This document shows, piece after piece, positions 1 to 64,000 of a stretch of 64,000 nucleotides of DNA. The notes below the pieces were generated by a model. It saw only the letters and a list, made by a program, of their open reading frames with translations. It did no database searches and had not been told where the DNA came from. The translations under genes and the position numbers were made by a program. The first letter of the stretch is position 1; each line of letters opens with the position of its first letter. Source of the DNA: Pseudomonas sp. WN033 (GTDB taxonomy: Bacteria > Pseudomonadota > Gammaproteobacteria > Pseudomonadales > Pseudomonadaceae); NCBI GenBank assembly GCA_002287035.1, contig NSKG01000005.1, forward strand, positions 62,001 through 126,000, given 5' to 3'.

Positions 1-529
1 CAATCAAGGCATAACTCAGGTAATCGGCCTGCATGAAGCGAATCCGCCGACCGTTGCGCAAACGCTCCCTGACCCCATCAAACACATCACCTGGGTGCTC
101 CTGGAGCGACAGGACAAAGTGCTGGCCCAGAATCAGACTGAGTTGCTCGGAGTGGATCTGCTGCTCCTGCTCATCGAAACGCAGCATTCGCAGCACCAGG
201 TAGAGATATCCGTCGTAGTCTTCGACCTTGGGACGCTGGTCGGTATTGAGGATATCCTCCATGACCAGCGGGTGCAGCTTGAAACCCTTGCCCAGTGCCT
301 CGATTACCTCGGCCTGATGCACGCCATCAACATTCAGCCAGGCAACCTTGCCGCCGTTGGGTTGATGGTACTGGCTGGCCCCATGGATGCGCTGGTCATC
401 GAGCCCCTCGGCGTCGTATTCAATCACCCGGATCGCCGCCAGATCATCACGGGGTTGACCGATATGCATCAAGGTACCAGGGGCTTTGCCGGACTTGCGA
501 CTGCGTTTGGCTACCAGCTTGCGTGCCAT
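1..529 (-). CDS. CorA-family divalent-cation transporter, N-terminal part (cut by window edge)
   Basis: The first 176 codons read leftward from an ATG at 529 and run off the window. The start is preceded by AGGAATAATCG, a good ribosome-binding site. The readable part is the soluble cytoplasmic domain that precedes the membrane helices in CorA Mg/Co channels, with WLNVDG and HPLVMEDILN, which are typical of that domain. The membrane helices and the GMN signature lie outside the window, so CorA cannot be separated from the related ZntB zinc transporter here. The protein would sit in the inner membrane and move divalent cations. It follows cysG on the same strand after 65 bases. Family call is firm, substrate is inference. 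Confidence 0.85.
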   Translation of the reverse strand, partial: MARKLVAKRSRKSGKAPGTLMHIGQPRDDLAAIRVIEYDAEGLDDQRIHGASQYHQPNGGKVAWLNVDGVHQAEVIEALGKGFKLHPLVMEDILNTDQRPKVEDYDGYLYLVLRMLRFDEQEQQIHSEQLSLILGQHFVLSLQEHPGDVFDGVRERLRNGRRIRFMQADYLSYALI

Positions 530-594
530 CGATTATTCCTTGTCCCTGAGTGTCACTTGCAGCCTAGCAGCAATAACCAGACAGCATGGCAGGG

Positions 595-2010
595 TTACAA
601 AACCCCGCTTGCCCCGGACTCCACCTGCTCCGGCTTGAACCACTTGAGCTTGTCATGCAGTTGCACCACCTCACCAACGATCAGCAGCGTAGGCGGTTTA
701 ATCTCTGTATTTTCAAAAAGTTGAGGCATAGTCTTGAGCGTTCCTATCAAGACTTTTTGATTGCTAGTGGTACCCTGCTGAACCAGCGCCATCGGGGTAT
801 TTTCATCACGCCCATGGCTTATCAGGCCGGCACAGATATCAGCCAGGCCAACCAGCCCCATGTAAAATACCAGCGTCTGTCCCGGGGCAACCAGATCGTT
901 CCAGGGCAAATCGGTACTGCCGTCCTTGCGATGGCCAGTGACAAAGCGCACCGACTGGGCATGGTCGCGGTGGGTCAGCGGAATGCCGGCATAGGCCGAA
1001 CAGCCATTGGCAGCGGTGATCCCCGGCACAACCTGAAAGGCTACGCCATTGGCCGCCAGCTCTTCGATTTCTTCGCCACCACGGCCAAAAATGAACGGAT
1101 CGCCACCCTTCAAACGCAATACCCGCTTGCCCTGCCTGGCCAGATCGACCAGCAACTGGTTGATCTGTTCCTGCGGCACAGCATGCTCGGCCCGGGCCTT
1201 GCCAACATAAATGCGCTCGGCGTCACGCCGGCACAGATCGATGATCGCCGGAGCCACCAGGCGGTCGTAGAGCACCACATCAGCTTGCTGCATCAGACGC
1301 AGCGCCCGGAACGTCAGCAAATCGGGGTCACCGGGGCCAGCACCGACCAGATAGACCTCGCCCTGATAGCCCTGCCCGGCCTGCTCGGCCAGGCGACGCT
1401 CCAGCAAACGTTCGGCCGCCTCATCCTGACCGGCGAAAATCCGCTCGGCAATATCGCCCTGGAATACGTTCTCCCAGAATACCCGGCGCTGATTGATCTG
1501 CGGGAAGGCCGCCTTGACCTTGTCACGAAAACGCTTGGCCAATTGCGCCAGCCTGCCGTAGCTGTGCGGAAACAGGGTTTCGATCCGGGCCCGGGTCAGG
1601 CGCGCCAGCACTGGCGCATGACTGCCGCTGGAGACCGCGATCATCAAGGGCGAGCGATCGACAATCGCGGGAAAGATCACCGTACACAGCTGCGGCGCAT
1701 CCACCGCGTTGACCGGTAGCTTGCGCGCCTGGGCATCGGCCGACACCTGGGCGTTCAGTGCCTGATCATCCGTGGCAGCTATCACTAGCTGGGTATCATC
1801 CAGATCAGCCGATTGATACCCCCGCACCAGACACTCGCCATTGCCCTGCTCAACCAGCGTCTCGAGCTGCGGCTCGATCTGCGGCGCCACCACGCGTAAA
1901 CGTGCGCCGGCCTCGCTCAGCAGTCGAGCCTTGCGCAGGGCAATTTCTCCACCACCAACCACCAGGACCAGGCGGCCCTGCAGATTGTGAAACAGCGGGA
2001 GATATTCCAT
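595..2010 (-). CDS. cysG: Siroheme synthase (precorrin-2 dehydrogenase/ferrochelatase fused to uroporphyrinogen-III methyltransferase)
   Basis: A 471-residue protein of the usual length for the fused enzyme. The N-terminal third carries an NAD-binding [10 protein letters not shown] loop (about residues 19-28) and acts as precorrin-2 dehydrogenase and sirohydrochlorin ferrochelatase. The C-terminal half begins near residue 217 with [15 protein letters not shown] and contains [12 protein letters not shown], both signatures of the SAM-dependent uroporphyrinogen-III C-methyltransferase. Together the domains make siroheme, the cofactor of sulfite and nitrite reductases. The ATG at 2010 has an AGGA site eight bases upstream and lies 9 bases after the serS stop. 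The serS-cysG pairing is common in Pseudomonas, so the two are probably co-transcribed. Confidence 0.96.
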
Positions 2011-2019
2011 CAGTGTTTC

Positions 2020-3309
<1,290 letters not shown>

Positions 3310-3459
3310 TCATCTTTTCGGTTGCGGGTGAATAGGCTGGCTAGTGTATACCGATCCGCCCGGGCTGCGAACCGCATACGCAGTACAGGGAGTCGGCGCT
3401 TGTTCTCTTTCGTCATCACCAGCGGAGCAGCCGCGTGGTGATCCATGGCCTGTGAATGG

Positions 3460-3487
3460 ATTGCTTCGGCGCTACGCTTCTCGCAAT
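3460..3487. repeat. Dispersed palindromic repeat between serS and rarA
   Basis: The stretch begins ATTGCTTCGGCG and ends CTCGCAATGACGG, with ATTGC (3460-3464) complementary to GCAAT (3483-3487) and partial pairing inside. This resembles a dispersed bacterial palindrome that database translations render as nonsense peptides such as RHCEKRSAEAIH. The wider element may extend to about 3403. The 222-base gap between serS (3303) and rarA (3526) has no gene I can support. Confidence 0.6.
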
Positions 3488-3525
3488 GACGGCGGGTGCG
3501 GCTTAAGGGCGACGGTGGGTCCGGT

Positions 3526-4851
3526 TTAACGGCGTTGCCTGCTGCTGGCCTTGTCCAGGCTGCGCAGGTGCTCAAGCTTCTGGGCGATCTTGCTTTCCAG
3601 CCCACGCGGCACCGGATGGTAGTACTGACGCGGCTCCAGCGCCTCGGGGAAGTAGTCTTCACCGGCGGCATAGGCCTCCGGCTCGTCATGGGCGTAGCGA
3701 TAGCCTTCGCTGTAACCCAGCTCCTTCATCAATTTGGTTGGCGCATTACGCAGGTGCAGCGGCGGCTCATGCGAAGGCTGCTCAGACACATCCTTCATAG
3801 CGCTGTTGAAGGCCTTGTACACCGCATTGCTCTTGGGCGCGCAGGCCAGATAGACCAGCGCCTGCGCTACCGCCAGCTCGCCTTCCGGGCTGCCAAGGCG
3901 CTCCTGCACATCCCAGGCATTGAGCGCCAGGGTCAGGGCCCGCGGGTCGGCATTACCGATATCCTCACTGGCCATGCGCACCACCCGGCGGGCGATATAG
4001 AGCGGGTCGCAGCCACCATCGAGCATCCGGGCGAACCAGTACAGGGTGGCGTCGGGATTGGAGCCTCGCACCGATTTGTGCAGCGCGGAAATCTGGTCGT
4101 AGAAAGCCTCGCCACCCTTGTCGAAACGTCGACGACTGTCATTGAGCAGATCAGCGACCAGCTCAGTGCCAATCGTGCCGCCATCCTCGACCAGATCGGC
4201 GGCGATCTCCAGCAGGTTGAGCAACCGCCGGGCATCGCCATCGGCAGCTCCAAGCAAAATCTGCTGCGCTTCGTCGCTGATCGACAGCCGGTGCTGACCC
4301 AGCCCGCGCTCGGCATCGCTCAACGCACGCTTGAGCAAATCAGCCAGCGCCGGTTCATCCAGCGACTTGAGCACATAGACCCGGGCCCGCGACAGCAAGG
4401 CGTTGTTCAGCTCAAACGACGGGTTTTCGGTGGTAGCGCCGATGAACAGCACAGTGCCGTCTTCGACATAGGGCAGAAAGGCATCCTGCTGCGCCTTGTT
4501 GAAACGATGCACCTCATCGACGAACAGAATGGTCTGACGTCCACTCTGGGCCGCATGCTGGCGGGCTTCATCGACTGCCGCGCGAATATCCTTGACCCCA
4601 GCCAGCACCGCCGACAGGGTCACGAAATGGGCGTCGGCCAGGGTCGCCAGGAGTTTGGCCAAGGTGGTCTTGCCTACCCCTGGCGGCCCCCAGAAAATCA
4701 TCGAATGCAGGGCGCCCTGCTCCAATGCCACCCGCAATGGCCGCCCCGGGCCCAGCAGATGGCTCTGGCCAGCGTACTCATCCAGACTGCGCGGACGCAT
4801 CCGCGCTGCCAACGGCTGATGAGCCGGCGTATCAGGAAACAGGCCGGCCAC
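3526..4851 (-). CDS. rarA: Replication-associated recombination protein A (AAA+ ATPase)
   Basis: A 441-residue clamp-loader-like AAA+ ATPase (also called MgsA) that acts at stalled replication forks and interacts with single-strand binding protein. Walker A is GPPGVGKTTLAK near residues 56-67 and Walker B is ILFVDEVHRFNKAQQDAFLP near 107-126; sensor 1 is the ATTENPSF segment. The C-terminal helical tetramerisation region is complete, with the family's YRYAHDEPEAY stretch. The start is GTG (4851), three bases after the lolA stop, so translation is probably coupled to lolA. The lolA-rarA-serS order is typical of Pseudomonas and other gamma-proteobacteria. Confidence 0.95.
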   Translation of the reverse strand: MAGLFPDTPAHQPLAARMRPRSLDEYAGQSHLLGPGRPLRVALEQGALHSMIFWGPPGVGKTTLAKLLATLADAHFVTLSAVLAGVKDIRAAVDEARQHAAQSGRQTILFVDEVHRFNKAQQDAFLPYVEDGTVLFIGATTENPSFELNNALLSRARVYVLKSLDEPALADLLKRALSDAERGLGQHRLSISDEAQQILLGAADGDARRLLNLLEIAADLVEDGGTIGTELVADLLNDSRRRFDKGGEAFYDQISALHKSVRGSNPDATLYWFARMLDGGCDPLYIARRVVRMASEDIGNADPRALTLALNAWDVQERLGSPEGELAVAQALVYLACAPKSNAVYKAFNSAMKDVSEQPSHEPPLHLRNAPTKLMKELGYSEGYRYAHDEPEAYAAGEDYFPEALEPRQYYHPVPRGLESKIAQKLEHLRSLDKASSRQRR

Positions 4852-4854
4852 GAC

Positions 4855-5493
4855 TTACTCGCTGATCACATCGACACCTTCCGGAATCTCGAAGGTGAAC
4901 TGGGCTTCATCCATGGCTGGGTTGAGCTGGACATTGGTGAACAGGATATTGGTCCGCTGACCAATGGGATCGCTCATCTGCATATCGTTGATCAGCCCAT
5001 CACGGAACGACAGCCGCAGGGTTTCAAACAGCGTATCGGCCGCCTTGGGCGTCAGGGTGAAATCGACCACGCTGCCGCCTTCGGTCCAGGCAATCTCGAA
5101 ATTGTCCTGCAGGGTGCTGACATCACCGGACAGCAGCAGCGCCGGGGTATGGGTCAGGCGCTGATCCATTTCCTGAACGGTAACCTGCATCAGGTCCGGG
5201 TCATACAGCCAGACCTGCCGGCCATCGGACACCAGCAATTGCTCCAGCGGCGGATCAGTATGCCAGCGGAACTTCCCCGGGCGCTTGAGCGTCATGCTGC
5301 CCGTAGTTTCCTGCAGGCTGGCGCCATTGCTACTGAGGGTCATCTGGGAGAAGTTGGCAGTCAGGGTTTGAGCCTGGGACAGCAGCTGATTGAGGCGCTC
5401 AGCCGCCTTGGCCTGGTCGTCAGCCTGGGCCAGCAACGGCATGGCAGCCAGGCAGACACCGGCAAGCAGCGGACGCAACAGTGTTTTCAGCAT
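4855..5493 (-). CDS. lolA: Outer-membrane lipoprotein carrier protein LolA
   Basis: A 212-residue periplasmic chaperone that takes lipoproteins from the LolCDE transporter in the inner membrane and passes them to LolB at the outer membrane. The N-terminus is a signal peptide ([24 protein letters not shown], written here as residues 1-24 with cleavage after the AQA). The mature part has the family pattern LTANFSQ followed by [13 protein letters not shown] and the YDPDLMQVT strand. Length is as expected. It is sandwiched between ftsK (18 bases upstream) and rarA (3 bases downstream), all on minus, which indicates one operon. Confidence 0.95.
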
Positions 5494-5510
5494 GATAGGA
5501 GGGTTCTCCG

Positions 5511-7904
5511 TTAATCACGTAAGGGGGCTGGCGCGATCACCTCGCGCGAGCCGTTGGTATTCATGGGTGTCACCACGCCAGCCATTTCCATGGCCTCGAT
5601 CATCCTCGCGGCGCGGTTATAACCGATTTTCAGCTTGCGCTGCACGGCCGAAATCGAAGCCCGGCGACTCTCGGTGACGAACTGCACCGCCTGGTCGTAA
5701 AGCGGATCGTCTTCCAGATCATCACCGCCACCACCGGAGCCGCCACCCTCGTAGCTGCCACCACCGCCGTCATCCACACCGTCGACGATATCCTGGATGT
5801 AGTCAGGCTCGCCGCGCTGCTTCCATTCATCCACCAGTCGGTGCACTTCATCATCGGAAACAAAGGCGCCATGCACCCGCACCGGCAGGCTGGTGCCCGG
5901 CGGCATGAACAGCATGTCACCATGCCCCAGCAGCTGCTCGGCGCCACCCTGATCGAGAATGGTGCGCGAGTCGATCTTGCTCGACACCTGGAACGCCATC
6001 CGGGTCGGGATATTGGCCTTGATCAGACCGGTGATCACGTCCACCGATGGCCGCTGGGTCGCCAGAATCAGGTGGATGCCAGCCGCCCGGGCTTTCTGGG
6101 CGATCCGTGCGATCAACTCTTCAACCTTCTTGCCGACGATCATCATCATGTCGGCGAACTCGTCGATCACCACCACGATGATCGGCAGGCTTTCCAGCAA
6201 GGGCGGCTCGTCTTCCATCGACTCGCGCCGGTACAGCGGGTCGGTCAGCGGCGTGCCGGCCTTCTGGGCATCCTTGACCTTGCGATTGAAGCCGGCCAGG
6301 TTACGAACCCCCATGGCCGCCATCAGCTTGTAGCGGCGCTCCATCTCGGCCACGCACCAGCGCAGCGCATTGGCCGCTTCTTTCATGTCGGTCACCACCG
6401 GCGCCAACAGATGCGGGATACCTTCGTAGATCGACAGTTCGAGCATCTTCGGGTCGATCATGATCAGCCGTACTTCATCCGGGCCGGCCTTGAACAGGAT
6501 CGACAGCAGCATGGCGTTGACCCCGACCGACTTACCTGAACCCGTGGTACCGGCCACCAGCAGGTGCGGCATCTTGGCCAGGTCAGCCATCACCGGGTGG
6601 CCGCCAATATCGTGGCCCAGCGCCAGGGTAACCGGCGACTGCGCCTCATCGAACTCGCGGGTCTCCAACACCTCGGACAACCGCACAATTTCACGGTCTT
6701 CGTTGGGAATCTCGATACCCACCGTGGTCTTGCCGGGAATCACTTCAACCACCCGCACACTTATGACCGCCAGCGAGCGCGCCAGATCCTTAGCCAGGTT
6801 GGAAATTTTGCTGACCTTGACCCCAGGCGCCGGCTGAATTTCAAAACGGGTGATCACCGGACCGGGCTGAACCTTTTCGACCTCGGCTTCGACCCCGAAA
6901 TCCTTGAGTTTGAGTTCCAGCAGCCGCGACATGCCTTCCAGCGACTCAGGGGAAAAGCCCTTGGTCTTTTTGCTGGCCGGGTCCAGCAGCGAAATCGGCG
7001 GCAACGAGCCGGGCTCAACCGCATCGAACAGCTTGGACTGCTTCTCCTTCTGCAGCCGCACACTGGCCTGGGCCGGTTTCGGGTCCGGCGGCACGATCTG
7101 CGGTGGCTGGCGATGCTCCTGGGCGGCCACATGCTTGGCCAACGCTTCCTGACGCTGCGAACGAGCCTGCTCGGCGCGCTTTTGCTCCTCAGCCGACACC
7201 GCCGGCTCACGGCGCGGCGCACTGCGCACCGGCTCGCCTTCAGCCAGGCGCTGGTCAGCCTTACGCGCCCGCCAGTTGAGCCAGGCACGCTTGAGCAGAT
7301 CGAGCAGATCCAGGGTAATACGCCCGGTCAGGTCCATGACCTTGAACCAGGACAGATTGGTGAAAACCGTGATGCCGAATAGGAACAGCGTCAAAAACAG
7401 CAAGGTGCTGCCTTGCATGTTCAGCACCGGATAACTGATCTCGCGCAGCAGTTGACCCAGCACCCCGCCCGCCCCTGCACCTTCTGGAAAACCGGCAGGC
7501 ACACCACCATGCAGAGCCGCCAGGGCCGTACCGGCCAGCAGCGTCAGCACAAAACCGATCAGCCTCCAGGAGAACAGCCAACCATTCCAGACCAGCGGCT
7601 GATGGCGGCGACGGAACATCTGCCAGACCTTGACCGCAACAATCACCGGAAACAGATAAGCCAGGTACCCGAGTACCAGCAGCAGCACATCGGCGATCCA
7701 GGCGCCCATCCGCCCACCGGCGTTGTGCACATCCACCACATCGCCGCTGCGGGTCCAGCCCGGGTCAGCTGTATGGTAAGTGGACAGCGCCATGAACAAG
7801 TACAGACACAGTGCAATCATCGCCAACAGGGCGCCCTCACGCAGGCGCAGGCTCAACTGCTCACGCCAGGCAATCGGGGCTTTCTGTGTTTGGGTATCCT
7901 TCAA
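5511..7904 (-). CDS. ftsK: DNA translocase FtsK
   Basis: A 797-residue septal DNA translocase that pumps the chromosome terminus and activates XerCD recombination at dif. About residues 25-195 hold the hydrophobic membrane segments. A short Q/E/K/P-rich linker follows (about 205-300), much shorter than in E. coli and typical of Pseudomonas. The motor carries Walker [15 protein letters not shown] near residue 455 and Walker [15 protein letters not shown] near 577. The last 70 residues are the winged-helix gamma domain that reads KOPS sequences. The start appears to be TTG at 7904 with GGAAG ten bases upstream; no in-frame ATG precedes the first membrane helix. It opens the operon with lolA and rarA. 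Confidence 0.96.
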
Positions 7905-7936
7905 AACGCAGTCTTCCGTATCAATTCAATCGGCTA

Positions 7937-8032
7937 TTGTAACAGTGGGAGTCAGGATTATAACGATTGACCACCCACGCGCGTTTGCGTTCCATCACGC
8001 ATTGACACTATCTTGATAAGGGACAATAGCTT
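7937..8032 (+). promoter_or_regulatory. Divergent ftsK/aat intergenic region with candidate aat promoters
   Basis: Two candidate sigma-70 promoters point toward aat. One is TTGTAA (7937-7942), a 16-base spacer, and TATAAC (7959-7964). The other has a perfect TTGACA (8002-8007) with a poorer -10 near 8025-8032. The minus-strand promoter for ftsK must lie in the same 174-base gap. Assigned by eye only. Confidence 0.4.
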
Positions 8033-8078
8033 ATACACGCTTCTTGATAAACCGTTTGAAAGGCCGGACATTGCACAC

Positions 8079-8777
8079 ATGGGCCACCTGACCTGGCTTA
8101 ATCCGCACACACTGGAGTTTCCACCCGCCGACATGGCGCTGGATGACCCCAATGGCCTATTGGCGCTGGGTGGCGACCTCTCGCCACAACGGCTGATCCG
8201 CGCTTATCGACTGGGTATTTTCCCCTGGTACCAGGATGGCCAACCTCTGCTCTGGTGGTGCCCCAACCCGCGTACCGTGCTGTTTCCCGATAAACTGCAC
8301 ATCTCGCGCAGCATGAACAAGTTCCTCCGACACACCACTTTCAGCGTCAGCTATGACCGCTGCTTCGATCAGGTATTGAGGCAGTGCGCCGCCCCCCGCC
8401 CCTATTCAGAGGGCACCTGGATCACCGACGAGATGCAGCAGGCCTATCGGCAACTGCACCGGATGGGTATTGCCCATTCCGTCGAAGTCTGGGATCAGGG
8501 TGAACTGGTTGGCGGACTTTACGGCCTGGCGCTGGGCCAGGTCTTTTTCGGCGAGTCGATGTTCAGCCTGCGCAGCAACGCCTCAAAGACCGGTTTCATC
8601 CATCTGACCAATGAGTTGCAGCGGGCCGGGTTTGCCCTGATCGACTGCCAGATGCCCACCGATCACCTGTTCAGCCTGGGCGCCGAATCGATCGAGCGAT
8701 CGGATTTTCTCCAGCTCCTGCGCCAGTTCTGCCCAGAAAATGCAGATAATCACTGGCCATGGACAGGTGGCCTTTGA
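8079..8777 (+). CDS. aat: Leucyl/phenylalanyl-tRNA--protein transferase
   Basis: This cytoplasmic enzyme of the N-end rule pathway adds Leu or Phe from aminoacyl-tRNA to proteins with N-terminal Lys or Arg, marking them for ClpAP. It has 232 residues from the ATG at 8079, the normal length. Family signatures are the N-terminal [48 protein letters not shown] and the [19 protein letters not shown] core. An in-frame start exists at 8013, but the extra residues have no family counterpart, so I chose 8079. The bpt gene follows 57 bases downstream; the two N-end rule transferases are probably one operon. Confidence 0.94.
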
Positions 8778-8834
8778 AGCCCCGCAGGCGCCGCTCTATA
8801 CTTGGCGGAGTAGCCTGAAGCGCGACACGCTCCC

Positions 8835-9542
8835 ATGACTGACCTGGCCCAGCTCAAGTTCTATGCGACCCAACCGCATACCTGCAGTTACCTGCCAGAC
8901 GAGCAGGCGACCACCCTGTTTCTCGACCCCCAACAACCCATTGACCTGATCACCTACAGCCAGCTGTCCGAACTGGGGTTTCGCCGCAGCGGCGATCACC
9001 TCTATCGCCCGCATTGCCGGCACTGCAACGCCTGCATCGCTGCCAGAATTCCGGTCACTGCGTTCAAACCGAGCAATCAGCAGCGCCGCATCATCAAGCG
9101 CAACCGCGACATCACCGTCACTCCCTGTCGCCCGCATCTCAGCGATGAAGCCTATCACCTGTACGCGCGCTATATCGAAGCGCGACATGCCGATGGCGAC
9201 ATGTACCCACCCAGCCGTGAGCAGTTCAGCTCGTTCCTGGTTCGTGACTGGTCGTTCAGCATGTTCTACGAGTTTCGCCTGGATGGTCACCTGGTCGCGG
9301 TAGCTGTCACCGACCGCATGAACAACGGCCTGTCCGCTGTCTACACCTTCTACGCCCCCGAACTGCCCAAACGCAGCCTGGGACGCTATGCAATTCTCTG
9401 GCAGATCGAAGAGGCCAAACGCTGCCAACTGGAAGCGGTATATCTGGGCTACTGGATCAAGAGCTGCCGGAAAATGAACTACAAGACCGAGTATCGGCCG
9501 CTGGAAATGCTGGTCAACCAACGCTGGATCCTGATCAACTGA
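8835..9542 (+). CDS. bpt: Aspartate/glutamate leucyltransferase (bacterial ATE1-like)
   Basis: A 235-residue homologue of arginyl-tRNA-protein transferases. The bacterial form, Bpt, transfers Leu to N-terminal Asp or Glu for N-end rule degradation. Signatures are the N-terminal [10 protein letters not shown] stretch, the cysteine-rich [11 protein letters not shown] (about residues 56-66), the KRNRDI segment and the C-terminal [15 protein letters not shown] motif in which a late cysteine is conserved. It follows aat closely. The intergenic 9543-9682 up to infA holds no other gene. It was annotated as ate in older records; the leucyl specificity is inferred from the bacterial subfamily, not visible in the sequence. 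Confidence 0.94.
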
Positions 9543-9682
9543 GCAGCCGCCAGGCCATCAACCTGCAAAATAAACCCGGCTAAACTTGGCTCTTTGCTGC
9601 TTTTAAGGCACAATTGCTCACCTTTTTTGCGGGCACCTCTATTTGCCCGCCTGCAAACAGATACCTGAGAGGCCCTTGCTGA

Positions 9683-9901
9683 ATGGCGAAAGAAGACAGT
9701 ATTGAAATGGAAGGCACCATCATCGACACCTTGCCGAACACCATGTTCCGTGTGGAGCTGGAGAACGGCCACGTCGTGACTGCCCATATTTCAGGCAAGA
9801 TGCGCAAGAACTACATCCGCATCCTGACCGGTGACAAGGTGCGGGTTGAACTGACCCCCTATGACCTGACCAAGGGTCGCATCACCTATCGCGCCCGTTA
9901 A
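9683..9901 (+). CDS. infA: Translation initiation factor IF-1
   Basis: A 72-residue single S1/OB-fold protein that binds the ribosomal A site with IF-2 and IF-3 during initiation. It has the invariant [11 protein letters not shown] start, the [14 protein letters not shown] strand and the C-terminal KGRITYRAR end; length is exactly standard. The start ATG has a GAGAGG stretch about 11 bases upstream. The gene has its own gap of 140 bases after bpt and is closed by a strong terminator at 9948-9977, so it may be transcribed alone. Confidence 0.97.
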
Positions 9902-9947
9902 GCCGATCAGGGCCTAACGCCCGTGCTGTCCCTTCGGCCACGGCCAA

Positions 9948-9977
9948 AAAAAACCCGCCAAACACGGCGGGTTTTTT
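9948..9977. terminator. Bidirectional Rho-independent terminator between infA and the acyl-CoA dehydrogenase gene
   Basis: CCCGCC (9954-9959), a six-base loop AAACAC and GGCGGG (9966-9971), flanked by six or more A on the left and six T on the right. The A and T tracts also pair, so it can stop transcription from both sides of these convergent genes. Confidence 0.92.
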
Positions 9978-9992
9978 GTTAGCAGTACCGGC

Positions 9993-11201
9993 TTAACGAG
10001 CCATGTACTTGCCCAGCTCATGCTTGCCGATGGCCGCGCGGTGCACCTCATCCGGGCCGTCAGCCAGGCGCAGGGTACGCTGCATGGCATACATGTGGGC
10101 CAGCGGGAAGTCTTCCGAGACCCCGGCACCACCGTGCATCTGGATCGCACGATCAATGACGCGCAGAGCCACATTCGGAGCCACAACCTTGATCTGGGCG
10201 ATCTCGCTCTTGGCTACCTTGTTGCCTACGGTATCCATCATATAAGCCGCTTGCAGGGTCAGCAGGCGCGCCTGGTTGATTTCGATGCGCGACTCGGCAA
10301 TCAGGTCAATGTTGCCACCCAGTTGCGCCAGACGCTTACCGAAGGCCTCACGCTCGACCGAACGGCGACACATCAGCTCCAGAGCACGCTCGGCAGCACC
10401 GATCGAACGCATGCAGTGGTGAATACGGCCCGGCCCGAGGCGACCCTGAGCGATTTCAAAGCCACGACCCTCACCCAGCAGCACGTTGCTGTAGGGGACC
10501 CGGACATTTTCCAGCACAACTTCAGCATGACCATGCGGGGCATCGTCGTAACCGAAGACCGGCAGCGGGCGGATTACCTTGACGCCGGGGGTATCCATCG
10601 GCACCAGAATCATCGAGTGCTGCTGGTGACGCGGCGCATCGGGATTGGTCAGACCCATGAAGATCATGATCTTGCAACGCGGATCACAGGCACCGGAAGT
10701 CCACCATTTGCGGCCGTTGATTACCCACTCATCACCTTCGCGGCGAGCATTAGCCTGCATGTTGGTAGCGTCGGAAGAGGCTACGCCCGGCTCGGTCATA
10801 CCGAAGCAGGAGCGGATTTCACCAGCCAGCAGCGGCTTGAGCCATTTTTCCTTGTGCTCTTCGCTGCCGTAGCGAACGATGGTTTCCATGTTGCCGGTAT
10901 CCGGCGCGCTGCAGTTGAAGGCTTCCGAAGCCAGGCCCGAACGGCCCATCAGCTCAGCCAGCGGCGCATATTCGAGGTTGGTCAGGCCAGCGCCCAGTTC
11001 CGACTCAGGCAGGAACAGGTTCCACAGCCCCTCAGCCTTGGCCTTGACCTTGAGCTCTTCAACAATGGCGGTCGGCTGCCAACGGTCACCTTCAGCCACT
11101 TGCTGGTGAAAAATCGGCTCAGCCGGGAACACATGCTCCTGCATGAACGCATCGACGCGCTCGCGCAGCTCTTTCACCTTGGGAGAATATCCAAAATCCA
11201 T
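9993..11201 (-). CDS. Acyl-CoA dehydrogenase
   Basis: A 402-residue flavin-dependent acyl-CoA dehydrogenase, of the longer group whose members are about 400 residues. The N-terminal helical domain leads into [17 protein letters not shown] (near residues 132-148) and [13 protein letters not shown], which form the FAD and substrate region. The C-terminal part has the [14 protein letters not shown] signature near residue 353. It oxidises acyl-CoA to enoyl-CoA in fatty or branched acid breakdown; chain length cannot be told from the sequence. The ATG at 11201 has AGGCAGG upstream. It is divergent from a LysR regulator across 178 bases, which suggests that regulator controls it. Confidence 0.9.
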
Positions 11202-11379
11202 GATTGCCTGCCTTTTCTGGTTATCAAACGAAGATTGCGACCAGAAAAATGCTAGTTGAGGCTGAGGGATTTATCTAACCTATTTTTGGTGTGTATAAAC
11301 ATTCATAAGCGATATATACTTGGCCAAAAGTATAAAGCACATGTCTCGACCTTGAGCCAATCAACCGAAGGATGTTGCG

Positions 11380-12318
11380 ATGAACCTCAGCAAAGTTGAT
11401 CTGAACCTGTTCATTGTATTTGATGCCATCTATACCGAGGCCAACCTGACCCGTGCCGGGCAGATTGTCGGCATCACCCAACCTGCAGTGAGCAACGCCC
11501 TCGCCCGCCTGCGCGAGACCTTCAATGACCCGCTGTTCGTGCGGACCGCCCAGGGCATGGTCCCCACCCCCATGGCCCAGAACATCATTACGCCGGTGCG
11601 TCAGGCGTTGCAGCTGTTGCGCGTTTCGGTTCAGGAAAGCCGCAGCTTCAATCCCGAACAGGCAACCAAGACCTATCGCATCAGCATGACCGACGCCAAC
11701 GAAGCAGTTATCCTGCCGCAACTGGCCGCGCGCATTCGCCGCCTGGCTCCCGGCATCAAGATTGACAGCTTCCTGGCCAAGCGCCGGGAAACCACCAAGG
11801 AACTGGCCGCCGGCCGCCTTGACTTCGCGATTGACGCGCCGCTCAACACCGATACCCAGGTCCGTCACGTCAAACTGTTCGAAGACCGCTATGTCTGTGT
11901 GATGCGCCAGGGCCATCCGCTGGCCAGCAAGGAGCGGCTCAGTCTGGATGACTACCTGGCCCAGTCGCATATCCACATTTCCAGCCGCCGCAACGGCCTC
12001 GGGCATGTCGATCTGGCTCTGGGCAAGATGGGTATTCAGCGCAATGTGGTACTGCGTTCACAGCACTATCAGATGGCACCGCTGGTGCTGGACAACACCG
12101 ATCTGGTGATGACCGTGCACGAGCGTTTCGCCAAACGCCACCACCTGCATTTCGCTCAGTTGCCGATCGATGACGTGCCTGCCATCGAAACCCACATTTT
12201 CTGGCATGAAAGCACCGATCAGGATCCGGCCAACCGCTGGATGCGTGAGCAGATCATTGAGCTGTCACAACAGATTCAGCGCCAGGAACACAAGGAAAAG
12301 GCCACCGCAGCAGTCTGA
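11380..12318 (+). CDS. LysR-family transcriptional regulator, divergent from acyl-CoA dehydrogenase
   Basis: A 312-residue LysR regulator. The N-terminal winged helix is clear (VDLNLFIVFDAIYTEANLTRAG, here residues 6-27, then the recognition helix TQPAVSNALARLRE near 35-48). Residues 90-300 form the effector-binding domain with two Rossmann-like halves. The NodD/LeuO-like DLNLF opening places it in that branch. The start ATG has AAGGATGTTGCG upstream. The C-terminus is rich in Gln, Glu and Lys. It probably regulates the acyl-CoA dehydrogenase and itself from the shared 178-base gap; the inducer is unknown. Confidence 0.88.
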   Translation: MNLSKVDLNLFIVFDAIYTEANLTRAGQIVGITQPAVSNALARLRETFNDPLFVRTAQGMVPTPMAQNIITPVRQALQLLRVSVQESRSFNPEQATKTYRISMTDANEAVILPQLAARIRRLAPGIKIDSFLAKRRETTKELAAGRLDFAIDAPLNTDTQVRHVKLFEDRYVCVMRQGHPLASKERLSLDDYLAQSHIHISSRRNGLGHVDLALGKMGIQRNVVLRSQHYQMAPLVLDNTDLVMTVHERFAKRHHLHFAQLPIDDVPAIETHIFWHESTDQDPANRWMREQIIELSQQIQRQEHKEKATAAV

Positions 12319-12321
12319 GCC

Positions 12322-12541
12322 CCGTAGGAGCGCTCTGCGAGCGCGAACGGGCCTTGCCGTCACCGCCCATCCGCTTCGCGGCCGCAGGCCGCTCCTACCA
12401 AAACACACCCCGTAGGAGCGCTCTGCGGGCGCGAATGAAATTTGCAGCCACCGCCCACCCGCTTCGCGGCCGCAGGCCGCCCCCACCAAAACACACCCCG
12501 CAGGAGCGCTCTGCGAGCGCGAATGAGCCTTGCAGCCACCA
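12322..12541. repeat. Triple 88-base tandem array of REP-like palindromes
   Basis: A block opening with CCCGTAGGAGCGCTCTGCG recurs with starts at 12324, 12412 and 12500, exactly 88 bases apart. Units one and two also hold the inverted partner ending CGCTCC or CGCCCC before ACCAAAACACACCCC. The third unit is cut short at about 12541. The GTAGGAGCGnnCTnnGCGAGCGCGAA type is a familiar Pseudomonas REP family that folds into hairpins in 3' regions. It lies between the convergent LysR and MocR genes and may act as a terminator or mRNA stabiliser. Confidence 0.85.
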
Positions 12542-12547
12542 AACAGT

Positions 12548-13999
12548 TTAGCCAGCCAGCGCCGGCTCCAGCGTCTGACGTTCGATCAGCAACTGCTGAG
12601 CCAGCACCCCCAAAGTCATCACTGCCCGTTCGGCATTGCGATTCCAGGGTATACCGCAGTTCAGGCGCAAGCAGTGGTTGAACTGGTCGGAGTTACTGAA
12701 CACAACCCCCGGCGCAATACTGATCCCCTGCTCCAGCGCCCGGGTAAACAGCACCTGGGTATCCACCCCACCCGGCAGACTGACCCAGAGAATGAAGCCG
12801 CCCTTGGGCCGGGTAATCTGGGTTCCTTCGGGAAAGTACTGCTGAACCGCCAACTGGAAGCTGCTCAGGTTCTTGCGATACTCCTGACGGATATGCCGCA
12901 GATGCCGGTCATAGCCCCCGTTCTCCAGATAGGCAGCAACCGCCATCTGGCTGACGCTGCAGGCCGACAGCGTGGTAAAGGTTTGCAGCTTTTCAATGGT
13001 GTCCTGGTGCTTGCCAGCCACCACCCACCCCGTGCGCACACCCGGCGAGATGGTCTTGGAAAAGCTTGAGCAATACATCACCGTATCCGAACAGTCGAAG
13101 GCCTTGAGCGCCCGCGAGCGGCCGTGGTCAAACATCAGCTCGCCATAGATATCATCTTCGATGATCGGAATGCTCAACTGAGCCATCATCGCCACCAGCT
13201 TGCGCTGGCGATTTTCCGGCATGGTCGCGCCCATCGGGTTACCAGCCCGCGAGGTCACCACCAGAGCCTTGATCGGCCACTTGTCGGTGGCTTTCTGCAG
13301 CGTTTCCAGACTCAAGCCGGTTTCCGGGTCGGTGGGAATCTCGATGACCTTGAGCCCCAGCAGATCGCACAACTGCAACAGCCCGTAATAGCTGGGTGAT
13401 TCAGTGGCAATCAGATCACCGGGGCTGGTAATCGCCCGCAGGCACAACTGCAAGGCTTCGACACAGCCATTGGTTATCACCACGCCCTCGGGGTCGACCA
13501 TGGCCCCAGCATCGCGCATCCGAATCGCAACCTGCCGGCGCAGGGGCTCATAGCCCGGACTAAAGGTATAGCTGAAGGCTTTCTGGCTGTGAAAACGGGT
13601 GACCTTGCTCATCTGCTGGTGCAGCGCCCGCAGCGGCAGAAATTCACTGGATGGCACGGCAGCCCCCAGCGGCATGATGCCCTCGCGCCGGGTCAGACGC
13701 AGGATCTCGCTGATGATGCTGCTGCGGGTCACCGCGTAGGGGTGCTCAACCCGGGCAATCTGTGGCGTAGGCGCGGTCAGTGCCGGAGTCTGATGCACAT
13801 AATAACCGGACTGCGGGCGGGCTCGGATCAGACCCTGATCCTCAAGGGTGGCGTAGGCCTGCAGTACCGTGGCATGGCTCACACCTTTCTGGGTGCTGAG
13901 CTTGCGCACCGATGGCACCCGTTCGCCAGGCTGATAGAAACCCTTTTGAATGTCCTCAGCCAACTGCTGGGCAATTTGCTGGTACAACAGATTGCTCAT
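12548..13999 (-). CDS. MocR/PdxR-type regulator (GntR helix-turn-helix fused to class I aminotransferase)
   Basis: A 483-residue protein from the ATG at 13999, which has a strong GGAGGGAG site; the open frame goes on to 14080 but without a plausible start. Residues 1-75 are a GntR winged helix (LAEDIQKGFYQPGERVPSVR and HATVLQAYATLEDQGLI). The rest is an aspartate-aminotransferase fold used as sensor, with the PLP-lysine region CSSFSKTISPGVRTGW near residue 318. Such proteins respond to PLP or amino compounds. No partner enzyme gene is adjacent: the neighbour upstream on minus is a binding protein. Target is unknown. Confidence 0.88.
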   Translation of the reverse strand: MSNLLYQQIAQQLAEDIQKGFYQPGERVPSVRKLSTQKGVSHATVLQAYATLEDQGLIRARPQSGYYVHQTPALTAPTPQIARVEHPYAVTRSSIISEILRLTRREGIMPLGAAVPSSEFLPLRALHQQMSKVTRFHSQKAFSYTFSPGYEPLRRQVAIRMRDAGAMVDPEGVVITNGCVEALQLCLRAITSPGDLIATESPSYYGLLQLCDLLGLKVIEIPTDPETGLSLETLQKATDKWPIKALVVTSRAGNPMGATMPENRQRKLVAMMAQLSIPIIEDDIYGELMFDHGRSRALKAFDCSDTVMYCSSFSKTISPGVRTGWVVAGKHQDTIEKLQTFTTLSACSVSQMAVAAYLENGGYDRHLRHIRQEYRKNLSSFQLAVQQYFPEGTQITRPKGGFILWVSLPGGVDTQVLFTRALEQGISIAPGVVFSNSDQFNHCLRLNCGIPWNRNAERAVMTLGVLAQQLLIERQTLEPALAG

Positions 14000-14158
14000 A
14001 ACCGCTCCCTCCGTATGGCCTGACACCCTAATCCAGCACAGGGCAGCAGAACACCGTACAGTTATCGGGAAAAACACCAATACAGATTAGCAGAGCATGG
14101 ACTGTTGCGGTCCAAAGAATTCCAGATGTAACTGTTTTGAAACACCTGAGCCAGCTAG

Positions 14159-15010
14159 TCAGTCAATGACCGCCGGCTCCTCAGCAAGACCTGAAGACGC
14201 ACCGAACTGCGCAGACCAGATAGCCTGATACTTCTCCAGCAAGCGCCGCGGCTCGCCCCTGCCGACCAGATCCTGCATAGCCAGGGCCAGAGCCGAGCGC
14301 AACGCCGGAGAGTTACAGGCACTGCGATGGGAAATGGTGTAATACAACTGCTCGCTGATCAGCGAGCCATCAATGATGTCGAGCTGATCGGCAATGCCCA
14401 ACTGTTCGGCCACTGCCAGCCCCTGGTAGCGCTCATAGACCACGTAATCAACCCGCCCCAGCAACAGAGTGCGAAACGACTGCTCAATCGAAGATACCTT
14501 TTCGATCCGCAAATGGTCCCTGGCGTAGGTGTCGAAAGCCTGGCCATAGCTGTTATTGACCAAAGTACTGCCGCGCTTGTCTCGCAGATCATCCCAGCCG
14601 GAGTAAGGAAAGGCGCTGCCGCGTCTGACAAAAACCACGCTGGGCACCTCTATATAGGCCGGATGCACATAATCCATATGGCCCAACCGCTCGTGAGTCA
14701 GAAAGGCCCCAGCCAGCATGTCCACCCGCCCACTGCGCACCTCATCCTGGGCCCGCGCCCAAGGGCCGACATTCAGTACCTCAACCTTTACCCCGGCATC
14801 GGCCAGGGCCATCTCCAACAACTCAACACCAGCGCCAATCAGCCGCTTGTCATCCTGCGGATCAACCCATAACAACGGTGGATACTGAGGGTTGCCGGCA
14901 ACGATCACTCGCTCACAAGTACCTGTTGCCCAGGCTGGGGTAGAGCTCAGCAAGGCCGCCAACAACAAACCTGCAACCGATGCGCGGCAACCTGTTCGGA
15001 CAAACCTCAT
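14159..15010 (-). CDS. Periplasmic solute-binding protein, family 3 (PBPb)
   Basis: A 283-residue exported protein. I start it at ATG 15010, which has AGGGAGGGG upstream and gives an Arg-containing signal peptide with a hydrophobic core SVAGLLLAALLSS and cleavage after AWA. The mature part follows the polar-amino-acid binding fold (VIVAGNPQYPPLLWVD, GAGVELLEMAL, VDMLAGAFLTHERL). No ABC permease or ATPase is nearby, so it may be an orphan receptor or a scavenging protein. Ligand is not evident. The gene is monocistronic-looking, with miaE ending 75 bases upstream on the same strand. Confidence 0.8.
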   Translation of the reverse strand: MRFVRTGCRASVAGLLLAALLSSTPAWATGTCERVIVAGNPQYPPLLWVDPQDDKRLIGAGVELLEMALADAGVKVEVLNVGPWARAQDEVRSGRVDMLAGAFLTHERLGHMDYVHPAYIEVPSVVFVRRGSAFPYSGWDDLRDKRGSTLVNNSYGQAFDTYARDHLRIEKVSSIEQSFRTLLLGRVDYVVYERYQGLAVAEQLGIADQLDIIDGSLISEQLYYTISHRSACNSPALRSALALAMQDLVGRGEPRRLLEKYQAIWSAQFGASSGLAEEPAVID

Positions 15011-15084
15011 GCATCCCCTCCCTAGCCTCGAAACACCACAACAGTGACTCATTATAGACAACTGTCTCGATCTTACACCCGGAC

Positions 15085-15696
15085 TCAGCAAGCCTGGGCG
15101 GCAACACCGCTGTGGAAGCGAAATTCGGAATCGTCGGTCATCACGGCCTCAGCCTCTACCTCGGCAAAGAACGCCACCCGTTCATCAATCGGGCCTTGCG
15201 CATACTTGCCCGCCAGCTTCAGGTAGTCCTGGTAATGCCGAGCCTCGGACTTGAGCAGCGAACGGTAAAAATCGCCCAGCTCAGCATCCAGATGCGGTGC
15301 CAGCTTGGCGAAGCGTTCACACGAACGCGCCTCGATAAAGGCTCCAACAATCAGAGTGTCAATCAACCGCCCAGGCTCGGTAGTGCGCACATGCTGACGC
15401 AAACGCTGGGCATATTGACTGGCGGACAAGCCACGATAAACAACCCCGCGCCGCTGCATCAGTGCAGTCACCTGCTCGAAATGACGCAACTCCTCACGGG
15501 CCAAACGCGACATTTTCTGCAGCAAATCGGGCTTGTCGGTATAGCGAAACATCAGATTAAGTGCTGTCGAGGCGGCTTTCTTTTCACAGTTGGCGTGATC
15601 GATCAGCAGCTCTTCAGGGTGCTCCAGCGCCTGGGCAACCCAGGCATCAGGCGTTGAGCAGCGGAGAAAATCGAGCAGTTCTTGCGGCAAGGTCAT
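15085..15696 (-). CDS. miaE: tRNA 2-methylthio-N6-isopentenyl adenosine-37 hydroxylase MiaE
   Basis: A 203-residue diiron monooxygenase that hydroxylates ms2i6A37 to ms2io6A37 in tRNAs reading codons that begin with U. Four helices supply the iron ligands: HANCEKKAAS (about residues 34-43), REELRHFEQV (67-76), EARSCERF (121-128) and KSEARHYQDYL (149-159). Length and order fit MiaE. The start ATG at 15696 has no strong ribosome-binding site. Its methylthiolating partner MiaB is not in the window. The enzyme needs oxygen, in keeping with an aerobe. Confidence 0.92.
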   Translation of the reverse strand: MTLPQELLDFLRCSTPDAWVAQALEHPEELLIDHANCEKKAASTALNLMFRYTDKPDLLQKMSRLAREELRHFEQVTALMQRRGVVYRGLSASQYAQRLRQHVRTTEPGRLIDTLIVGAFIEARSCERFAKLAPHLDAELGDFYRSLLKSEARHYQDYLKLAGKYAQGPIDERVAFFAEVEAEAVMTDDSEFRFHSGVAAQAC

Positions 15697-15839
15697 GGAA
15701 TCACATGGCGTTAGCAGTCAATGAGCACAAATTATACGGATATATCAGCGCTCTAGCACCTTGACCCATATCAACAGCAGGCCCCAAAAAACCAGCTACA
15801 TTGAAAGTAGAACAGCAAAACCGCCATAGGGAGAACGCC

Positions 15840-16700
15840 ATGCAGGCCATCAAACGTATTCTGGTTATCATCGACCCAAGCCAGACCGAACAACTGGCTT
15901 TGAATCGTGCCAAGCTGATTGCCGGAGTCATCGAATCGGAGCTGCATCTGCTGGTTTGCGAAAACCGCCAGGATCACAAGCCGCTGCTCGACAAGTTCTG
16001 CACCGAACTGGAAGCAGCTGGCTTCAAAGCCTCCGCCTCGCAATCCTGGCACGGCAACCTGACCGATACCATCGTTCAAGCCACCAGTGCACAAGGCTGC
16101 GGCCTGGTGATCAAGCAACATCTACCAGACAACCCGCTGAAAAAAGCGCTGCTGACCCCGGATGACTGGAAAATCCTGCGCTACTGCCCTGCCCCGGTAC
16201 TGATGGTCAAGACCACCGAGTCCTGGATGCGCGGCACAGTACTGGCCGCTGTTGATCTGGGCAATCATGACGACCAGCACCACGTACTGCACGACACCAT
16301 CGTCAGCCACGCGGCCGACATCGTCGAGATGATCAACGGTGAGCTACACCTGGTCAGCGCCCACCCGGCCCCCATGCTGTCGGCTGCCGACCCGGTCTAC
16401 CAGTTGCGCGAAAACATCGCCGCCCGCTATGCAGAAGAAGCACGCAAGTACATTGACGAGTACGAACTGGACAATGAACGCCTGCATATCGATGAAGGCC
16501 CGGCCGACACCCTGATCCCCAAGGTAGCCAAGCAGGTCGGCGCCAGTGTCACGGTCATCGGCACCGTCGCGCGCAAAGGGATCTCCGGCGCCCTGATCGG
16601 CAACACTGCCGAGGTGATTCTCGACCAACTGGAAAGCGACGTGCTGGTACTCAAGCCAGATGACATGATCGCCCACCTGGAAGAACTGCTGGAAAAATAG
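15840..16700 (+). CDS. Tandem universal stress protein (UspE-like)
   Basis: A 286-residue protein made of two Usp domains, as in UspE. The first spans about residues 1-135 (starting AIKRILVIIDPSQTEQLAL) and the second about 140-285. The second ends with VIGTVARKGISGALIGNTAEVIL and DVLVLKP, the nucleotide-binding G-2x-G-9x-G-(S/T)-like region. The ATG at 15840 has AGGGAG seven bases upstream; the longer open frame from 15801 lacks a site. Usp proteins act in the cytoplasm during starvation or oxidative stress. The gene is convergent with the DUF1289 gene across a 49-base gap that contains a hairpin. Confidence 0.9.
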   Translation: MQAIKRILVIIDPSQTEQLALNRAKLIAGVIESELHLLVCENRQDHKPLLDKFCTELEAAGFKASASQSWHGNLTDTIVQATSAQGCGLVIKQHLPDNPLKKALLTPDDWKILRYCPAPVLMVKTTESWMRGTVLAAVDLGNHDDQHHVLHDTIVSHAADIVEMINGELHLVSAHPAPMLSAADPVYQLRENIAARYAEEARKYIDEYELDNERLHIDEGPADTLIPKVAKQVGASVTVIGTVARKGISGALIGNTAEVILDQLESDVLVLKPDDMIAHLEELLEK

Positions 16701-16715
16701 CCAAAACCGCGGAAG

Positions 16716-16734
16716 CGGGAGCCAAGCTCCCGCC
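16716..16734. terminator. Hairpin between convergent usp and DUF1289 genes
   Basis: GCGGGAGC (16716-16723), loop CAA, GCTCCCGC (16727-16734). The stem is strong but no T run follows on either strand, so termination activity is only likely. Confidence 0.6.
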
Positions 16735-16749
16735 TCCCCGCATCATGAA

Positions 16750-17223
16750 TCACTGACCACCCAAGGGCGCACCAGGCATCCCCGGCAAAATTGTGTGACG
16801 CTCGTAATAGGCTTGCGACAAAGCCTGAAAGTCATGATCGATTTCATCACGTAACTGCCGCGCACCCAACCCCAGCCGGCTCGGCAACACTTTCAAACCG
16901 CACCCGCTCAGCGCCTCATCACCGGCGCGCACCAATAACAGATAGGCCTTGCTGGTCCATGGCTGACCTGGATCACAAGCCACCCGCCAGCGCTCCAGCG
17001 CCTGCTCCAGCGCCAACACCGAGTCCAAAGCCAGGCGCGCCGTCAGCACCTGACCAAGCAACTGTTCCAGCCGCCGCCAGATCGCCGCCCGCTGCTCGGC
17101 GCTATAGCGGTTCCAGTCGATGATTTCATGACTGAAACGTTTGCAACCACGGCAGACCGTGTCCCCGAACACCGTCGAACAGCGCCCTACGCACGGCGTC
17201 TTGTCGGTATAACTAGCAACCAT
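16750..17223 (-). CDS. DUF1289-domain protein with four-cysteine motif
   Basis: A 157-residue protein from the ATG at 17223. The N-terminus has the DUF1289 signature TPCVGRCSTVFGDTVCRGCKR (about residues 8-28), with C-x3-C and C-x2-C pairs suited to bind a metal, followed by WNRYSAEQRAAIWRRLEQL. The remaining 110 residues are helical and not part of the domain. The molecular function of the family is unknown; a metal or iron-sulfur site is inferred. An earlier in-frame start at 17280 is possible but lacks a ribosome-binding site. It is divergent from the acnB promoter. Confidence 0.8.
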   Translation of the reverse strand: MVASYTDKTPCVGRCSTVFGDTVCRGCKRFSHEIIDWNRYSAEQRAAIWRRLEQLLGQVLTARLALDSVLALEQALERWRVACDPGQPWTSKAYLLLVRAGDEALSGCGLKVLPSRLGLGARQLRDEIDHDFQALSQAYYERHTILPGMPGAPLGGQ

Positions 17224-17327
17224 GAAGTGATATCCCGCCCATTTCTCAGGGTTTCCCGCAAAAGTGATCCGGCCCGGCAATCGGACCGCCGGTATTGTCT
17301 CATACGAAGGTCAAACAGCTCTGCAAC

Positions 17328-17356
17328 TTAACTTTACCCGGCAACTACTGTAGAAT
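17328..17356 (+). promoter_or_regulatory. Candidate acnB promoter
   Basis: TTAACT (17328-17333), a 17-base spacer and TAGAAT (17351-17356). Both boxes are near consensus and the spacing is ideal. If used, the acnB transcript has a leader of about 230 bases. Confidence 0.5.
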
Positions 17357-17482
17357 CGGCCCGCCGTTAGGGCTGTGTGTCAGGCGTTTGCCCGCAACCC
17401 GATTCGTATCTGCCAACCCAGTTACCCAGGTTGTCCACTCAGAAACGGGCTTGCGTTTGTACCCCAGCCTTCCCGGCATGTT

Positions 17483-17571
17483 GGGGAGCACTGAATAGTT
17501 TACTTAGGCTGAAGGCGATTATTCAGTGCTTCCCTGGTCCGTGAGGATGACCGTTCCGTCACAAGCGGAAC
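17483..17571 (+). promoter_or_regulatory. Structured 5' leader of acnB
   Basis: Two inverted repeats precede acnB. The first pairs GGGGAGCACTGAATA (17483-17497) with TATTCAGTGCTTCCC (17520-17534), a 15-base stem with one G-U pair and a 22-base loop. The second pairs GTTCCG (17553-17558) with CGGAAC (17566-17571), ending just before the ribosome-binding site at 17581. This could be a post-transcriptional control element; no known riboswitch class is recognised. Confidence 0.55.
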
Positions 17572-17592
17572 AGACTGATGAGGGTAATTACT

Positions 17593-20187
17593 GTGCTTGA
17601 AGCCTATCGCAAACACGTTGAAGAACGCGCCGCCCAAGGCGTTGTGCCTCAGCCGCTGAACGCCGAACAAACCGCCGGTCTCGTAGAACTATTGAAAAAC
17701 CCGCCGGCCGGTGAAGAAGAATTCCTGCTTGACCTGCTGACCAACCGCGTCCCCCCGGGGGTTGACGAAGCCGCCTACGTCAAGGCTGGTTTCCTGTCCG
17801 CAGTCGCCAAGGGTGAAGCCACCTCCCCGCTGCTGACCAAAGAGCGTGCCGTTGAACTGCTGGGCACCATGCAGGGCGGCTACAACATCGCCACCATGGT
17901 CGAACTGCTCGACAACGCCGAACTGGCCGCCGTCGCCGCCGAACAGCTCAAGCACACCCTGCTGATGTTTGATGCCTTCCACGACGTAGCTGGCAAGGCC
18001 AAGGCTGGCAACGCCAACGCCAAAGCCGTGCTGCAGTCCTGGGCTGATGGCGAATGGTTCACCAAGCGCCCGGCTGTTGCCGAAAAAATCTCCCTGACCG
18101 TGTTCAAGGTTCCTGGCGAAACCAACACCGACGACCTGTCGCCGGCCCCTGACGCCTGGTCGCGCCCGGATATCCCGCTGCACGCCCTGGCCATGCTGAA
18201 AATGGCCCGTGACGGCATTGAGCCGGTCGAGCCTGGCGTCATTGGCCCGCTGAACCAGATCGAAGCCATGAAAGCCAAGGGCCTGCCGGTTGCCTACGTA
18301 GGTGACGTGGTTGGTACCGGTTCCTCGCGCAAGTCCGCCACCAACTCGGTGCTGTGGTTCTTCGGCGACGACATCCCCTACGTTCCGAACAAGCGTGCCG
18401 GTGGTTTCTGCTTCGGCACCAAGATCGCCCCGATCTTCTACAACACCATGGAAGATGCCGGCGCTCTGCCGATCGAATTCGATTGCAGCAACCTGAACAT
18501 GGGCGACGCCATCGACGTCTACCCCTACGAAGGCAAGGTCTGCAAACACGGCACCGATGAAGTCATCACCACCTTCGAACTGAAGACCCAGGTGCTGCTC
18601 GACGAAGTACGCGCCGGTGGCCGTATTCCGCTGATCATCGGCCGCGGTCTGACCGAGAAGGCCCGTGCCGAACTGGGCCTGGGTCACTCTGACCTGTTCC
18701 GCAAGCCTGACGTACCGGCCGCCAGCACCAAGGGCTTCACCCTGGCGCAGAAGATGGTCGGCAAGGCCTGTGGCGTCGAAGGCATCCGCCCCGGCACCTA
18801 CTGCGAGCCGAAGATGACCACCGTCGGTTCCCAGGACACCACTGGCCCGATGACCCGTGACGAGCTGAAAGACCTGGCCTGCCTGGGCTTCTCCGCCGAT
18901 CTGGTCATGCAGTCGTTCTGCCACACTGCGGCCTATCCGAAGCCGATCGACGTCACCACCCACCACACCCTGCCCGACTTCATCCACACCCGTGGTGGTG
19001 TCGCGCTGCGTCCGGGTGACGGCATCATCCACAGCTGGCTGAACCGCATGCTGCTGCCTGACACCGTCGGTACCGGTGGTGACTCGCACACCCGCTTCCC
19101 GCTGGGCATCTCGTTCCCGGCCGGTTCCGGTCTGGTCGCCTTCGCTGCTGCCACCGGCGTTATGCCGCTGGACATGCCTGAATCGGTACTGGTGCGCTTC
19201 AAGGGCAAAATGCAACCCGGCATCACCCTGCGTGACCTGGTTCATGCCATCCCCTACTACGCCATCCAGCAAGGCCTGCTGACCGTCGAGAAGAAAGGCA
19301 AGAAGAACATCTTCTCTGGCCGCATCCTCGAGATCGAAGGCCTGGAGCACCTGACCGCCGAGCAAGCGTTCGAGCTGTCTGACGCCTCCGCCGAGCGTTC
19401 CGCTGCCGGCTGTACCATCAAGCTGAGCGAAGAGTCGGTTGCCGAGTACCTGAAGTCGAACATCGTCCTGCTGCGCTGGATGATCGCCAACGGCTACCAG
19501 GACGCCCGCACCCTGGAGCGTCGCGCCCAGGCCATGGAAGCCTGGCTGGCCAACCCGAGCCTGATGCAGGCCGACGCCGACGCCGAATACGCCGCCGTGA
19601 TCGAAATCGATCTGGCCGACGTCAAGGAGCCGGTACTGTGCGCCCCGAACGATCCGGACGACGCCCGCCTGCTGTCGCAGGTAGCTGGTGACAAGATCGA
19701 CGAAGTCTTCATCGGCTCGTGCATGACCAACATCGGTCACTTCCGCGCCGCCGGCAAACTGCTGGAGAAGAACAAGGGTGCCATCCCGACCCGTCTGTGG
19801 CTGGCTCCGCCGACCAAGATGGATCAGTACCAGCTGACCGAAGAAGGCTACTACGGCATCTACGGCAAGGCCGGCGCTCGTATGGAAATGCCGGGCTGCT
19901 CGCTGTGCATGGGTAACCAGGCCCGCGTAGCTGCCAAGTCCACCGTTGTCTCCACTTCCACGCGGAACTTCCCGAACCGCCTGGGCGATGGCGCCGACGT
20001 GTACCTGGCCTCCGCCGAACTGGCCTCGGTAGCGTCCATCCTGGGCCGCCTGCCGAGCGTTGAGGAATACATGAGCTACGCTGCCGAAATCGACAGCATG
20101 GCTGGCGATATCTATCGCTACATGAACTTCAACGAAATCGAGTCCTACCAGAAAGCCGCAGCCTCCATCCCGGTCGCTCAGCTGTAA
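17593..20187 (+). CDS. acnB: Aconitate hydratase B (2-methylisocitrate dehydratase)
   Basis: An 864-residue TCA-cycle enzyme that interconverts citrate and isocitrate. I place the start at GTG 17593: it gives the family's [15 protein letters not shown] opening and has GAGGG eight bases upstream. The ATG at 17578 would sit on that ribosome-binding site. The N-terminal HEAT-like domain characteristic of AcnB covers about residues 1-155, followed by the swivel domain and the catalytic domains. The 4Fe-4S ligands are the cysteines in [10 protein letters not shown] (near 710) and PGCSLCMG (769 and 772). Apo-AcnB binds mRNA in other bacteria, which makes the structured leader interesting. The gene ends in a double terminator. 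Confidence 0.97.
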
Positions 20188-20200
20188 GGGTCAGACCCGA
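20180..20200 (+). repeat. 21-base direct repeat, left copy (over the acnB stop)
   Basis: It begins AGCTGTAAGGGTC and ends AGACCCGA, and contains the acnB TAA stop plus the palindrome GGGTCAGACCC. An identical 21-base copy lies at 23627-23647 over the stop of the lipase foldase gene. The two copies bracket the AraC-lipase-foldase module. Confidence 0.85.
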
Positions 20201-20205
20201 TAAGC

Positions 20206-20267
20206 AACCCCGCCTTCGGGCGGGGTTCTGAGAAATCCGATACCGGGCGACTGGTGTCGGATTTTTT
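20206..20267 (+). terminator. Double terminator after acnB
   Basis: The first hairpin is AACCCCGCC (20206-20214), loop TTCG, GGCGGGGTT (20219-20227). The second is AAATCCGATACC (20233-20244), an eight-base loop, then GGTGTCGGATTT (20253-20264) running into a T tract to 20267. The second is a classical Rho-independent terminator. Confidence 0.88.
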
Positions 20268-20388
20268 ATGGCCGCTTAGCAAGATAAGCGTATTGGACAC
20301 CTTCCTGTCTAACGACATAGTCACATTCGAGGTATCCGTAAAATCGGGACTAGTTCAATCTGTCCTCCTTTTTACATTCTTTACTTTT

Positions 20389-21165
20389 TTACGCAAAAAT
20401 ACGCACGCGATGTCGGTGTGACAATATCGCTGATGGCTTCATCCCGAGCATGGTGCGAAACGTATTGGAAAAGTGGGACGAATCGGTAAACCCAGCCGCG
20501 ATAGCCGCTTCGGTCAGCGAATCACCCCGGGCAACTCCCACCGCGGTTACATACAGCCTGTGCCACTGGCGATAGCGACGAATAGGCACCCCCAGATGCT
20601 GCTTGAACAGTTGCACCAAACGGGGCACCGACAAATTAATCTCACTTGCCAACTCCGCCAAAGATAAGTTGTCCGCTATCGACGACTTGATCCTTTGCAC
20701 TACCTTTTCCACTCTCGGGTCTACGAGAACGGGTTTAACCGAATCCTGATGAAAGAGTTGTTCGAGCGTGATGTAGAGGGCATCCGGTGCAGGGTGCTTT
20801 CGCAACACCTCGGCAAAAACCGACTGAAAGAACGGCTCCTGCTCAAGCCGAACGCACATGCCATCGTGAACTTCCGTCATTGTCGCCGCCAGATTGGCAT
20901 AGTCCTGTCCAAAAGGATCCAGGTAGCACAGGGCGATAACCCCATTGCCCGAATCCATACGCACCTGTTGTCCCGATCTGAAAAGCACACTATGGCAAAG
21001 GATAGTCCGGCCACAGTTCTCAGCATGCACGTGCATGGGATGATCAAGACTGACGGCCAACATGGGGGCAGCCTGAGAAACCTGCCGCAGTTCGGGTAAT
21101 ACCCCCAGAAAAAATGTTCTTTTATCCCAAAGGTACAGCACATTTCTGGGCAACAGAGTATGCAT
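20389..21165 (-). CDS. AraC-family transcriptional regulator next to the lipase operon
   Basis: A 258-residue regulator read from the ATG at 21165, which has AAGGGTG upstream; the frame reaches a TTG at 21237 that has no site. The first 150 residues resemble a cupin-like sensor region. The C-terminal 100 residues hold the two helix-turn-helix units: LSLAELASEINLSVPRLVQLF followed by the second unit SLTEAAIAAGFTDSSHFSNTF, then the typical LGMKPS end. It is divergent from the lipase gene across 370 bases and lies within the same repeat-bracketed module, so I infer it regulates lipase expression. The ligand is unknown. Confidence 0.85.
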   Translation of the reverse strand: MHTLLPRNVLYLWDKRTFFLGVLPELRQVSQAAPMLAVSLDHPMHVHAENCGRTILCHSVLFRSGQQVRMDSGNGVIALCYLDPFGQDYANLAATMTEVHDGMCVRLEQEPFFQSVFAEVLRKHPAPDALYITLEQLFHQDSVKPVLVDPRVEKVVQRIKSSIADNLSLAELASEINLSVPRLVQLFKQHLGVPIRRYRQWHRLYVTAVGVARGDSLTEAAIAAGFTDSSHFSNTFRTMLGMKPSAILSHRHRVRIFA

Positions 21166-21535
21166 ATCAACACCCTTACGAGTGAGTGCTGCCACAACCG
21201 AACGATGCCCTTCAGGCAGCACTGCAAGGCTGGCCAAGCCTTCTGGTCGATTGCCGCGCGCTCATCTTGTTGGTTCTCGAAAAAGCCACACGGAGTAAAT
21301 CGACTGATCATAGAACGCGAGGGTAGAAACGTCCTGCCCGGATTTCACTTTTGTGACAACCGGCTCATGCCTACATGCCAGCAAAGTCTGCCATCAGATC
21401 TTTCAAGTAACGTGAGCACGACACTGTGTAACTTTTGGGTATCTGCAGCACTTGAACATACCCAAACATGATGCAGATTCCCACGTTTTACGCCGTACCC
21501 AAAACAATAACGTTCCAACAGGCAAGGAATTACTC
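21166..21535. promoter_or_regulatory. 370-base divergent control region between the AraC regulator and the lipase gene
   Basis: No gene is supported here. It must hold both promoters and probably the AraC-type operator. The part nearest the lipase (21440-21535) is less GC-rich and contains the AAGGA site for the lipase start at 21536. I could not assign -10/-35 boxes with confidence. Confidence 0.5.
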
Positions 21536-22495
21536 ATGAAGAAGTTACTCATCTCAGCCGCCACTGCGTTAGTGTTATGCGGCACCGCCTCCGCCCAGGC
21601 AGACTGGCTGAATTTCTGGAAGAAGAACGAATCGCAAACCAAACATCCCATTGTCCTGGTCCCCGGGATCTTCGCGTTCGACAGCATCGCCAGCGTCGAT
21701 TACTGGTACAGGATCCCTGCCGCACTGGAGTCCCAAGGCGCCACCGTATTCATACCGAAAATCAATGCGTTTGACAGTTCCGCAAACCGCGGAGAAAGAC
21801 TGATAGAGCAACTGGACAATATTCGGGCCGCATCAAATGGCACAATTGAGAAATTCAACCTGATGGGACATAGTCAGGGTGGATTAACCGCACGCTATGT
21901 GATGAATGTGCGTCCGGATCTGGTGGCCTCCGTTACCACCATGCATTCACCGCACAAGGGCTCGCCTCTGGCCGACGTGGCAACCGGTGTAGCGGAGCCA
22001 GGTACGCTGCAGGGCGTAACCTTTGAAGTGTTCTCCAATGCGGTTGGTGATATGGTCAATCTGATGTCCGACAACAAGCGGGACAAGTCAGACGTCAATG
22101 CCATGTTGGCAGAGTTCAACGAAGTCGGGGCTGCCGAATTCAACAGAAGCTTCCCCTTGGGCTTACCCACCACCCCCTGTGGCCAGGGACCCGCCAGTGT
22201 CGACGTGAACGGCCACACCATCAAGCTGTATTCCTGGAGCGGCACGTCCACCGTGACGACAGGTATTGATTTGTCAGATGCCCTGTTTGCGATTACCTCT
22301 TTAGCTTTCGATGAGCCCAACGACGGAGTTACCGGACGCTGCTCCAGCCACTTCGGCCAGGTGCTGAAAGATAATTACCGAATGAACCATATCGACGTGA
22401 ACAATCAGATATTGGGCTTGGTCTCGCTGTTCGAAACCAAGCCTGAAACGCTGTTTCAGAATCACGCCAATCGCCTGAAAAACGCCGGCCTCTGA
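21536..22495 (+). CDS. lipA: Secreted triacylglycerol lipase (family I, foldase-dependent)
   Basis: A 319-residue exported lipase. The signal peptide is MKKLLISAATALVLCGTASAQ-type with cleavage after about residue 22; AAGGA precedes the ATG. The oxyanion-hole region is VLVPGIFAF (about 40-48). The nucleophile is Ser113 in GHSQGG; Asp263 in PNDG and His285 in MNHID complete the triad. Cys215 and Cys269 can form the disulfide seen in this group. The foldase gene downstream confirms a lipase secreted through the Sec and type II route. It hydrolyses long-chain triglycerides outside the cell. The start at 21452 given by the longer frame has no signal-peptide logic. Confidence 0.94.
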   Translation: MKKLLISAATALVLCGTASAQADWLNFWKKNESQTKHPIVLVPGIFAFDSIASVDYWYRIPAALESQGATVFIPKINAFDSSANRGERLIEQLDNIRAASNGTIEKFNLMGHSQGGLTARYVMNVRPDLVASVTTMHSPHKGSPLADVATGVAEPGTLQGVTFEVFSNAVGDMVNLMSDNKRDKSDVNAMLAEFNEVGAAEFNRSFPLGLPTTPCGQGPASVDVNGHTIKLYSWSGTSTVTTGIDLSDALFAITSLAFDEPNDGVTGRCSSHFGQVLKDNYRMNHIDVNNQILGLVSLFETKPETLFQNHANRLKNAGL

Positions 22496-22502
22496 GCAGA
22501 AT

Positions 22503-22532
22503 CTCCCGTTCCGCCTGGTGGCGGAACGGGAG
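22503..22532 (+). promoter_or_regulatory. Perfect hairpin between the lipase and foldase genes
   Basis: CTCCCGTTCCGCC (22503-22515), loop TGGT, GGCGGAACGGGAG (22520-22532): a perfect 13-base stem eight bases after the lipase stop. No T run follows, so it is more likely an mRNA-stabilising or partial attenuating element that keeps foldase below lipase than a full terminator. Confidence 0.7.
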
Positions 22533-22581
22533 CCTCCCATCGCGCCGGTGTTTGACGCCAGCGCTTACCCGAGGAAACCGT

Positions 22582-23634
22582 ATGTCAGTGCTTCATCGTC
22601 GTCTTGTGTATTGTGGCGCCGTCGCTACAGTGCTTGCCCTTATGGTGGGCCTGCAGCGACTGTCGCAACCAGACCACCCCACCGCAGCCACTCCCACAGC
22701 GGCAACCCTATCGAATACGTCAGCTTTTATGACAGCTTCCAGGGCGGACAGGAACGCCCAGATCCATGCCGGCGCTCAGTCGGAACCTTTGAAACTGGGC
22801 CCGCTACCAGCCTCTTTACAAGGTGCAGAACCCAGGGTGGCATTCACAACCGATGAACAGGGCAACCTGGTGCCGGAACATGACTTGCTTATCCTGTTTG
22901 ATTTCTATCTGTCCGCGCTGGGAGATGAACCACTCGATGTGTTGCTATCGAGAATTCAACAGGCACTGGGTGATCAACTGGAAGGTCAAGCACAGGCGCA
23001 AGCACAGGACCTATTGAACCGCTATGTGGATTACCGGTTGGCACTCGAAGACATCGAAGGCAGCACCGCATCGGCCACAGCAAACGGCATGACTCCCGTC
23101 TCAAGCCTGCGCGAACGTTTTCAACACATGACGGCACTGCGTCAGGAACTGTTCTCCCAAGCGGAAATCGAGGCTTTTTTCGAACTGGACAACGTGCAGG
23201 ACGAGTACATCCTGGAACGCTTAACGATCGAACAAGACCCTTACCTCAACGATCAACAGCGGCAGCAAGCGATAGCCTCTCTGGACCAAACACTCCCGGA
23301 AGAAATCCATGCTTTGCGCCAACGTGTGACGCGTGATGCAGACGTCTACGCCATCACCGAAAGCATGCAGCGGGCCGGTGCAGGAAGGAATGAGATCTAC
23401 AACCTCAGGGCTGAAAAACTAGGCCACACGGCGGCTGCCAATCTCGACGAACTAGATCAGCAGCGGGAGGTGTGGCATCAGCGATTGTCTGACTATGCCC
23501 GGGAGCGGAACGCCATCCGCAGCGAGTCCGGCCTTAGCCGTACCGACCGTGAAGCAGCGGTAAACGCGCTGATAGAGGAGCGATTTAGCGAGCTTGAGGG
23601 CAAACGGGTTCGGGCACTGGATGCGGAGCTGTAA
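22582..23634 (+). CDS. lifO: Lipase-specific foldase (steric chaperone)
   Basis: A 350-residue membrane-anchored periplasmic chaperone that folds the partner lipase before export. The ATG at 22582 has GAGGAAACCGT upstream. Residues 9-27 form one membrane anchor, followed by a Thr/Ala/Pro-rich linker. The conserved foldase motif R-x-x-F-D-(Y/F) appears here as LLILFDFYLSALGDEPLD (about residues 102-119), with Leu-Ile replacing the leading Arg region. The remainder is long amphipathic helices rich in Gln, Glu and Arg that embrace the lipase. It follows lipA by 86 bases. The last codons overlap the right copy of the 21-base repeat. Confidence 0.9.
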   Translation: MSVLHRRLVYCGAVATVLALMVGLQRLSQPDHPTAATPTAATLSNTSAFMTASRADRNAQIHAGAQSEPLKLGPLPASLQGAEPRVAFTTDEQGNLVPEHDLLILFDFYLSALGDEPLDVLLSRIQQALGDQLEGQAQAQAQDLLNRYVDYRLALEDIEGSTASATANGMTPVSSLRERFQHMTALRQELFSQAEIEAFFELDNVQDEYILERLTIEQDPYLNDQQRQQAIASLDQTLPEEIHALRQRVTRDADVYAITESMQRAGAGRNEIYNLRAEKLGHTAAANLDELDQQREVWHQRLSDYARERNAIRSESGLSRTDREAAVNALIEERFSELEGKRVRALDAEL

Positions 23635-23647
23635 GGGTCAGACCCGA
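23627..23647 (+). repeat. 21-base direct repeat, right copy (over the foldase stop)
   Basis: Identical to 20180-20200, including the TAA stop and GGGTCAGACCC. The distance between copies is 3447 bases. The right side of the repeat leads directly to a LysR gene with no terminator like that after acnB. Confidence 0.85.
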
Positions 23648-23688
23648 GTTGTTGTCTCGTTGAAGCATGCCAAGTGGCATGTGCCCTC

Positions 23689-24588
23689 CTACTTCCCAAT
23701 GCCCTCAACCAAAAAATCGGCAAGGGTACGGACCGCGGGAAGCTGGCCACGCCGATGCGGCATCAACAACGTGGTGGTAACACTGCCGCCGATCCATTCC
23801 GGCAACACCCGCACCAGTGTTTTTGCCTTCAATGCAGTGCCACACAATTTGGCGGGCAAACAGGCTATGCCCAATCCTGCAGTAGCCGCGCCCAGCAGCA
23901 CATGCGATTCATTAGCGACAAACCGGGCAAGCGGTGCCACCTCGACCGTTTCACCATCTTGCCGTGTTAGCGACCACGCCGGGGCACGCATAGACGCCAG
24001 CAACCCCTGATGAGCACCTAAGGCTTGCGGGGATTCAGGCTCGCCCTGTTGTTGCAGGTAAGCACGGGACGCCACCAGCCAGAGTGGCTGCACCATGATT
24101 CGCCGCTGCACCAGGTCGGAGCTGGGCAAGGGGGCAAAATGATCACGCAAAGCGATATCAATGCCCTCCTGAACCAGATCGACAAAGCGATCCGTTACAT
24201 CCAGCTCCACCCGGATACGGGGAAACGCCTGGCTCAGCTCCGGCAACAGCGTCGCCAGCCAGAGCTGGGCGGTGGGCACGGAGGCAGCGATGCGCACCGT
24301 ACCGCTGGGCTCTGCCAGCCTGCCACGGACAATATTCTCCGCCGTTTCCGCTTCGATCAATGCCGCAGCGGCATGCCGATAAAAATCCGCCCCGGTTTCG
24401 GTGAGCACAAACCGCCGTGAGGTGCGATGTATCAGCCGCAAACCCAGATGCTTTTCCAACTCGGCAACACGCTTGCTGAGTGTTGATTTGGGAATAGCAA
24501 GCTGCCGCGAAGCAGGAGCAAAGCCTTTGTGCTCCACCACCTTAACAAAGAAGAACAGGTCATTCAGATTCAGCATTGCCAGCACCAT
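23689..24588 (-). CDS. LysR-family regulator divergent from the imine-reductase-like gene
   Basis: A 299-residue LysR protein of the large CrgA/DsdC-like branch. The helix-turn-helix is FAPASRQLAIPKSTLSKRVAEL (written as residues 23-44). RTSRRFVLTETG follows the recognition helix, which is typical. The effector domain starts near residue 92 (SGTVRIAASV). Two starts are possible, ATG 24588 or ATG 24576; neither has a strong ribosome-binding site and family members begin near the latter (MLNLNDLF). It is divergent from the dehydrogenase-like gene over 127 bases that contain a 10-base direct repeat, so local regulation is likely. Confidence 0.87.
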   Translation of the reverse strand: MVLAMLNLNDLFFFVKVVEHKGFAPASRQLAIPKSTLSKRVAELEKHLGLRLIHRTSRRFVLTETGADFYRHAAAALIEAETAENIVRGRLAEPSGTVRIAASVPTAQLWLATLLPELSQAFPRIRVELDVTDRFVDLVQEGIDIALRDHFAPLPSSDLVQRRIMVQPLWLVASRAYLQQQGEPESPQALGAHQGLLASMRAPAWSLTRQDGETVEVAPLARFVANESHVLLGAATAGLGIACLPAKLCGTALKAKTLVRVLPEWIGGSVTTTLLMPHRRGQLPAVRTLADFLVEGIGK

Positions 24589-24589
24589 C

Positions 24590-24620
24590 GTCTACATATA
24601 GAGACGATAAGTCTACATAT
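24590..24620. promoter_or_regulatory. Direct repeat GTCTACATAT x2, candidate LysR operator
   Basis: GTCTACATAT occurs at 24590-24599 and 24611-24620, spaced by 21 bases, two helical turns. It lies immediately upstream of the LysR start in the divergent gap. Such phasing suits binding of a regulator dimer or tetramer. Confidence 0.55.
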
Positions 24621-24715
24621 GCCTGACTACAAGCCCATCTTTCACGTTTGTACACTTTACTGACCGACCTGGCTCATCGAGCCAGCAGCTAGTGACTAAC
24701 AAACCAGGAGCAGAA

Positions 24716-25624
24716 ATGATGAGCGACATTACCGTTATCGGGCTGGGGGCTATGGGTAGCGCCCTGGCCGCGACACTGATAAAGCATGGCTTGAAGGTAA
24801 CCGTCTGGAACCGTTCAGCAGACAAGGCCGCCGCGCTGATTGAGCGTGGCGCCCAGCAGGCCAAGAGCATTCAGGACGCCATTACCGCCAGCCCAGTGAT
24901 TCTGGTGTCCGTGCTCGACTATCCAGCAGCCCGGCACATTCTGGAGCAGGCAACACAGGTATTGAGCGGACACACGCTGATCAACCTCACCAACGGCACC
25001 CCGGACCAGGCCCGCACCATGGCGGACTGGGTGACCGCACAGGGCGCTGACTATGTTGATGGTGCCGTCATGGTCACGCCGGAACTGGTCGGCGGCACCG
25101 CCGCCTTTCTGTTTTACAGCGGCAACGAACTCGCCTTTCGCCAGCACGAAAGAACGTTGGCGTTACTTGGCAACCCAGTCTACATCGGCAATAACGTGGC
25201 ACTGGCCGCCATTTATGACCTTGCCTTGCTGGCATCCATGTTCGGCATGTTTGGCGGCTACCTGCACGCCGCAGCGCTGTTGCGCTCGGAAAACATTTCG
25301 GTAACCGAAGTCGCGCCGATGATCATGTCACTGCTCAAAGCCATGATCGAGCTGTACCCAGACATCGCCGAGCAGGTGGATACCGGCGCGCAGCCAACCC
25401 CAAGCTCCAATAACGCCATGATGGCTGTGGCACTGAAGAACATCATTGATGGCAGCCGTGAACAAGGCGTACTCGATGAGCTGATGGTCCCGGTGTGGTC
25501 ACTGTTTGAGCGCGGTACACGCCAGGGGCTGGGGGCGCAGGACATTGCGGCTCTGGTACCCCTGCTGGCTCGCGACGCGAGCCTGGCGCCCAGCACTCAC
25601 ACTCCGTCCATGGAACCTGCCTGA
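24716..25624 (+). CDS. NADPH-dependent imine reductase/reductive-aminase-like protein (beta-hydroxyacid dehydrogenase fold)
   Basis: A 302-residue oxidoreductase from the ATG at 24716, which follows AGGAG; the longer frame opens with an unsupported GTG. The N-terminal Rossmann domain begins ITVIGLGAMGSALAATL (about residues 4-20). NLTNGTPDQARTMADW (near 95-110) and YVDGAVMVTPELVGG (117-131) are the pattern of imine reductases. The C-terminal helical domain begins around AAIYDLALLASMFGMFGGYLH (written as residues 162-182), in which Asp is a candidate proton donor. The divergent LysR gene suggests inducible expression. A generic 6-phosphogluconate-dehydrogenase-like oxidoreductase is the conservative alternative. 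Confidence 0.8.
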   Translation: MMSDITVIGLGAMGSALAATLIKHGLKVTVWNRSADKAAALIERGAQQAKSIQDAITASPVILVSVLDYPAARHILEQATQVLSGHTLINLTNGTPDQARTMADWVTAQGADYVDGAVMVTPELVGGTAAFLFYSGNELAFRQHERTLALLGNPVYIGNNVALAAIYDLALLASMFGMFGGYLHAAALLRSENISVTEVAPMIMSLLKAMIELYPDIAEQVDTGAQPTPSSNNAMMAVALKNIIDGSREQGVLDELMVPVWSLFERGTRQGLGAQDIAALVPLLARDASLAPSTHTPSMEPA

Positions 25625-25677
25625 GTCAACCGGCACCAAGGTCGAATGGCAGAACGCCTTACCAGGCGTTCATAAAA

Positions 25678-25742
25678 GGCATCGTCGAGCAGCCAGAACC
25701 AAGCCTGGACGATGCCGCTTAAATCAGCCCCGAATCGGGGCC
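25678..25742. other. Two inverted repeats after the imine-reductase-like gene
   Basis: GGCATCGTC (25678-25686) pairs with GACGATGCC (25708-25716). A second, tighter palindrome GGCCCCGATTCGGGGC-type lies at 25727-25742. One of them may end transcription; neither has a T run. This also marks the junction between GC-rich core DNA and the cassette array. Confidence 0.45.
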
Positions 25743-25797
25743 GGTGTCAGGTTAATACTTGGCCTGTACGCTCAACGGGACATTGCTCCAAAGAAAC

Positions 25798-25989
25798 CTA
25801 AAAAATTCTTGAAATCAATAACCCGCCAAAGAAAACAAGATTGACCCAGGCAAGCATATAGATATAACTGGAACTGCTCGCAGCAGGCCCGAATTCAAAA
25901 TAGCCAAGAAGCGTATTACTGATGCTCTTCGCCCCGCCAAAGAAAATCACCCATATAGAGACACCTACACTAAGCATATAAAGAAGCAT
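25798..25989 (-). CDS. Small membrane protein, last cassette of the array
   Basis: A 63-residue hydrophobic protein with two predicted membrane helices, about residues 2-19 and 42-60, joined by a polar Ser-rich loop (ASSSSYIY). AAGGAGAA precedes tandem ATG codons at 25992 and 25989; spacing favours 25989. It starts directly after the attC core at 26012, as a cassette gene should, but I find no attC at its 3' side, so the cassette is truncated or was the ancestral end of the array. I do not recognise a family. Small membrane proteins of this kind are common in cassettes. Confidence 0.55.
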   Translation of the reverse strand: MLLYMLSVGVSIWVIFFGGAKSISNTLLGYFEFGPAASSSSYIYMLAWVNLVFFGGLLISRIF

Positions 25990-26011
25990 CATTTCTCCTT
26001 GGGCCAGCTAT

Positions 26012-26119
26012 ACATAACGTTGGCTACTCATAGCATTCCTCCTATGCTTTAATCATAGAGCTAGGAGTGTCCACTTTAGCGGGAGAAGTTCACGTAGCTA
26101 TGCTTGACCTTGTTAGCGC
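26012..26119 (-). other. attC site 1
   Basis: Read on minus: GCGCTAACAAGGTCAAGC at 26119 downward, then a long central region, then GTAGCCAACGTTATGT ending at 26012. GGTCAAGCATAGC pairs imperfectly with GCTATGAGTAGCC. It belongs to the HEPN-like gene cassette. At about 108 bases it is longer than the other sites. Confidence 0.75.
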
Positions 26120-26122
26120 TGA

Positions 26123-26587
26123 TTACATGGGGAATGACTGCCTCAAATCACTCAGCCGAGAGCGTAAATCCCGCATGGTAAGCAATAGATCCTTGAGTTG
26201 AGCAATTGAATAGCGAGTCTCGGTTTGCTCTGGCGAAGTTGGCAACCCAACAACATTTGCTACCTGTTGCTGTTGCGGGATAAAGCCCCAACGACCATGA
26301 AAGAGCTCATTGCGAAGCGAGCGGACTGCATGAGCATCGGATAACCAAAATTTGTAAATATCTGCTGCCGGGGTGTCCATATATTTTTCGTTTACCAGCT
26401 TTTCCAAAAGATGCAATCTCTTATTGAAATTTGAGTCGTTAAGCTTTTTAGTCAGCCTATCTAGGTTTTGACCATCATTGGACCACACCAAAAACAAACC
26501 AAGCTCCATGTCTAAGCGAGAATACTCAAATAGCATGTAGCCAAGAGTGGTTGCAGCTTCTTTTTCAATTTCATCTTTCACAACCAT
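26123..26587 (-). CDS. HEPN-like cassette protein
   Basis: A 154-residue, mostly helical protein. Residues 92-97 read RNELFH, the R-x4-H pattern of HEPN ribonucleases, within LRNELFHGRW; the Glu and Tyr/Leu-rich helix near residues 12-34 fits the first HEPN helix. HEPN proteins are frequent toxins or effectors in toxin-antitoxin and abortive infection systems. No antitoxin partner is visible in this cassette, so the protein may be non-toxic or act alone. The stop codon lies 4 bases from attC site 1. The name is an inference from one motif; a plain hypothetical protein is the safe alternative. Confidence 0.65.
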   Translation of the reverse strand: MVVKDEIEKEAATTLGYMLFEYSRLDMELGLFLVWSNDGQNLDRLTKKLNDSNFNKRLHLLEKLVNEKYMDTPAADIYKFWLSDAHAVRSLRNELFHGRWGFIPQQQQVANVVGLPTSPEQTETRYSIAQLKDLLLTMRDLRSRLSDLRQSFPM

Positions 26588-26617
26588 ACGCTCAGATTTC
26601 CCTCAGACCTGCATCCG

Positions 26618-26709
26618 CGCTAACGCCCGGCATTGGGGCGGACTGTAGCCGCGCAGCGGCGGAAAGGCCGTCCCAGCGCCGAAGGCGCGACAACAGCCGA
26701 TTGTTAAGT
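26618..26709 (-). other. attC site 2
   Basis: On minus: ACTTAACAATCGGCTG (26709 downward) to GCCGGGCGTTAGCG (ending 26618), about 92 bases with a GC-rich folded middle. It terminates the cassette of the 100-residue membrane-anchored protein. Confidence 0.85.
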
Positions 26710-26712
26710 TTT

Positions 26713-27015
26713 TTATAGCGAGGATCCATTTTTACTTATTAGCCCCCAAAGCTCTTTACCATCGCTATCTTCAAAACGAACAGCACCTGCTCGGACAAGA
26801 ATTTTTCTTAGCTCATCGTCTTTAAAGCCACCAAGCCGTTTTTTTATTTCATCGAAGCTTCGTTTTGCCCACCTCTCATTGCTGAGCAGGTCTTTTGCCA
26901 CTTTCTCGGCCATGAACTCTGTCTTCAATTCTTTTTTTAGGCGCTCTTCTTGGACTCTAAAAGTGATGTAGCCAGTCAACGCAGCAACTATTACTGCTGT
27001 GACGAATTCCCACAT
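26713..27015 (-). CDS. Membrane-anchored small cassette protein
   Basis: A 100-residue protein. Residues 4-20 form one membrane helix (FVTAVIVAALTGYITF), followed by a charged helical region (EERLKKELKTEFMAEKVAKD, residues 23-42). The C-terminal half, from about residue 50, looks like a small winged helix (FDEIKKRLGGFKDDELRKIL, then VRFEDSDGKELWGLI). The ATG at 27015 has AGGAGAGTTCA upstream. No family is recognised. The architecture of an anchor plus a compact cytoplasmic domain occurs in many cassette genes and in some phage-defence accessory proteins, but no function can be given. Confidence 0.7.
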   Translation of the reverse strand: MWEFVTAVIVAALTGYITFRVQEERLKKELKTEFMAEKVAKDLLSNERWAKRSFDEIKKRLGGFKDDELRKILVRAGAVRFEDSDGKELWGLISKNGSSL

Positions 27016-27030
27016 TGAACTCTCCTAAAA

Positions 27031-27106
27031 ACTTAACGTTTGGTTAAGGGGCCGGCTTTAGCCGGTCCCAGCGAACGAAGTGAGCGATTTGAACCAATTG
27101 TTATGT
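27031..27106 (-). other. attC site 3
   Basis: On minus: ACATAACAATTGGTTCAA (27106 downward) to TTAACCAAACGTTAAGT (27031). TTGGTTCAA... pairs with ...TTAACCAAA. Inner arms GGGACCGGCT and AGCCGGCCCC also pair. About 76 bases. Confidence 0.88.
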
Positions 27107-27110
27107 GCGT

Positions 27111-27482
27111 TTATTGGTTGTTTTCAGAAGTTATTGATTCGGCTTCCTTCTTCACGAAGTCATCAAATTCTTGTGAAATCTCAGCTGCTCGTTCTGTTAA
27201 TTCTTTGTGTGTTTTATTTATCTCATCCCAGTCTATGTCTGGGTGAGCGTCACCTAGTTTTAATAGAGCCGTTGCTTGCTCGAAGGAACATTCCCGATGT
27301 TGCATGACAGCCATTGCAAGAGCTGTCCAGTAACTATGTAGAGACATCTTTTGGAGGCCAGTTGTCCGCATGCTGGAAATTGAAACTATGCTAGAGGCTC
27401 CTCTTAGTGCTGCGGATTTCCCTCTGTAAGCAAATGCCAGCCATATTAAGGCTATGGTTAGTACGAGAATAGTTAATTCCAT
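27111..27482 (-). CDS. Membrane-anchored cassette protein of unknown function
   Basis: A 123-residue protein with one N-terminal membrane helix (residues 3-18, LTILVLTIALIWLAFA) and a cytoplasmic part that ends in an acidic helical stretch (KTHKELTERAAEISQEF, then DDFVKKEAES). AAGGAAAACAGATT precedes the ATG at 27482. Its stop lies 5 bases from attC site 3. The cassette's left border is the core of attC site 4 at 27525. I do not recognise the family; the middle (SYWTALAMAVMQHRECSFEQATALL) may form a small helical domain. Confidence 0.68.
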   Translation of the reverse strand: MELTILVLTIALIWLAFAYRGKSAALRGASSIVSISSMRTTGLQKMSLHSYWTALAMAVMQHRECSFEQATALLKLGDAHPDIDWDEINKTHKELTERAAEISQEFDDFVKKEAESITSENNQ

Positions 27483-27524
27483 AATCTGTTTTCCTTAGCT
27501 GGTAATAATGTTGGCGCGTCTAGC

Positions 27525-27596
27525 ACATAACGATCAAGCTCACCGGCGGCAATGGAGCGCAGCGGAATTGCCGTCCGGTGCAGCGCCTTGTTAGCT
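27525..27596 (-). other. attC site 4 (end of the 7-kb cassette)
   Basis: On minus: AGCTAACAAGGCGCTGCACC (27596 downward) to GAGCTTGATCGTTATGT (27525). The middle pairs GGCAATTCCGCT with AGCGGAATTGCC-like sequence. It is the only attC between 27.5 and 34.49 kb, so the five genes 27623-34465 form one cassette. Confidence 0.88.
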
Positions 27597-27622
27597 GCTT
27601 TTTTAATCGTGAAGTGTATCGT

Positions 27623-28015
27623 CTAAATCTTGCTCTCCAAATATTCCTTTAAACCTTCGAAGCTCGCGCCTTTCTTTCCATTTTGCCATTCGTATACTTC
27701 GCCATCCGGCTGCTGCAATATTAACAGCCCTTCAATACCAGTATTTTCCAGAACTATAGATCCTTTTGGGAAGGACTTGTTCCTTTGTGCTTCTTTCAGC
27801 GTGACGCTAACAACATTTGCATAACCATCAATATTAAGTCCCGTTAGCTCTGTTGAGCCAAAGGAAATTGCACCAAACATTAATAAATATTCCCTGTAAT
27901 CCTCAGGGAAGCTCAAATTGAGTTGCCTTTCAGCCTCAGCAATAAGCTCCTCGGGAGCACCTTTTGTCTTGTACAGCTTAAATTTTTCTTCAATTTTTTT
28001 GATAGTATTAAGCAT
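27623..28015 (-). CDS. SUKH-type (SMI1/KNR4) protein, probable immunity protein
   Basis: A 130-residue protein from the ATG at 28015, preceded by AAGGAG at good distance; the frame extends upstream to 28075 without a site. The pattern fits SMI1/KNR4 (SUKH) proteins: an N-terminal helix (NTIKKIEEKFKL), then LSFPEDYREYLLMFGAISF (about residues 34-52), and the late YEWQNGKKGASFEGLKEYL. SUKH proteins are the commonest immunity proteins of bacterial nuclease toxins. The start overlaps the end of the LHH nuclease gene by eight bases, so I infer it neutralises that nuclease. It is the last gene of the cassette operon. Confidence 0.87.
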   Translation of the reverse strand: MLNTIKKIEEKFKLYKTKGAPEELIAEAERQLNLSFPEDYREYLLMFGAISFGSTELTGLNIDGYANVVSVTLKEAQRNKSFPKGSIVLENTGIEGLLILQQPDGEVYEWQNGKKGASFEGLKEYLESKI

Positions 28016-28688
28016 TTTGAACTCCTTCGCCTGCTCTTTCTTTCCAATGATTGCTTCGTTCTCCATTGAATGCAACTCTATCTATTTCTGATTCCTTTTG
28101 GGTATCGTGCAATACCGAATAATTTTCTTTTCCTCTATGCTCATCAGGAGTTAGCTCCGCAAGCGGACCATCGCTTTTTTGCCCAATATGATGTAACTCA
28201 ATGGTATCACCTTCTTTGTTGATCGGCGAAAGTCCTGCCTCTGCTCTTTCTTTGTTAGTGCGCCCCATTGAATCCTTTTGATCCCAGTCAATATCGCTTC
28301 TAACCAAACATTTTCTGCCGTTAATCTCCACTTCTTGAAGTCCCGCATCTCTATAAATTCTATATTCTTCGATAGAGCCAATGGCGTCAATTATCTCATC
28401 AGACCAACCGGTTTCATTCTTAATTTGTTGCTTTTCTTCTTCTGAGAGCCCTCTGTTTTCCTCGCTGTTATCACCTTCTTCGGTTTCTGATGGTGTCATA
28501 TTATCCGTTTCAGTAAATGACATGGTCTCGTTTTGAGCCTTCAGTCGTTCAAGCGAAGTGTTTTCAATTATCTCCATGGAAGATCTGAGAGGGGATGACT
28601 CCTTAAAGCTTTTGGCCGCTACTTCCTTGAAAGCGTCTTTTATTGACTCCACCCCTTTGGAGGCAATTGCACTAAGTTGTTCAAGCAT
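28008..28688 (-). CDS. LHH-type (HNH/ENDO VII superfamily) nuclease, probable toxin
   Basis: A 226-residue protein. Residues 1-80 are helical then acidic and low-complexity. From about residue 80 there is the pretoxin-nuclease pattern LSEEEKQQIKNETGWSDEII. RKCLVRSDIDWDQKDSMGRTN follows, and then the catalytic LHH at residues 165-167 (ELHHIGQKSDGPLAEL). His184, His194 and His214 are further metal-ligand candidates. This arrangement is that of LHH nuclease toxins usually found at the C-terminus of large polymorphic toxins. Here it is a free-standing gene with no secretion domain, overlapping the ATPase gene upstream (8 bases) and the SUKH gene downstream. It probably cuts DNA or RNA when unleashed. 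Confidence 0.86.
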   Translation of the reverse strand: MLEQLSAIASKGVESIKDAFKEVAAKSFKESSPLRSSMEIIENTSLERLKAQNETMSFTETDNMTPSETEEGDNSEENRGLSEEEKQQIKNETGWSDEIIDAIGSIEEYRIYRDAGLQEVEINGRKCLVRSDIDWDQKDSMGRTNKERAEAGLSPINKEGDTIELHHIGQKSDGPLAELTPDEHRGKENYSVLHDTQKESEIDRVAFNGERSNHWKERAGEGVQNA

Positions 28689-31600
28689 GGGCGTCCCTCA
28701 TATTGTTTAAAATATTACGCGCTATATTCCGTGTCAGGTCATTATCCATGCATAACAAAAATGAGGAAACTGCACCTTCAACTTCTTCCTGATTAAATTT
28801 AAGATCGTTCTTGTACAAGTGCTGAATAGTCAGATTGGCAATAATGTCGTTTATATAATCACCCGCAACAAATGGCTGCCATAGCAGATTCAAGCTGCCG
28901 ACCAATCGATCTCTACATTCCTTAGTAGGTTTACTTATTGCACTACTAAATATTGCTTTTAAGTCATTCGGCATGGCATTTCTCCGAGCGTAAATGCCCT
29001 TATTTAATAACACCATAACCTGCAAACTGAAGTAATCCTGCAAAAACAAATTATCAACCTTACATTGCACATCACGTACAGTTAACAATTTATTCAATTC
29101 GTTATGAGCTACTCCAATGAGCTGGTTTAAGTCTTCAACTTGTATTGTTAAGAGTGAATTGAAAAATCTGATACACAGCTCTCGCCCCGCGTCGCCAAGC
29201 CATGCATCTATCTGATAGGCCTGATAACTGTGCAAGGATTTATAATTCAACGATGTCATTAACCTTTTGACCTTGTCATCGCTAATAGCATGAGAGTCCA
29301 CATCGCTTAAAACCGAACACTCTACAGGTCTTCCCATTCCTTCCTTGTGGCAAAGGGCATGACCGGTTTTTAACCTGTTAAGGTAGAGTGCATCATAATC
29401 ATCTATGCTAAGAGACCCCGCAAGAAGAGATTGATCGTCTTTTGATACGAGACGATGAACAATTTTGGTGTTTGAATTTTTGATTACATCCGGTGAAATC
29501 TTTGATGGGATTTGTTCAACAACTGCAACTCCCTGCCCCAACGAGCGCATTTCAGCAAGAATGTTACAAAACACTTCAACAGCTTTTCCTTTAGGATTGC
29601 CCATCATCTCACTTGACCGCTCAGTTTCAACATTTTTAAGTAGCCGATGAGCCTCTTCAATAACCATGAAATGCCGTAATCCTTTATTTCCCATTCCTGG
29701 GTTTACTGCCGGATTTTCTTTCTGTCTATATTCACTGATTAGGACAAGGACTAGACCAACAAAAAATGCCTTGTCATCGTCATCAGCCAAACTCTCCATT
29801 TCAAGAATAGTGTTTTTATCTAAGAGCTTGTCCAATGCAAAAAAGTCATGAGTGTTGAACATTAGCCCTTTGGCTCCAACACAAAGGCTCTCAAGGCGGA
29901 CAATGATGGCTGTGCGGATATTATCCCGCAGCTCACCTTTATAATCGAGTTCCGTCTTAATATAGCGGTCCACTTCATCTTTAAGGTCGGTCAGTGTGGG
30001 AAAGCAGTAATAGTGCTCATCAAACTGATATCGGCCCCCATCATAATCCCCATTCTTATCTGTAAAATTAGGGTGGGTGCCTAAAGTCAGGTCCCATCCT
30101 TTCTTTATATATATGGCATGAAGGCATTTTTCGACGATGCTGGGCATTGGGCCATAAAGCGAGAAACTTGCATTAAAGATGGCCTTCAAGTAATCAATAT
30201 GTTCAAGGGGATGCACTCCTTCCTGAATATAGAAGGGGTTGAACCTAATCGGGCTGACAGTTGCATCTCCAATTGTGAATATATTTAAGTTGTCCTTAAA
30301 TACTGCATTAGCCAAAAGCTGCCGGTAATCACGTTTTGCCGACTCCAATACCAAGAAGGGAGTTCCTTCTTTTTGTACAAGATCTTTGAGGATATGCTTA
30401 ACCGTAGTTGTTTTTCCGCTACCCGTTAAACCACAAACAAAAAGATGCTTGTTCAGATCGTTTTTAGATAGATACAGCTTCGTGTCGCGAATCGGGTTTC
30501 CGTGATCTGCAATAGAGCCTAAGATCATTTCAGACTTGCTGCCTATATCTGACAGAGCCAATGTAGGCATTTTCTGTATCTCATATCCGGGAATGGATTC
30601 CACGGGCGGAGAGGAAACTAAAGATAATTCTTCGCTGGTGATATATGAAGCCAGTGACTTTGGAAAAAGAGAGTTCGACGAACTGACTTTAGGAATAAAA
30701 AGAACTTTTTCCTCAAGTGAATCCAAATATATACGTGGGGGAGGTAGCAATTTCCCATTTGGCTTTGATAGTTCACCTGCAAATGTTCCAGCAAGAATAT
30801 CGCTTGATATTTTATCTTGTGTGGCGAAAGTAATTGATGTTTCCCAGTAGCCAGAGCCGAATCCTTGTATCATTCGCTCAATGTATTGATCAGCAATTTT
30901 TTCCAATTCCACGGCATATCCATTCTGCTGCTCAATGGATATTGAACGGGATTGGTTTTCTGAAGAAGTTTCTGTTTTCCCCTTGGATGTACTTTCTGTT
31001 TCTGTCTTTGACCAGTTGTGAGAATAGGTTCCACCGCCACCGACGATACCAATTGGTGTCGGAAAACCTATTCCGGCAGTTGCTCCAACGCTATGCCCAC
31101 TTGTTTTCGAACTCCCCGTTGTTGCTGTTTCAGTTTCGGATACAGACGTTCCATATCCTTTTTGTTCTCCAATCGTCTGTTTGGTTAATACATGCAAGCG
31201 ATCTCTAAGCTGAACCAGCTCACTGAATGAGTGTTGTTTTTCTTCTTCAGATACTGGCCTGGAAATGACAGCAAGTAAATAGTCTCTTCCATAAAGGCTA
31301 CGAGCTACAGATGATAAATTGAATTTTTGCTTACCATCCTCATTTTTAAGTATCGGAACGCCGGTTACCATTCCGCCATATATGCACCCATCAGCAAGAG
31401 ACGAAATATTTACAGCTTCTTCAAGGTTGATTTTTTTGCCCGGCAAAAGGCCGTTTACAATTGACTCGAATAACTCAGGTCTATTTTCTGAGGCAGAGTC
31501 ACTTTTAAAACCAAGAAAAACACTACTCCTGCCATTTTTGCAGCTAAGAGCAAGGAGAACCGATAGTCCAGAATGACTGGCGGCAGCCAGAATGTTTTGG

Positions 31601-31824
31601 AATCGTTCATTGATGAAGTTAGGAATATCGTCGCAATCTGAATTAACGGATATCTCATTTAGCGGAAACATGTAATAGCTGTCCAAATAGCTCTTTGGAT
31701 TCTGCTCTGTTTGCACTTTCAATATGTCTGCTCTGCCCGACTGCCACCAAGGGACAAGCTTTTGGGATGCTTCAATAATGGTTCTGCTATTTATTTCATC
31801 AGCAGAAAGGGCTATATCGTTCAT
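28681..31824 (-). CDS. Large HerA/DUF87-type ATPase (1047 residues)
   Basis: The first 220 residues are a domain I do not recognise. Residues about 225-310 are very rich in Ser, Thr and Gly (TSVSETETATTGSSKTSGHS, then VGGGGTYSHNW). The P-loop ATPase spans roughly 440-850. Walker A is CGLTGSGKTTTVK near residue 468 and Walker B with catalytic Glu is MVIEEAHRLL near 720. A glutamine sensor region QIPSKISPDVIKNSNTKIVHR follows, which is typical of HerA, DUF87 and VirB4-like hexameric motors. The last 190 residues form a helical C-terminal domain. HerA proteins in defence systems are usually about 600 residues, so this one is much longer. The start overlaps the preceding stop as TAATG. Confidence 0.85.
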   Translation of the reverse strand: MNDIALSADEINSRTIIEASQKLVPWWQSGRADILKVQTEQNPKSYLDSYYMFPLNEISVNSDCDDIPNFINERFQNILAAASHSGLSVLLALSCKNGRSSVFLGFKSDSASENRPELFESIVNGLLPGKKINLEEAVNISSLADGCIYGGMVTGVPILKNEDGKQKFNLSSVARSLYGRDYLLAVISRPVSEEEKQHSFSELVQLRDRLHVLTKQTIGEQKGYGTSVSETETATTGSSKTSGHSVGATAGIGFPTPIGIVGGGGTYSHNWSKTETESTSKGKTETSSENQSRSISIEQQNGYAVELEKIADQYIERMIQGFGSGYWETSITFATQDKISSDILAGTFAGELSKPNGKLLPPPRIYLDSLEEKVLFIPKVSSSNSLFPKSLASYITSEELSLVSSPPVESIPGYEIQKMPTLALSDIGSKSEMILGSIADHGNPIRDTKLYLSKNDLNKHLFVCGLTGSGKTTTVKHILKDLVQKEGTPFLVLESAKRDYRQLLANAVFKDNLNIFTIGDATVSPIRFNPFYIQEGVHPLEHIDYLKAIFNASFSLYGPMPSIVEKCLHAIYIKKGWDLTLGTHPNFTDKNGDYDGGRYQFDEHYYCFPTLTDLKDEVDRYIKTELDYKGELRDNIRTAIIVRLESLCVGAKGLMFNTHDFFALDKLLDKNTILEMESLADDDDKAFFVGLVLVLISEYRQKENPAVNPGMGNKGLRHFMVIEEAHRLLKNVETERSSEMMGNPKGKAVEVFCNILAEMRSLGQGVAVVEQIPSKISPDVIKNSNTKIVHRLVSKDDQSLLAGSLSIDDYDALYLNRLKTGHALCHKEGMGRPVECSVLSDVDSHAISDDKVKRLMTSLNYKSLHSYQAYQIDAWLGDAGRELCIRFFNSLLTIQVEDLNQLIGVAHNELNKLLTVRDVQCKVDNLFLQDYFSLQVMVLLNKGIYARRNAMPNDLKAIFSSAISKPTKECRDRLVGSLNLLWQPFVAGDYINDIIANLTIQHLYKNDLKFNQEEVEGAVSSFLLCMDNDLTRNIARNILNNMRDAHA

Positions 31825-32477
31825 TATTTCCCCTCCGCTTCAAAACCATTATCCGAGCAAAACTTGTGAAAATCATCATTAAAGCTTTTTTCCACTTTAG
31901 ACAGCCATGCCAATACTTGCTCTTGAGATTCTTTCAAATACTCATCAATGTCTAATTTTGTAATCTCACGAGCTTTGGGAGAGGCTTTGTCAAAGGCGAG
32001 CTTGAATGCAAAAACGGAAAGAAGGACGGTAACGATACCAGCAACAATGGATCCTACAATACTAGGAGCCAAGGCAATAGTAATGCCCGTTCCGACAACA
32101 AACGTAATACCTGACGCTATTAAGCCTTGTGTCAACCTGGGGTCCGATGTGTACTTTACGACATCCGGTTCCAGAGAAAGCTTGTTCTCCAGCTGTATCG
32201 ACCATTCGTGAATTCGTTTTCGGAAATCTGCATCAAAAAAGGCATTTTGCAATTTTACATCGCCGCTCTCAATTTTTTTACGAGCATCTTCCATCAAATA
32301 ATTCAGCAGTGTATCCAGAAGAACTTCCGACTTATAAATAACCTCTTTGGGAACATGTGTCTGCAAGAACTGTTTGGTTTCAGACACATTAAAATCGGCA
32401 TTAAAATGGGTCTGCAGCGACTCCTTGAGACTTGAAAACTCATCAGTGACATCAAGTTTAATTTTTTGGCTAATCAT
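31824..32477 (-). CDS. Two-helix membrane protein partnered with the dynamin-like GTPase
   Basis: A 217-residue protein from the ATG at 32477, which overlaps the dynamin stop as ATGA and has GGAGGATCTAAT upstream. Residues 1-110 are amphipathic helices. Two adjacent hydrophobic segments follow at about 118-138 and 142-160 (GLIASGITFVVGTGITIAL and SIVGSIVAGIVTVLLSVFAF), and then a charged helical tail. It has no recognised family. The overlap with the GTPase gene suggests both proteins act together at the membrane, in the way that many bacterial dynamin-like proteins have paired partners. Its stop TAA shares bases with the ATPase start. Confidence 0.75.
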   Translation of the reverse strand: MISQKIKLDVTDEFSSLKESLQTHFNADFNVSETKQFLQTHVPKEVIYKSEVLLDTLLNYLMEDARKKIESGDVKLQNAFFDADFRKRIHEWSIQLENKLSLEPDVVKYTSDPRLTQGLIASGITFVVGTGITIALAPSIVGSIVAGIVTVLLSVFAFKLAFDKASPKAREITKLDIDEYLKESQEQVLAWLSKVEKSFNDDFHKFCSDNGFEAEGK

Positions 32478-34465
32478 ATTAGATCCTCCAACACTTCGAT
32501 GCATCGTGACTTCTCCGGCTGAATGGCCTTTTTTTTTCCGTTCAACTCATCAATTTCGGAAATTATCTCAGCATTTGATTGTTTTTTACTCTTCTCTTTT
32601 TCAAGAGCTTGCTTTCTGTCGCCAATAACCGACCTCATCTCTTTTTCAAAAAGATCTAGATAATTATTTAGAACCTCTTTTGACTTGTTTGGCAGGTCAT
32701 TGACTATTTTGTAAAACTCCTCATTACACTTCGTTTTGTACTCGCCGAGGAATTTTTCGCTATCAAACACCTTTTTTGTCCCAGCATATCGCGTATGCTT
32801 TGTTTCAACCAGCCAAAGGGTATACCAGTGTCTTTCGTAATAGGTTTCATACTGGTCTTCTTCTTTATACGCACTTTTTTTTGCTTTTTGCTCCAAAGCC
32901 TTCAGGTCAACTTTTGGAATCGAAATCTGGTGTTCAGCACTAACAGCTTTACCTATTTTCTCGAGAGTATCACCGAGCTTTTGTGTCAACTCTTTTGAAA
33001 ACTCATCTACTTTTTCCTGAACCGCATCCAGTCCATCTACCGTATTTTTTCGTGTGCTTTCTATGCTATCACTTCCTGTTATGAGCTCTGGATACTTCAC
33101 TTTAAGGGAATCTATATCTTGCTGCCACGACGAGTGTCGTCCCGAGTAGTTGACTTTTAATTCTTCCTTGGTTTGCTTCGTAAGTAACTCATATTTCTCA
33201 AGAGCCTTGTTTATACGGTTTATTTCTTCTTCAAACTCCTGTGGATTTCTCTTTTTCTTCTCCAGCAGGTCAGCACTCTCTGCATATTGAATTTCCTGCT
33301 CCGCATACCCCATTTTTATCTGCTCCAAAATCTCTTGAAGCTGAAGGTTGGGCGCTTTCATGGAAAATTCATCAATTGCATGAAACATCTTTTCAAACCG
33401 AGAGCCTCTTTCTAACTGAGTAGATAAATCAGTCCCTTCACGTTTTGCTTTTTTTTCAAATTTAGCTAGAAAGTCTTCTTTTTGCTCTGAGTTTTTTTCG
33501 ATCTCCTCTTGGCTTTTTCCGCCATTTAACTCTGTCAAAATTATCTGAGCCAAGCTATCGACAACCAAAATGCGATTTTCAGGAATGATGTCTTTATATA
33601 GGCGTCCAGCTTCTGCATGCAGGCGCTCAACTTCATCATTGGAGTATAATCCTGCATGAGTTAACACCAGAAAAAGCGTTTCTTTGCTGCGATTTGATAT
33701 AACCGAGTTAACAAACTTTCTAAATGATTCCGACTCAATTGGTTTGATCGGATGCACAAACAGAATTGCATTGGCTTCTTCAAAGAAACGAAATGATACG
33801 TCCTGAACTCCTCCAGTCGCATTGACACCTGGACTGTCAACAATGCGAAGCTCATCAAATTCCCACTTCAATGGATAGCCAAACTCTATTTCAACCGGAA
33901 TTTTATCCGTTGTTCTTTCTGAAATATACTGAGTAACAACATCCTGTTTCCCCTGAAGATGTTCACCAGACTGCTGTTCAAGCTGCTTTATAAAAGTATC
34001 ATTCACGGCTAAATTGCCGTCACTTTCAATGATGCAATCATCTATTAACGTTGTCGGTATATGACGGTACTCGTCATGAATTTTACATATTTCATGCAGC
34101 CGTTCATTTGCTTCATCAATATCCGGAGTTGACAGGTCATCATATAGGCTTTCTTCGTGTCCATCGGCAAATTTAACCTTCAAAAATGAGGTGTCAGACT
34201 TGAATATTTCAACAATTGCGCTTGATGCTTGAAGCACATCAGATGGAAGAATTTCTGCCCCGAGTAAGGCGTTAAGAAAGGTCGATTTCCCCGCCTTCAC
34301 TTCCCCCGCTACGGCCAAAGTGAACTTGCCATTTTTTAATGACCTCACCCGGCTTTCAAGAAATTTGGCATCTACACCATCATCAGTGTTTCCCCTTTTT
34401 TCTAGATACCTGTGAAATAGGTCAATCACATTAAATTTATGAGCCTTGTATTGCTTACCTATCAT
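32474..34465 (-). CDS. Dynamin-like GTPase
   Basis: A 663-residue large GTPase. G1 is GEVKAGKSTFLNALLG (about residues 54-69), G2 may be the Thr near residue 118, G3 is DSPG near 211, and G4 is the non-standard LTHAGL near 262. Residues about 320-540 are long charged helices. There is no clear membrane paddle or transmembrane helix, so the downstream two-helix protein may supply membrane binding. Bacterial dynamins of this type remodel membranes, and some protect against phage or drive vesicle release. AAGGAATACGAA precedes the ATG, only about 29 bases inside the cassette border at 34494. There is therefore no room for its own promoter. It is the first gene of the operon. Confidence 0.9.
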   Translation of the reverse strand: MIGKQYKAHKFNVIDLFHRYLEKRGNTDDGVDAKFLESRVRSLKNGKFTLAVAGEVKAGKSTFLNALLGAEILPSDVLQASSAIVEIFKSDTSFLKVKFADGHEESLYDDLSTPDIDEANERLHEICKIHDEYRHIPTTLIDDCIIESDGNLAVNDTFIKQLEQQSGEHLQGKQDVVTQYISERTTDKIPVEIEFGYPLKWEFDELRIVDSPGVNATGGVQDVSFRFFEEANAILFVHPIKPIESESFRKFVNSVISNRSKETLFLVLTHAGLYSNDEVERLHAEAGRLYKDIIPENRILVVDSLAQIILTELNGGKSQEEIEKNSEQKEDFLAKFEKKAKREGTDLSTQLERGSRFEKMFHAIDEFSMKAPNLQLQEILEQIKMGYAEQEIQYAESADLLEKKKRNPQEFEEEINRINKALEKYELLTKQTKEELKVNYSGRHSSWQQDIDSLKVKYPELITGSDSIESTRKNTVDGLDAVQEKVDEFSKELTQKLGDTLEKIGKAVSAEHQISIPKVDLKALEQKAKKSAYKEEDQYETYYERHWYTLWLVETKHTRYAGTKKVFDSEKFLGEYKTKCNEEFYKIVNDLPNKSKEVLNNYLDLFEKEMRSVIGDRKQALEKEKSKKQSNAEIISEIDELNGKKKAIQPEKSRCIEVLEDLI

Positions 34466-34488
34466 TTCGTATTCCTTTGTCTTTTTGC

Positions 34489-34566
34489 AGCTAACGCCCG
34501 CAATAAACGGCGTGAGGAACGAGCGTCCGGCGACCGAAGGGAGCGAATTTAATTGCTTTGTTAGAA
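34489..34566 (-). other. attC site 5 (start border of the 7-kb cassette)
   Basis: On minus: TTCTAACAAAGCAATTAAAT (34566 downward) to ATTGCGGGCGTTAGCT (34489), with CCGGACGCTCG-type inner arms. It differs from attC site 6 by very few bases across 78, mostly one G/C change near the centre and at the outer core. Confidence 0.92.
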
Positions 34567-34570
34567 GCCA

Positions 34571-35521
34571 TTAGCCACCCACCTTGTTGTACGCCATAGC
34601 AATAAACTCTTTAACTTGCTCAAACTCAGTTTCAGATGACACGGTGAATTCAACATCGCCGGTACCATAATGACCGATTGAGGTAACATCTCGGTAGTTT
34701 GGTGTACCATCAGGAATATCCGAAGGTTTCAGTTTGAGGAACAGTTTTATGTTCTTGCCTTTGACTTCCAAGCACGCAATATTCTGGGAGATTTTATAGG
34801 CGACATAAAACTTTTTCGGCACTTCTTCAATAGACTCATCCAAGCCGAGAATGAACTCACGGATCGTTGCTGTTAACTCCCGAATATCCTCACTTTTGCC
34901 TTCAAGTCTTTCATCAAATGTATAGGTCGCGGTAGCGCGAGTAAGGGCTGCTTTCTTACCTGCTTCGACCATAACAGGGTTTTTGTATCCGTTTTCCGTT
35001 GGCATGGTCGTGACAGAGGAAGCCGCTGACCTTGAAGAGTGGAAAACCTCCTCAAGATATATTGAGTCGTTGGAGAACAAGCGATATTTCCATAATTCGA
35101 TATTTGCACCCATGACTTGCACAGCGTGCAAGTCATACTTTTTATAGTTGGGAGCTATACAGATCACCCTGACATCTGACCAATCAACTTTGACACCACT
35201 ACCAAGCCGCTTTTGTACCGCAATCTCGAAATCACCTTTGTGATCTTGAATCCAGTGCAGATAGAAGAGGCTCTGGTTGATAAGCTCAGATGACTCGACT
35301 TTCTTGTATTCGATGATGACAGGATTATCTTCTTCCGACAAAGCAAGGCTATCAATTCGGCCAGCATGCTGGGCGCCTGTTGAGAACTCACTGGCAACAA
35401 ACCGGCAATTGAAAACTGTTTCGAGATTCTTCTCAATCAGCGTTTGCAAATCCTTTTCCAGGGCAAAGTTTTTCTGCTCCACGGCAGACAACTTATCCCC
35501 TGAAATATCAAATATCGGCAC
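34571..35521 (-). CDS. PD-(D/E)XK/DUF5655-type cassette protein, copy 1
   Basis: A 316-residue protein with GTG start at 35521 (GGAG ten bases upstream). Residues 20-110 fit a PD-(D/E)XK nuclease-like fold: Asp57 in GRIDSL and Glu71-x-Lys73 in IIEYKK. The linker around residues 165-215 is Ser/Thr/Ala-rich. The C-terminal 110 residues (FYVAYKISQNIACLEVKGKN, then HYGTGDVEF) match the DUF5655 pattern. Older databases call this group a predicted transport protein, which I think is wrong given the nuclease core. It is 97.8% identical (seven residue changes) to the next cassette's protein. A nuclease or nucleic-acid binding role is inferred. Confidence 0.85.
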   Translation of the reverse strand: MPIFDISGDKLSAVEQKNFALEKDLQTLIEKNLETVFNCRFVASEFSTGAQHAGRIDSLALSEEDNPVIIEYKKVESSELINQSLFYLHWIQDHKGDFEIAVQKRLGSGVKVDWSDVRVICIAPNYKKYDLHAVQVMGANIELWKYRLFSNDSIYLEEVFHSSRSAASSVTTMPTENGYKNPVMVEAGKKAALTRATATYTFDERLEGKSEDIRELTATIREFILGLDESIEEVPKKFYVAYKISQNIACLEVKGKNIKLFLKLKPSDIPDGTPNYRDVTSIGHYGTGDVEFTVSSETEFEQVKEFIAMAYNKVGG

Positions 35522-35549
35522 TTGATGATTACTCCGTAGTTTCTTTGGC

Positions 35550-35627
35550 TTCTAACGCCCGCAATAAACGGCGCGAGGAACGAGCGTCCGGCGACCGAAG
35601 GGAGCGAATTTAATTGCTTTGTTAGAA
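35550..35627 (-). other. attC site 6
   Basis: On minus: TTCTAACAAAGCAATTAAAT (35627 downward) to ATTGCGGGCGTTAGAA (35550). Its start lies exactly 1061 bases from attC site 5; gene and attC were duplicated as one unit. Confidence 0.92.
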
Positions 35628-35631
35628 GCCA

Positions 35632-36582
35632 TTAGCCACCGACCTTGTTGTACGCCATGGAAATAAACTCTTTAACTTGCTCAAACTCAGATTCGGATGA
35701 TACGGTGAACTCAACATCACCAGTACCATAATGACCAATTGAAGTTACATCCCGGTAGTTTGGCGTCCCATCAGGGATATCCGAAGGTTTCAGTTTAAGA
35801 AACAGTTTTATGTTCTTACCTTTGACTTCCAAGCAGGCAATATTCTGGGAGATTTTGTAGGCGACATAGAACTTTTTCGGCACTTCTTCAATAGACTCAT
35901 CCAAGCCAAGTATGAACTCACGGATCGTGGCAGTTAACTCCCGAATATCTTCACTTTTGCCGTCAAGTCTTTCATCAAATGTATAGGTCGCAGTGGCGCG
36001 AGTTAGGGCTGCCTTCTTACCTGCCTCGACCATAACAGGGTTTTTGTATCCGTTCTCGGTTGTCATGGTTGCGACAGAGGACGCCGCTGACTTTGAAGAG
36101 TGGAAAACCTCCTCAAGATATATTGAGTCGTTGGAGAACAAGCGATATTTCCACAACTCGATATTTGCACCCATTACTTGCACGGCATGCAAATCATACT
36201 TTTTATAGTTGGGAGCTATACAGATTACCCTGACATCTGACCAATCAACCTTGACACTACTACCAAGCCGCTTTTGTACCGCAATCTCGAAATCACCTTT
36301 GTGATCTTGAATCCAGTGCAGATAGAAGAGGCTCTGGTTGATAAGCTCAGATGACTCGACTTTCTTATATTCGATAATGACGGGATTATCTTCTTCAGAC
36401 AAAGCCAGGCTATCAATTCGACCGGCGTGCTGGGCACCCGTTGAAAATTCGCTGGCAACAAACCGGCAATTGAAAACGGTTTCGAGGTTCTTCTCAATCA
36501 GCGTTTGCAAGTCCTTTTCCAGGGCGAAGTTCTTCTGCTCTACGGCAGATAGCTTATCCCCTGAAATATCGAATATCGGCAC
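35632..36582 (-). CDS. PD-(D/E)XK/DUF5655-type cassette protein, copy 2
   Basis: A 316-residue protein with GTG start, nearly the same as the gene at 34571-35521. The differences I see are G109S, R165K, T172A, P175T, E207D, a Thr-to-Ser in the last strand and an Ala-to-Ser near residue 310 (positions approximate). The catalytic candidates Asp57, Glu71 and Lys73 are kept in both. Copy length and reading frame have no indel, so both are probably functional. Many silent changes exist, which points to an older duplication or to two cassettes captured from a gene family rather than a very recent copying event. Confidence 0.85.
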   Translation of the reverse strand: MPIFDISGDKLSAVEQKNFALEKDLQTLIEKNLETVFNCRFVASEFSTGAQHAGRIDSLALSEEDNPVIIEYKKVESSELINQSLFYLHWIQDHKGDFEIAVQKRLGSSVKVDWSDVRVICIAPNYKKYDLHAVQVMGANIELWKYRLFSNDSIYLEEVFHSSKSAASSVATMTTENGYKNPVMVEAGKKAALTRATATYTFDERLDGKSEDIRELTATIREFILGLDESIEEVPKKFYVAYKISQNIACLEVKGKNIKLFLKLKPSDIPDGTPNYRDVTSIGHYGTGDVEFTVSSESEFEQVKEFISMAYNKVGG

Positions 36583-36610
36583 TTGATGATTACTCCGTAA
36601 TTTCTGTGGC

Positions 36611-36688
36611 TTCTAACGCCAAGCACAGCGGCGGCCCGTCAGGGACGTCCGGCGGCCACCGGCCGCGTACTGCTGCGCCTTGTTAAGA
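36611..36688 (-). other. attC site 7
   Basis: On minus: TCTTAACAAGGCGCAGCAGT (36688 downward) to GTGCTTGGCGTTAGAA (36611). GCGCAGCAGTACGC pairs imperfectly with the GC-rich opposite arm (CGCCGCTGTGC). The stop codon of the zinc-ribbon gene lies inside the inverse core, as is usual. Confidence 0.88.
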
Positions 36689-37036
36689 GGCATTGCGCTG
36701 CCTCAATGACTGTAAAAATCGTAAAAAAGCCAATCGACGCTGGCACTTAGAGCAAAGGTAGTCCGTGGCCGGCACTGGGCTTTGTATTTTACTGACCAAC
36801 TCAAGTGGATAGTTGTGTGCAATAGAATCTGGGAAACCAAGGTATTCCGGATAATAAGAATCAAAATCAGCGTCGCAGAAGTCACACAGTACTATTTGCT
36901 CACCAAGAACTTTGAACAGATGATATTCATGCTCACCGTTTTTAAGCTCCTCCAACTCACTAGGTTCATGGCCACAGTCAAAGCACGGTGCAACTTCAAT
37001 TTCTGTCATCGCTTCGCTACAAATGGGGCACTGCAT
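36683..37036 (-). CDS. Zinc-ribbon cassette protein
   Basis: A 117-residue cytoplasmic protein with eight cysteines in four C-x2-C pairs: CPIC (residues 3-6), CFDC (18-21), CDFC (51-54) and CSKC (94-97). The first pair with the second, and the third with the fourth, could form two zinc ribbons. The middle (EHEYHLFKVLGEQIVLCDFCD) and the SYYPEYLGFP stretch recall a small group of hypothetical proteins seen in cassettes, but I cannot name a family. GAGG lies eight bases before the ATG. It is the first clear cassette of the array, next to the candidate core at 37080-37086. Confidence 0.75.
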   Translation of the reverse strand: MQCPICSEAMTEIEVAPCFDCGHEPSELEELKNGEHEYHLFKVLGEQIVLCDFCDADFDSYYPEYLGFPDSIAHNYPLELVSKIQSPVPATDYLCSKCQRRLAFLRFLQSLRQRNAS

Positions 37037-37079
37037 TTCCTAGCCTCTTCACAGTGATTAGATCGCACGCTGCGCTAAT

Positions 37080-37174
37080 GCATAACAGTTGCTTCGATAT
37101 AGTACGCAGGAAGGCGCCTTGTACTGGCCAAAAAATATCTTAATATTCATGAGGTTATAACTCCTCCGTTAGCC
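37080..37174 (-). other. Degenerate attC or attI-like site
   Basis: On minus GGCTAAC (37174 downward, containing the stop of the small upstream frame) and GTTATGC (37080-37086) could be the two cores. Between them are the palindrome AAGGCGCCTT and the pair AGTAC/GTACT, but the outer arms pair poorly. It may be a decayed attC or an attI remnant. Confidence 0.4.
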
Positions 37175-37294
37175 CAGCTGTATTAGTGCCGCATCGTCTT
37201 TTTGCCCCATCATTAGGATAGGCTTAAGCACAGGCGTTGGTGTTTGATCGCGTGCGGGTGATCTGAGGTGTGGGATCTGTCCTTGCTGGGCCAT
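37169..37294 (-). CDS. Possible 41-residue peptide next to the array
   Basis: An ATG at 37294 follows AAGGAGG with ideal spacing. It encodes 41 residues rich in Pro, Gln and Met (opening MAQQGQIPHLRSPARDQTPT). The stop TAA falls in a GGCTAAC core-like element. No family is recognised. A good ribosome-binding site is the main argument; it could also be a chance frame. The rest of 37037-37382 holds nothing else I can support. Confidence 0.4.
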   Translation of the reverse strand: MAQQGQIPHLRSPARDQTPTPVLKPILMMGQKDDAALIQLG

Positions 37295-37382
37295 GCTGAC
37301 CTCCTTGTCGATGTTGGTTTGAAGATAAACCGTTATCACGTAGAGGCCAAGTGCCATTTTGAAGTTGACCAGGCATTGCCGG

Positions 37383-37988
37383 TTAGCTGGGCAACAACAC
37401 CGCCCCCAGCTTCAACGCCGTTTCCGCCACCTCCTCCACCGGCTGGCGGTAGCCGCTGGCCATCCAGTGCAGGGCGATGTGGATCACCCCGCCCATGACG
37501 CCGGCGTGCAGTAACGGGTCGGGGATGTAGTCGTGGCGAGCGATGACGCGGGTGATGTCGTCGCTCATGGCTTGCAGTGAGCGGGTAATGGCGTCATCTA
37601 CAGCGGGGCTGATGCCGCGAATTTCCACCAGCAGCAGGTTGGCGGTCAAAGGTTCGGCCTTGAGTGCGGCGAAGTAGCTGCGCAGCAGTTGGCGGCCGCG
37701 CTCCAGTTGGTTGATGCCGGCGGCCTGGGCGGCGGCGGTGATTTGTTCGCGCAGGCGGGTGGCGGTCTGTTCGTAGCAGGCTATCAGCAGTTCGTCGCTG
37801 TGACTGAAGGATTCATAGAAGTAGCGTTGGGTCAGCCCGGCGGCATCGCACACCTGCTTGACCCCGGCATGCCGGTAACCCAGGCGTCCATAAACCTCTA
37901 CGGCGGCGTCGATCAACTGCTGGCGGCGCTGGGCTTTGCGCTCTTCGGCGGCTGAGCCACGGTAGCGGCGTTGACTGGTAGTCTGCAT
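37383..37988 (-). CDS. TetR-family transcriptional regulator
   Basis: A 201-residue repressor from the ATG at 37988 (GGGTGAAT upstream); a longer frame to 38024 has no site. The N-terminal helix-turn-helix covers about residues 22-65: RRQQLIDAAVEVYGRLGYRHAG then VKQVCDAAGLTQRYFYESF. The C-terminal ligand-binding domain is helical and ends VAETALKLGAVLL. It is divergent from a Baeyer-Villiger-type monooxygenase gene over 89 bases. By location it most likely represses the monooxygenase-SDR pair; the inducer is probably a ketone or similar substrate, which is inference. Confidence 0.88.
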   Translation of the reverse strand: MQTTSQRRYRGSAAEERKAQRRQQLIDAAVEVYGRLGYRHAGVKQVCDAAGLTQRYFYESFSHSDELLIACYEQTATRLREQITAAAQAAGINQLERGRQLLRSYFAALKAEPLTANLLLVEIRGISPAVDDAITRSLQAMSDDITRVIARHDYIPDPLLHAGVMGGVIHIALHWMASGYRQPVEEVAETALKLGAVLLPS

Positions 37989-38077
37989 ATTCACCCGGGT
38001 TATTCTGACAATCAGGATTGCCAAAGTGTAAGTGACAACCTAGATTGTCACCAGACCCATCGCTACGGACGTGGATC

Positions 38078-39556
38078 ATGAGCACACAACAACAAGTACA
38101 GTTCGCCCCGGAACCGCTCGATGTATTGATTATCGGTGCCGGCCTGTCCGGCATTGGCACGGCCCGGGCCTTGACCGCTCAGTGCCCGGACAAGCGCTTT
38201 GCCATTCTTGAAGCCCGCCAGGCCATTGGCGGCACCTGGGATCTGTTCCGCTACCCCGGTATCCGCTCCGATTCAGACATGTACACCCTGAGCTACAGCT
38301 TCAAACCCTGGACCGAACGCAAGGCGATTGCCGATGGCCCGGACATTCGCCGCTATATCGAAGAAACCGCCGAAGAAGCCGGGATCATCCCGCATATCCG
38401 CTTTGGCCACCGGGTTATCAGCGCCAACTGGGACAGCCCCAGCGCCTGCTGGACGCTGGAGGTGGAGATCAGCGCGGCGGACGGCAGTGTGCGCCAGGAG
38501 CAGTTGCAGGCGCGCATGCTGGCGGTGTGTGCCGGCTATTACAGCTATGCCGAGGGCTACCGCCCGAGCTTTCCCGAGGAACAGCGTTTTGCCGGGCAGT
38601 TCGTGCATCCGCAGTTCTGGCCAGAGGATCTGGACTACAGCGGCAAACGCATTGTGGTGATCGGCAGTGGCGCTACCGCCGTGACTCTGGTGCCGGCGCT
38701 GGCCGACAAGGCCGCGCATGTGACCATGCTGCAACGCTCACCCAGCTATGTGGTGTCACGCCCGCTGGTGGATGGCATCGCCCAGCGCCTGCAGCGCTGG
38801 CTGCCGCTGCCGGTGGCACATGCCTTGACCCGCTGGAAGAACGTGCTGGTCGGTATTTTCTTTTTCAATATGGCCCGCAAGCACCCAGACATGTTCAAGC
38901 GCCGGCTGCTGGACATGGCCCGCGACCAGATGGGGCCGGATATCGACCCGAAGCACTTCAGTCCCAGCTACAAGCCTTGGGATCAGCGCATTTGCGCGGT
39001 GCCCGATGGCGATCTGTTCCATGATCTGCGTGCCGGCCGGGTGTCGGTGGTCACCGATACCGTCGCCGGCTTCAGCGAGCATGGCGTGCGCCTTGAAAGC
39101 GGTGAGGAACTGCCCGCCGATATCGTCGTCACTGCCACCGGGCTCAAGCTCAACATGCTTGGCGACATGCAACTGAATGTCGACGGCAAGCCGGTCACGC
39201 CCGGCGAATGCATGGCCTACAAGGGCATGATGCTCAGCGATGTGCCGAACATGATTCTGACCTTCGGCTACACCAATTCGTCCTGGACCCTGAAAGCCGA
39301 GCTGACCGCCAACTACACCTGCCGGCTGCTGCGCTATATGGACCGCAAGGGCCTTAGCGTTGCCGTGCCCAGGCGCGCGCCCGAGGTGCAGGAAACTCCA
39401 TTCCTCGACTTTACCTCCGGTTATGTTCAGCGCGCTGCTGGGCTGCTGCCCAAACAGGGTGACCGCAAGCCCTGGCAGGTCTACCAGAATTACCTGAAAG
39501 ACAAGCTGACCATTCAATACGGGCGCATCGACGACGGCACCCTGGACTTTCATTAA
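38078..39556 (+). CDS. Baeyer-Villiger-type flavin monooxygenase
   Basis: A 492-residue FAD- and NADPH-dependent class B monooxygenase. GAGLSG (about residues 20-25) binds FAD, and GSGATA (197-202) binds NADPH. Between them is FAGQFVHPQFWP (171-182), which matches the Baeyer-Villiger fingerprint F-x-G-x3-H-x3-W-P. GGTWDLFRYPGIRSDSDMYT (51-70) is also typical of this group. The enzyme would insert oxygen next to a carbonyl to make esters or lactones, or oxidise soft heteroatoms. A ribosome-binding site before the ATG at 38078 is weak. An SDR gene follows after 14 bases, a frequent pairing in ketone or alcohol breakdown. Confidence 0.9.
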   Translation: MSTQQQVQFAPEPLDVLIIGAGLSGIGTARALTAQCPDKRFAILEARQAIGGTWDLFRYPGIRSDSDMYTLSYSFKPWTERKAIADGPDIRRYIEETAEEAGIIPHIRFGHRVISANWDSPSACWTLEVEISAADGSVRQEQLQARMLAVCAGYYSYAEGYRPSFPEEQRFAGQFVHPQFWPEDLDYSGKRIVVIGSGATAVTLVPALADKAAHVTMLQRSPSYVVSRPLVDGIAQRLQRWLPLPVAHALTRWKNVLVGIFFFNMARKHPDMFKRRLLDMARDQMGPDIDPKHFSPSYKPWDQRICAVPDGDLFHDLRAGRVSVVTDTVAGFSEHGVRLESGEELPADIVVTATGLKLNMLGDMQLNVDGKPVTPGECMAYKGMMLSDVPNMILTFGYTNSSWTLKAELTANYTCRLLRYMDRKGLSVAVPRRAPEVQETPFLDFTSGYVQRAAGLLPKQGDRKPWQVYQNYLKDKLTIQYGRIDDGTLDFH

Positions 39557-39570
39557 GAAGGAAGCGTTTC

Positions 39571-40395
39571 ATGCAATTGAATGACAAGGTTGCGGTACTG
39601 ACCGGCGCGGGCAGCGGGATTGGCCGCGCCCTGGCCCTGGCGTTGGCCGAGCGCGGCTGCCATCTGGCGCTGGCCGACATCAACGCCGCCGCATTGGCAG
39701 AAACCGCCAAGCAGGCCCGCGCTGTCGGGGTCCGGGCCAGTGAACATGTACTGGACGTTGCCAGGCGCGAGCAGATCGCGGCCCTGCCCCAGGCGGTCAT
39801 GGCCGAGCATGGCCAGGTCGATCTGTTGATCAACAATGCCGGGGTTGCGCTGGGTGGTGACTTCCATCAGGTCAGCGAAGCTGATTTTGACTGGCTGATG
39901 GCAATCAACTTCGATGCCGTGGTGTGCATGACCCGGGCTTTTCTGCCGCTGCTCAAACAGCGTCCGGTGGCGCGGCTGGTGAACATTTCCAGCCTGTTCG
40001 GGCTGATCACACCGGCCGGCCAGAGTGCCTATTGCGCCAGCAAGTTCGCTGTGCGCGGCTTTTCCAACGCCCTGCGCCTGGAACTGCGCGGCAGCCCGGT
40101 GGGGGTTACCGTAGTGCATCCGGGCGGCGTGGCGACATCTATCGCCACCAGTGCCCGGCTGGCCGATGATATCTCCAAGCAAGACGCCGCACGCAATCTG
40201 GAACGAGCCCAGCGCTTGCTGCGCATGCCGCCGTCCAAGGCTGCCGCGATCATCCTGCGCGGTATTGAGCGTGACAAGGCCCGGGTACTGGTTGGTAATG
40301 ATGCGCGCCTGCTGGCCTGGCTGGAGCGGCTGATGCCAACCAACTACTGGCGTCTGCTGCCGGGGCTCGCTCGCGAGCCGAGTCGCCAAACATGA
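39571..40395 (+). CDS. Short-chain dehydrogenase/reductase
   Basis: A 274-residue classical SDR. The cofactor loop is TGAGSGIG (about residues 11-18), NNAG lies near 89-92, and the catalytic Ser-Tyr-Lys set is Ser in NISSLFG (near 142), YCASK (about 153-157). The substrate loop begins HPGGVATSI. The ATG has GAAGGAAGCG upstream. It lies 14 bases after the monooxygenase stop, so both are one operon, probably under the TetR regulator. Together they could turn a secondary alcohol into a ketone and then into an ester. Exact substrate is unknown. Confidence 0.9.
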   Translation: MQLNDKVAVLTGAGSGIGRALALALAERGCHLALADINAAALAETAKQARAVGVRASEHVLDVARREQIAALPQAVMAEHGQVDLLINNAGVALGGDFHQVSEADFDWLMAINFDAVVCMTRAFLPLLKQRPVARLVNISSLFGLITPAGQSAYCASKFAVRGFSNALRLELRGSPVGVTVVHPGGVATSIATSARLADDISKQDAARNLERAQRLLRMPPSKAAAIILRGIERDKARVLVGNDARLLAWLERLMPTNYWRLLPGLAREPSRQT

Positions 40396-40542
40396 TTGGG
40401 CTTCAGAGGGCATGATTGCCTGGTATTGAGCAGGGTTTTACATCGGCCTGAGTCGACGGGGAACAAAAAGGGAACCTTTTCAGGAAACAGCCTGTCACAA
40501 GTGTGTAGTTTTTATCCATGCACATTTTGGAGGTGTATTCCT

Positions 40543-40761
40543 ATGAAACAGTCTCTTGTTGCCCTGATCTGTGCCGCCGCCTTTCTGGTTCTGGCCGGCT
40601 GCGCCAAGGATCACCTGATCGCCACCCATGATGGTCGGCTGATCGAGACTGACAACAAGCCGAAGATCGATGACGATACCGGCATGATCGAATACAAGGA
40701 CTACGAAGGCCGGGTCAACCAGATCCCCCAGTCCGAAGTGCGTGAAATCAAGGAACGCTGA
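40543..40761 (+). CDS. YgdI/YgdR-type small lipoprotein
   Basis: A 72-residue lipoprotein. A hydrophobic signal peptide leads to the lipobox LAGC (residues 17-20), with Ala-Lys after the Cys. The mature 50 residues form the small SH3-like YgdI/YgdR domain (LIATHDGRLIETDNKPKI, then YKDYEGRVNQIPQSEV). GGAGGTG lies upstream of the ATG at 40543; the longer frame from 40396 is not translated into any signal peptide. The function of the family is unknown; members are abundant outer-membrane lipoproteins, some starvation-induced. A terminator follows directly. Confidence 0.9.
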   Translation: MKQSLVALICAAAFLVLAGCAKDHLIATHDGRLIETDNKPKIDDDTGMIEYKDYEGRVNQIPQSEVREIKER

Positions 40762-40770
40762 TCAGCAGCA

Positions 40771-40795
40771 CTGCGGCGGGCATGGCCCGCCGCAG
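40771..40795 (+). terminator. Terminator after the small lipoprotein gene
   Basis: CTGCGGCGGGC (40771-40781), loop ATG, GCCCGCCGCAG (40785-40795), followed by GTTTCC. Very stable 11-base stem. Confidence 0.85.
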
Positions 40796-40968
40796 GTTTC
40801 CCCCTCCCTCCTCCCGCCCGGTCCCTGGCAAGCAACCCTGCTGCCAGTGCAAGGGAATAAAATCCGCGATTAGTATTTTTCTGCTATCACTACTATATAA
40901 CTAGTCGTCACCGCCGACCTGAACGGACGCGCCGCGACAATGGACCTGTTGAATGGAAACCCTCCCAG

Positions 40969-43548
40969 ATGATCCGCCAGCCTCTGCTTGGTGCGCTCAT
41001 CCTCGGCCTGTGCCTGACTCTCTCTACCGGGCTGCAAGCCCGTGAGCTGCGTGTAGGGGTCTATCACAACCCACCCAAGCTACTGCTTGACGAACAGCAG
41101 CAGTTATCCGGTATTTTTGGCGATCTGCTGCGCGCAATCGCCGCACAGGAACAGTGGACGCTGATCCCGGTGCCTTGTACCTGGCAACACTGCCTGAACC
41201 TGCTCGGCAACGGCGAACTCGACATCATGCCGGATGTTGCCTTCAGCGAAGATCGGGCGCTGGTGATGGACTTCCACCAGGTTCCAACCCTTTACAGCTG
41301 GTCTCAGCTCTATCAGTCCGGCAGGCATGACATCAACGCCTTTCTTGATCTGGACGGCAAGCGCGTAGCGGTTCTTGAAGGCTCGATTCAGCACCATCAC
41401 CTGATCCAGAAAGCGGAAAACTTCGGCATCAGCCCTGTCTGGCTGCCGACCAGTAGCCTTGAGCAGGGTTTTGAGCTGGTAGCCCAGGAGCATGCCGATG
41501 TAGTTGCGGCCAATCACTTCTATGGCGATAAGCATGCCCAACGTGCCGGCTTGCGTGCCACGCCCATCATGTTCCAGCCAGCCCAGTTGTTTTTCGCCAG
41601 CACCGGTGGCCGTCAAGACGAGGTACTGAGCCGCATTGATCAGTATCTGCGCGAATGGAAAGCTAACGACCCATCGCCGTTCTTCGACACCATGCGTGAA
41701 TGGGGCGCCATTCCTGCAGTGGACGCGCACGCATTAGCCGTTTCTCCACAGTTCTGGTGGACCGTTGGCATCCTGGCGCTACTGCTGCTGTTGGCTCTGA
41801 GCCTGAATTTTCTGCTGCGCCGCCAGGTCGAGGAAAAGACCCGCCACATCAAGGCCAGCGAAGAGCGCCTGAACACCATTCTCGACAGCGTAGAAGCCTG
41901 CATCTATATCAAGGATCGCAAACTGCGTTATCAGTACGCCAACCAGAAGGTGTGCAACCTGCTTGGCCTTTCAAGGGAAGAGATTATTGGCCGGACCGAT
42001 GCGGATTTTTTCGACGCCAAGGCTACCGAACACATCCGCGACAATGACCATAAGGTGATCAAGGACGGTATCAAACTGGTCGACGAAGAAGTCACCACCT
42101 TCACCACATTGGGAACGCCACACACGTTCCTCTCGGCCAAGCTGCCGCTGTATGGCCCGGATGACCGCATCTACGCCCTGTGCGGCATTTCGACCGACAT
42201 CACCGAATTGCGCCAGATCCAGGAGCAGATGCACCAACTGGCCTATTACGACCCGCTGACCAGCCTGCCCAACCGTCGCTTGCTGATCGACCGGCTGAGC
42301 CATGCCCTGGCAAATCACAAGCGTACCGGCCTGGAAGGGGCATTGATCTTTATCGACATGGATAACTTCAAGGTACTCAATGACTCGCTGGGCATGGATT
42401 ACGGTGATCTGCTGCTATGTCAGGTTTCTGAACGGCTGAACCAGCATGTACGCGCCACCGACACTCTGGCCCGCCTGAGTGCCGATGAGTTCGCGTTGCT
42501 GGTTGAAAGCCTGCCGGATGACGCCGAAGCCAGCCATCAGCTGCGGCGCCTGGGCCAAAAGCTGCTTGAGCGGCTGTCACAACCCTTCGCTCTGAACGAT
42601 AGCCACCATGTCACCAGCGCCAGCCTTGGTATCGTGATGCTATCGGAAGCCAGCGGCAGTGCCGATGAACTGCTCAAGCGCGCCGATCTGGCGGTAAACG
42701 AGGCCAAGAGCAGCGGGCGCAACACCATGCGTTTCTTCAACCCGACCATGCAGGCTGAAGTCAGCCGGCGTGCCCGCCTGGAAGCTGATCTACGCTACGC
42801 CCTGAGCCAACAGCAATTACGCCTGCACATCCAGCCCCAGGTTGACCAGCATGGCAGCCAGGTCGGCATGGAGGCTCTGGTGCGTTGGGAGCACCCCCAG
42901 GATGGCACCATTGCGCCCAGTGATTTCATCCCAGTTGCCGAGTCCAGCGGGCTGATCATTCCGTTGGGCGAATGGCTGGTCAGTCAGGCCTGTCAGATGC
43001 TGGCGCAATGGAGTTCGCACCCACGGCTCAGGCACCTGACTCTGGCCATCAACATCAGCCCGCGCCAGTTTCGTCACCCCAAGTTCGTCAATCATGTGCT
43101 CAATAGCCTGCGGGTCAGTGGCGCCAACCCCGCTCACCTGAAGCTGGAAATAACCGAAAGCCTGCTGATTGAAGACCTGGAAAGCATCATCAAGAAAATG
43201 AAGGGGCTCAAGGATCTTGGGTTGCGCTTTTCGCTGGATGACTTCGGTACCGGCTACGCCTCGCTGAGCTATCTAAAACGCCTGCCTCTGGACCAGATCA
43301 AGATCGACCAGTCATTTGTGCGCGATCTGCTGACCGATAAAAGCGACGAGGCCATCATCCGTACCATCGTTGCCCTGGGCGCAAGCCTGGAAATCGAGAT
43401 CATTGCCGAAGGGGTGGAAAATGAAGCCCAGCTGGCGCGCCTGAAACAGCTCGGCTGCCGGCTGTTCCAGGGCTATCTGTTCGGGCGCCCGGCACCGATC
43501 AATTACTGGGCAGCCGAGACCGCAAGCTCCGTTCCCCAGGGCCGCTGA
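40969..43548 (+). CDS. Periplasmic-sensor GGDEF/EAL protein, probable c-di-GMP phosphodiesterase
   Basis: An 859-residue inner-membrane protein. A signal peptide (residues 1-24) leads to a family 3 solute-binding domain (25-255, periplasmic). One membrane helix follows at about 263-285, then a PAS domain (295-410), a GGDEF domain (425-590) and an EAL domain (605-850). The GGDEF motif reads LSADEF near residue 504, so cyclase activity is probably lost. The EAL motif is intact (EALVRW near 634), with LDDFGTGYASLSYL and IAEGVE in place. I infer that a small periplasmic ligand controls hydrolysis of c-di-GMP. It is convergent with the DUF4344 gene. Confidence 0.92.
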   Translation: MIRQPLLGALILGLCLTLSTGLQARELRVGVYHNPPKLLLDEQQQLSGIFGDLLRAIAAQEQWTLIPVPCTWQHCLNLLGNGELDIMPDVAFSEDRALVMDFHQVPTLYSWSQLYQSGRHDINAFLDLDGKRVAVLEGSIQHHHLIQKAENFGISPVWLPTSSLEQGFELVAQEHADVVAANHFYGDKHAQRAGLRATPIMFQPAQLFFASTGGRQDEVLSRIDQYLREWKANDPSPFFDTMREWGAIPAVDAHALAVSPQFWWTVGILALLLLLALSLNFLLRRQVEEKTRHIKASEERLNTILDSVEACIYIKDRKLRYQYANQKVCNLLGLSREEIIGRTDADFFDAKATEHIRDNDHKVIKDGIKLVDEEVTTFTTLGTPHTFLSAKLPLYGPDDRIYALCGISTDITELRQIQEQMHQLAYYDPLTSLPNRRLLIDRLSHALANHKRTGLEGALIFIDMDNFKVLNDSLGMDYGDLLLCQVSERLNQHVRATDTLARLSADEFALLVESLPDDAEASHQLRRLGQKLLERLSQPFALNDSHHVTSASLGIVMLSEASGSADELLKRADLAVNEAKSSGRNTMRFFNPTMQAEVSRRARLEADLRYALSQQQLRLHIQPQVDQHGSQVGMEALVRWEHPQDGTIAPSDFIPVAESSGLIIPLGEWLVSQACQMLAQWSSHPRLRHLTLAINISPRQFRHPKFVNHVLNSLRVSGANPAHLKLEITESLLIEDLESIIKKMKGLKDLGLRFSLDDFGTGYASLSYLKRLPLDQIKIDQSFVRDLLTDKSDEAIIRTIVALGASLEIEIIAEGVENEAQLARLKQLGCRLFQGYLFGRPAPINYWAAETASSVPQGR

Positions 43549-43550
43549 GA

Positions 43551-44399
43551 TTACTGCCCGTACGCCTGGAGTCGGCGGGCACGCAGCGCCGGCAGCTCAG
43601 CCGCCAGCACCCTGAAATGCTCAATCAGCTCGTAACACAGGTTCAGTTCACCCTGCAGGCGGTTGTACCAGGCATCAGGAGCGCCGCAGGTTACCAGCCG
43701 CAGGCTGACCGGGCGCGGCAGTGGAAAACTGTCGCTGGCCCGGTTGGCTACCTGTTCAATCAAACCCGAGGCCTGAATCCGCGCCAGCAAGGCTTCACCG
43801 CCCTCCAGTTGTACCGGCAAAGGTCCATATTCAACCTGGATACGATGCCCCTGCTCCGCTGAACGGGCCCGAAAGTGTTCACTCAGCCAGGTCACCGCAT
43901 GTTCGACCTGGCGGTATTCCTCATCACAGTAGAATGAGCGCTCATCCGGCAGCCCCGTGACCTCCAGCACCCAGTCCAGGTTTTGCGGATCACTGCCATA
44001 GATCAGGCAGGCGATATTGTAGAAACGTTGATCATCCATGGCATGGCTGTCCCAGGCCTGAATGGCCTGATCCCGTTCCTTGGCGTAGCTCGATTCCAGA
44101 GACCAGTAGTCGGCCACATCGATCAACTGCAGGTATAAATCCTCGCGCCGGTGCTCGCCGTGCAAGAGAAACAATCCCATCAGCCCCAGGTGATCCGCGG
44201 CATCCTCTTCGCGCCCAAGCACAGGCAACTGCAACTCGTGGATCAGCAGGTGCCCCATCTCATGCAATAGCGTGAATTCGGCGTTGGCGCTGATGAAGCG
44301 TTCTTCGTCAGCCAGCAGCAACTCTGCGGGCACCTGCGCCAATGCCATGCTACTCCACACCCCCAGCCCAGCTAGTAGTCCCTGACCCCACACCCGCAT
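43551..44399 (-). CDS. DUF4344 metallopeptidase-like exported protein
   Basis: A 282-residue protein from the ATG at 44399, preceded by AGGAGG. The first 22 residues are a signal peptide ending MALAQ. The zinc site HEMGH lies at about residues 45-49 (LLHEMGHLLIHELQLPVLGREEDAAD), with the Glu of the EEDAAD stretch as a third ligand candidate. This pattern belongs to the DUF4344 group of putative metallopeptidases. It would act in the periplasm; no substrate is known. It is convergent with the GGDEF/EAL gene, with only two bases between the stops, and divergent from rimO. Confidence 0.85.
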   Translation of the reverse strand: MRVWGQGLLAGLGVWSSMALAQVPAELLLADEERFISANAEFTLLHEMGHLLIHELQLPVLGREEDAADHLGLMGLFLLHGEHRREDLYLQLIDVADYWSLESSYAKERDQAIQAWDSHAMDDQRFYNIACLIYGSDPQNLDWVLEVTGLPDERSFYCDEEYRQVEHAVTWLSEHFRARSAEQGHRIQVEYGPLPVQLEGGEALLARIQASGLIEQVANRASDSFPLPRPVSLRLVTCGAPDAWYNRLQGELNLCYELIEHFRVLAAELPALRARRLQAYGQ

Positions 44400-44565
44400 T
44401 CTCAAGCCTCCTGCCGATTAGTCTGGTAACCATAGCATCGCCCATATGGATGATGCAGCAGACGCACAGGACGAGTGGCAAGCCAGAAGGCTGGAACGCC
44501 GGGCATTGCACGGCTAGAATACGCCGTTTTTCATCCTTGGCGTCACGCCGCCCATGAGGTAAAGC

Positions 44566-45885
44566 ATGTCCAATCCCAAAGTCGGGTTCGTTTCCCTTGG
44601 CTGTCCCAAGGCCCTGGTAGACTCCGAGCGCATCCTCACGCAATTGCGCACCGAAGGCTACGAGGTGGTCCCCACCTATGAGGACGCCGATGTGGTGGTG
44701 GTTAATACCTGCGGCTTTATCGACAGCGCCAAGGCCGAATCGCTTGATGCCATCGGTGAAGCCATCGCCGAAAACGGCCGGGTGATCGTGACTGGCTGCA
44801 TGGGCGTTGAAGAAAACGCCATTCGTGATGTTCACCCCAGCGTGCTGGCGGTTACCGGCCCGCAACAGTACGAACAGGTGGTCAACGCCGTTCATGAGGT
44901 CGTCCCGCCCAAGGCCGACCACAACCCGCTGATCGATCTGGTACCGCCGCAGGGCGTCAAGCTCACTCCGCGCCACTACGCCTACCTGAAGATTTCCGAA
45001 GGCTGCAACCATAGCTGCAGCTTCTGCATCATCCCCTCGATGCGCGGCAAACTGGTCAGCCGCCCGGTTGGTGAAGTGCTGGGCGAAGCCGAGCGTTTGG
45101 TCAAGGCCGGGGTCAAGGAGCTGCTGGTCATTTCCCAGGACACCAGCGCCTACGGGGTCGATATCAAGTATCGCACCGGCTTCTGGAATGGCCGCCCGGT
45201 CAAGTCGCGCATGACCGAAATGTGCGAAGCACTGAGCGAACTCGGCGCCTGGGTACGCCTGCACTATGTGTATCCCTACCCGCACGTTGACGAACTGATT
45301 CCGCTGATGGCTGAAGGCAAGATCCTGCCCTACCTGGATATCCCCTTCCAGCACGCCAGCCCCAAGGTACTCAAGGCCATGAAACGCCCGGCCTTCGAGG
45401 ACAAGACCCTGGCCCGGATCAAGTCCTGGCGGGAAATCTGCCCCGAGCTGACCATCCGCTCGACCTTCATCGTCGGCTTCCCCGGCGAAACCGAGGAAGA
45501 CTTCCAGTACCTGCTCGACTGGCTGACCGAAGCCCAGCTCGACCGGGTCGGCTGCTTCCAGTATTCGCCGGTCGAAGGTGCTCCGGCCAATGAACTGGGT
45601 CTGGAGCCAGTGCCGGACGATATCAAGCAGGAGCGTTGGGAGCGGTTCATGGCTCACCAGCAGGCTATCAGCGCCGCGCGACTGCAACAGAAGATCGGCA
45701 AGACCATCCCGGTGATCATCGACGAGGTGGACGAAGAAGGCCCAATCGGTCGCAGCATGGCCGATGCCCCGGAAATTGACGGCAACGTCTATATCGATAC
45801 CGAACAGGCCCTCAGCCCCGGCGATATCGTCATGGTCACCGTCACCGACGCCGACGAATACGACCTCTGGGCCCAACTGGCCTGA
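44566..45885 (+). CDS. rimO: Ribosomal protein S12 methylthiotransferase RimO
   Basis: A 439-residue radical SAM enzyme that methylthiolates Asp89 of ribosomal protein S12. The N-terminal MTTase domain has its three cluster cysteines in [22 protein letters not shown] and [10 protein letters not shown]. The radical SAM motif is [15 protein letters not shown] (near residue 146). The C-terminal TRAM domain begins about 375 ([15 protein letters not shown]). Length and all three domains match RimO rather than MiaB, whose N-terminal segment differs. GAGGTAAAGC precedes the ATG. A hairpin lies just after the gene. Confidence 0.96.
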
Positions 45886-45896
45886 ACCACCGATAC

Positions 45897-45917
45897 GCGC
45901 CAGCCTGATGCTGGCGC
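45897..45917 (+). terminator. Hairpin after rimO
   Basis: GCGCCAGC (45897-45904), loop CTGAT, GCTGGCGC (45910-45917). No T tract, so it is a likely but not certain terminator. The remaining gap to the aquaporin gene (to 46104) shows no gene. Confidence 0.55.
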
Positions 45918-46104
45918 TATCTGCCTGCCTCGGCAACGCATTTTCCCTGCCCCGCCACTACCTGTTTTCATAACTGCTGACTATGCTCAATGTGTGCTTT
46001 CAGTCCAGAGTGATATCTGGATAGAGGACCATGTGATGCTGTCGGGGACGGCGTCCATGTATCACGCGACTGAAGGGAATACTTGAGAGCAAAGGAGAAG
46101 CTTT

Positions 46105-46794
46105 ATGAACAAGTATGTCGCGGAGTTCTTCGGTACGTTCTGGCTGGTGCTTGGCGGATGCGGGAGTGCGGTTCTGGCTGCTGCCTTTCCCGAGCTGGGC
46201 ATTGGCTTGGCCGGTGTCTCACTGGCCTTTGGTCTCACCGTACTGACCATGGCCTATGCCATCGGCCACATATCCGGCTGCCACCTCAACCCGGCGGTTT
46301 CCATTGGCCTCTGGGCCGGTGGACGCTTTCCGGCAAAGGAACTGGTTCCCTATATCATCGCTCAGGTGGTGGGCGGTATCGTTGCCGGCGGGGTTCTTTA
46401 CCTGATTGCCAGCGGCAAGGCCGGCTTTGATGTTTCTGCAGGCTTTGCCTCCAACGGCTACGGTGCCCACTCCCCTGATGGTTACGGTCTGGGATCAGCA
46501 CTGATCACCGAGGTGGTGATGACCATGATGTTTCTGGTGGTGATTCTCGGCGCCACCGACAAACGCGCTCCGCAGGGCTTTGCGCCGATTGCGATCGGGT
46601 TGTGCCTGACCCTGATTCACCTGATCAGCATTCCAGTCACCAATACCTCGGTCAACCCGGCGCGCAGTACCGGTGTCGCCATTTATGTTGGCGACTGGGC
46701 CATCGCGCAATTGTGGCTGTTCTGGCTGGCCCCGATTGTTGGTGCGGCTCTGGGTGCTGTGATCTACCGTTTTATCGGTAAGGAAAACCAATAG
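46105..46794 (+). CDS. aqpZ: Aquaporin Z
   Basis: A 229-residue inner-membrane water channel with six helices and two half-helices. The two NPA boxes are HLNPAVSIG (near residue 62) and SVNPARSTG (near 183). The selectivity-filter region fits a water channel: His in the first part of helix 5 ([13 protein letters not shown]) and Arg after the second NPA. AAGGAGAAGCTTT lies before the ATG. Length equals E. coli AqpZ. It has a role in osmotic adaptation. The fragment of an outer-membrane protein gene follows at once, so the 3' side of this locus has been rearranged. Confidence 0.95.
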
Positions 46795-46795
46795 T

Positions 46796-47041
46796 CCAGG
46801 CGCTACGGGGCTCTATCGCCTGGACTCACGGGCCTATCTGATGGGTTGGCTAATGACCGGCGGTTTTGGGGTTGGCTCGGACTCCATGACCGATATTCTG
46901 GTCAGTGCCGGCTACTCAATCAACGAACAAACGGCTGTACTCGTGGGCTACAGGCACATGTGGCTGGACTACACGGACGGTGGTTTTGAGTTCGATGCCC
47001 GTATTCACGGGCTTGGCCTGGGACTTGACTATCGTTTTTGA
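46796..47041 (+). pseudogene. Remnant of an outer-membrane beta-barrel protein gene
   Basis: An open frame of about 82 codons that starts without a start codon immediately after the aqpZ stop and ends YRF. Alternating hydrophobic strands (TDILVSAGYSI, TAVLVGYRHMWLDY, HGLGLGLDYRF) and the final aromatic Phe are those of an outer-membrane barrel C-terminus. There is no signal peptide and no ribosome-binding site before the internal ATG at 46841. I read it as a decayed 3' end of a larger gene, left by a deletion that joined it to aqpZ. Confidence 0.65.
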
Positions 47042-47064
47042 TCAGTTGGGGCGCAGCCCGCTCG

Positions 47065-48408
47065 CTACGGCAGCAGGTTCTTGTAAATCACCCCGTTTTT
47101 CATGATCAGCACGAAGTTCTTGTCTGGATCGGCGATCAAGGACAGATCTGCTGTCGGGTCACCATCAACCAATAGCATGTCGGCCATGGCACCTTCTTCC
47201 AGCACGCCAAGCGGTCCCGCCAGGCCATAACGCTCGCCAGCCATGCCAATCAACTGACCATTATTGCCGGTGGCAATCTGCAGGACCTCGCCTGGGTTGT
47301 ACCAACGCTCCAGTGTGACCAGCAGCCGGTTCTGTTTATCGCCGGTATCACCGCTGGCGAGGATATCAGTGCCGAACGCTACCTTGACCTTGTGTTTCTT
47401 CGCCAGATCAAAGGCTCGCTCGGTGCCGGTACTGACCATCAACTGCTTGACCCGGGAGGCGCCGGTCTGAGGGTTGGCCAGCTCGTTGTCGAGAAACGGC
47501 TGCAAACTCCACCAGGCGTTCTTGCTGGCGATCATCCGCACCGTTTCCTCATCCAGCAACTGGCCGTGCTCGATACTTTTCACCCCCGCCTCAAGAGCCA
47601 TCTGCACGGCCCGCGAAGTGTAGGCATGCACGGCAACATAGGTGCCCCAGTTTTCTGCCGCCAGCACCGCTGCGCGCAGCTCGTCCGGGGTGTATTGGGT
47701 CACATCGATCGGATCATATAACGAGCTAACTCCGCCGCCAGCCATCAACTTGATCTGGGTTGCCCCCATCATCAACTGCTCACGCACCTTGCGCAGCACC
47801 TCGTCACTGCCGTCGGCAATAGCTGTAACCCGCACCTGATCCGAATAATTCAGCGGTGAGTTACCTGCGCGCGGCACCTCATAGGGCAGGCGGAAGTCTC
47901 CGTGCCCGCCAGTCTGCGACACCATGGCGCCTGATGGGAAAATCCGCGGGCCATTGATCAGCCCTTCCTCGATGGCTCGGCGCAGCCCAAAGGACGGCCC
48001 ACCCATATCTCGCACCGAGGTGAAACCACGCATCAGCGTAGCTTCGGCTACCTGGCCGGCCAATAGATGGATATAGGCGATATCCGCCGTCAGCGCTTCA
48101 ACGGTTGTCGGGCTGACCAGTACCGAGTGCCAATGGGCATCGATCAGACCGGGCATCAGCGTGCGCTGCTCCCCGTCAAAAACCTGAACACCCTCTTCAG
48201 TGGTGATCGGGCGAGTGGCGATCGTTGCGATCTGACCATCACGCACCAGTACATGGACCGGCTGCGCTGAGCGGCGGTCCGACTTGCCATCGAACAGGTA
48301 GACGTTTTCGATCAACACCGCTGGTGCTTTGGCAGCGGCACCGGAGAGCGGAAAAAGGCAGGCAAACAGGCAGACAAACAACAAAGACACACGATCCGGC
48401 TTCAACAT
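47065..48408 (-). CDS. Exported metal-dependent amidohydrolase
   Basis: A 447-residue protein with a signal peptide (about residues 1-26). The TIM-barrel amidohydrolase motifs are all present. They are DAHWH (near 90-94), IKLMAGGG with the candidate carboxylated Lys (near 220), AVHAY, IEHG and the metal Asp in FGTDIL (near 345). These resemble the imidazolonepropionase/prolidase-like subgroup that cleaves N-acyl or peptidyl-amino acids. CCAAGGAGG lies before the ATG. It would act in the periplasm. The gene is divergent from yggL and alone on minus, next to the barrel remnant. Substrate cannot be predicted safely. Confidence 0.88.
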   Translation of the reverse strand: MLKPDRVSLLFVCLFACLFPLSGAAAKAPAVLIENVYLFDGKSDRRSAQPVHVLVRDGQIATIATRPITTEEGVQVFDGEQRTLMPGLIDAHWHSVLVSPTTVEALTADIAYIHLLAGQVAEATLMRGFTSVRDMGGPSFGLRRAIEEGLINGPRIFPSGAMVSQTGGHGDFRLPYEVPRAGNSPLNYSDQVRVTAIADGSDEVLRKVREQLMMGATQIKLMAGGGVSSLYDPIDVTQYTPDELRAAVLAAENWGTYVAVHAYTSRAVQMALEAGVKSIEHGQLLDEETVRMIASKNAWWSLQPFLDNELANPQTGASRVKQLMVSTGTERAFDLAKKHKVKVAFGTDILASGDTGDKQNRLLVTLERWYNPGEVLQIATGNNGQLIGMAGERYGLAGPLGVLEEGAMADMLLVDGDPTADLSLIADPDKNFVLIMKNGVIYKNLLP

Positions 48409-48464
48409 AAAGGCCTCCTTGGCGCTCCGGAATCAACCCCGACTACTGACATCAACAAAGCACC

Positions 48465-48485
48465 GGCTTGACAGACTGTCAAGCC
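48465..48485. promoter_or_regulatory. Perfect palindrome in the amidohydrolase/yggL gap
   Basis: GGCTTGACAG (48465-48474), one A, CTGTCAAGCC (48476-48485). A perfect 10-base inverted repeat with a one-base centre, and TTGACA inside it could be a -35 box. It may be an operator for the divergent genes. Confidence 0.55.
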
Positions 48486-48581
48486 AGCACCCGCAGATCG
48501 CGCAGACACAGAAATTGCATGCCAATCCTGGGCGATCCGGCTACAGTGTCCCCTTAATCAGCAACGGAGCAACAGGTTTCC

Positions 48582-48899
48582 ATGACTACCCAACGTAGCC
48601 GCCGCCTCAGAAAGAAACTGCGCGTCGATGAATTCCAGGAAATGGGGTTCGATTTCAGTGTTGAACTCAAACAGCCGCTGGACGAGAGTCAGGCCGATGC
48701 GCTGGTCGACGCCTTCCTTGATGAGGTAGTCATCCCACGCGGACTGGAGTTCGGTGGCTGGATCAATGGCGGCTTTATATGCAAGGCCGGACGAGGCTCG
48801 GCCACCGATGCCGATCGTGAGGCCGTGGCCAACTGGTTCAAGGCCCGCGCAGAAGTCAGTGACGCCAGTGTCAGCCCATTGATTGACGCCTGGCACTGA
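48582..48899 (+). CDS. yggL: YggL family protein (50S ribosome-associated)
   Basis: A 105-residue protein of the YggL/DUF469 family. The opening RSRRLRKKLRVDEFQEMGF (residues 5-23) and the FGGWINGGFICKAGRGSAT core (about 57-75) are family signatures. E. coli YggL binds the 50S subunit; the exact role is not settled. The Lys/Arg-rich start may contact RNA. The gene begins shortly after the palindrome at 48465 and is followed by the yjdM gene 129 bases further on. Confidence 0.92.
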   Translation: MTTQRSRRLRKKLRVDEFQEMGFDFSVELKQPLDESQADALVDAFLDEVVIPRGLEFGGWINGGFICKAGRGSATDADREAVANWFKARAEVSDASVSPLIDAWH

Positions 48900-49028
48900 G
48901 CGTCAGGGGCGGTGGTTTACCAGCCACGAGCAGAGATTGTGCCCGTGGCTGCGTAAAATGGCCACATGGACAGCCCCAAGCCAATCGGGCATCATCCCCG
49001 GCCCAATGGATCAGACCAAGGATACCCG

Positions 49029-49367
49029 ATGAGTCAGCTTCCCCCTTGCCCATCCTGCGGCTCGGAATATACCTACGAAGACGGCATTCAATTTGTTTGC
49101 CCCGAATGTGCCCATGAGTGGACCGCTGCCGAGTCGGCAGCCGCCGAGCAGGCCCGGGTCATTACCGACGCCAATGGCAATCCGCTACAGGACGGCGACA
49201 GCGTCACCGTGATCAAGGATCTGAAGGTGAAAGGCTCTTCCCTGGTGGTCAAGGTCGGCACCAAGGTCAAGAACATCCGGCTGGTTGACGGCGATCACGA
49301 CATCGACTGCCGCATCGACGGCATCGGCGCGATGAAACTGAAATCGGAATTCGTCAAGAAGAGCTGA
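49029..49367 (+). CDS. yjdM: Zinc-ribbon protein YjdM (PhnA family)
   Basis: A 112-residue protein from the ATG at 49029, which has AAGGA upstream. The N-terminal zinc ribbon is [12 protein letters not shown]...CPEC (cysteines at about residues 7, 10, 26 and 29). The C-terminal PhnA domain has [19 protein letters not shown] and ends [13 protein letters not shown]. Despite the name PhnA, these proteins are not phosphonoacetate hydrolases, and no Phn genes are here. Role is unknown. It stands alone between yggL and the convergent DUF3429 gene, with a 16-base gap. Confidence 0.93.
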
Positions 49368-49383
49368 GCGCCGGAAAGCCCCG

Positions 49384-49848
49384 TCAATGGGTTATCAGGG
49401 TGGCCGCCCAGGCCACCAGCAGCGACAAAATCACCACAATACTCAATGGCTTGCGCAGGGCTGGATACCAGACCGGCGCAAGACCGTGATCAACTGCCCA
49501 GATATCTGCGTAGTACAGCGCCGCATAAGCGAAAAAGAATACCGGAATGGCCAGGCTGATCGGCAGGCTCAGCGCCACCCAGCCCAGCAACGGCGGGATA
49601 ACCGACAGGCCCAGCTGAAACGGTGCCTTCTCACTCGACTCCTCGGCCCGCATGGCAAGCCCCCAGTGGATCGCCCCCATGAAGGCAAGAATCACTGCAG
49701 CATAGCTCAGCAGCTCCTCCATGACTCGCTCACGCCAGACCTCTGGGGTTACCCACAGTCCCAGTGCTCCGGTGACAAAGGGAATCATGCCAACCATGCC
49801 CAGACCAACCGCCAAGCGCGGGGGACGAATCGCGTTGAAAGGATGCAT
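49384..49848 (-). CDS. DUF3429 inner-membrane protein
   Basis: A 154-residue protein with four or five membrane helices (about residues 13-33, 45-64, 80-98, 100-115 and 133-151). The family pattern FMGAIHWGLAM (near 56-66), GLSVIPPLLGW and YYADIWAVDHGLAPVWYP (about 112-129) fits DUF3429. No function is known. The ATG at 49848 comes just after TGCATG sequence and has a GGCGGAGACTGCATG-like purine stretch upstream. It shares the minus strand with tgpA, 45 bases upstream. Confidence 0.88.
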   Translation of the reverse strand: MHPFNAIRPPRLAVGLGMVGMIPFVTGALGLWVTPEVWRERVMEELLSYAAVILAFMGAIHWGLAMRAEESSEKAPFQLGLSVIPPLLGWVALSLPISLAIPVFFFAYAALYYADIWAVDHGLAPVWYPALRKPLSIVVILSLLVAWAATLITH

Positions 49849-49893
49849 GCAGTCTCCGCCAGAGTTCAGCCCGCTGCTGCGGGCACTTGCTCA

Positions 49894-51936
49894 TTATAAG
49901 TGGGTGGACTGACCGGGCAAGTGCTGCGCCGGTCCCGAAACTTTTCCCGCTCTGAGCGGTAACGCGCGCATCAGCACCGCCAGGTGTCGGCGTAACCCAG
50001 CACAAGCGTCACGGTCAGGTATGCCGTCCTCGGCATAGGTCAGCCGAACATATTCATCGAAGAACGCTGCCAATGGCTCCCGCTGCGTCGGCAAATGCCG
50101 CTCCAGACGTTGCTGCCAGGCTCGCGGCCCCTCGCCACGCGCTGCCTGCAGCCCCAGGCGCCGCAGCTTGCGATCAAGCTGCTCCCAGGCTTGCCGACGC
50201 GGGTCTGGATGCCGGCGTCGCGGACGCAGGCTCCATACCACCAACGGCAACATGACCAGTGCGGCAGCAATCAGCAGGACCAGGCCGACCCGTTGCCAGT
50301 CTGTGGTACCCAGCCAGCGTTGCAGGAACTCCAGCTGCCGCTCGGCCTGATAACCCAGCACCCGCAATTGCCATTGATAGTTGAGGTCGTCCCAGGCCAG
50401 ACGCAGGTTATTGATCCAGCCGATGTTGCGGTAACGGGCTGGGGCCATCAGGCTGCCCTCAAGAAAGCTGCCCTCACCCTGCAAGGCATCTTGCAGCCCA
50501 CGTTCGATACGCTCTGGTGCAACCTGGAAGGTCGGATCGACCGAGACCCAGCCTTCCCCGTCCAGCCAGACCTCAACCCAGGCGTGGGCATCAAACTGAT
50601 GCACCAGCACATAGTTGCCACGCGGATTGATTTCTCCGCCCTGATAGCCGGCTACCACTCTGGCCGGAATACCGGCTGCCCGCAGGACAAAGGTCATGGC
50701 TCCGGCATAGTGGGCGCAAAACCCGCGCAGGCTATCGAACAGAAACTCATCGTTGCTGTGCCGGCCCAGCGTTGGCGGACGCAGGGTGTAATGAAAGGGT
50801 TCACGGTTAAAGTGCTGCAACAACGCCTGAACCAGCTCAGCATCACCCGGATAGCGCGCACGCAGCTCCTGGGCCCAGGCCCGGCTGCGCGGATCACCCT
50901 GCTCCGGCAAGGCGGTGTAGATCCGCTGCTGCAAGGGATCAAGATCATGCGGATCAAGCCGGCTTTGTGGCCAGGAAGTAGCCTGATAGGCCAGGGTCTG
51001 GGTGATCGGGCGCTTGGCCTGGAGCATGAAGTCGCGGGTCAGCACCAGGCTGTCATCATCAGATGAGGCACCGCGCAGGCTGAACACCCAAGGCTGCTGA
51101 CTGGCGCGGGTCACCACCTGATAACGCACCGCCTCCCCCCGTGGCTCCCAGGGCCGCGGCATGCCAATCGAGGCAAAACTGGAATGACTCCAGCGTCGGC
51201 CATCGAAATGACTCAGGGTCAGGGCCCGCCAGTAAAGCTCGCTGTGCGCGGGAATGTCAGCCTCGAAACTGGCGCGAAAAGCCAGCTCGGGCGAGCGAGC
51301 CAGATTGGCGACATCAGCTGGCGCCATGCTCTCGGCCAGCCCGATGGTGGCGCTCTTGCCCGGGGTATTGACCGCCCACAGCGGCCCGAGCCGGGGAAAC
51401 AGCACAAACAGCACCAGCATCAACGGCAACGCCTGCAGCAGCAGTACCCCCGAGCTGCGCAGAGCCCGGATCGGATCATTGCGCCCTGGTGTCTGCTGCA
51501 ACCCGACCAGCGCAGCCACCAGTACCAGCAGGCTCAGGCACTGATACAGCGTCAGCAGGATGCCCTGATCGAACAGAAACGCCGTAGCGATGATGAAAAA
51601 GCCCAGGTAAATCACCACCAGGGCATCACGTGGATTGCGCATCTCCAGCAGCTTGAGCATGAACAGCAAGAGCAGCAGCATCACCGCCGCATCCAGGCCC
51701 AGCAGGCTGCCCTGGGTGGTGAATACCCCTAACGCGATCAACCCCAGCGCCAGCACCTTGACCACACTGCCGGGATAGCGCCAGCGCATGCGCTGAATCT
51801 GTACCCGCCACAAGGCGCAGGCCATCCACAGCACCGCGACCCAGAACGGCAGGCGCGGCAGGTGCGGCAACAACACAACAACCTGGGCCGTTAGCAGCCA
51901 GGCCAGACTATTGCGGGGGATCAATGCCGCCGTCAT
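49894..51936 (-). CDS. tgpA: Transglutaminase-like membrane protein TgpA
   Basis: A 680-residue inner-membrane protein. Residues 1-200 have about five or six helices. The periplasmic transglutaminase core runs from about 340 to 500 and holds the Cys-His-Asp set: GFCAHYAGAM (Cys near 406), QFDAHAWVEVWL (His near 450) and WVSVDPTFQVAPER (Asp near 465). A further helix near 565-585 precedes a cytoplasmic DUF4129-type tail. This is the architecture of P. aeruginosa TgpA, described as important for growth. The ATG overlaps the DUF58 stop as ATGA. The MoxR-DUF58-TgpA order is conserved. Confidence 0.92.
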   Translation of the reverse strand: MTAALIPRNSLAWLLTAQVVVLLPHLPRLPFWVAVLWMACALWRVQIQRMRWRYPGSVVKVLALGLIALGVFTTQGSLLGLDAAVMLLLLLFMLKLLEMRNPRDALVVIYLGFFIIATAFLFDQGILLTLYQCLSLLVLVAALVGLQQTPGRNDPIRALRSSGVLLLQALPLMLVLFVLFPRLGPLWAVNTPGKSATIGLAESMAPADVANLARSPELAFRASFEADIPAHSELYWRALTLSHFDGRRWSHSSFASIGMPRPWEPRGEAVRYQVVTRASQQPWVFSLRGASSDDDSLVLTRDFMLQAKRPITQTLAYQATSWPQSRLDPHDLDPLQQRIYTALPEQGDPRSRAWAQELRARYPGDAELVQALLQHFNREPFHYTLRPPTLGRHSNDEFLFDSLRGFCAHYAGAMTFVLRAAGIPARVVAGYQGGEINPRGNYVLVHQFDAHAWVEVWLDGEGWVSVDPTFQVAPERIERGLQDALQGEGSFLEGSLMAPARYRNIGWINNLRLAWDDLNYQWQLRVLGYQAERQLEFLQRWLGTTDWQRVGLVLLIAAALVMLPLVVWSLRPRRRHPDPRRQAWEQLDRKLRRLGLQAARGEGPRAWQQRLERHLPTQREPLAAFFDEYVRLTYAEDGIPDRDACAGLRRHLAVLMRALPLRAGKVSGPAQHLPGQSTHL

Positions 51937-52922
51937 ACGGCTACCCCATACAGCGCCAGAGTCTTCAGACAGGCATCGCGGTGGGCTTCGCCCAGCGCCG
52001 GGCCCAGACGCTGGCTGCCAAGTTGCAGGCCATAGGGTTGGCCACGCCGTTCCAGCTCCAGTACCCAGCCAGTCAGATAACCCAGGCGCTGTTCAAGATC
52101 CTGGCCCGGCGCGCTGTCGAGTACCAGCCATAGACTGTTCTGGCTGGGTTCGGCAAACACCTTGCTGTGCAGCCCCTGCCCTCGTGACCAGGCCCGCCAG
52201 TCGAGGCGCCTGCGTGAATCGCCGGGCTGATAGGCCCGCAGTCCTTGAAAGTCGTCGACCCCTTCGGCATTGAGCAGAGCGCCATCGCCATCGCCACCAG
52301 CGCCCTGGCGCGGCAACGCAGCGACCAAAGGTTTGGGGTACACCAGCACCTGCCAGTTCAGATCGACCAGGCTCCAGGCAACAAACCAGCCCAGCGGATA
52401 GCGCGTTTCAACCCGCAAGCGCCCGGGGCGAAACCAGCCGCGCTGATTAACCGGGTGATACAGGGTAACCGCCGTCTCCTGCCCCGCTTCCACATCCAGG
52501 CGCTGAGGTTGGGTCCGGGGCCAGTACAGGGTTAGCGCCTGGTGTTCGTGTTGCACAGCAGCCAGGGTCAGCGACAGCGGCGCCGACTCACCGACAAACA
52601 CTGGCCGGCTGCCGGTCGCCCGTAACGCCAGCCCTGCCAGATTGCGGTAAGTATGGTGCAGCCCGACCCAGAACAGGCTTACCAGCAGGAAGGTCAGCGC
52701 ATAGACCAGGCTGTTCTGATAATTGATTGCTCCCAACAGCATGATCACCAGCAACACCAGCAGCGCCAGCCCTGCCCGGGTCGGCACGATGAAGATACGC
52801 CGATGATTGAGCCGGATCTCCCGAGCCGCCGGAATGCGCTTGCCGATCCAGCGCTGGAACAGGCGGCTGGTTTGACCGCTGAGCCGGGCAATCACACCGC
52901 GTTGACCTCGTTCAGCAGCCAT
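51933..52922 (-). CDS. DUF58-domain membrane protein
   Basis: A 329-residue protein. Two adjacent membrane helices occur at about residues 48-90 (VPTRAGLALLVLLVIMLLG and NSLVYALTFLLVSLFW). The C-terminal half carries the DUF58 motif DFQGLRAYQPGDSRRRLDWRAW (about residues 218-239), a degenerate von Willebrand A-like domain. It lies between the MoxR ATPase, whose 3' end overlaps it by 31 bases, and tgpA, which overlaps by 4 bases. MoxR-DUF58 pairs are thought to act as chaperones for protein complexes at the membrane. Confidence 0.9.
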   Translation of the reverse strand: MAAERGQRGVIARLSGQTSRLFQRWIGKRIPAAREIRLNHRRIFIVPTRAGLALLVLLVIMLLGAINYQNSLVYALTFLLVSLFWVGLHHTYRNLAGLALRATGSRPVFVGESAPLSLTLAAVQHEHQALTLYWPRTQPQRLDVEAGQETAVTLYHPVNQRGWFRPGRLRVETRYPLGWFVAWSLVDLNWQVLVYPKPLVAALPRQGAGGDGDGALLNAEGVDDFQGLRAYQPGDSRRRLDWRAWSRGQGLHSKVFAEPSQNSLWLVLDSAPGQDLEQRLGYLTGWVLELERRGQPYGLQLGSQRLGPALGEAHRDACLKTLALYGVAV

Positions 52923-53809
52923 TGCGCCAGCCCGCCGCCGCCATGTCCGGCTGGATCATCATTGGCCCGCAGGCGGTGACTGACAACCGACGGCAGGACC
53001 GCCTGCACATCCTCGGGAATCACATAATCACGGTGTTCAAGCATTGCCCAGGCTCGTGAGGCCGCCAATAGACCCAGGCTGGCGCGCGGTGACAGCCCCC
53101 AGGCACAAACCGGACTTTCCCGGGTCTGGGCCACCAGACGCAGGATATAGTCGATGATAGCCTCACTGGCCTTGACCCCAGGCACGGCCGCCTGCAACTG
53201 ACGTAACTGCTCACGTCCCAGGGTCGGCTCCATCCGCTCCAGCCTCACCCGCCGCTCAGCCCCTTGCAGCAATGAGCGCTCAGCCGCCTGCGAGGGATAG
53301 CCCAAGGACAGGCGCATCAGAAAACGATCCAGCTGAGATTCGGGCAAGGGAAAGGTGCCGCCCTGGGTTACCGGGTTCTGGGTGGCAATTACGAAGAACG
53401 GATCCGGCAATGGCCGGGTCGCCCCATCGACAGTCACCTGCCCCTCTTCCATGGCTTCGAGCAGGGCGCTCTGGCTTTTCGGTGTGGCCCGGTTGATCTC
53501 ATCGGCCAGAATCAGTTCGGAGAAAATCGGCCCCGGGTGGAATACGAACTGGGCGCTGTTACGGTCAAACACCGAGGTGCCGAGAATATCCCCGGGCAGC
53601 AGGTCACTGGTGAACTGAATCCGCTGGTAGCTCATGCCAAGTACCCGAGCCAGCGCTTGGGACAACGTGGTTTTGCCCATGCCCGGCAGGTCTTCGATCA
53701 GCAGATGCCCTTTGGCCAGAATACAGGCTAGCGCCAGCTTCACCGCCTGCTGCTTGCCCAGCAGTACTTCATCGACCGATGCCAACGCCCGGTCCAGAGC
53801 ATCCCTCAT
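52892..53809 (-). CDS. MoxR-family AAA+ ATPase
   Basis: A 305-residue AAA+ protein from the ATG at 53809 (GAGGTGAAC upstream); a further in-frame ATG at 53839 has no site. Walker A is EDLPGMGKTTLSQ (about residues 39-51), Walker B is ILADEINRA (about 101-109), and ATQNP (near 142-146) is the sensor 1 region. The GGTFPLPESQLDRFL stretch and the lid domain with ASLGLLAASRAWAML complete it. MoxR proteins assemble or mature complexes together with DUF58 partners. It is first in the MoxR-DUF58-TgpA operon. Confidence 0.93.
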   Translation of the reverse strand: MRDALDRALASVDEVLLGKQQAVKLALACILAKGHLLIEDLPGMGKTTLSQALARVLGMSYQRIQFTSDLLPGDILGTSVFDRNSAQFVFHPGPIFSELILADEINRATPKSQSALLEAMEEGQVTVDGATRPLPDPFFVIATQNPVTQGGTFPLPESQLDRFLMRLSLGYPSQAAERSLLQGAERRVRLERMEPTLGREQLRQLQAAVPGVKASEAIIDYILRLVAQTRESPVCAWGLSPRASLGLLAASRAWAMLEHRDYVIPEDVQAVLPSVVSHRLRANDDPAGHGGGGLAQWLLNEVNAV

Positions 53810-53911
53810 GTTCACCTCGTTGTCTGTCCAAGCCCGCATGTTAGGGGGCCCGGCGCTACATGCAAAGTCACAGGCAATGGCTTGTAACAGCTTGGACTTC
53901 GCCCCAATGGT

Positions 53912-55240
53912 TCAGCCGGCCTGTGTTCTCAAGCCTTCCAGCCGCTTGATCATGTAGCGTACGTGCAAATGCAGGCTGTACAGCTCATGGGCGTAGGAGA
54001 GCGGCACATCCACCCGGCTCAGCTCATCTTCCAGTTGATGCAATGCCTGGATCTCCCGCTCCAACTCACCGGCAATGGCTCCACTGTGCAGCAAGCGGTC
54101 AATCCGTCGCAATTGCTCATACCAGCGATACACCCGGGAACGGATACGCCATCGGTACAGCGGCCCCATGCTGCGCAGCAGCGGCAGCATGATGGCGATG
54201 AACGGAATCACCAGCACCACATAGCGGTCGACGATCGAAGCCACCCAGAACGGCAGGTAGCGCTGCAGAAACGGTACGCCCTGGCGATGATAGAAGTCCG
54301 CCTCGGGACTCAGCGTCAGCTCCAAAGGCTGGGCCGCCGGGAAGGCGCCAGGCTTGTCGAGCAGGTTGCCTTCGCGCAGCACCTCTCGGGCCGCCTCCAG
54401 TACCAGGGATGCCAGGGCCGGATGAAAGCGCTCATTGGCGACCAGCGTCGCCACCGGCGACAACAGGCTGACCGGCTCGGCCGGCACGTTGGCGCCAATA
54501 TCCAGCAACCCCTCAGGCAGTTGCAGGGTATCGAGAAATGGCAGGCGGGCGCTGAAGGCTTCAGTCTGGCGCAGGCTGACCAGTTCCAGCTCGGGATTGG
54601 CGACCATTTCGGCAATCAGCGCGTTGCTGGCCGGCAAAACGAAAAAGGCGGCATCCAGAGTCCCTTCGCGCAGAGCGTCGAGCGAAGCCCGGCCAGCGAG
54701 GGCCTGCCAGGCCCCGGCATTCAGCTCCAGCAACCGAGACTCATCGTCACGGGCCTGGAACAGGCTGCGCACCACGGCCCAGGTACCACTGCCTTCGCTG
54801 CCAACCGACACCCGCAGCGAGCGCAAGTCATCCAGGTGGGTGATTCCAAGCCCCTTGCGCTGAAATAGCCATAACGGCTCGTGATAAAGCGCTGCCAGCC
54901 CAACCAGGCGACGTTGCTCGGCCGAAGTGAGCAACAGGCTGGTACCGCTTTGCACCAAGGCAACAGAGACTGGCGAGTCCGGGTCAAGCAAGTGCTGCAG
55001 ATTGTCCAGCGATCCCCGGCTTGGGCGCAGTTCAAGCGTCAGACCCTGCTCGGCCAGACGCTCCTGCAGAGCCAGACCAAACTTATGGTAGCCACCGGTT
55101 TCACTGCCGGTACTCATCACCAGAACACGCGGTGGAGCCGGATCGAGATAGCGGATCAAAGCCCAGCCCAGCAACAGCCCAAGGGGGATGATCCAGAGAT
55201 TGGTACGAACGAAAAGCGCGGCCTGTTTCAGCACCTGCAT
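53912..55240 (-). CDS. TAXI-family (TRAP-type) solute-binding protein with membrane anchors
   Basis: A 442-residue protein from the ATG at 55240 (AGGGAG seven bases upstream). Residues 13-31 form an N-terminal anchor. The TAXI receptor domain spans about 38-310 (VLVMSTGSETGGYHKFG, then VALVQSGTSLL and GSEGSGTWAVVRSLF). A second membrane segment lies near 340-362 (YVVLVIPFIAIMLPLL), and a helical cytoplasmic tail of 80 residues ends the protein. No TRAP permease is nearby. The tail and the two anchors suggest a sensor or scaffold rather than a free receptor; this is inference. The ligand is unknown. Confidence 0.82.
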   Translation of the reverse strand: MQVLKQAALFVRTNLWIIPLGLLLGWALIRYLDPAPPRVLVMSTGSETGGYHKFGLALQERLAEQGLTLELRPSRGSLDNLQHLLDPDSPVSVALVQSGTSLLLTSAEQRRLVGLAALYHEPLWLFQRKGLGITHLDDLRSLRVSVGSEGSGTWAVVRSLFQARDDESRLLELNAGAWQALAGRASLDALREGTLDAAFFVLPASNALIAEMVANPELELVSLRQTEAFSARLPFLDTLQLPEGLLDIGANVPAEPVSLLSPVATLVANERFHPALASLVLEAAREVLREGNLLDKPGAFPAAQPLELTLSPEADFYHRQGVPFLQRYLPFWVASIVDRYVVLVIPFIAIMLPLLRSMGPLYRWRIRSRVYRWYEQLRRIDRLLHSGAIAGELEREIQALHQLEDELSRVDVPLSYAHELYSLHLHVRYMIKRLEGLRTQAG

Positions 55241-55474
55241 GCAACGACTCCCTATGCCTGCCCATCCCACAGTCTAAACGGCCCAGCAGCAAACGGCGAA
55301 CCGCAAAAACAGCCGCTTGGCGATTCGACTATCGGCAGGCTTGCAAGTAACTGCGGTTCTGGTATGGTCTTAATTGTCGGCGCCCTGCCGGTTTCACGTT
55401 CTTTCCTGTTTTTTCTTTATTTAATTTTTTGATTCTTTTCCATTTTCGTCCGTCAAGGAGTAGTGCCGTTCGCC

Positions 55475-55882
55475 ATGAACAAATCACCTGAGATCACCAT
55501 GACCCGTCTGGACATTCAGCGCCTCGATAAAGTGCTGGCCAGCCTGGACGCCCCAATCAACCTGCTCGAAGCCCTGGAAGGTGAGATTCTTCGCGCCAAG
55601 GTTGTCAGTCATGACCACGTTGCGGCGGATGTGGTGACCATGAATTCGACCGTGCGCTTTATTGATGAAGCCAGCGGCCGTGAATTCATTCTGACTCTGG
55701 TGTATCCGGAACAGGCCGGCAAACCCGGCAGTATTTCGGTACTGGCGCCGGTAGGCATCGCCCTGCTCGGGCTCAAGGTCGGCCAGAGCATTGACTGGCG
55801 CGGCCCCAGTGGCCGGCCACTGAAGCTGAAGATCATCGATATCCTTTACCAGCCCGAAGCCAACGGCGACTATCATCTGTAG
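55475..55882 (+). CDS. rnk: Nucleoside diphosphate kinase regulator Rnk (GreA-like C-terminal domain)
   Basis: A 135-residue protein with an N-terminal coiled-coil part (ITMTRLDIQRLDKVLASL) and a GreA/GreB-like C-terminal domain (VVTMNSTVRFIDEASGREF, VLAPVGIALLGLKVGQSIDW). It binds RNA polymerase in E. coli. The name comes from effects on nucleoside diphosphate kinase in Pseudomonas. I chose ATG 55475; an in-frame GTG at 55463 sits too close to AAGGAG to be the start, but the long distance from that site to 55475 is unusual. It is convergent with rmuC with 20 bases between the stops. Confidence 0.9.
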   Translation: MNKSPEITMTRLDIQRLDKVLASLDAPINLLEALEGEILRAKVVSHDHVAADVVTMNSTVRFIDEASGREFILTLVYPEQAGKPGSISVLAPVGIALLGLKVGQSIDWRGPSGRPLKLKIIDILYQPEANGDYHL

Positions 55883-55902
55883 CCGCTATTGCCGGGGGAG
55901 TC

Positions 55903-57468
55903 TCAAGACTCCTCCGGCGCCCCCAGCTCCAGGGTTGCATGCTCGGTCCACGTCTCTCCAAGCTCTGCTTTAACTGAAACGCCCAACTCTTTGAAATCAT
56001 TGACTTGTTTAACAAGATTTCCGCGCCCGGTAACGAGCTGCTCGCGGGCTTTCTTGTAAGCATCGGTCGCTCGTTCCAGGCCTTTTTCGACCCCGTCCAT
56101 GCTGACCAGGAAGGTCCGTAGCTTGTCATGAACCTTGGCCGCCCGTTCAGCCAATTCGGCGGTGTGCCGGTTCTGATCCTCGAAGCGCCAGAGCTGGCGA
56201 ACGATATTCAGGCTGGTCAGCAGCGTAGTCGGAGTCGCTACCAGCACGTTCTGCTCGATGGCTTTCTGGAACAGGCTTTCATCGGCCTTGAGTGCCTCAA
56301 CAAACGCCGACTCAATAGGCACGAACATGAACACCATTTCCGGCGCATTCAGACCCGGCAGATCGAAGTAGCTCTTGTCCGACAACTCGCGGATGCGTTG
56401 GCCCACCGCCTGCACGTGCTCAGCCAGGGCCACTGCCCGCTCCTGCTCGTCCTCGCTGTTGATATAGCGGGTGTAGGCATTGAGCGAGACCTTGGCGTCG
56501 ATGATCAGATGCTTGTCCTGGGGCAGGTAAACCAGCACGTCGGGGCGCATGCGCTTGCCTTCACTGGTATTGATGCTGACCTCACGCTGGAAGTCCTTGC
56601 CTGCACGCAGCCCTGAGCGCTCCAACACATTCTCCAGAATCAGCTCGCCCCAGTTGCCCTGGGTCTTCTTCTGCCCGCGCAGCGCGGTACTCAGGTCGTG
56701 GGCTTCCTGGGTGATCTGCCGGTTCAGCTCCTTGAGGTGTTGCAGCTCCTGAGCCAGTGCCGCCTGCTGCTGGGTATCCTTGTGGTGGATGTCTTCGACC
56801 TTGGCGCGGAACTGCTCGATCTGCTCGCGGAATGGCTTGAGCAGACTGTCGAGCGACTGCTGACTGTGCTGGGAAAAGGCCTGGCCCTTGGTCTCGAAAA
56901 TCTTGCCGGCCAACTGTTCAAACTCCAGCTTGAGCTGTTCGCGACTGTCCTTGAGCAGTTGCTGCTGCTCGACAAAATGGCGCTGGCGCTGTTCCAGGGT
57001 GGTCTGCAGGGTGGAGTGCTCGACCTTGAGCTGCTCATGCTCGTCCTGCAAAGCCTGATGGCGCTGCTGCATCGCCGTGCGCTCGGCACGCAGCTCCTCC
57101 AGTTGACGCTGCAGCTCCTGCCCCAGGGTCTGATTTCGCTGGGCCTCGACCTGGGCCGCCTGACGCTCACGCTCACTCAGTTCCAGCCGCCGCCCACCCT
57201 GCTCCAGTTGCTGCGTCAATTGCTCGCGGGATTCCTGCAGGTGTTCATTGCGGGTTTCCAGGGTGGCCAAGCGCGATTGCAACTGGTGGTTGTCCAGCAG
57301 CGCCTGTTGTGCCTGCTGGCGCTGCTGATCCAGTTGTCCTGTCAGCGCTGCGCAATCCTGTTCCAGCTTCCTGACTCGGCGCACCAGCAACACGGCGGTC
57401 AGGGCCCAGCCCAGCAACAAAGCCAGACAGATCGCGGCAAGCAGTACGGGGGTATCAGTGACGGGCAT
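55903..57468 (-). CDS. rmuC: DNA recombination protein RmuC
   Basis: A 521-residue protein from the ATG at 57468, preceded by AAGGAGAGCCTC. Residues 7-27 form one membrane anchor. A very long Gln/Glu/Leu-rich coiled coil covers about 30-240. The RmuC domain, with PD-(D/E)XK-like nuclease fold, spans about 250-460: TQGNWGELILENVLERSGL, then MRPDVLVYLPQDKHLIIDAKVSL, in which Asp and Glu-like/Lys residues match. RmuC limits inversions at short repeats. The longer frame to 57591 has no start signal. It is convergent with rnk. Confidence 0.94.
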   Translation of the reverse strand: MPVTDTPVLLAAICLALLLGWALTAVLLVRRVRKLEQDCAALTGQLDQQRQQAQQALLDNHQLQSRLATLETRNEHLQESREQLTQQLEQGGRRLELSERERQAAQVEAQRNQTLGQELQRQLEELRAERTAMQQRHQALQDEHEQLKVEHSTLQTTLEQRQRHFVEQQQLLKDSREQLKLEFEQLAGKIFETKGQAFSQHSQQSLDSLLKPFREQIEQFRAKVEDIHHKDTQQQAALAQELQHLKELNRQITQEAHDLSTALRGQKKTQGNWGELILENVLERSGLRAGKDFQREVSINTSEGKRMRPDVLVYLPQDKHLIIDAKVSLNAYTRYINSEDEQERAVALAEHVQAVGQRIRELSDKSYFDLPGLNAPEMVFMFVPIESAFVEALKADESLFQKAIEQNVLVATPTTLLTSLNIVRQLWRFEDQNRHTAELAERAAKVHDKLRTFLVSMDGVEKGLERATDAYKKAREQLVTGRGNLVKQVNDFKELGVSVKAELGETWTEHATLELGAPEES

Positions 57469-57550
57469 GAGGCTCTCCTTGAATCTGCCGGTATTATCCC
57501 TGCCCGGACAGGGGTTTGTCAGCGCCACCACCGGGATTGACGGCAAAAAC

Positions 57551-57578
57551 GCGAAGAGCCCCTCACGGAGCTCTTCGC
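57551..57578 (-). terminator. Terminator of the nrdJ operon
   Basis: On minus: GCGAAGAGC (57578 downward), a loop region, GCTCTTCGC (ending 57551), followed by GTTTTTG. It lies 30 bases after the nrdJb stop. Confidence 0.85.
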
Positions 57579-57608
57579 CAAACTGCCTCACACGGTTTGA
57601 TTACACGG

Positions 57609-58304
57609 TTAACCGCACTTGCTATCACCACAGTTCAGACAAGTCATACAGCCATCCATCTGGACCACGGCCTGGGTATGGCACTTGCCGCACATCTGCG
57701 CACCCGGCGGATAGGACTCGGTACTGTCATCACAGTCGGCAGCGGTCTGGTCCTGGGGCTTGAGGCCGACGTACTCGGCACGCTTTTGCTCCAGATAGGC
57801 TTTCTGGTGCTCGTCGACCTCATCCTTGATCAGGCCGATTTTCTTCAGGTGCTGCTCAATGACGTCGCCAATTTCGGCGACCAGCGAGGGCATCCAGCGT
57901 CCGCCACGCTTCATGTAGCCGCCCTTGGGATCGAACACGCTATGCAGTTCTTCAACCAGGAAGGTGCAGTCGCCGCCTTTGCGGAACACGGCGGAGATAA
58001 TCAGGGTCAGCGCCGAGATCCACTGGTAGTGCTCCATGTTCTTGGAGTTGATGAAGATCTCGAAGGGCCGACGCAGCTCATGATCACTTCCCGGGTTGAG
58101 CACCACATCGTTGATGGTCACGTACAAAGCGTGCTCAGAGACCGGAGTCTTGATCTTGTAGGTGCTGCCCTCCAGGTGCTGAGGGCGTTTGAGCTTCTCG
58201 TGCATCTCTTCAATGGCCGGGCTGTTGACCTCCGGCACCTTGACCTGCTCGTCGGGTTTAACGACAGCATAGTCGACAATTTTGCTGCTGATCTTCAATG
58301 CCAT
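57609..58304 (-). CDS. nrdJb: Class II ribonucleotide reductase, C-terminal subunit NrdJb
   Basis: A 231-residue protein that supplies the C-terminal part of the split class II reductase. It has a TSCPD-type domain (about residues 60-150, including FRKGGDCTFLVEELHSVFDPKGG). The C-terminal cysteine cluster is CGKCHTQ...CMTCLNCGDSKC (about residues 206-230), which provides the redox-active pair that re-reduces the catalytic site. The ATG at 58304 has GAGG ten bases upstream; the longer frame to 58343 is not supported. P. aeruginosa encodes the same split enzyme as nrdJa and nrdJb, in the same order. Confidence 0.9.
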   Translation of the reverse strand: MALKISSKIVDYAVVKPDEQVKVPEVNSPAIEEMHEKLKRPQHLEGSTYKIKTPVSEHALYVTINDVVLNPGSDHELRRPFEIFINSKNMEHYQWISALTLIISAVFRKGGDCTFLVEELHSVFDPKGGYMKRGGRWMPSLVAEIGDVIEQHLKKIGLIKDEVDEHQKAYLEQKRAEYVGLKPQDQTAADCDDSTESYPPGAQMCGKCHTQAVVQMDGCMTCLNCGDSKCG

Positions 58305-58369
58305 GATTTTCGGTCCTCGCCCCGCGCTGGCGGGGCTTTTCAATCTGAAAATGTACGATTCTGACGGCT

Positions 58370-60523
58370 TCAGAACTTGCCGTAATAGCCTTCTTTCAGG
58401 GCGTCATAGAGGTTGGCGGCGCTGTGCAGTTCACCGTCGTACTCGATCTCTTCGTTACCCTTGACCTCAACCTCACTGCCATCTTCAAGCTTGAAGCGGT
58501 AGGTGGTATTGGCCAGATCCTGCTCCTTGACCAGCACGCCCTGGAACGCCTCGGGATTGAAGCGGAAGGTGGTGCAACCCTTCAGGCCTTTGTGGAAGGC
58601 ATACAGGTAAATGTCCTTGAAGTCCTCGTAGGGGTAGTCGGTCGGCACGTTGGCGGTCTTGGAGATCGAGGAATCGATCCACTTCTGCGCGGCAGCCTGA
58701 ACATCGACATGCTGCATCGGCGTCACGTCATCAGCAGCAATGAAGTAATCCGGCAGGTTGCGCTTGTCGGCTTCCATGCTCGGCAAGGCCTGCGGGTCGA
58801 TGAAGTGACGATAGGCCAGCAGCTCGAAGCTGAACACGTCGACCTTTTCCTTGGACTTCTTGCCTTCGCGAATCACGTTGCGGAAATAGTGATGGGCAAA
58901 GCTCGGCTCGATGCCGTTAGAGGCATTGTTGGCCAATGACAGCGAGATGGTGCCGGTAGGTGCAATCGAGCTGTGGTGGGTGAAGCGCGAGCCTTTTTTG
59001 GCCAGTGCCTCGACCAGTTTCTTGTCCTCACCCGCTACCTGCTGCATGTAGCGGCTGTATTTGGCCCAGAGCACCTTGCCCTTGAGCTTGTCGCCAGCCT
59101 TGATGCCGTCCTTGCGCATTTCCGGGCGCTTGGCCAGCATGGCCTCGGTTACCACGAACTCCTCGTCCATGATCGGCGCCGGGCCTTTCTCCTCGGCCAG
59201 TTGCAGGCCAGTGCGCCAGCCTTGCATGGCCATCTCGCGCGAGACCTCCTCGGTGAACTGGAGAGATTCAGGCGAGCCGTATTTCATCCGCAACATGGTC
59301 ATGGTCGAGCCCAGGCCCAAAAAGCCCATGCCGTGCCGACGCTTGCGGAAAATCTCGCCCCGCTGCTGCTCTAGTGGCAGGCCGTTGATCTCGACCACGT
59401 TGTCGAGCATGCGGGTGAAGATATCGACCACCCGACGATACTCGTCCCAGTCGAAGCGCGCCTTGTCGGTAAAGGGTTCACGCACGAACAGGGTCAGGTT
59501 GATCGAGCCCAGCAGGCAGGCGCCATAGGGCGGCAGCGGCTGCTCACCACAGGGGTTGGTGGCGCGAATTTCTTCGCAGAACCAGTTGTTGTTCATCTGG
59601 TTAACCCGATCGATCAGGATGAAACCCGGCTCGGCGAAGTCATAGGTGCTGGCCATGATCATGTCCCACACCCGGCGCGCCTTCATGGTGCGGAAGATGC
59701 GGCAGGCCACCAGCCCGTCATCACGGGTGATGTAACGTTCATTGCTCGGCCACTCGCGCCAGATCACCTGTTCAGAATCGTTCAGATCAACCCGGTCGGC
59801 CTCGGCTTCGGCCTGATTCAGCGGAAAGGCCAGCTTCCAATCGGCATCGGCCTCGACAGCCTGCATGAATTCTTCGGTGATCAGCAGCGACAGGTTGAAC
59901 TGACGCAACCGACCGTTCTCGCGCTTGGCGCGAATGAAATCCAGCACATCGGGATGACCAACATCGAAGGTCGCCATCTGGGCACCGCGCCGGCCACCAG
60001 CCGAAGACACGGTGAAGCACATCTTGTCGTAGATATCCATGAACGACAGCGGGCCCGAAGTGTAGGCCCCCGCGCCGGAGACATAGGCACCCTTGGGCCG
60101 CAGGGTGGAGAATTCATAGCCAATGCCGCAGCCGGCCTTGAGGGTCAGGCCTGCCTCATGCAGTTTCGAGAGAATGTCGTCCATCGAGTCGCCGATGGTC
60201 GCCGATACCGTGCAGTTGATGGTCGAGGTTGCCGGCTTGTGCTCGAGTGCACCGGCATTGGAAGTAATCCGCCCAGCCGGAATCGCGCCATGGCGCAAAG
60301 CCCAGAGGAATTTCTCGTACCACTCTTCACGCACTTCGGGAGCTTCGACTTCGGCCAGGGCGCGAGCCACACGCTGGTAGCTTTCATCGACGGTTTTGTC
60401 GATGGCGGCCCCATCCTTGGTCTTGAGTCGGTATTTGGTATCCCAGATGTCTTCTGAAGCCGGCTGCATGGGAATGCTGTTAACCACATTATGCAGACGT
60501 TGCACCTTGGCTGTTTGACTCAT
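58370..60523 (-). CDS. nrdJa: Adenosylcobalamin-dependent ribonucleotide reductase, large part NrdJa
   Basis: A 717-residue class II reductase that reduces ribonucleotides using vitamin B12, with or without oxygen. NCTVSATIGDSMDDILSKL (near 103), NPCGEQPLPPYGACLLGSIN (near 345; the first Cys is at the radical site) and APTGTISLSLANNASNGIEPSF (near 540) are family signatures. AGGAGA lies before tandem ATG codons at 60526 and 60523; spacing favours the second. It is followed by nrdJb after 65 bases. No cobalamin riboswitch is seen upstream. Two NrdR-like boxes lie about 90 bases upstream. Confidence 0.95.
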   Translation of the reverse strand: MSQTAKVQRLHNVVNSIPMQPASEDIWDTKYRLKTKDGAAIDKTVDESYQRVARALAEVEAPEVREEWYEKFLWALRHGAIPAGRITSNAGALEHKPATSTINCTVSATIGDSMDDILSKLHEAGLTLKAGCGIGYEFSTLRPKGAYVSGAGAYTSGPLSFMDIYDKMCFTVSSAGGRRGAQMATFDVGHPDVLDFIRAKRENGRLRQFNLSLLITEEFMQAVEADADWKLAFPLNQAEAEADRVDLNDSEQVIWREWPSNERYITRDDGLVACRIFRTMKARRVWDMIMASTYDFAEPGFILIDRVNQMNNNWFCEEIRATNPCGEQPLPPYGACLLGSINLTLFVREPFTDKARFDWDEYRRVVDIFTRMLDNVVEINGLPLEQQRGEIFRKRRHGMGFLGLGSTMTMLRMKYGSPESLQFTEEVSREMAMQGWRTGLQLAEEKGPAPIMDEEFVVTEAMLAKRPEMRKDGIKAGDKLKGKVLWAKYSRYMQQVAGEDKKLVEALAKKGSRFTHHSSIAPTGTISLSLANNASNGIEPSFAHHYFRNVIREGKKSKEKVDVFSFELLAYRHFIDPQALPSMEADKRNLPDYFIAADDVTPMQHVDVQAAAQKWIDSSISKTANVPTDYPYEDFKDIYLYAFHKGLKGCTTFRFNPEAFQGVLVKEQDLANTTYRFKLEDGSEVEVKGNEEIEYDGELHSAANLYDALKEGYYGKF

Positions 60524-60608
60524 CATATTCTCCTGAAAGGTCCACTGCATCGCCGCTGAAAGCGTCTGTCGCGGGCTTTTGGCCCACGCCCAGCACATCA
60601 GGACAAAA

Positions 60609-60657
60609 ACACTATGTATTGTGCATTGGAGGAAATGCTAGACCTAGATATGGTGAA
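60609..60657 (-). promoter_or_regulatory. Probable tandem NrdR boxes upstream of nrdJa
   Basis: On plus the boxes are ACACTATGTATTGTGC (60609-60624) and ACCTAGATATGGTGAA (60642-60657). Both match the 16-base NrdR palindrome (ACAC-WATATW-GTGT type), the first very closely. They start 33 bases apart, three helical turns. NrdR represses reductase genes when dATP is high. -10-like sequence can also be read here, which agrees with repressor overlap of the promoter. Confidence 0.7.
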
Positions 60658-60770
60658 TATCAACTGCAAAAAATTTTGATTTCTTGCCCTGACGGGCTTG
60701 ACTTGGAAAACACTTAGAGGAATGGCCGACCGGCCCTGACGGCCAGCCCGCAGTTGTCGCGGGATGACCT

Positions 60771-61361
60771 TCAGCGCGCCTCGGCGCCACCGTCCATCGG
60801 AAAAAACTGACCGTTGCTCCAAACTCCCAGAGCACTGTGCCCGTTCTGCTCATGAGCTACTGCCAGATCAACCAACTGATAGAACACGTTGCGATGAATC
60901 AGCGCCTGCAGATTGGCGCGCACCAGTACATAGGGAGCAGGTTCGCCACTATCAGGATCACACTTGAGGGTTATCGGATGCTCAGCGCCGGCTTCGAACT
61001 CATCACCCAGGCTGGTAGTAAAACGCAAGCGTTGCAACTGTCCTTCGCCCTCGACATTCAGGTTGGTCGCGACGAAAGGCGCGTCATCGACCTGAATGGC
61101 CCAGCGTTCGACCGGTGTAACCAGATAGTAGCGGCCGTCATCATCCAGCCGCAGAATGCCGGAGAACAACTGCGCCAGCGCCTTGCGCTCAATCGGCCCA
61201 CCCTGATAGTACCAGGTGCCATCGCGGGTGATTCGCATGTCCAGTTCGCCGGATAGCGGCGGATTCCAGAGGTGAACCGGAGCCGGCTCACGTCGGTGCA
61301 GACTACCCGTCTGGGGAATGCTGTCGAGCAGCGATTGCGGAGGGGGTGGGCGATTATCCAT
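60771..61361 (-). CDS. DUF1285-domain protein
   Basis: A 196-residue cytoplasmic protein. The domain opens DGTWYYQGGPIERKALAQLF (about residues 47-66), then LRLDDDGRYYLVTPVERW and VFYQLVDLAV near residue 165. Structures of the family show two beta-rich halves, but its role is not known. CAGGAGAGACTC lies before the ATG at 61361, and the gene starts 12 bases after the DUF4823 stop. The three genes from 62883 down to 60771 are on minus with small gaps, so they form an operon. Confidence 0.86.
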   Translation of the reverse strand: MDNRPPPPQSLLDSIPQTGSLHRREPAPVHLWNPPLSGELDMRITRDGTWYYQGGPIERKALAQLFSGILRLDDDGRYYLVTPVERWAIQVDDAPFVATNLNVEGEGQLQRLRFTTSLGDEFEAGAEHPITLKCDPDSGEPAPYVLVRANLQALIHRNVFYQLVDLAVAHEQNGHSALGVWSNGQFFPMDGGAEAR

Positions 61362-61373
61362 GAGTCTCTCCTG

Positions 61374-61970
61374 TCAACGACCGAGCAGACGCCGGGTATA
61401 GTCCTCAAGCGGCCGCCGCAACAGGTCTTCGGGCTTGGCCTTGTAAAACTGCAGGAAGCCGCCGCGCGCCTGAATGACCGCATAGTCGACCATGTAGCGG
61501 TTACCGGTTTCCATCAGAATCAACTGTAACACCGCGCGGTCACGCCCGACATCAGCCAGTTCACCCGACTCCTCCCACTCCTCGCGGGTACTAACGCCGT
61601 CTTCGGCGCGGGCAAAGCGGGTGTACAGCAGGTAATCAGCCCGATGATTGATCGCCTGCTCCAGCGCCTGCTCCAGCCCAAGTGGCTGCTCGGCGCGCCG
61701 TACCAGCGGGAAAACCTGCACGGCAGCGGCAAAGGTCTCTTCGGCCACCACATTGGGCCGCGCATAGGGATGACCTACCGGGACAAAATGCCCTTGGGCA
61801 ATGAACAGCTGCGAGTCTGATTGCAACGTCCAGGTTGCGCTGCGGGTCAGCGTGTAATGATCCATCAGCCCGGCATCGCCCAGATAATAGCGAGCGCTCT
61901 GCTGCATATCCGACGGTTTCATACAGCCAGCCAGCACCAGCACTACCGCCACAAGCCATCCCAACCGCAT
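61374..61970 (-). CDS. DUF4823 lipoprotein
   Basis: A 198-residue lipoprotein from the ATG at 61970 (GGAGAGAGTT upstream). The lipobox is VLAGC with Cys16. The mature part has FVPVGHPYARPNVVAEETFAAA (written as residues 62-83) and ARGGFLQFYKAKPEDLLRRP, matching the DUF4823 family of unknown function. Met after the Cys gives no Asp retention signal, so it probably goes to the outer membrane. The longer frame to 61997 has no site. Confidence 0.85.
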   Translation of the reverse strand: MRLGWLVAVVLVLAGCMKPSDMQQSARYYLGDAGLMDHYTLTRSATWTLQSDSQLFIAQGHFVPVGHPYARPNVVAEETFAAAVQVFPLVRRAEQPLGLEQALEQAINHRADYLLYTRFARAEDGVSTREEWEESGELADVGRDRAVLQLILMETGNRYMVDYAVIQARGGFLQFYKAKPEDLLRRPLEDYTRRLLGR

Positions 61971-61986
61971 AACTCTCTCCTTGACG

Positions 61987-62883
61987 CTACAGCCCACGCA
62001 TCCACTCAGGGCGCAACTTCACCCGCTCCGGCTGCTCCAGGGCAGTGCGCACCTGCTCAAGCATACGCCCCTTGTCAGCTCCAAGCACACCCTTGAGCAC
62101 CAGGTAATTGGAAGCATGGTCACTGCGAAACACCGTGCTGTCCAGCTCCAGAGTCTGCAGGAAGGTCAGCATCTCGCGGAACAGTCCCTGCTGATCGAGC
62201 GGTTGGAAGTCGGCATAGCGCTCCTTGAAGCGCTCCATACCCTGGGGGAAGCTGACCACCAGAGTGGACAGGTATTCAGGCTGGGTTTCATTCATCAGTT
62301 CGGCCGAGTGCCGAGCGTGCTGGTCACTCAGGCTTTGCCCACCCAGACCGTTGAGGATCATCACCGAACGCTGAATACCGGCATCGCCAGCCTTGATCAG
62401 CGCCTCACTGGTAGAAGCCCGGGTTTCGCCTTTGTTGACTCGCTCCAGCACCTGATCATCGCCGGACTCGGCCCCGACATACAGCATCGCCAACCCTGCT
62501 TCGCGCAGCTCGCTCAGCTCAGCCACAGACTTGCGCTTGAGGTTGCGCGGCAAGCAGTAGGAAGTTACCCGGTTGACCTCGGGCATATGCTGGCGGATCG
62601 CTTCAAGGATGCGCAACAGGCGATGGGTAGGCAGCACCATGGCGTCGCCATCGGCCAGAAATACCCGCTGCACCAGCAACTGTTCACCACAGCGCTGAAT
62701 TTCCTCCAGCACCTCGGCCTCATCACGAGCCCGAAATTTCTTCTGCGGCGCGGTGTACATTTCGCAGAACGTACATTTGTTCCAGGAACAGCCGTTGGTG
62801 ACCGGCAGAATCAGTGAGTGGGCTTCGCTGGGAGGTCTGAATACCGGTTCGATATAGCTGACGGGAAACGGCTGTGCGGCCAT
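61987..62883 (-). CDS. Radical SAM domain protein
   Basis: A 298-residue protein with the cluster motif CSWNKCTFC (about residues 32-40), the glycine-rich DGDAMVLPTHRLLRIL segment, YVGAESGDDQVLERVNKG (about 137-154) and a C-terminal region of around 90 residues. The pattern resembles B12-independent radical SAM proteins of the Elp3/MiaB/NifB-type superfamily (COG1032-like). Substrate is unknown. CAGGAGTACTCC precedes the ATG at 62883. It is the first gene of the operon with DUF4823 and DUF1285 genes. Confidence 0.85.
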   Translation of the reverse strand: MAAQPFPVSYIEPVFRPPSEAHSLILPVTNGCSWNKCTFCEMYTAPQKKFRARDEAEVLEEIQRCGEQLLVQRVFLADGDAMVLPTHRLLRILEAIRQHMPEVNRVTSYCLPRNLKRKSVAELSELREAGLAMLYVGAESGDDQVLERVNKGETRASTSEALIKAGDAGIQRSVMILNGLGGQSLSDQHARHSAELMNETQPEYLSTLVVSFPQGMERFKERYADFQPLDQQGLFREMLTFLQTLELDSTVFRSDHASNYLVLKGVLGADKGRMLEQVRTALEQPERVKLRPEWMRGL

Positions 62884-63097
62884 GGAGTACTCCTGAAAAC
62901 AACGCCTGAGTCCAGAGCGGCTCGGATTCGAACGCGCCAGTCTAAACGATGTAGCAGCAAAATGGGATCACCCATCTCCGGGTCTGACAGCGCCATGTGA
63001 AGCAATTAGCATTTATGCCTCGCAAGCCTTCCAAACAAAGATAAAGACTCAGGAAGCGCGATTCACTACAACCGTATGCGCATGGGGAACCAGAATA

Positions 63098-64000
63098 ATG
63101 ACAACAAACTGCGCCCGCCCGGGCTTCATCCTGACCAGCCTTTCAGCGCTGATCGTCGCCGCCAGCCTAAGTGGCTGCCTGTCCAGCTCAGGCTCAAGCT
63201 CCAGAGCCACAGAGCCGGAAGCCAACCCGTTGCTGGCCAGCACCAGTGAAGGTGACATTCAGGGTATCGCACTCAACGGTATGCGGGTATTTCGTGGAAT
63301 ACCCTACGCCGCCGCACCGGTCGGCGAGCTACGCCTGGCTCCCACTCAGCCTGCTGCGCAGCGTGATGCCGTGCTGGAACTGAGCGAAGAGTTCGGCGCC
63401 ATGTGCCCGCAGACCAGCCTGCTGACCGGACAGCCGCAGGGTGATGAAGACTGCCTGTTCCTGAATGTTTACACCCCTGACCAGGCTGAAGATCTGCCAG
63501 TGATGGTCTGGATCCATGGTGGCGCCTTCGTATTTGGCGATGGCGGCGGCGAGTATGATCCCACCCGCCTGGTCCAGCAGGACGTAGTTGTCGTTACCCT
63601 CAATTATCGGCTTGGCAACCTTGGTTTCATGGCACACCCATCACTGGAGTCCGATGGTGGCAACTTCGGCCTGATGGACCAGCAGCAAGCCCTGCGCTGG
63701 GTCAAGCAGAACATCCAGGCCTTTGGCGGCGACCCGGACAACGTGACCATTTTCGGTGAGTCAGCTGGTGGCCACAGCGTCATGAGTCATGTGGTTTCAC
63801 CACGTGCGCAAGAGGAAGAACTGTTCCACAAGGCCATCGTACAGAGCGGTTCCTACGCGCCCTTCCAGGTACCTAAGGTAGCCGCCCAGTTTGGCGGTGT
63901 GCAAATTGCCAATGCCCTGGGCTGCGACGACCTGGCAACCGCTGCTGACTGCCTGCGAGCTTTGCCGGTTCCAGCGCTGCTGGCAGCCCAGGGTTCGCAA
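63098..64000 (+). CDS. Lipoprotein type-B carboxylesterase, N-terminal 301 residues (cut by window edge)
   Basis: The frame is open from ATG 63098 to the window end. A signal peptide ends in lipobox LSGC (Cys near residue 26), followed by a Ser-rich linker. The esterase fold begins VFRGIPYAAAPVGELRL (about 69-85), the oxyanion hole is MVWIHGGAFVFG (near 130-141), and the nucleophile is in FGESAGG (Ser near 220). The Glu/Asp and His of the triad lie beyond the window. GGGGAACCAG lies upstream. Type-B esterases cleave small esters and carbamates, possibly including xenobiotics. The gap 62884-63097 shows only promoter-like sequence. Confidence 0.9.
   Translation, partial: MTTNCARPGFILTSLSALIVAASLSGCLSSSGSSSRATEPEANPLLASTSEGDIQGIALNGMRVFRGIPYAAAPVGELRLAPTQPAAQRDAVLELSEEFGAMCPQTSLLTGQPQGDEDCLFLNVYTPDQAEDLPVMVWIHGGAFVFGDGGGEYDPTRLVQQDVVVVTLNYRLGNLGFMAHPSLESDGGNFGLMDQQQALRWVKQNIQAFGGDPDNVTIFGESAGGHSVMSHVVSPRAQEEELFHKAIVQSGSYAPFQVPKVAAQFGGVQIANALGCDDLATAADCLRALPVPALLAAQGSQ

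Follow-up and report, generated by a model that had tools for sequence, protein, structure and literature searches.

A recurring operon of a dynamin-like GTPase, a HerA-type ATPase and exchangeable tagged nucleases suggests an undescribed bacterial conflict system

In the window, namely, the 64,000-nucleotide stretch of the Pseudomonas sp. WN033 genome that was analysed here, five successively overlapping genes on the minus strand are flanked by two attC-like sites, one at 34489 and one at 27525, and relatives of this operon recur in other bacteria. As read from sequence, the family comprises a constant engine (a GTPase, usually a protein with two transmembrane segments, termed 2TM, and a motor with a long amphipathic hairpin), together with an exchangeable tagged toxin and a matching immunity gene. 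The recurrence of this engine with differing toxins behind the same short tag suggests a bacterial conflict system not previously described. The features of the cassette are as follows:

34489..34566, minus strand: upstream border, attC-like site closing the preceding cassette (core pair TTCTAAC..GTTAGCT, 78 bp)
32474..34465, minus strand: dynamin-like GTPase, 663 aa (Pfam Dynamin_N, E 3e-17)
31824..32477, minus strand: two-TM helical protein, 217 aa (two hydrophobic segments; family alignment A3)
28681..31824, minus strand: HerA/VirB4-superfamily ATPase, 1047 aa (Pfam DUF87, E 3e-9)
30937..31170, minus strand: Ser/Thr-alternating hairpin of the ATPase, residues 219-296 (S/T spacing statistics; model)
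28008..28688, minus strand: tagged LHH nuclease (effector), 226 aa (LHH PF14411, E 1e-23, residues 144-219)
28527..28688, minus strand: N-terminal tag of the effector, residues 1-54 (alignment A7)
27623..28015, minus strand: SUKH immunity protein, 130 aa (Pfam SUKH_5, E 8e-19)
27525..27596, minus strand: downstream border, the cassette's own attC-like site (core pair AGCTAAC..GTTATGT, MFE -17.0)

A preliminary description of this DNA had proposed the five overlapping genes, their domains and the two borders. The gene coordinates and overlaps were recovered as proposed, with a 4-base ATGA overlap joining the GTPase and 2TM genes, a 1-base overlap (TAATG) joining the 2TM and ATPase genes, and 8-base overlaps at both the ATPase/nuclease and the nuclease/SUKH junctions; a purine-rich stretch lies immediately 5' of each of the five ATG codons. 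The domain assignments held at the E-values listed above and, for the 2TM protein, by hydropathy. The 2TM protein was entered into the Pfam, PADLOC, family alignment and hydropathy analyses without its first 6 residues, and the Pfam search returned no family above its cut-off for this protein.

The cassette, of some 7.0 kb, has a GC content of 41%, as compared to some 60% for the genome. An initial attC pattern gave no match; the attC-like sites considered here come from a laxer pattern, which also yielded core pairs at 26618-26709, 35550-35627 and 36611-36688. The arrangement of an integron cassette, with its own attC downstream and that of the previous cassette upstream, was found in the core sequences at both borders, where folding was partial. 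Specifically, DNA folding left the outer ends of the 34489-34566 site unpaired and gave the 27525..27596 site a strong central stem with unpaired outer ends, whereas a near-copy of the former site, at 35550-35627, folded end to end. A search of the assembly for the integron integrase (TIGR02249) gave no match over the cut-off, the best candidate being an 88-aa open frame on a different contig. The gene upstream of the cassette encodes a DUF5655 protein (Pfam) and is followed by a near-copy of the same gene.

The GTPase contains the motifs GEVKAGKST (at 54) and DSPG (at 210), and its AF2 model (pLDDT 81) has BDLP (2j69) as top PDB match (E 1e-15). The ATPase is a HerA-fold motor with intact Walker motifs, similar in fold both to DndH and to the HerA proteins found in defence and repair complexes, and also VirB4-like. 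Its model contains, at low confidence, a beta-hairpin with a hydrophobic tip. Across 72-73 sequences, Ser/Thr pairs two residues apart are enriched in the hairpin (z +9.9, +14.6) and adjacent pairs are depleted (z -6.2, -8.8); in the window's ATPase sequence alone, the periodicity is not significant (z 0.8 and 1.6). Such a hairpin is probably membrane-inserting. A GTPase is encoded near 43 of 45 ATPases with the hairpin and near none of 14 without it, a difference whose Fisher p of 9e-12 is an overstatement, since the hairpin group forms one side of a single branch, reflecting one evolutionary event, such that correction for kinship leaves one independent pair.

The effector carries the LHH nuclease motif ELHHIGQ at 164 and, by hydropathy, no hydrophobic segment. 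When five effectors (two LHH, one WHH, one REase-like and one HNH) were aligned (A7), 26 of the 27 invariant positions fell within residues 1-54. Across the family, this N-terminal tag is kept while the C-terminus varies, being LHH, colicin-DNase/WHH, HNH, PoNe-like or an unnamed REase-like domain. Classes were first assigned by motif, and Pfam was in agreement, with 28 of the 48 effectors being LHH, 12 being colicin-DNase/WHH and 8 having no nuclease match; LHH together with SUKH is the most frequent variant seen. The label 'REase-like' reflects a reading of the D..ExT pattern, because the single match of this domain to PDB sequences is at chance level (E 0.37); no PDB sequence matched the LHH effector at E<=0.1. 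A profile built from the tags of LHH effectors matched 16 of the 20 tags from other classes at E<=0.01 and none of 960 shuffles, the ends of the tags having been set by motif, such that some WHH tags may extend slightly into the next domain. No second tagged effector was detected in the same genome at E<=1.

The toxin-immunity relation proposed earlier for the LHH and SUKH proteins gains support from the family, in that an immunity gene of the SUKH type follows 27 of 28 LHH and 9 of 12 WHH effectors. A DUF7832-like gene follows 6 of 7 REase-like effectors and PoNi follows the PoNe-like effector, with no immunity gene being called for the remaining 5 of the 48. The profiles behind these assignments were grown from the same sequences that they then sorted, and the start codons of effector and immunity genes were reassigned to whichever lay nearest the end of the preceding gene. 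Pfam searches of 43 effector neighbours gave SUKH in 36, DUF7832 in 4 and PoNi in 1.

Co-occurrence of the genes elsewhere, the check called for in the preliminary description, was found. The GTPase gene lies upstream of, and on the same strand as, the ATPase gene in 37 of 38 related loci with at least 2.5 kb 5' of the latter (L001-L046), with L019 lacking the GTPase, and the ATPase gene is followed by an effector gene in all 47 loci (L001-L047). The 2TM gene was missed by its profile in 9 of 38 loci, one of which has a two-TM gene by hydropathy. Among 369 genomes, GTPase matches (E<=1e-20) were obtained in two, both adjoining a close ATPase and neither alone. Because the gene order recurs across phyla and every GTPase match in these 369 genomes adjoined a close ATPase, the five-gene arrangement is not due to chance. 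The loci come from phyla bounded by one membrane and phyla bounded by two, with the same parts in each. Mapped on the ATPase tree, the toxin classes show 14 changes, against a possible minimum of 3. Exchange is also seen between the window and H. xiamenensis, where the ATPases share 70% and the GTPases 56% identity, the likeness of the effectors is limited to residues 5-54 (62%) and the immunity proteins are unrelated. The swappable toxin slot behind a conserved tag, the membrane-inserting look of the hairpin and the wide spread of the family, all judged from sequence, go beyond the preliminary description.

Of 33 loci, 16 have a co-directional WYL regulator gene as the first or second gene upstream; the associated Fisher p of 2e-11 is biased, as four genes from the tested position had themselves served as seeds of the WYL profile. 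Two Tenacibaculum copies are flanked by the mod gene of a type III system on one side and a res gene on the other; the Gelidibacter copy, which lacks the GTPase, has a type I specificity gene and a pAgo gene as its neighbours on either side. The upstream WYL regulators and the nesting in restriction-modification (R-M) loci favour anti-invader defence. At the V. metschnikovii locus, the absence of direct repeats of at least 50 nt means that there is no sign of an array.

The operon may thus be read as a modular conflict system, likeliest an intracellular anti-invader defence of the abortive type, a reading given about an even chance of being correct. The GTPase and 2TM protein would anchor the engine to the inner membrane, the tag would dock the nuclease on the motor and the immunity protein would hold the nuclease inactive. 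A membrane insult, such as phage DNA entry or conjugation, would trigger GTP- and ATP-driven assembly and insertion of the hairpins into the membrane, whereupon the motor would strip the toxin off its immunity protein, leaving the toxin to cut DNA; were host DNA cut, the infection would be ended and the cell lost. Phage resistance is conferred by another bacterial dynamin, DynA of B. subtilis, according to the available part of PMC8844932. Counted against defence are the limited share of loci with WYL regulators, the DUF5655 gene upstream of the window's cassette, the lack of a system name from PADLOC, the fact that neither the 2TM gene nor, given L019, the GTPase gene is universal, and the role in export that the hairpin could have. 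Moreover, polymorphic toxins that come with an immunity protein are known chiefly as weapons that cells secrete, as portrayed in the part of PMC3482391 at hand.

Were the operon such a weapon, it would encode a toxin-export or injection machine for inter-bacterial competition, with the tag as export signal and a pore lined by hairpins through which the motor would thread the nuclease, while the producer would be protected by the immunity protein. This, the chief rival reading, is unlikely, if deserving of serious attention, given that the same parts occur in one-membrane and two-membrane phyla, that none of the 25 Pfam families most frequent in 128 flanking genes is a secretion component (109 further families lie outside this view) and that no orphan copy of the window's own SUKH protein was found in 57 relatives at E<=1e-10. 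Neither nesting in R-M loci nor WYL regulators are known as typical features of weapons. Nonetheless, the motor is VirB4-like, the hairpin is likely membrane-inserting and a constant trafficking part combined with a toxin and immunity that vary follows the pattern of polymorphic toxins (as outlined in the available portions of PMC3482391 and PMC7159879). A rather doubtful reading has the ATPase as a self-contained translocation machine, in which six subunits would each supply an amphipathic Ser/Thr-rich hairpin to a barrel-like membrane pore on a HerA-type motor, the GTPase would open or remodel the membrane and any tagged nuclease would be threaded through, freed of its immunity protein; if true, this would be a new type of protein-translocating conflict machine, outside known secretion and defence systems.

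Restriction by DNA capture, as in HerA-NurA or HerA-DUF4297, where the motor would feed incoming DNA to a docked nuclease for direct cutting and immunity would merely curb leakage, agrees with the similarity in fold of the motor to DndH and to defence- and repair-associated HerA, and with the Pfam-named toxin classes all being nuclease families. It is nevertheless improbable, as it gives no account of the hairpin or of the GTPase and 2TM protein that accompany it (43/45 versus 0/14, in one clade). Least of all would one expect a toxin-antitoxin addiction unit that keeps a cassette array or island stable and whose two members are regulated by the engine. The cassette does sit in an array in an assembly with no integron integrase over the cut-off, and the immunity gene lies immediately 3' of the toxin gene within the operon, but a 5-kb engine should be superfluous for addiction, and the two Tenacibaculum copies lie inside an R-M locus rather than an array.

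A motor that frees a tagged toxin upon a membrane cue would constitute a modular trigger into which different nucleases are plugged via a short tag. If true, this would give one bacterial dynamin family a concrete role and account for one set of integron cassettes of exceptional length. In any case, the operon joins bacterial dynamins, HerA-type motors and polymorphic toxin-immunity pairs, usually separate fields of study.

That no named system holds this set of parts, as the preliminary description maintained, was upheld in Pfam, PADLOC, NCBIfam and the literature searched. Polymorphic toxins share with the cassette family the toxin and immunity families (Tox-LHH, Tox-WHH, Imm-SUKH) and the layout of constant N-terminus, variable C-terminal toxin and downstream immunity gene, as given in the accessible part of PMC3482391. 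By contrast, Pfam found no known trafficking domain in the cassette effector, the 48 effectors giving nuclease domains and two marginal matches only, and the cassette operon adds a GTPase-2TM-motor engine, 'dynamin' being absent from the portion of PMC3482391 available. Unlike SIR2-HerA (Nezha), DUF4297-HerA and HerA-NurA, the cassette has a tagged toxin with immunity protein, a hairpin and a dynamin partner, and its ATPase is not a curated anti-phage HerA, scoring 30 bits against HerA_antiphage NF042943 (cut-off 800) and 25 bits against NF042944 (cut-off 850). For HerA/FtsK capture systems and DndH, neither 'dynamin' nor 'GTPase' occurs in the available text of PMC10853773 or PMC12839542. VirB4 of type IV secretion shares the motor fold, but the cassette ATPase has the hairpin insertion, and Pfam found no other type IV secretion genes in the cassette. 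The MADS (mad8) gene set is absent: in PADLOC, mad8 matches are confined to the ATPase (E 2e-15) and the GTPase (E 2e-3), and the other three cassette genes match no mad model.

LeoABC/Eleos is bacterial dynamin-like, as is the cassette GTPase, for which LeoA is among the PDB matches (E 1e-7); the PADLOC LeoBC model matches the GTPase at E 1e-10 and, weakly, the 2TM protein at E 1e-5. However, Leo is a dynamin pair for which the available part of PMC4159319 mentions neither a HerA-type motor nor an immunity gene, whereas the cassette has a single GTPase with a weak PADLOC match, rather than the LeoA and LeoBC pair.

Searches for relatives in viral contigs gave 72 pattern matches, none confirmed, and 52 plasmid records included none reaching 80% ATPase coverage, all being below 60% identity. 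For 46 of the 120 ATPase relatives listed, the longest contig measured 6.7-8.3 kb.

Scanning genome contigs with an alignment of the HerA/VirB4-type motor ATPase revealed at least 466 relatives, the best 80 of which were kept as loci (designated L001 onward). Where 2.5 kb or more of sequence was present 5' of the ATPase (38 of the loci L001–L046), a GTPase gene was found upstream and on the same strand in 37, the sole exception being L019. The two-TM helical (2TM) protein was detected by profile in 29 of these 38 loci, with an additional two-TM gene being recognized in L039 by hydropathy, and an effector gene was called 3' of the ATPase in all 47 of L001–L047. The hosts of the loci include members of the Pseudomonadota, Bacteroidota, Bacillota, Cloacimonadota, Planctomycetota, Ignavibacteriota, Calditrichota and Fibrobacterota. 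Three of the loci were organized as follows:

L009, 728–15914: the five genes inside a type III R-M locus, with a methyltransferase gene before, a restriction gene after, then an HKD/Snf2 gene
L010, 3327–18440: the same arrangement as in L009
L019, 6512–17185 (Gelidibacter): an ATPase with the hairpin (a Ser/Thr-alternating, probably membrane-inserting stretch) and a WHH toxin, lacking the GTPase; preceded by a type I specificity gene and followed by those for pAgo and a DruF-like protein

The association was checked independently in 369 genomes of the class, in which separate searches for the ATPase and the GTPase (E ≤ 1e-20) yielded matches in four and two genomes, respectively. The two GTPase-positive genomes were those containing a close ATPase (100% and 74%), with both genes lying side by side. 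No GTPase was found near the distant ATPases (35% and 32%) of the remaining two, nor did any of the 369 genomes contain the GTPase without the ATPase. Distribution within the genus was patchy, with a strong match in two of 37 genomes and a weak match (E 2e-4) in a third.

The toxin of this set is exchanged. When the 48 effectors of the window and L001–L047 (drawn from the best 80 of at least 466 relatives) were considered by Pfam, 28 were LHH and 12 colicin-DNase/WHH proteins, and eight gave no nuclease match. Seven of these eight are read as an unnamed REase-like family and the other, from L033, as PoNe-like because its neighbor is a PoNi immunity protein. An immunity gene was called for 43 of the 48 effectors and none for five; Pfam alone assigned 36 of the 43 immunity proteins to SUKH, four to DUF7832 and one to PoNi. 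The type of immunity protein tracks the toxin, SUKH following LHH and WHH, DUF7832-like following REase-like and PoNi following PoNe-like effectors.

Toxin swapping is displayed directly by two pairs of loci. The window and Halopseudomonas xiamenensis share 70% (ATPase), 56% (GTPase) and 63% (2TM protein) identity, whereas their effectors are alike only at residues 5–54 (62%) and their immunity proteins are without similarity. Likewise, the Tenacibaculum loci L009 and L010 share 69% (GTPase), 58% (2TM protein) and 72% (ATPase) identity, with effectors alike only at residues 1–77 (41%) and immunity proteins without similarity. The genes behind these two systems (restriction and HKD/Snf2) are 94% identical and the methyltransferase in front 63%; type III R-M was called by PADLOC in L009 and by the identity of the methyltransferase and restriction genes to those of L009 in L010. 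On an ATPase tree of the 48 loci, obtained by a quick method with SH-aLRT support only and including long branches (L042 and L047), effector class changed 14 times, the minimum possible being three; shuffled classes gave a mean of 18.1 changes and as few as 14 in one of 200 shuffles. Toxin exchange is thus frequent but not random.

The portion retained is an N-terminal tag (residues 1–54 in the window effector). In an alignment of five effectors (two LHH, one WHH, one REase-like and one HNH), 26 of 27 invariant positions fell within residues 1–54. Tags were similar across classes, with the LHH-tag profile matching 16 of the 20 tags from non-LHH effectors (E ≤ 0.01), the WHH-tag profile 22 of 36 and the REase-like-tag profile 14 of 41; each of the three profiles matched none of 960 shuffled decoys. 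Distant tags are divergent, as well as longer or shorter than that of the window. A search of 5.8 billion proteins using only residues 1–62 of the window effector gave 21 matches from 29 scored candidates. Of these matches, 17 carried LHH, one carried WHH/colicin-DNase and one carried HNH (PF01844), while the remaining two had no Pfam domain and are read as REase-like.

The predicted GTPase model (pLDDT 81) best matched the structure of BDLP (E 1e-15), followed by IniA and SynDLP. Because hydropathy revealed no membrane segment in the window GTPase and two in the 2TM protein, the latter may serve as an anchor.

Turning to genomic neighborhood, 16 of 33 loci have a co-directional WYL regulator as one of the two closest genes on the upstream side (≥150 aa, no more than 1.5 kb away). 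By position, WYL proteins were encoded by 16 of 41 adjacent versus 3 of 199 other flanking genes, a contrast that is biased since the profile was seeded from the position under test; independent calls among 128 flanking genes selected for their proximity to the system numbered 20 (PADLOC) and 19 (Pfam). PADLOC returned no match for three more flanking genes (L002, L004 and L013). A WYL regulator is a typical component of defence loci; the title of a 2014 paper by Makarova says as much.

The main doubt on function is whether the system serves defence or export. That the operon is a toxin-export machine would fit the polymorphic-toxin pattern and the ATPase hairpin, but the presence of the same parts in one-membrane and two-membrane phyla, the nesting in R-M loci, the WYL regulators and the lack of an orphan copy of the window's immunity protein in 57 relatives all count against this. 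The analysis shows the parts, their order and conservation, the toxin swaps, the tag, and the predicted folds of both motor and GTPase. We infer a role in defence, in which the system would dock at the membrane and, once triggered, release the toxin from its immunity protein.

Pfam, PADLOC and NCBIfam name individual parts only, with no named system containing this gene set, and no paper describing it was among the matches listed from open-access PMC papers.

In the window, the five genes lie on the minus strand with successive overlaps of 4, 1, 8 and 8 bases, are enclosed by two attC-like sites, present a GC content of ~41% (genome, ~60%) and belong to a short cassette array. Since nothing in the assembly reaches the cut-off of the integron integrase model TIGR02249, and the first part of that model (positions 5–84) is matched well only by an 88-aa open frame located on a different contig (C1:575933–576172), the array looks like a cassette cluster minus its integrase. 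Upstream of the window copy are two DUF5655 cassettes and no WYL gene. These cassettes hold near-identical 316-aa genes (34571–35521, assigned to DUF5655 by Pfam, and 35632–36582), accompanied by attC-like sites that are nearly the same in sequence and lie downstream of or adjoining each gene, and represent a recent duplication (300-nt repeat, 92% identical). Other cassette genes encode a 154-aa protein (26123–26587) with an RNxxxH-like stretch (RNELFH), read by eye as resembling HEPN nucleases, and a 123-aa protein (27111–27482) with a marginal N-terminal PspB match (E 0.03, under the cut-off). For 46 of 120 ATPase relatives among the matches listed, the longest contig was 6.7–8.3 kb, near cassette length, perhaps reflecting assemblies broken at attC repeats.

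Downstream of distant ATPase relatives in L052, L055, L056, L060, L069, L070 and L073 are small proteins in which an HExxH motif was recognized by eye, perhaps pointing to another system based on the same motor family. The hairpin is absent from the ATPases of L052, L056, L060, L069 and L073; by Pfam, the small proteins of L069 and L060 gave only weak peptidase matches and none, respectively. In a different arrangement, actinomycete hairpin ATPases (L064, L067 and L068) are preceded by either one or two dynamin-like GTPases, assigned as such by Pfam in L067 and L068. Finally, the ATPase of L065 (2151–7503; Synergistaceae), whose hairpin region is far longer at 291 aa, is followed by Endonuclease_NS_2 and YezG-like immunity genes.
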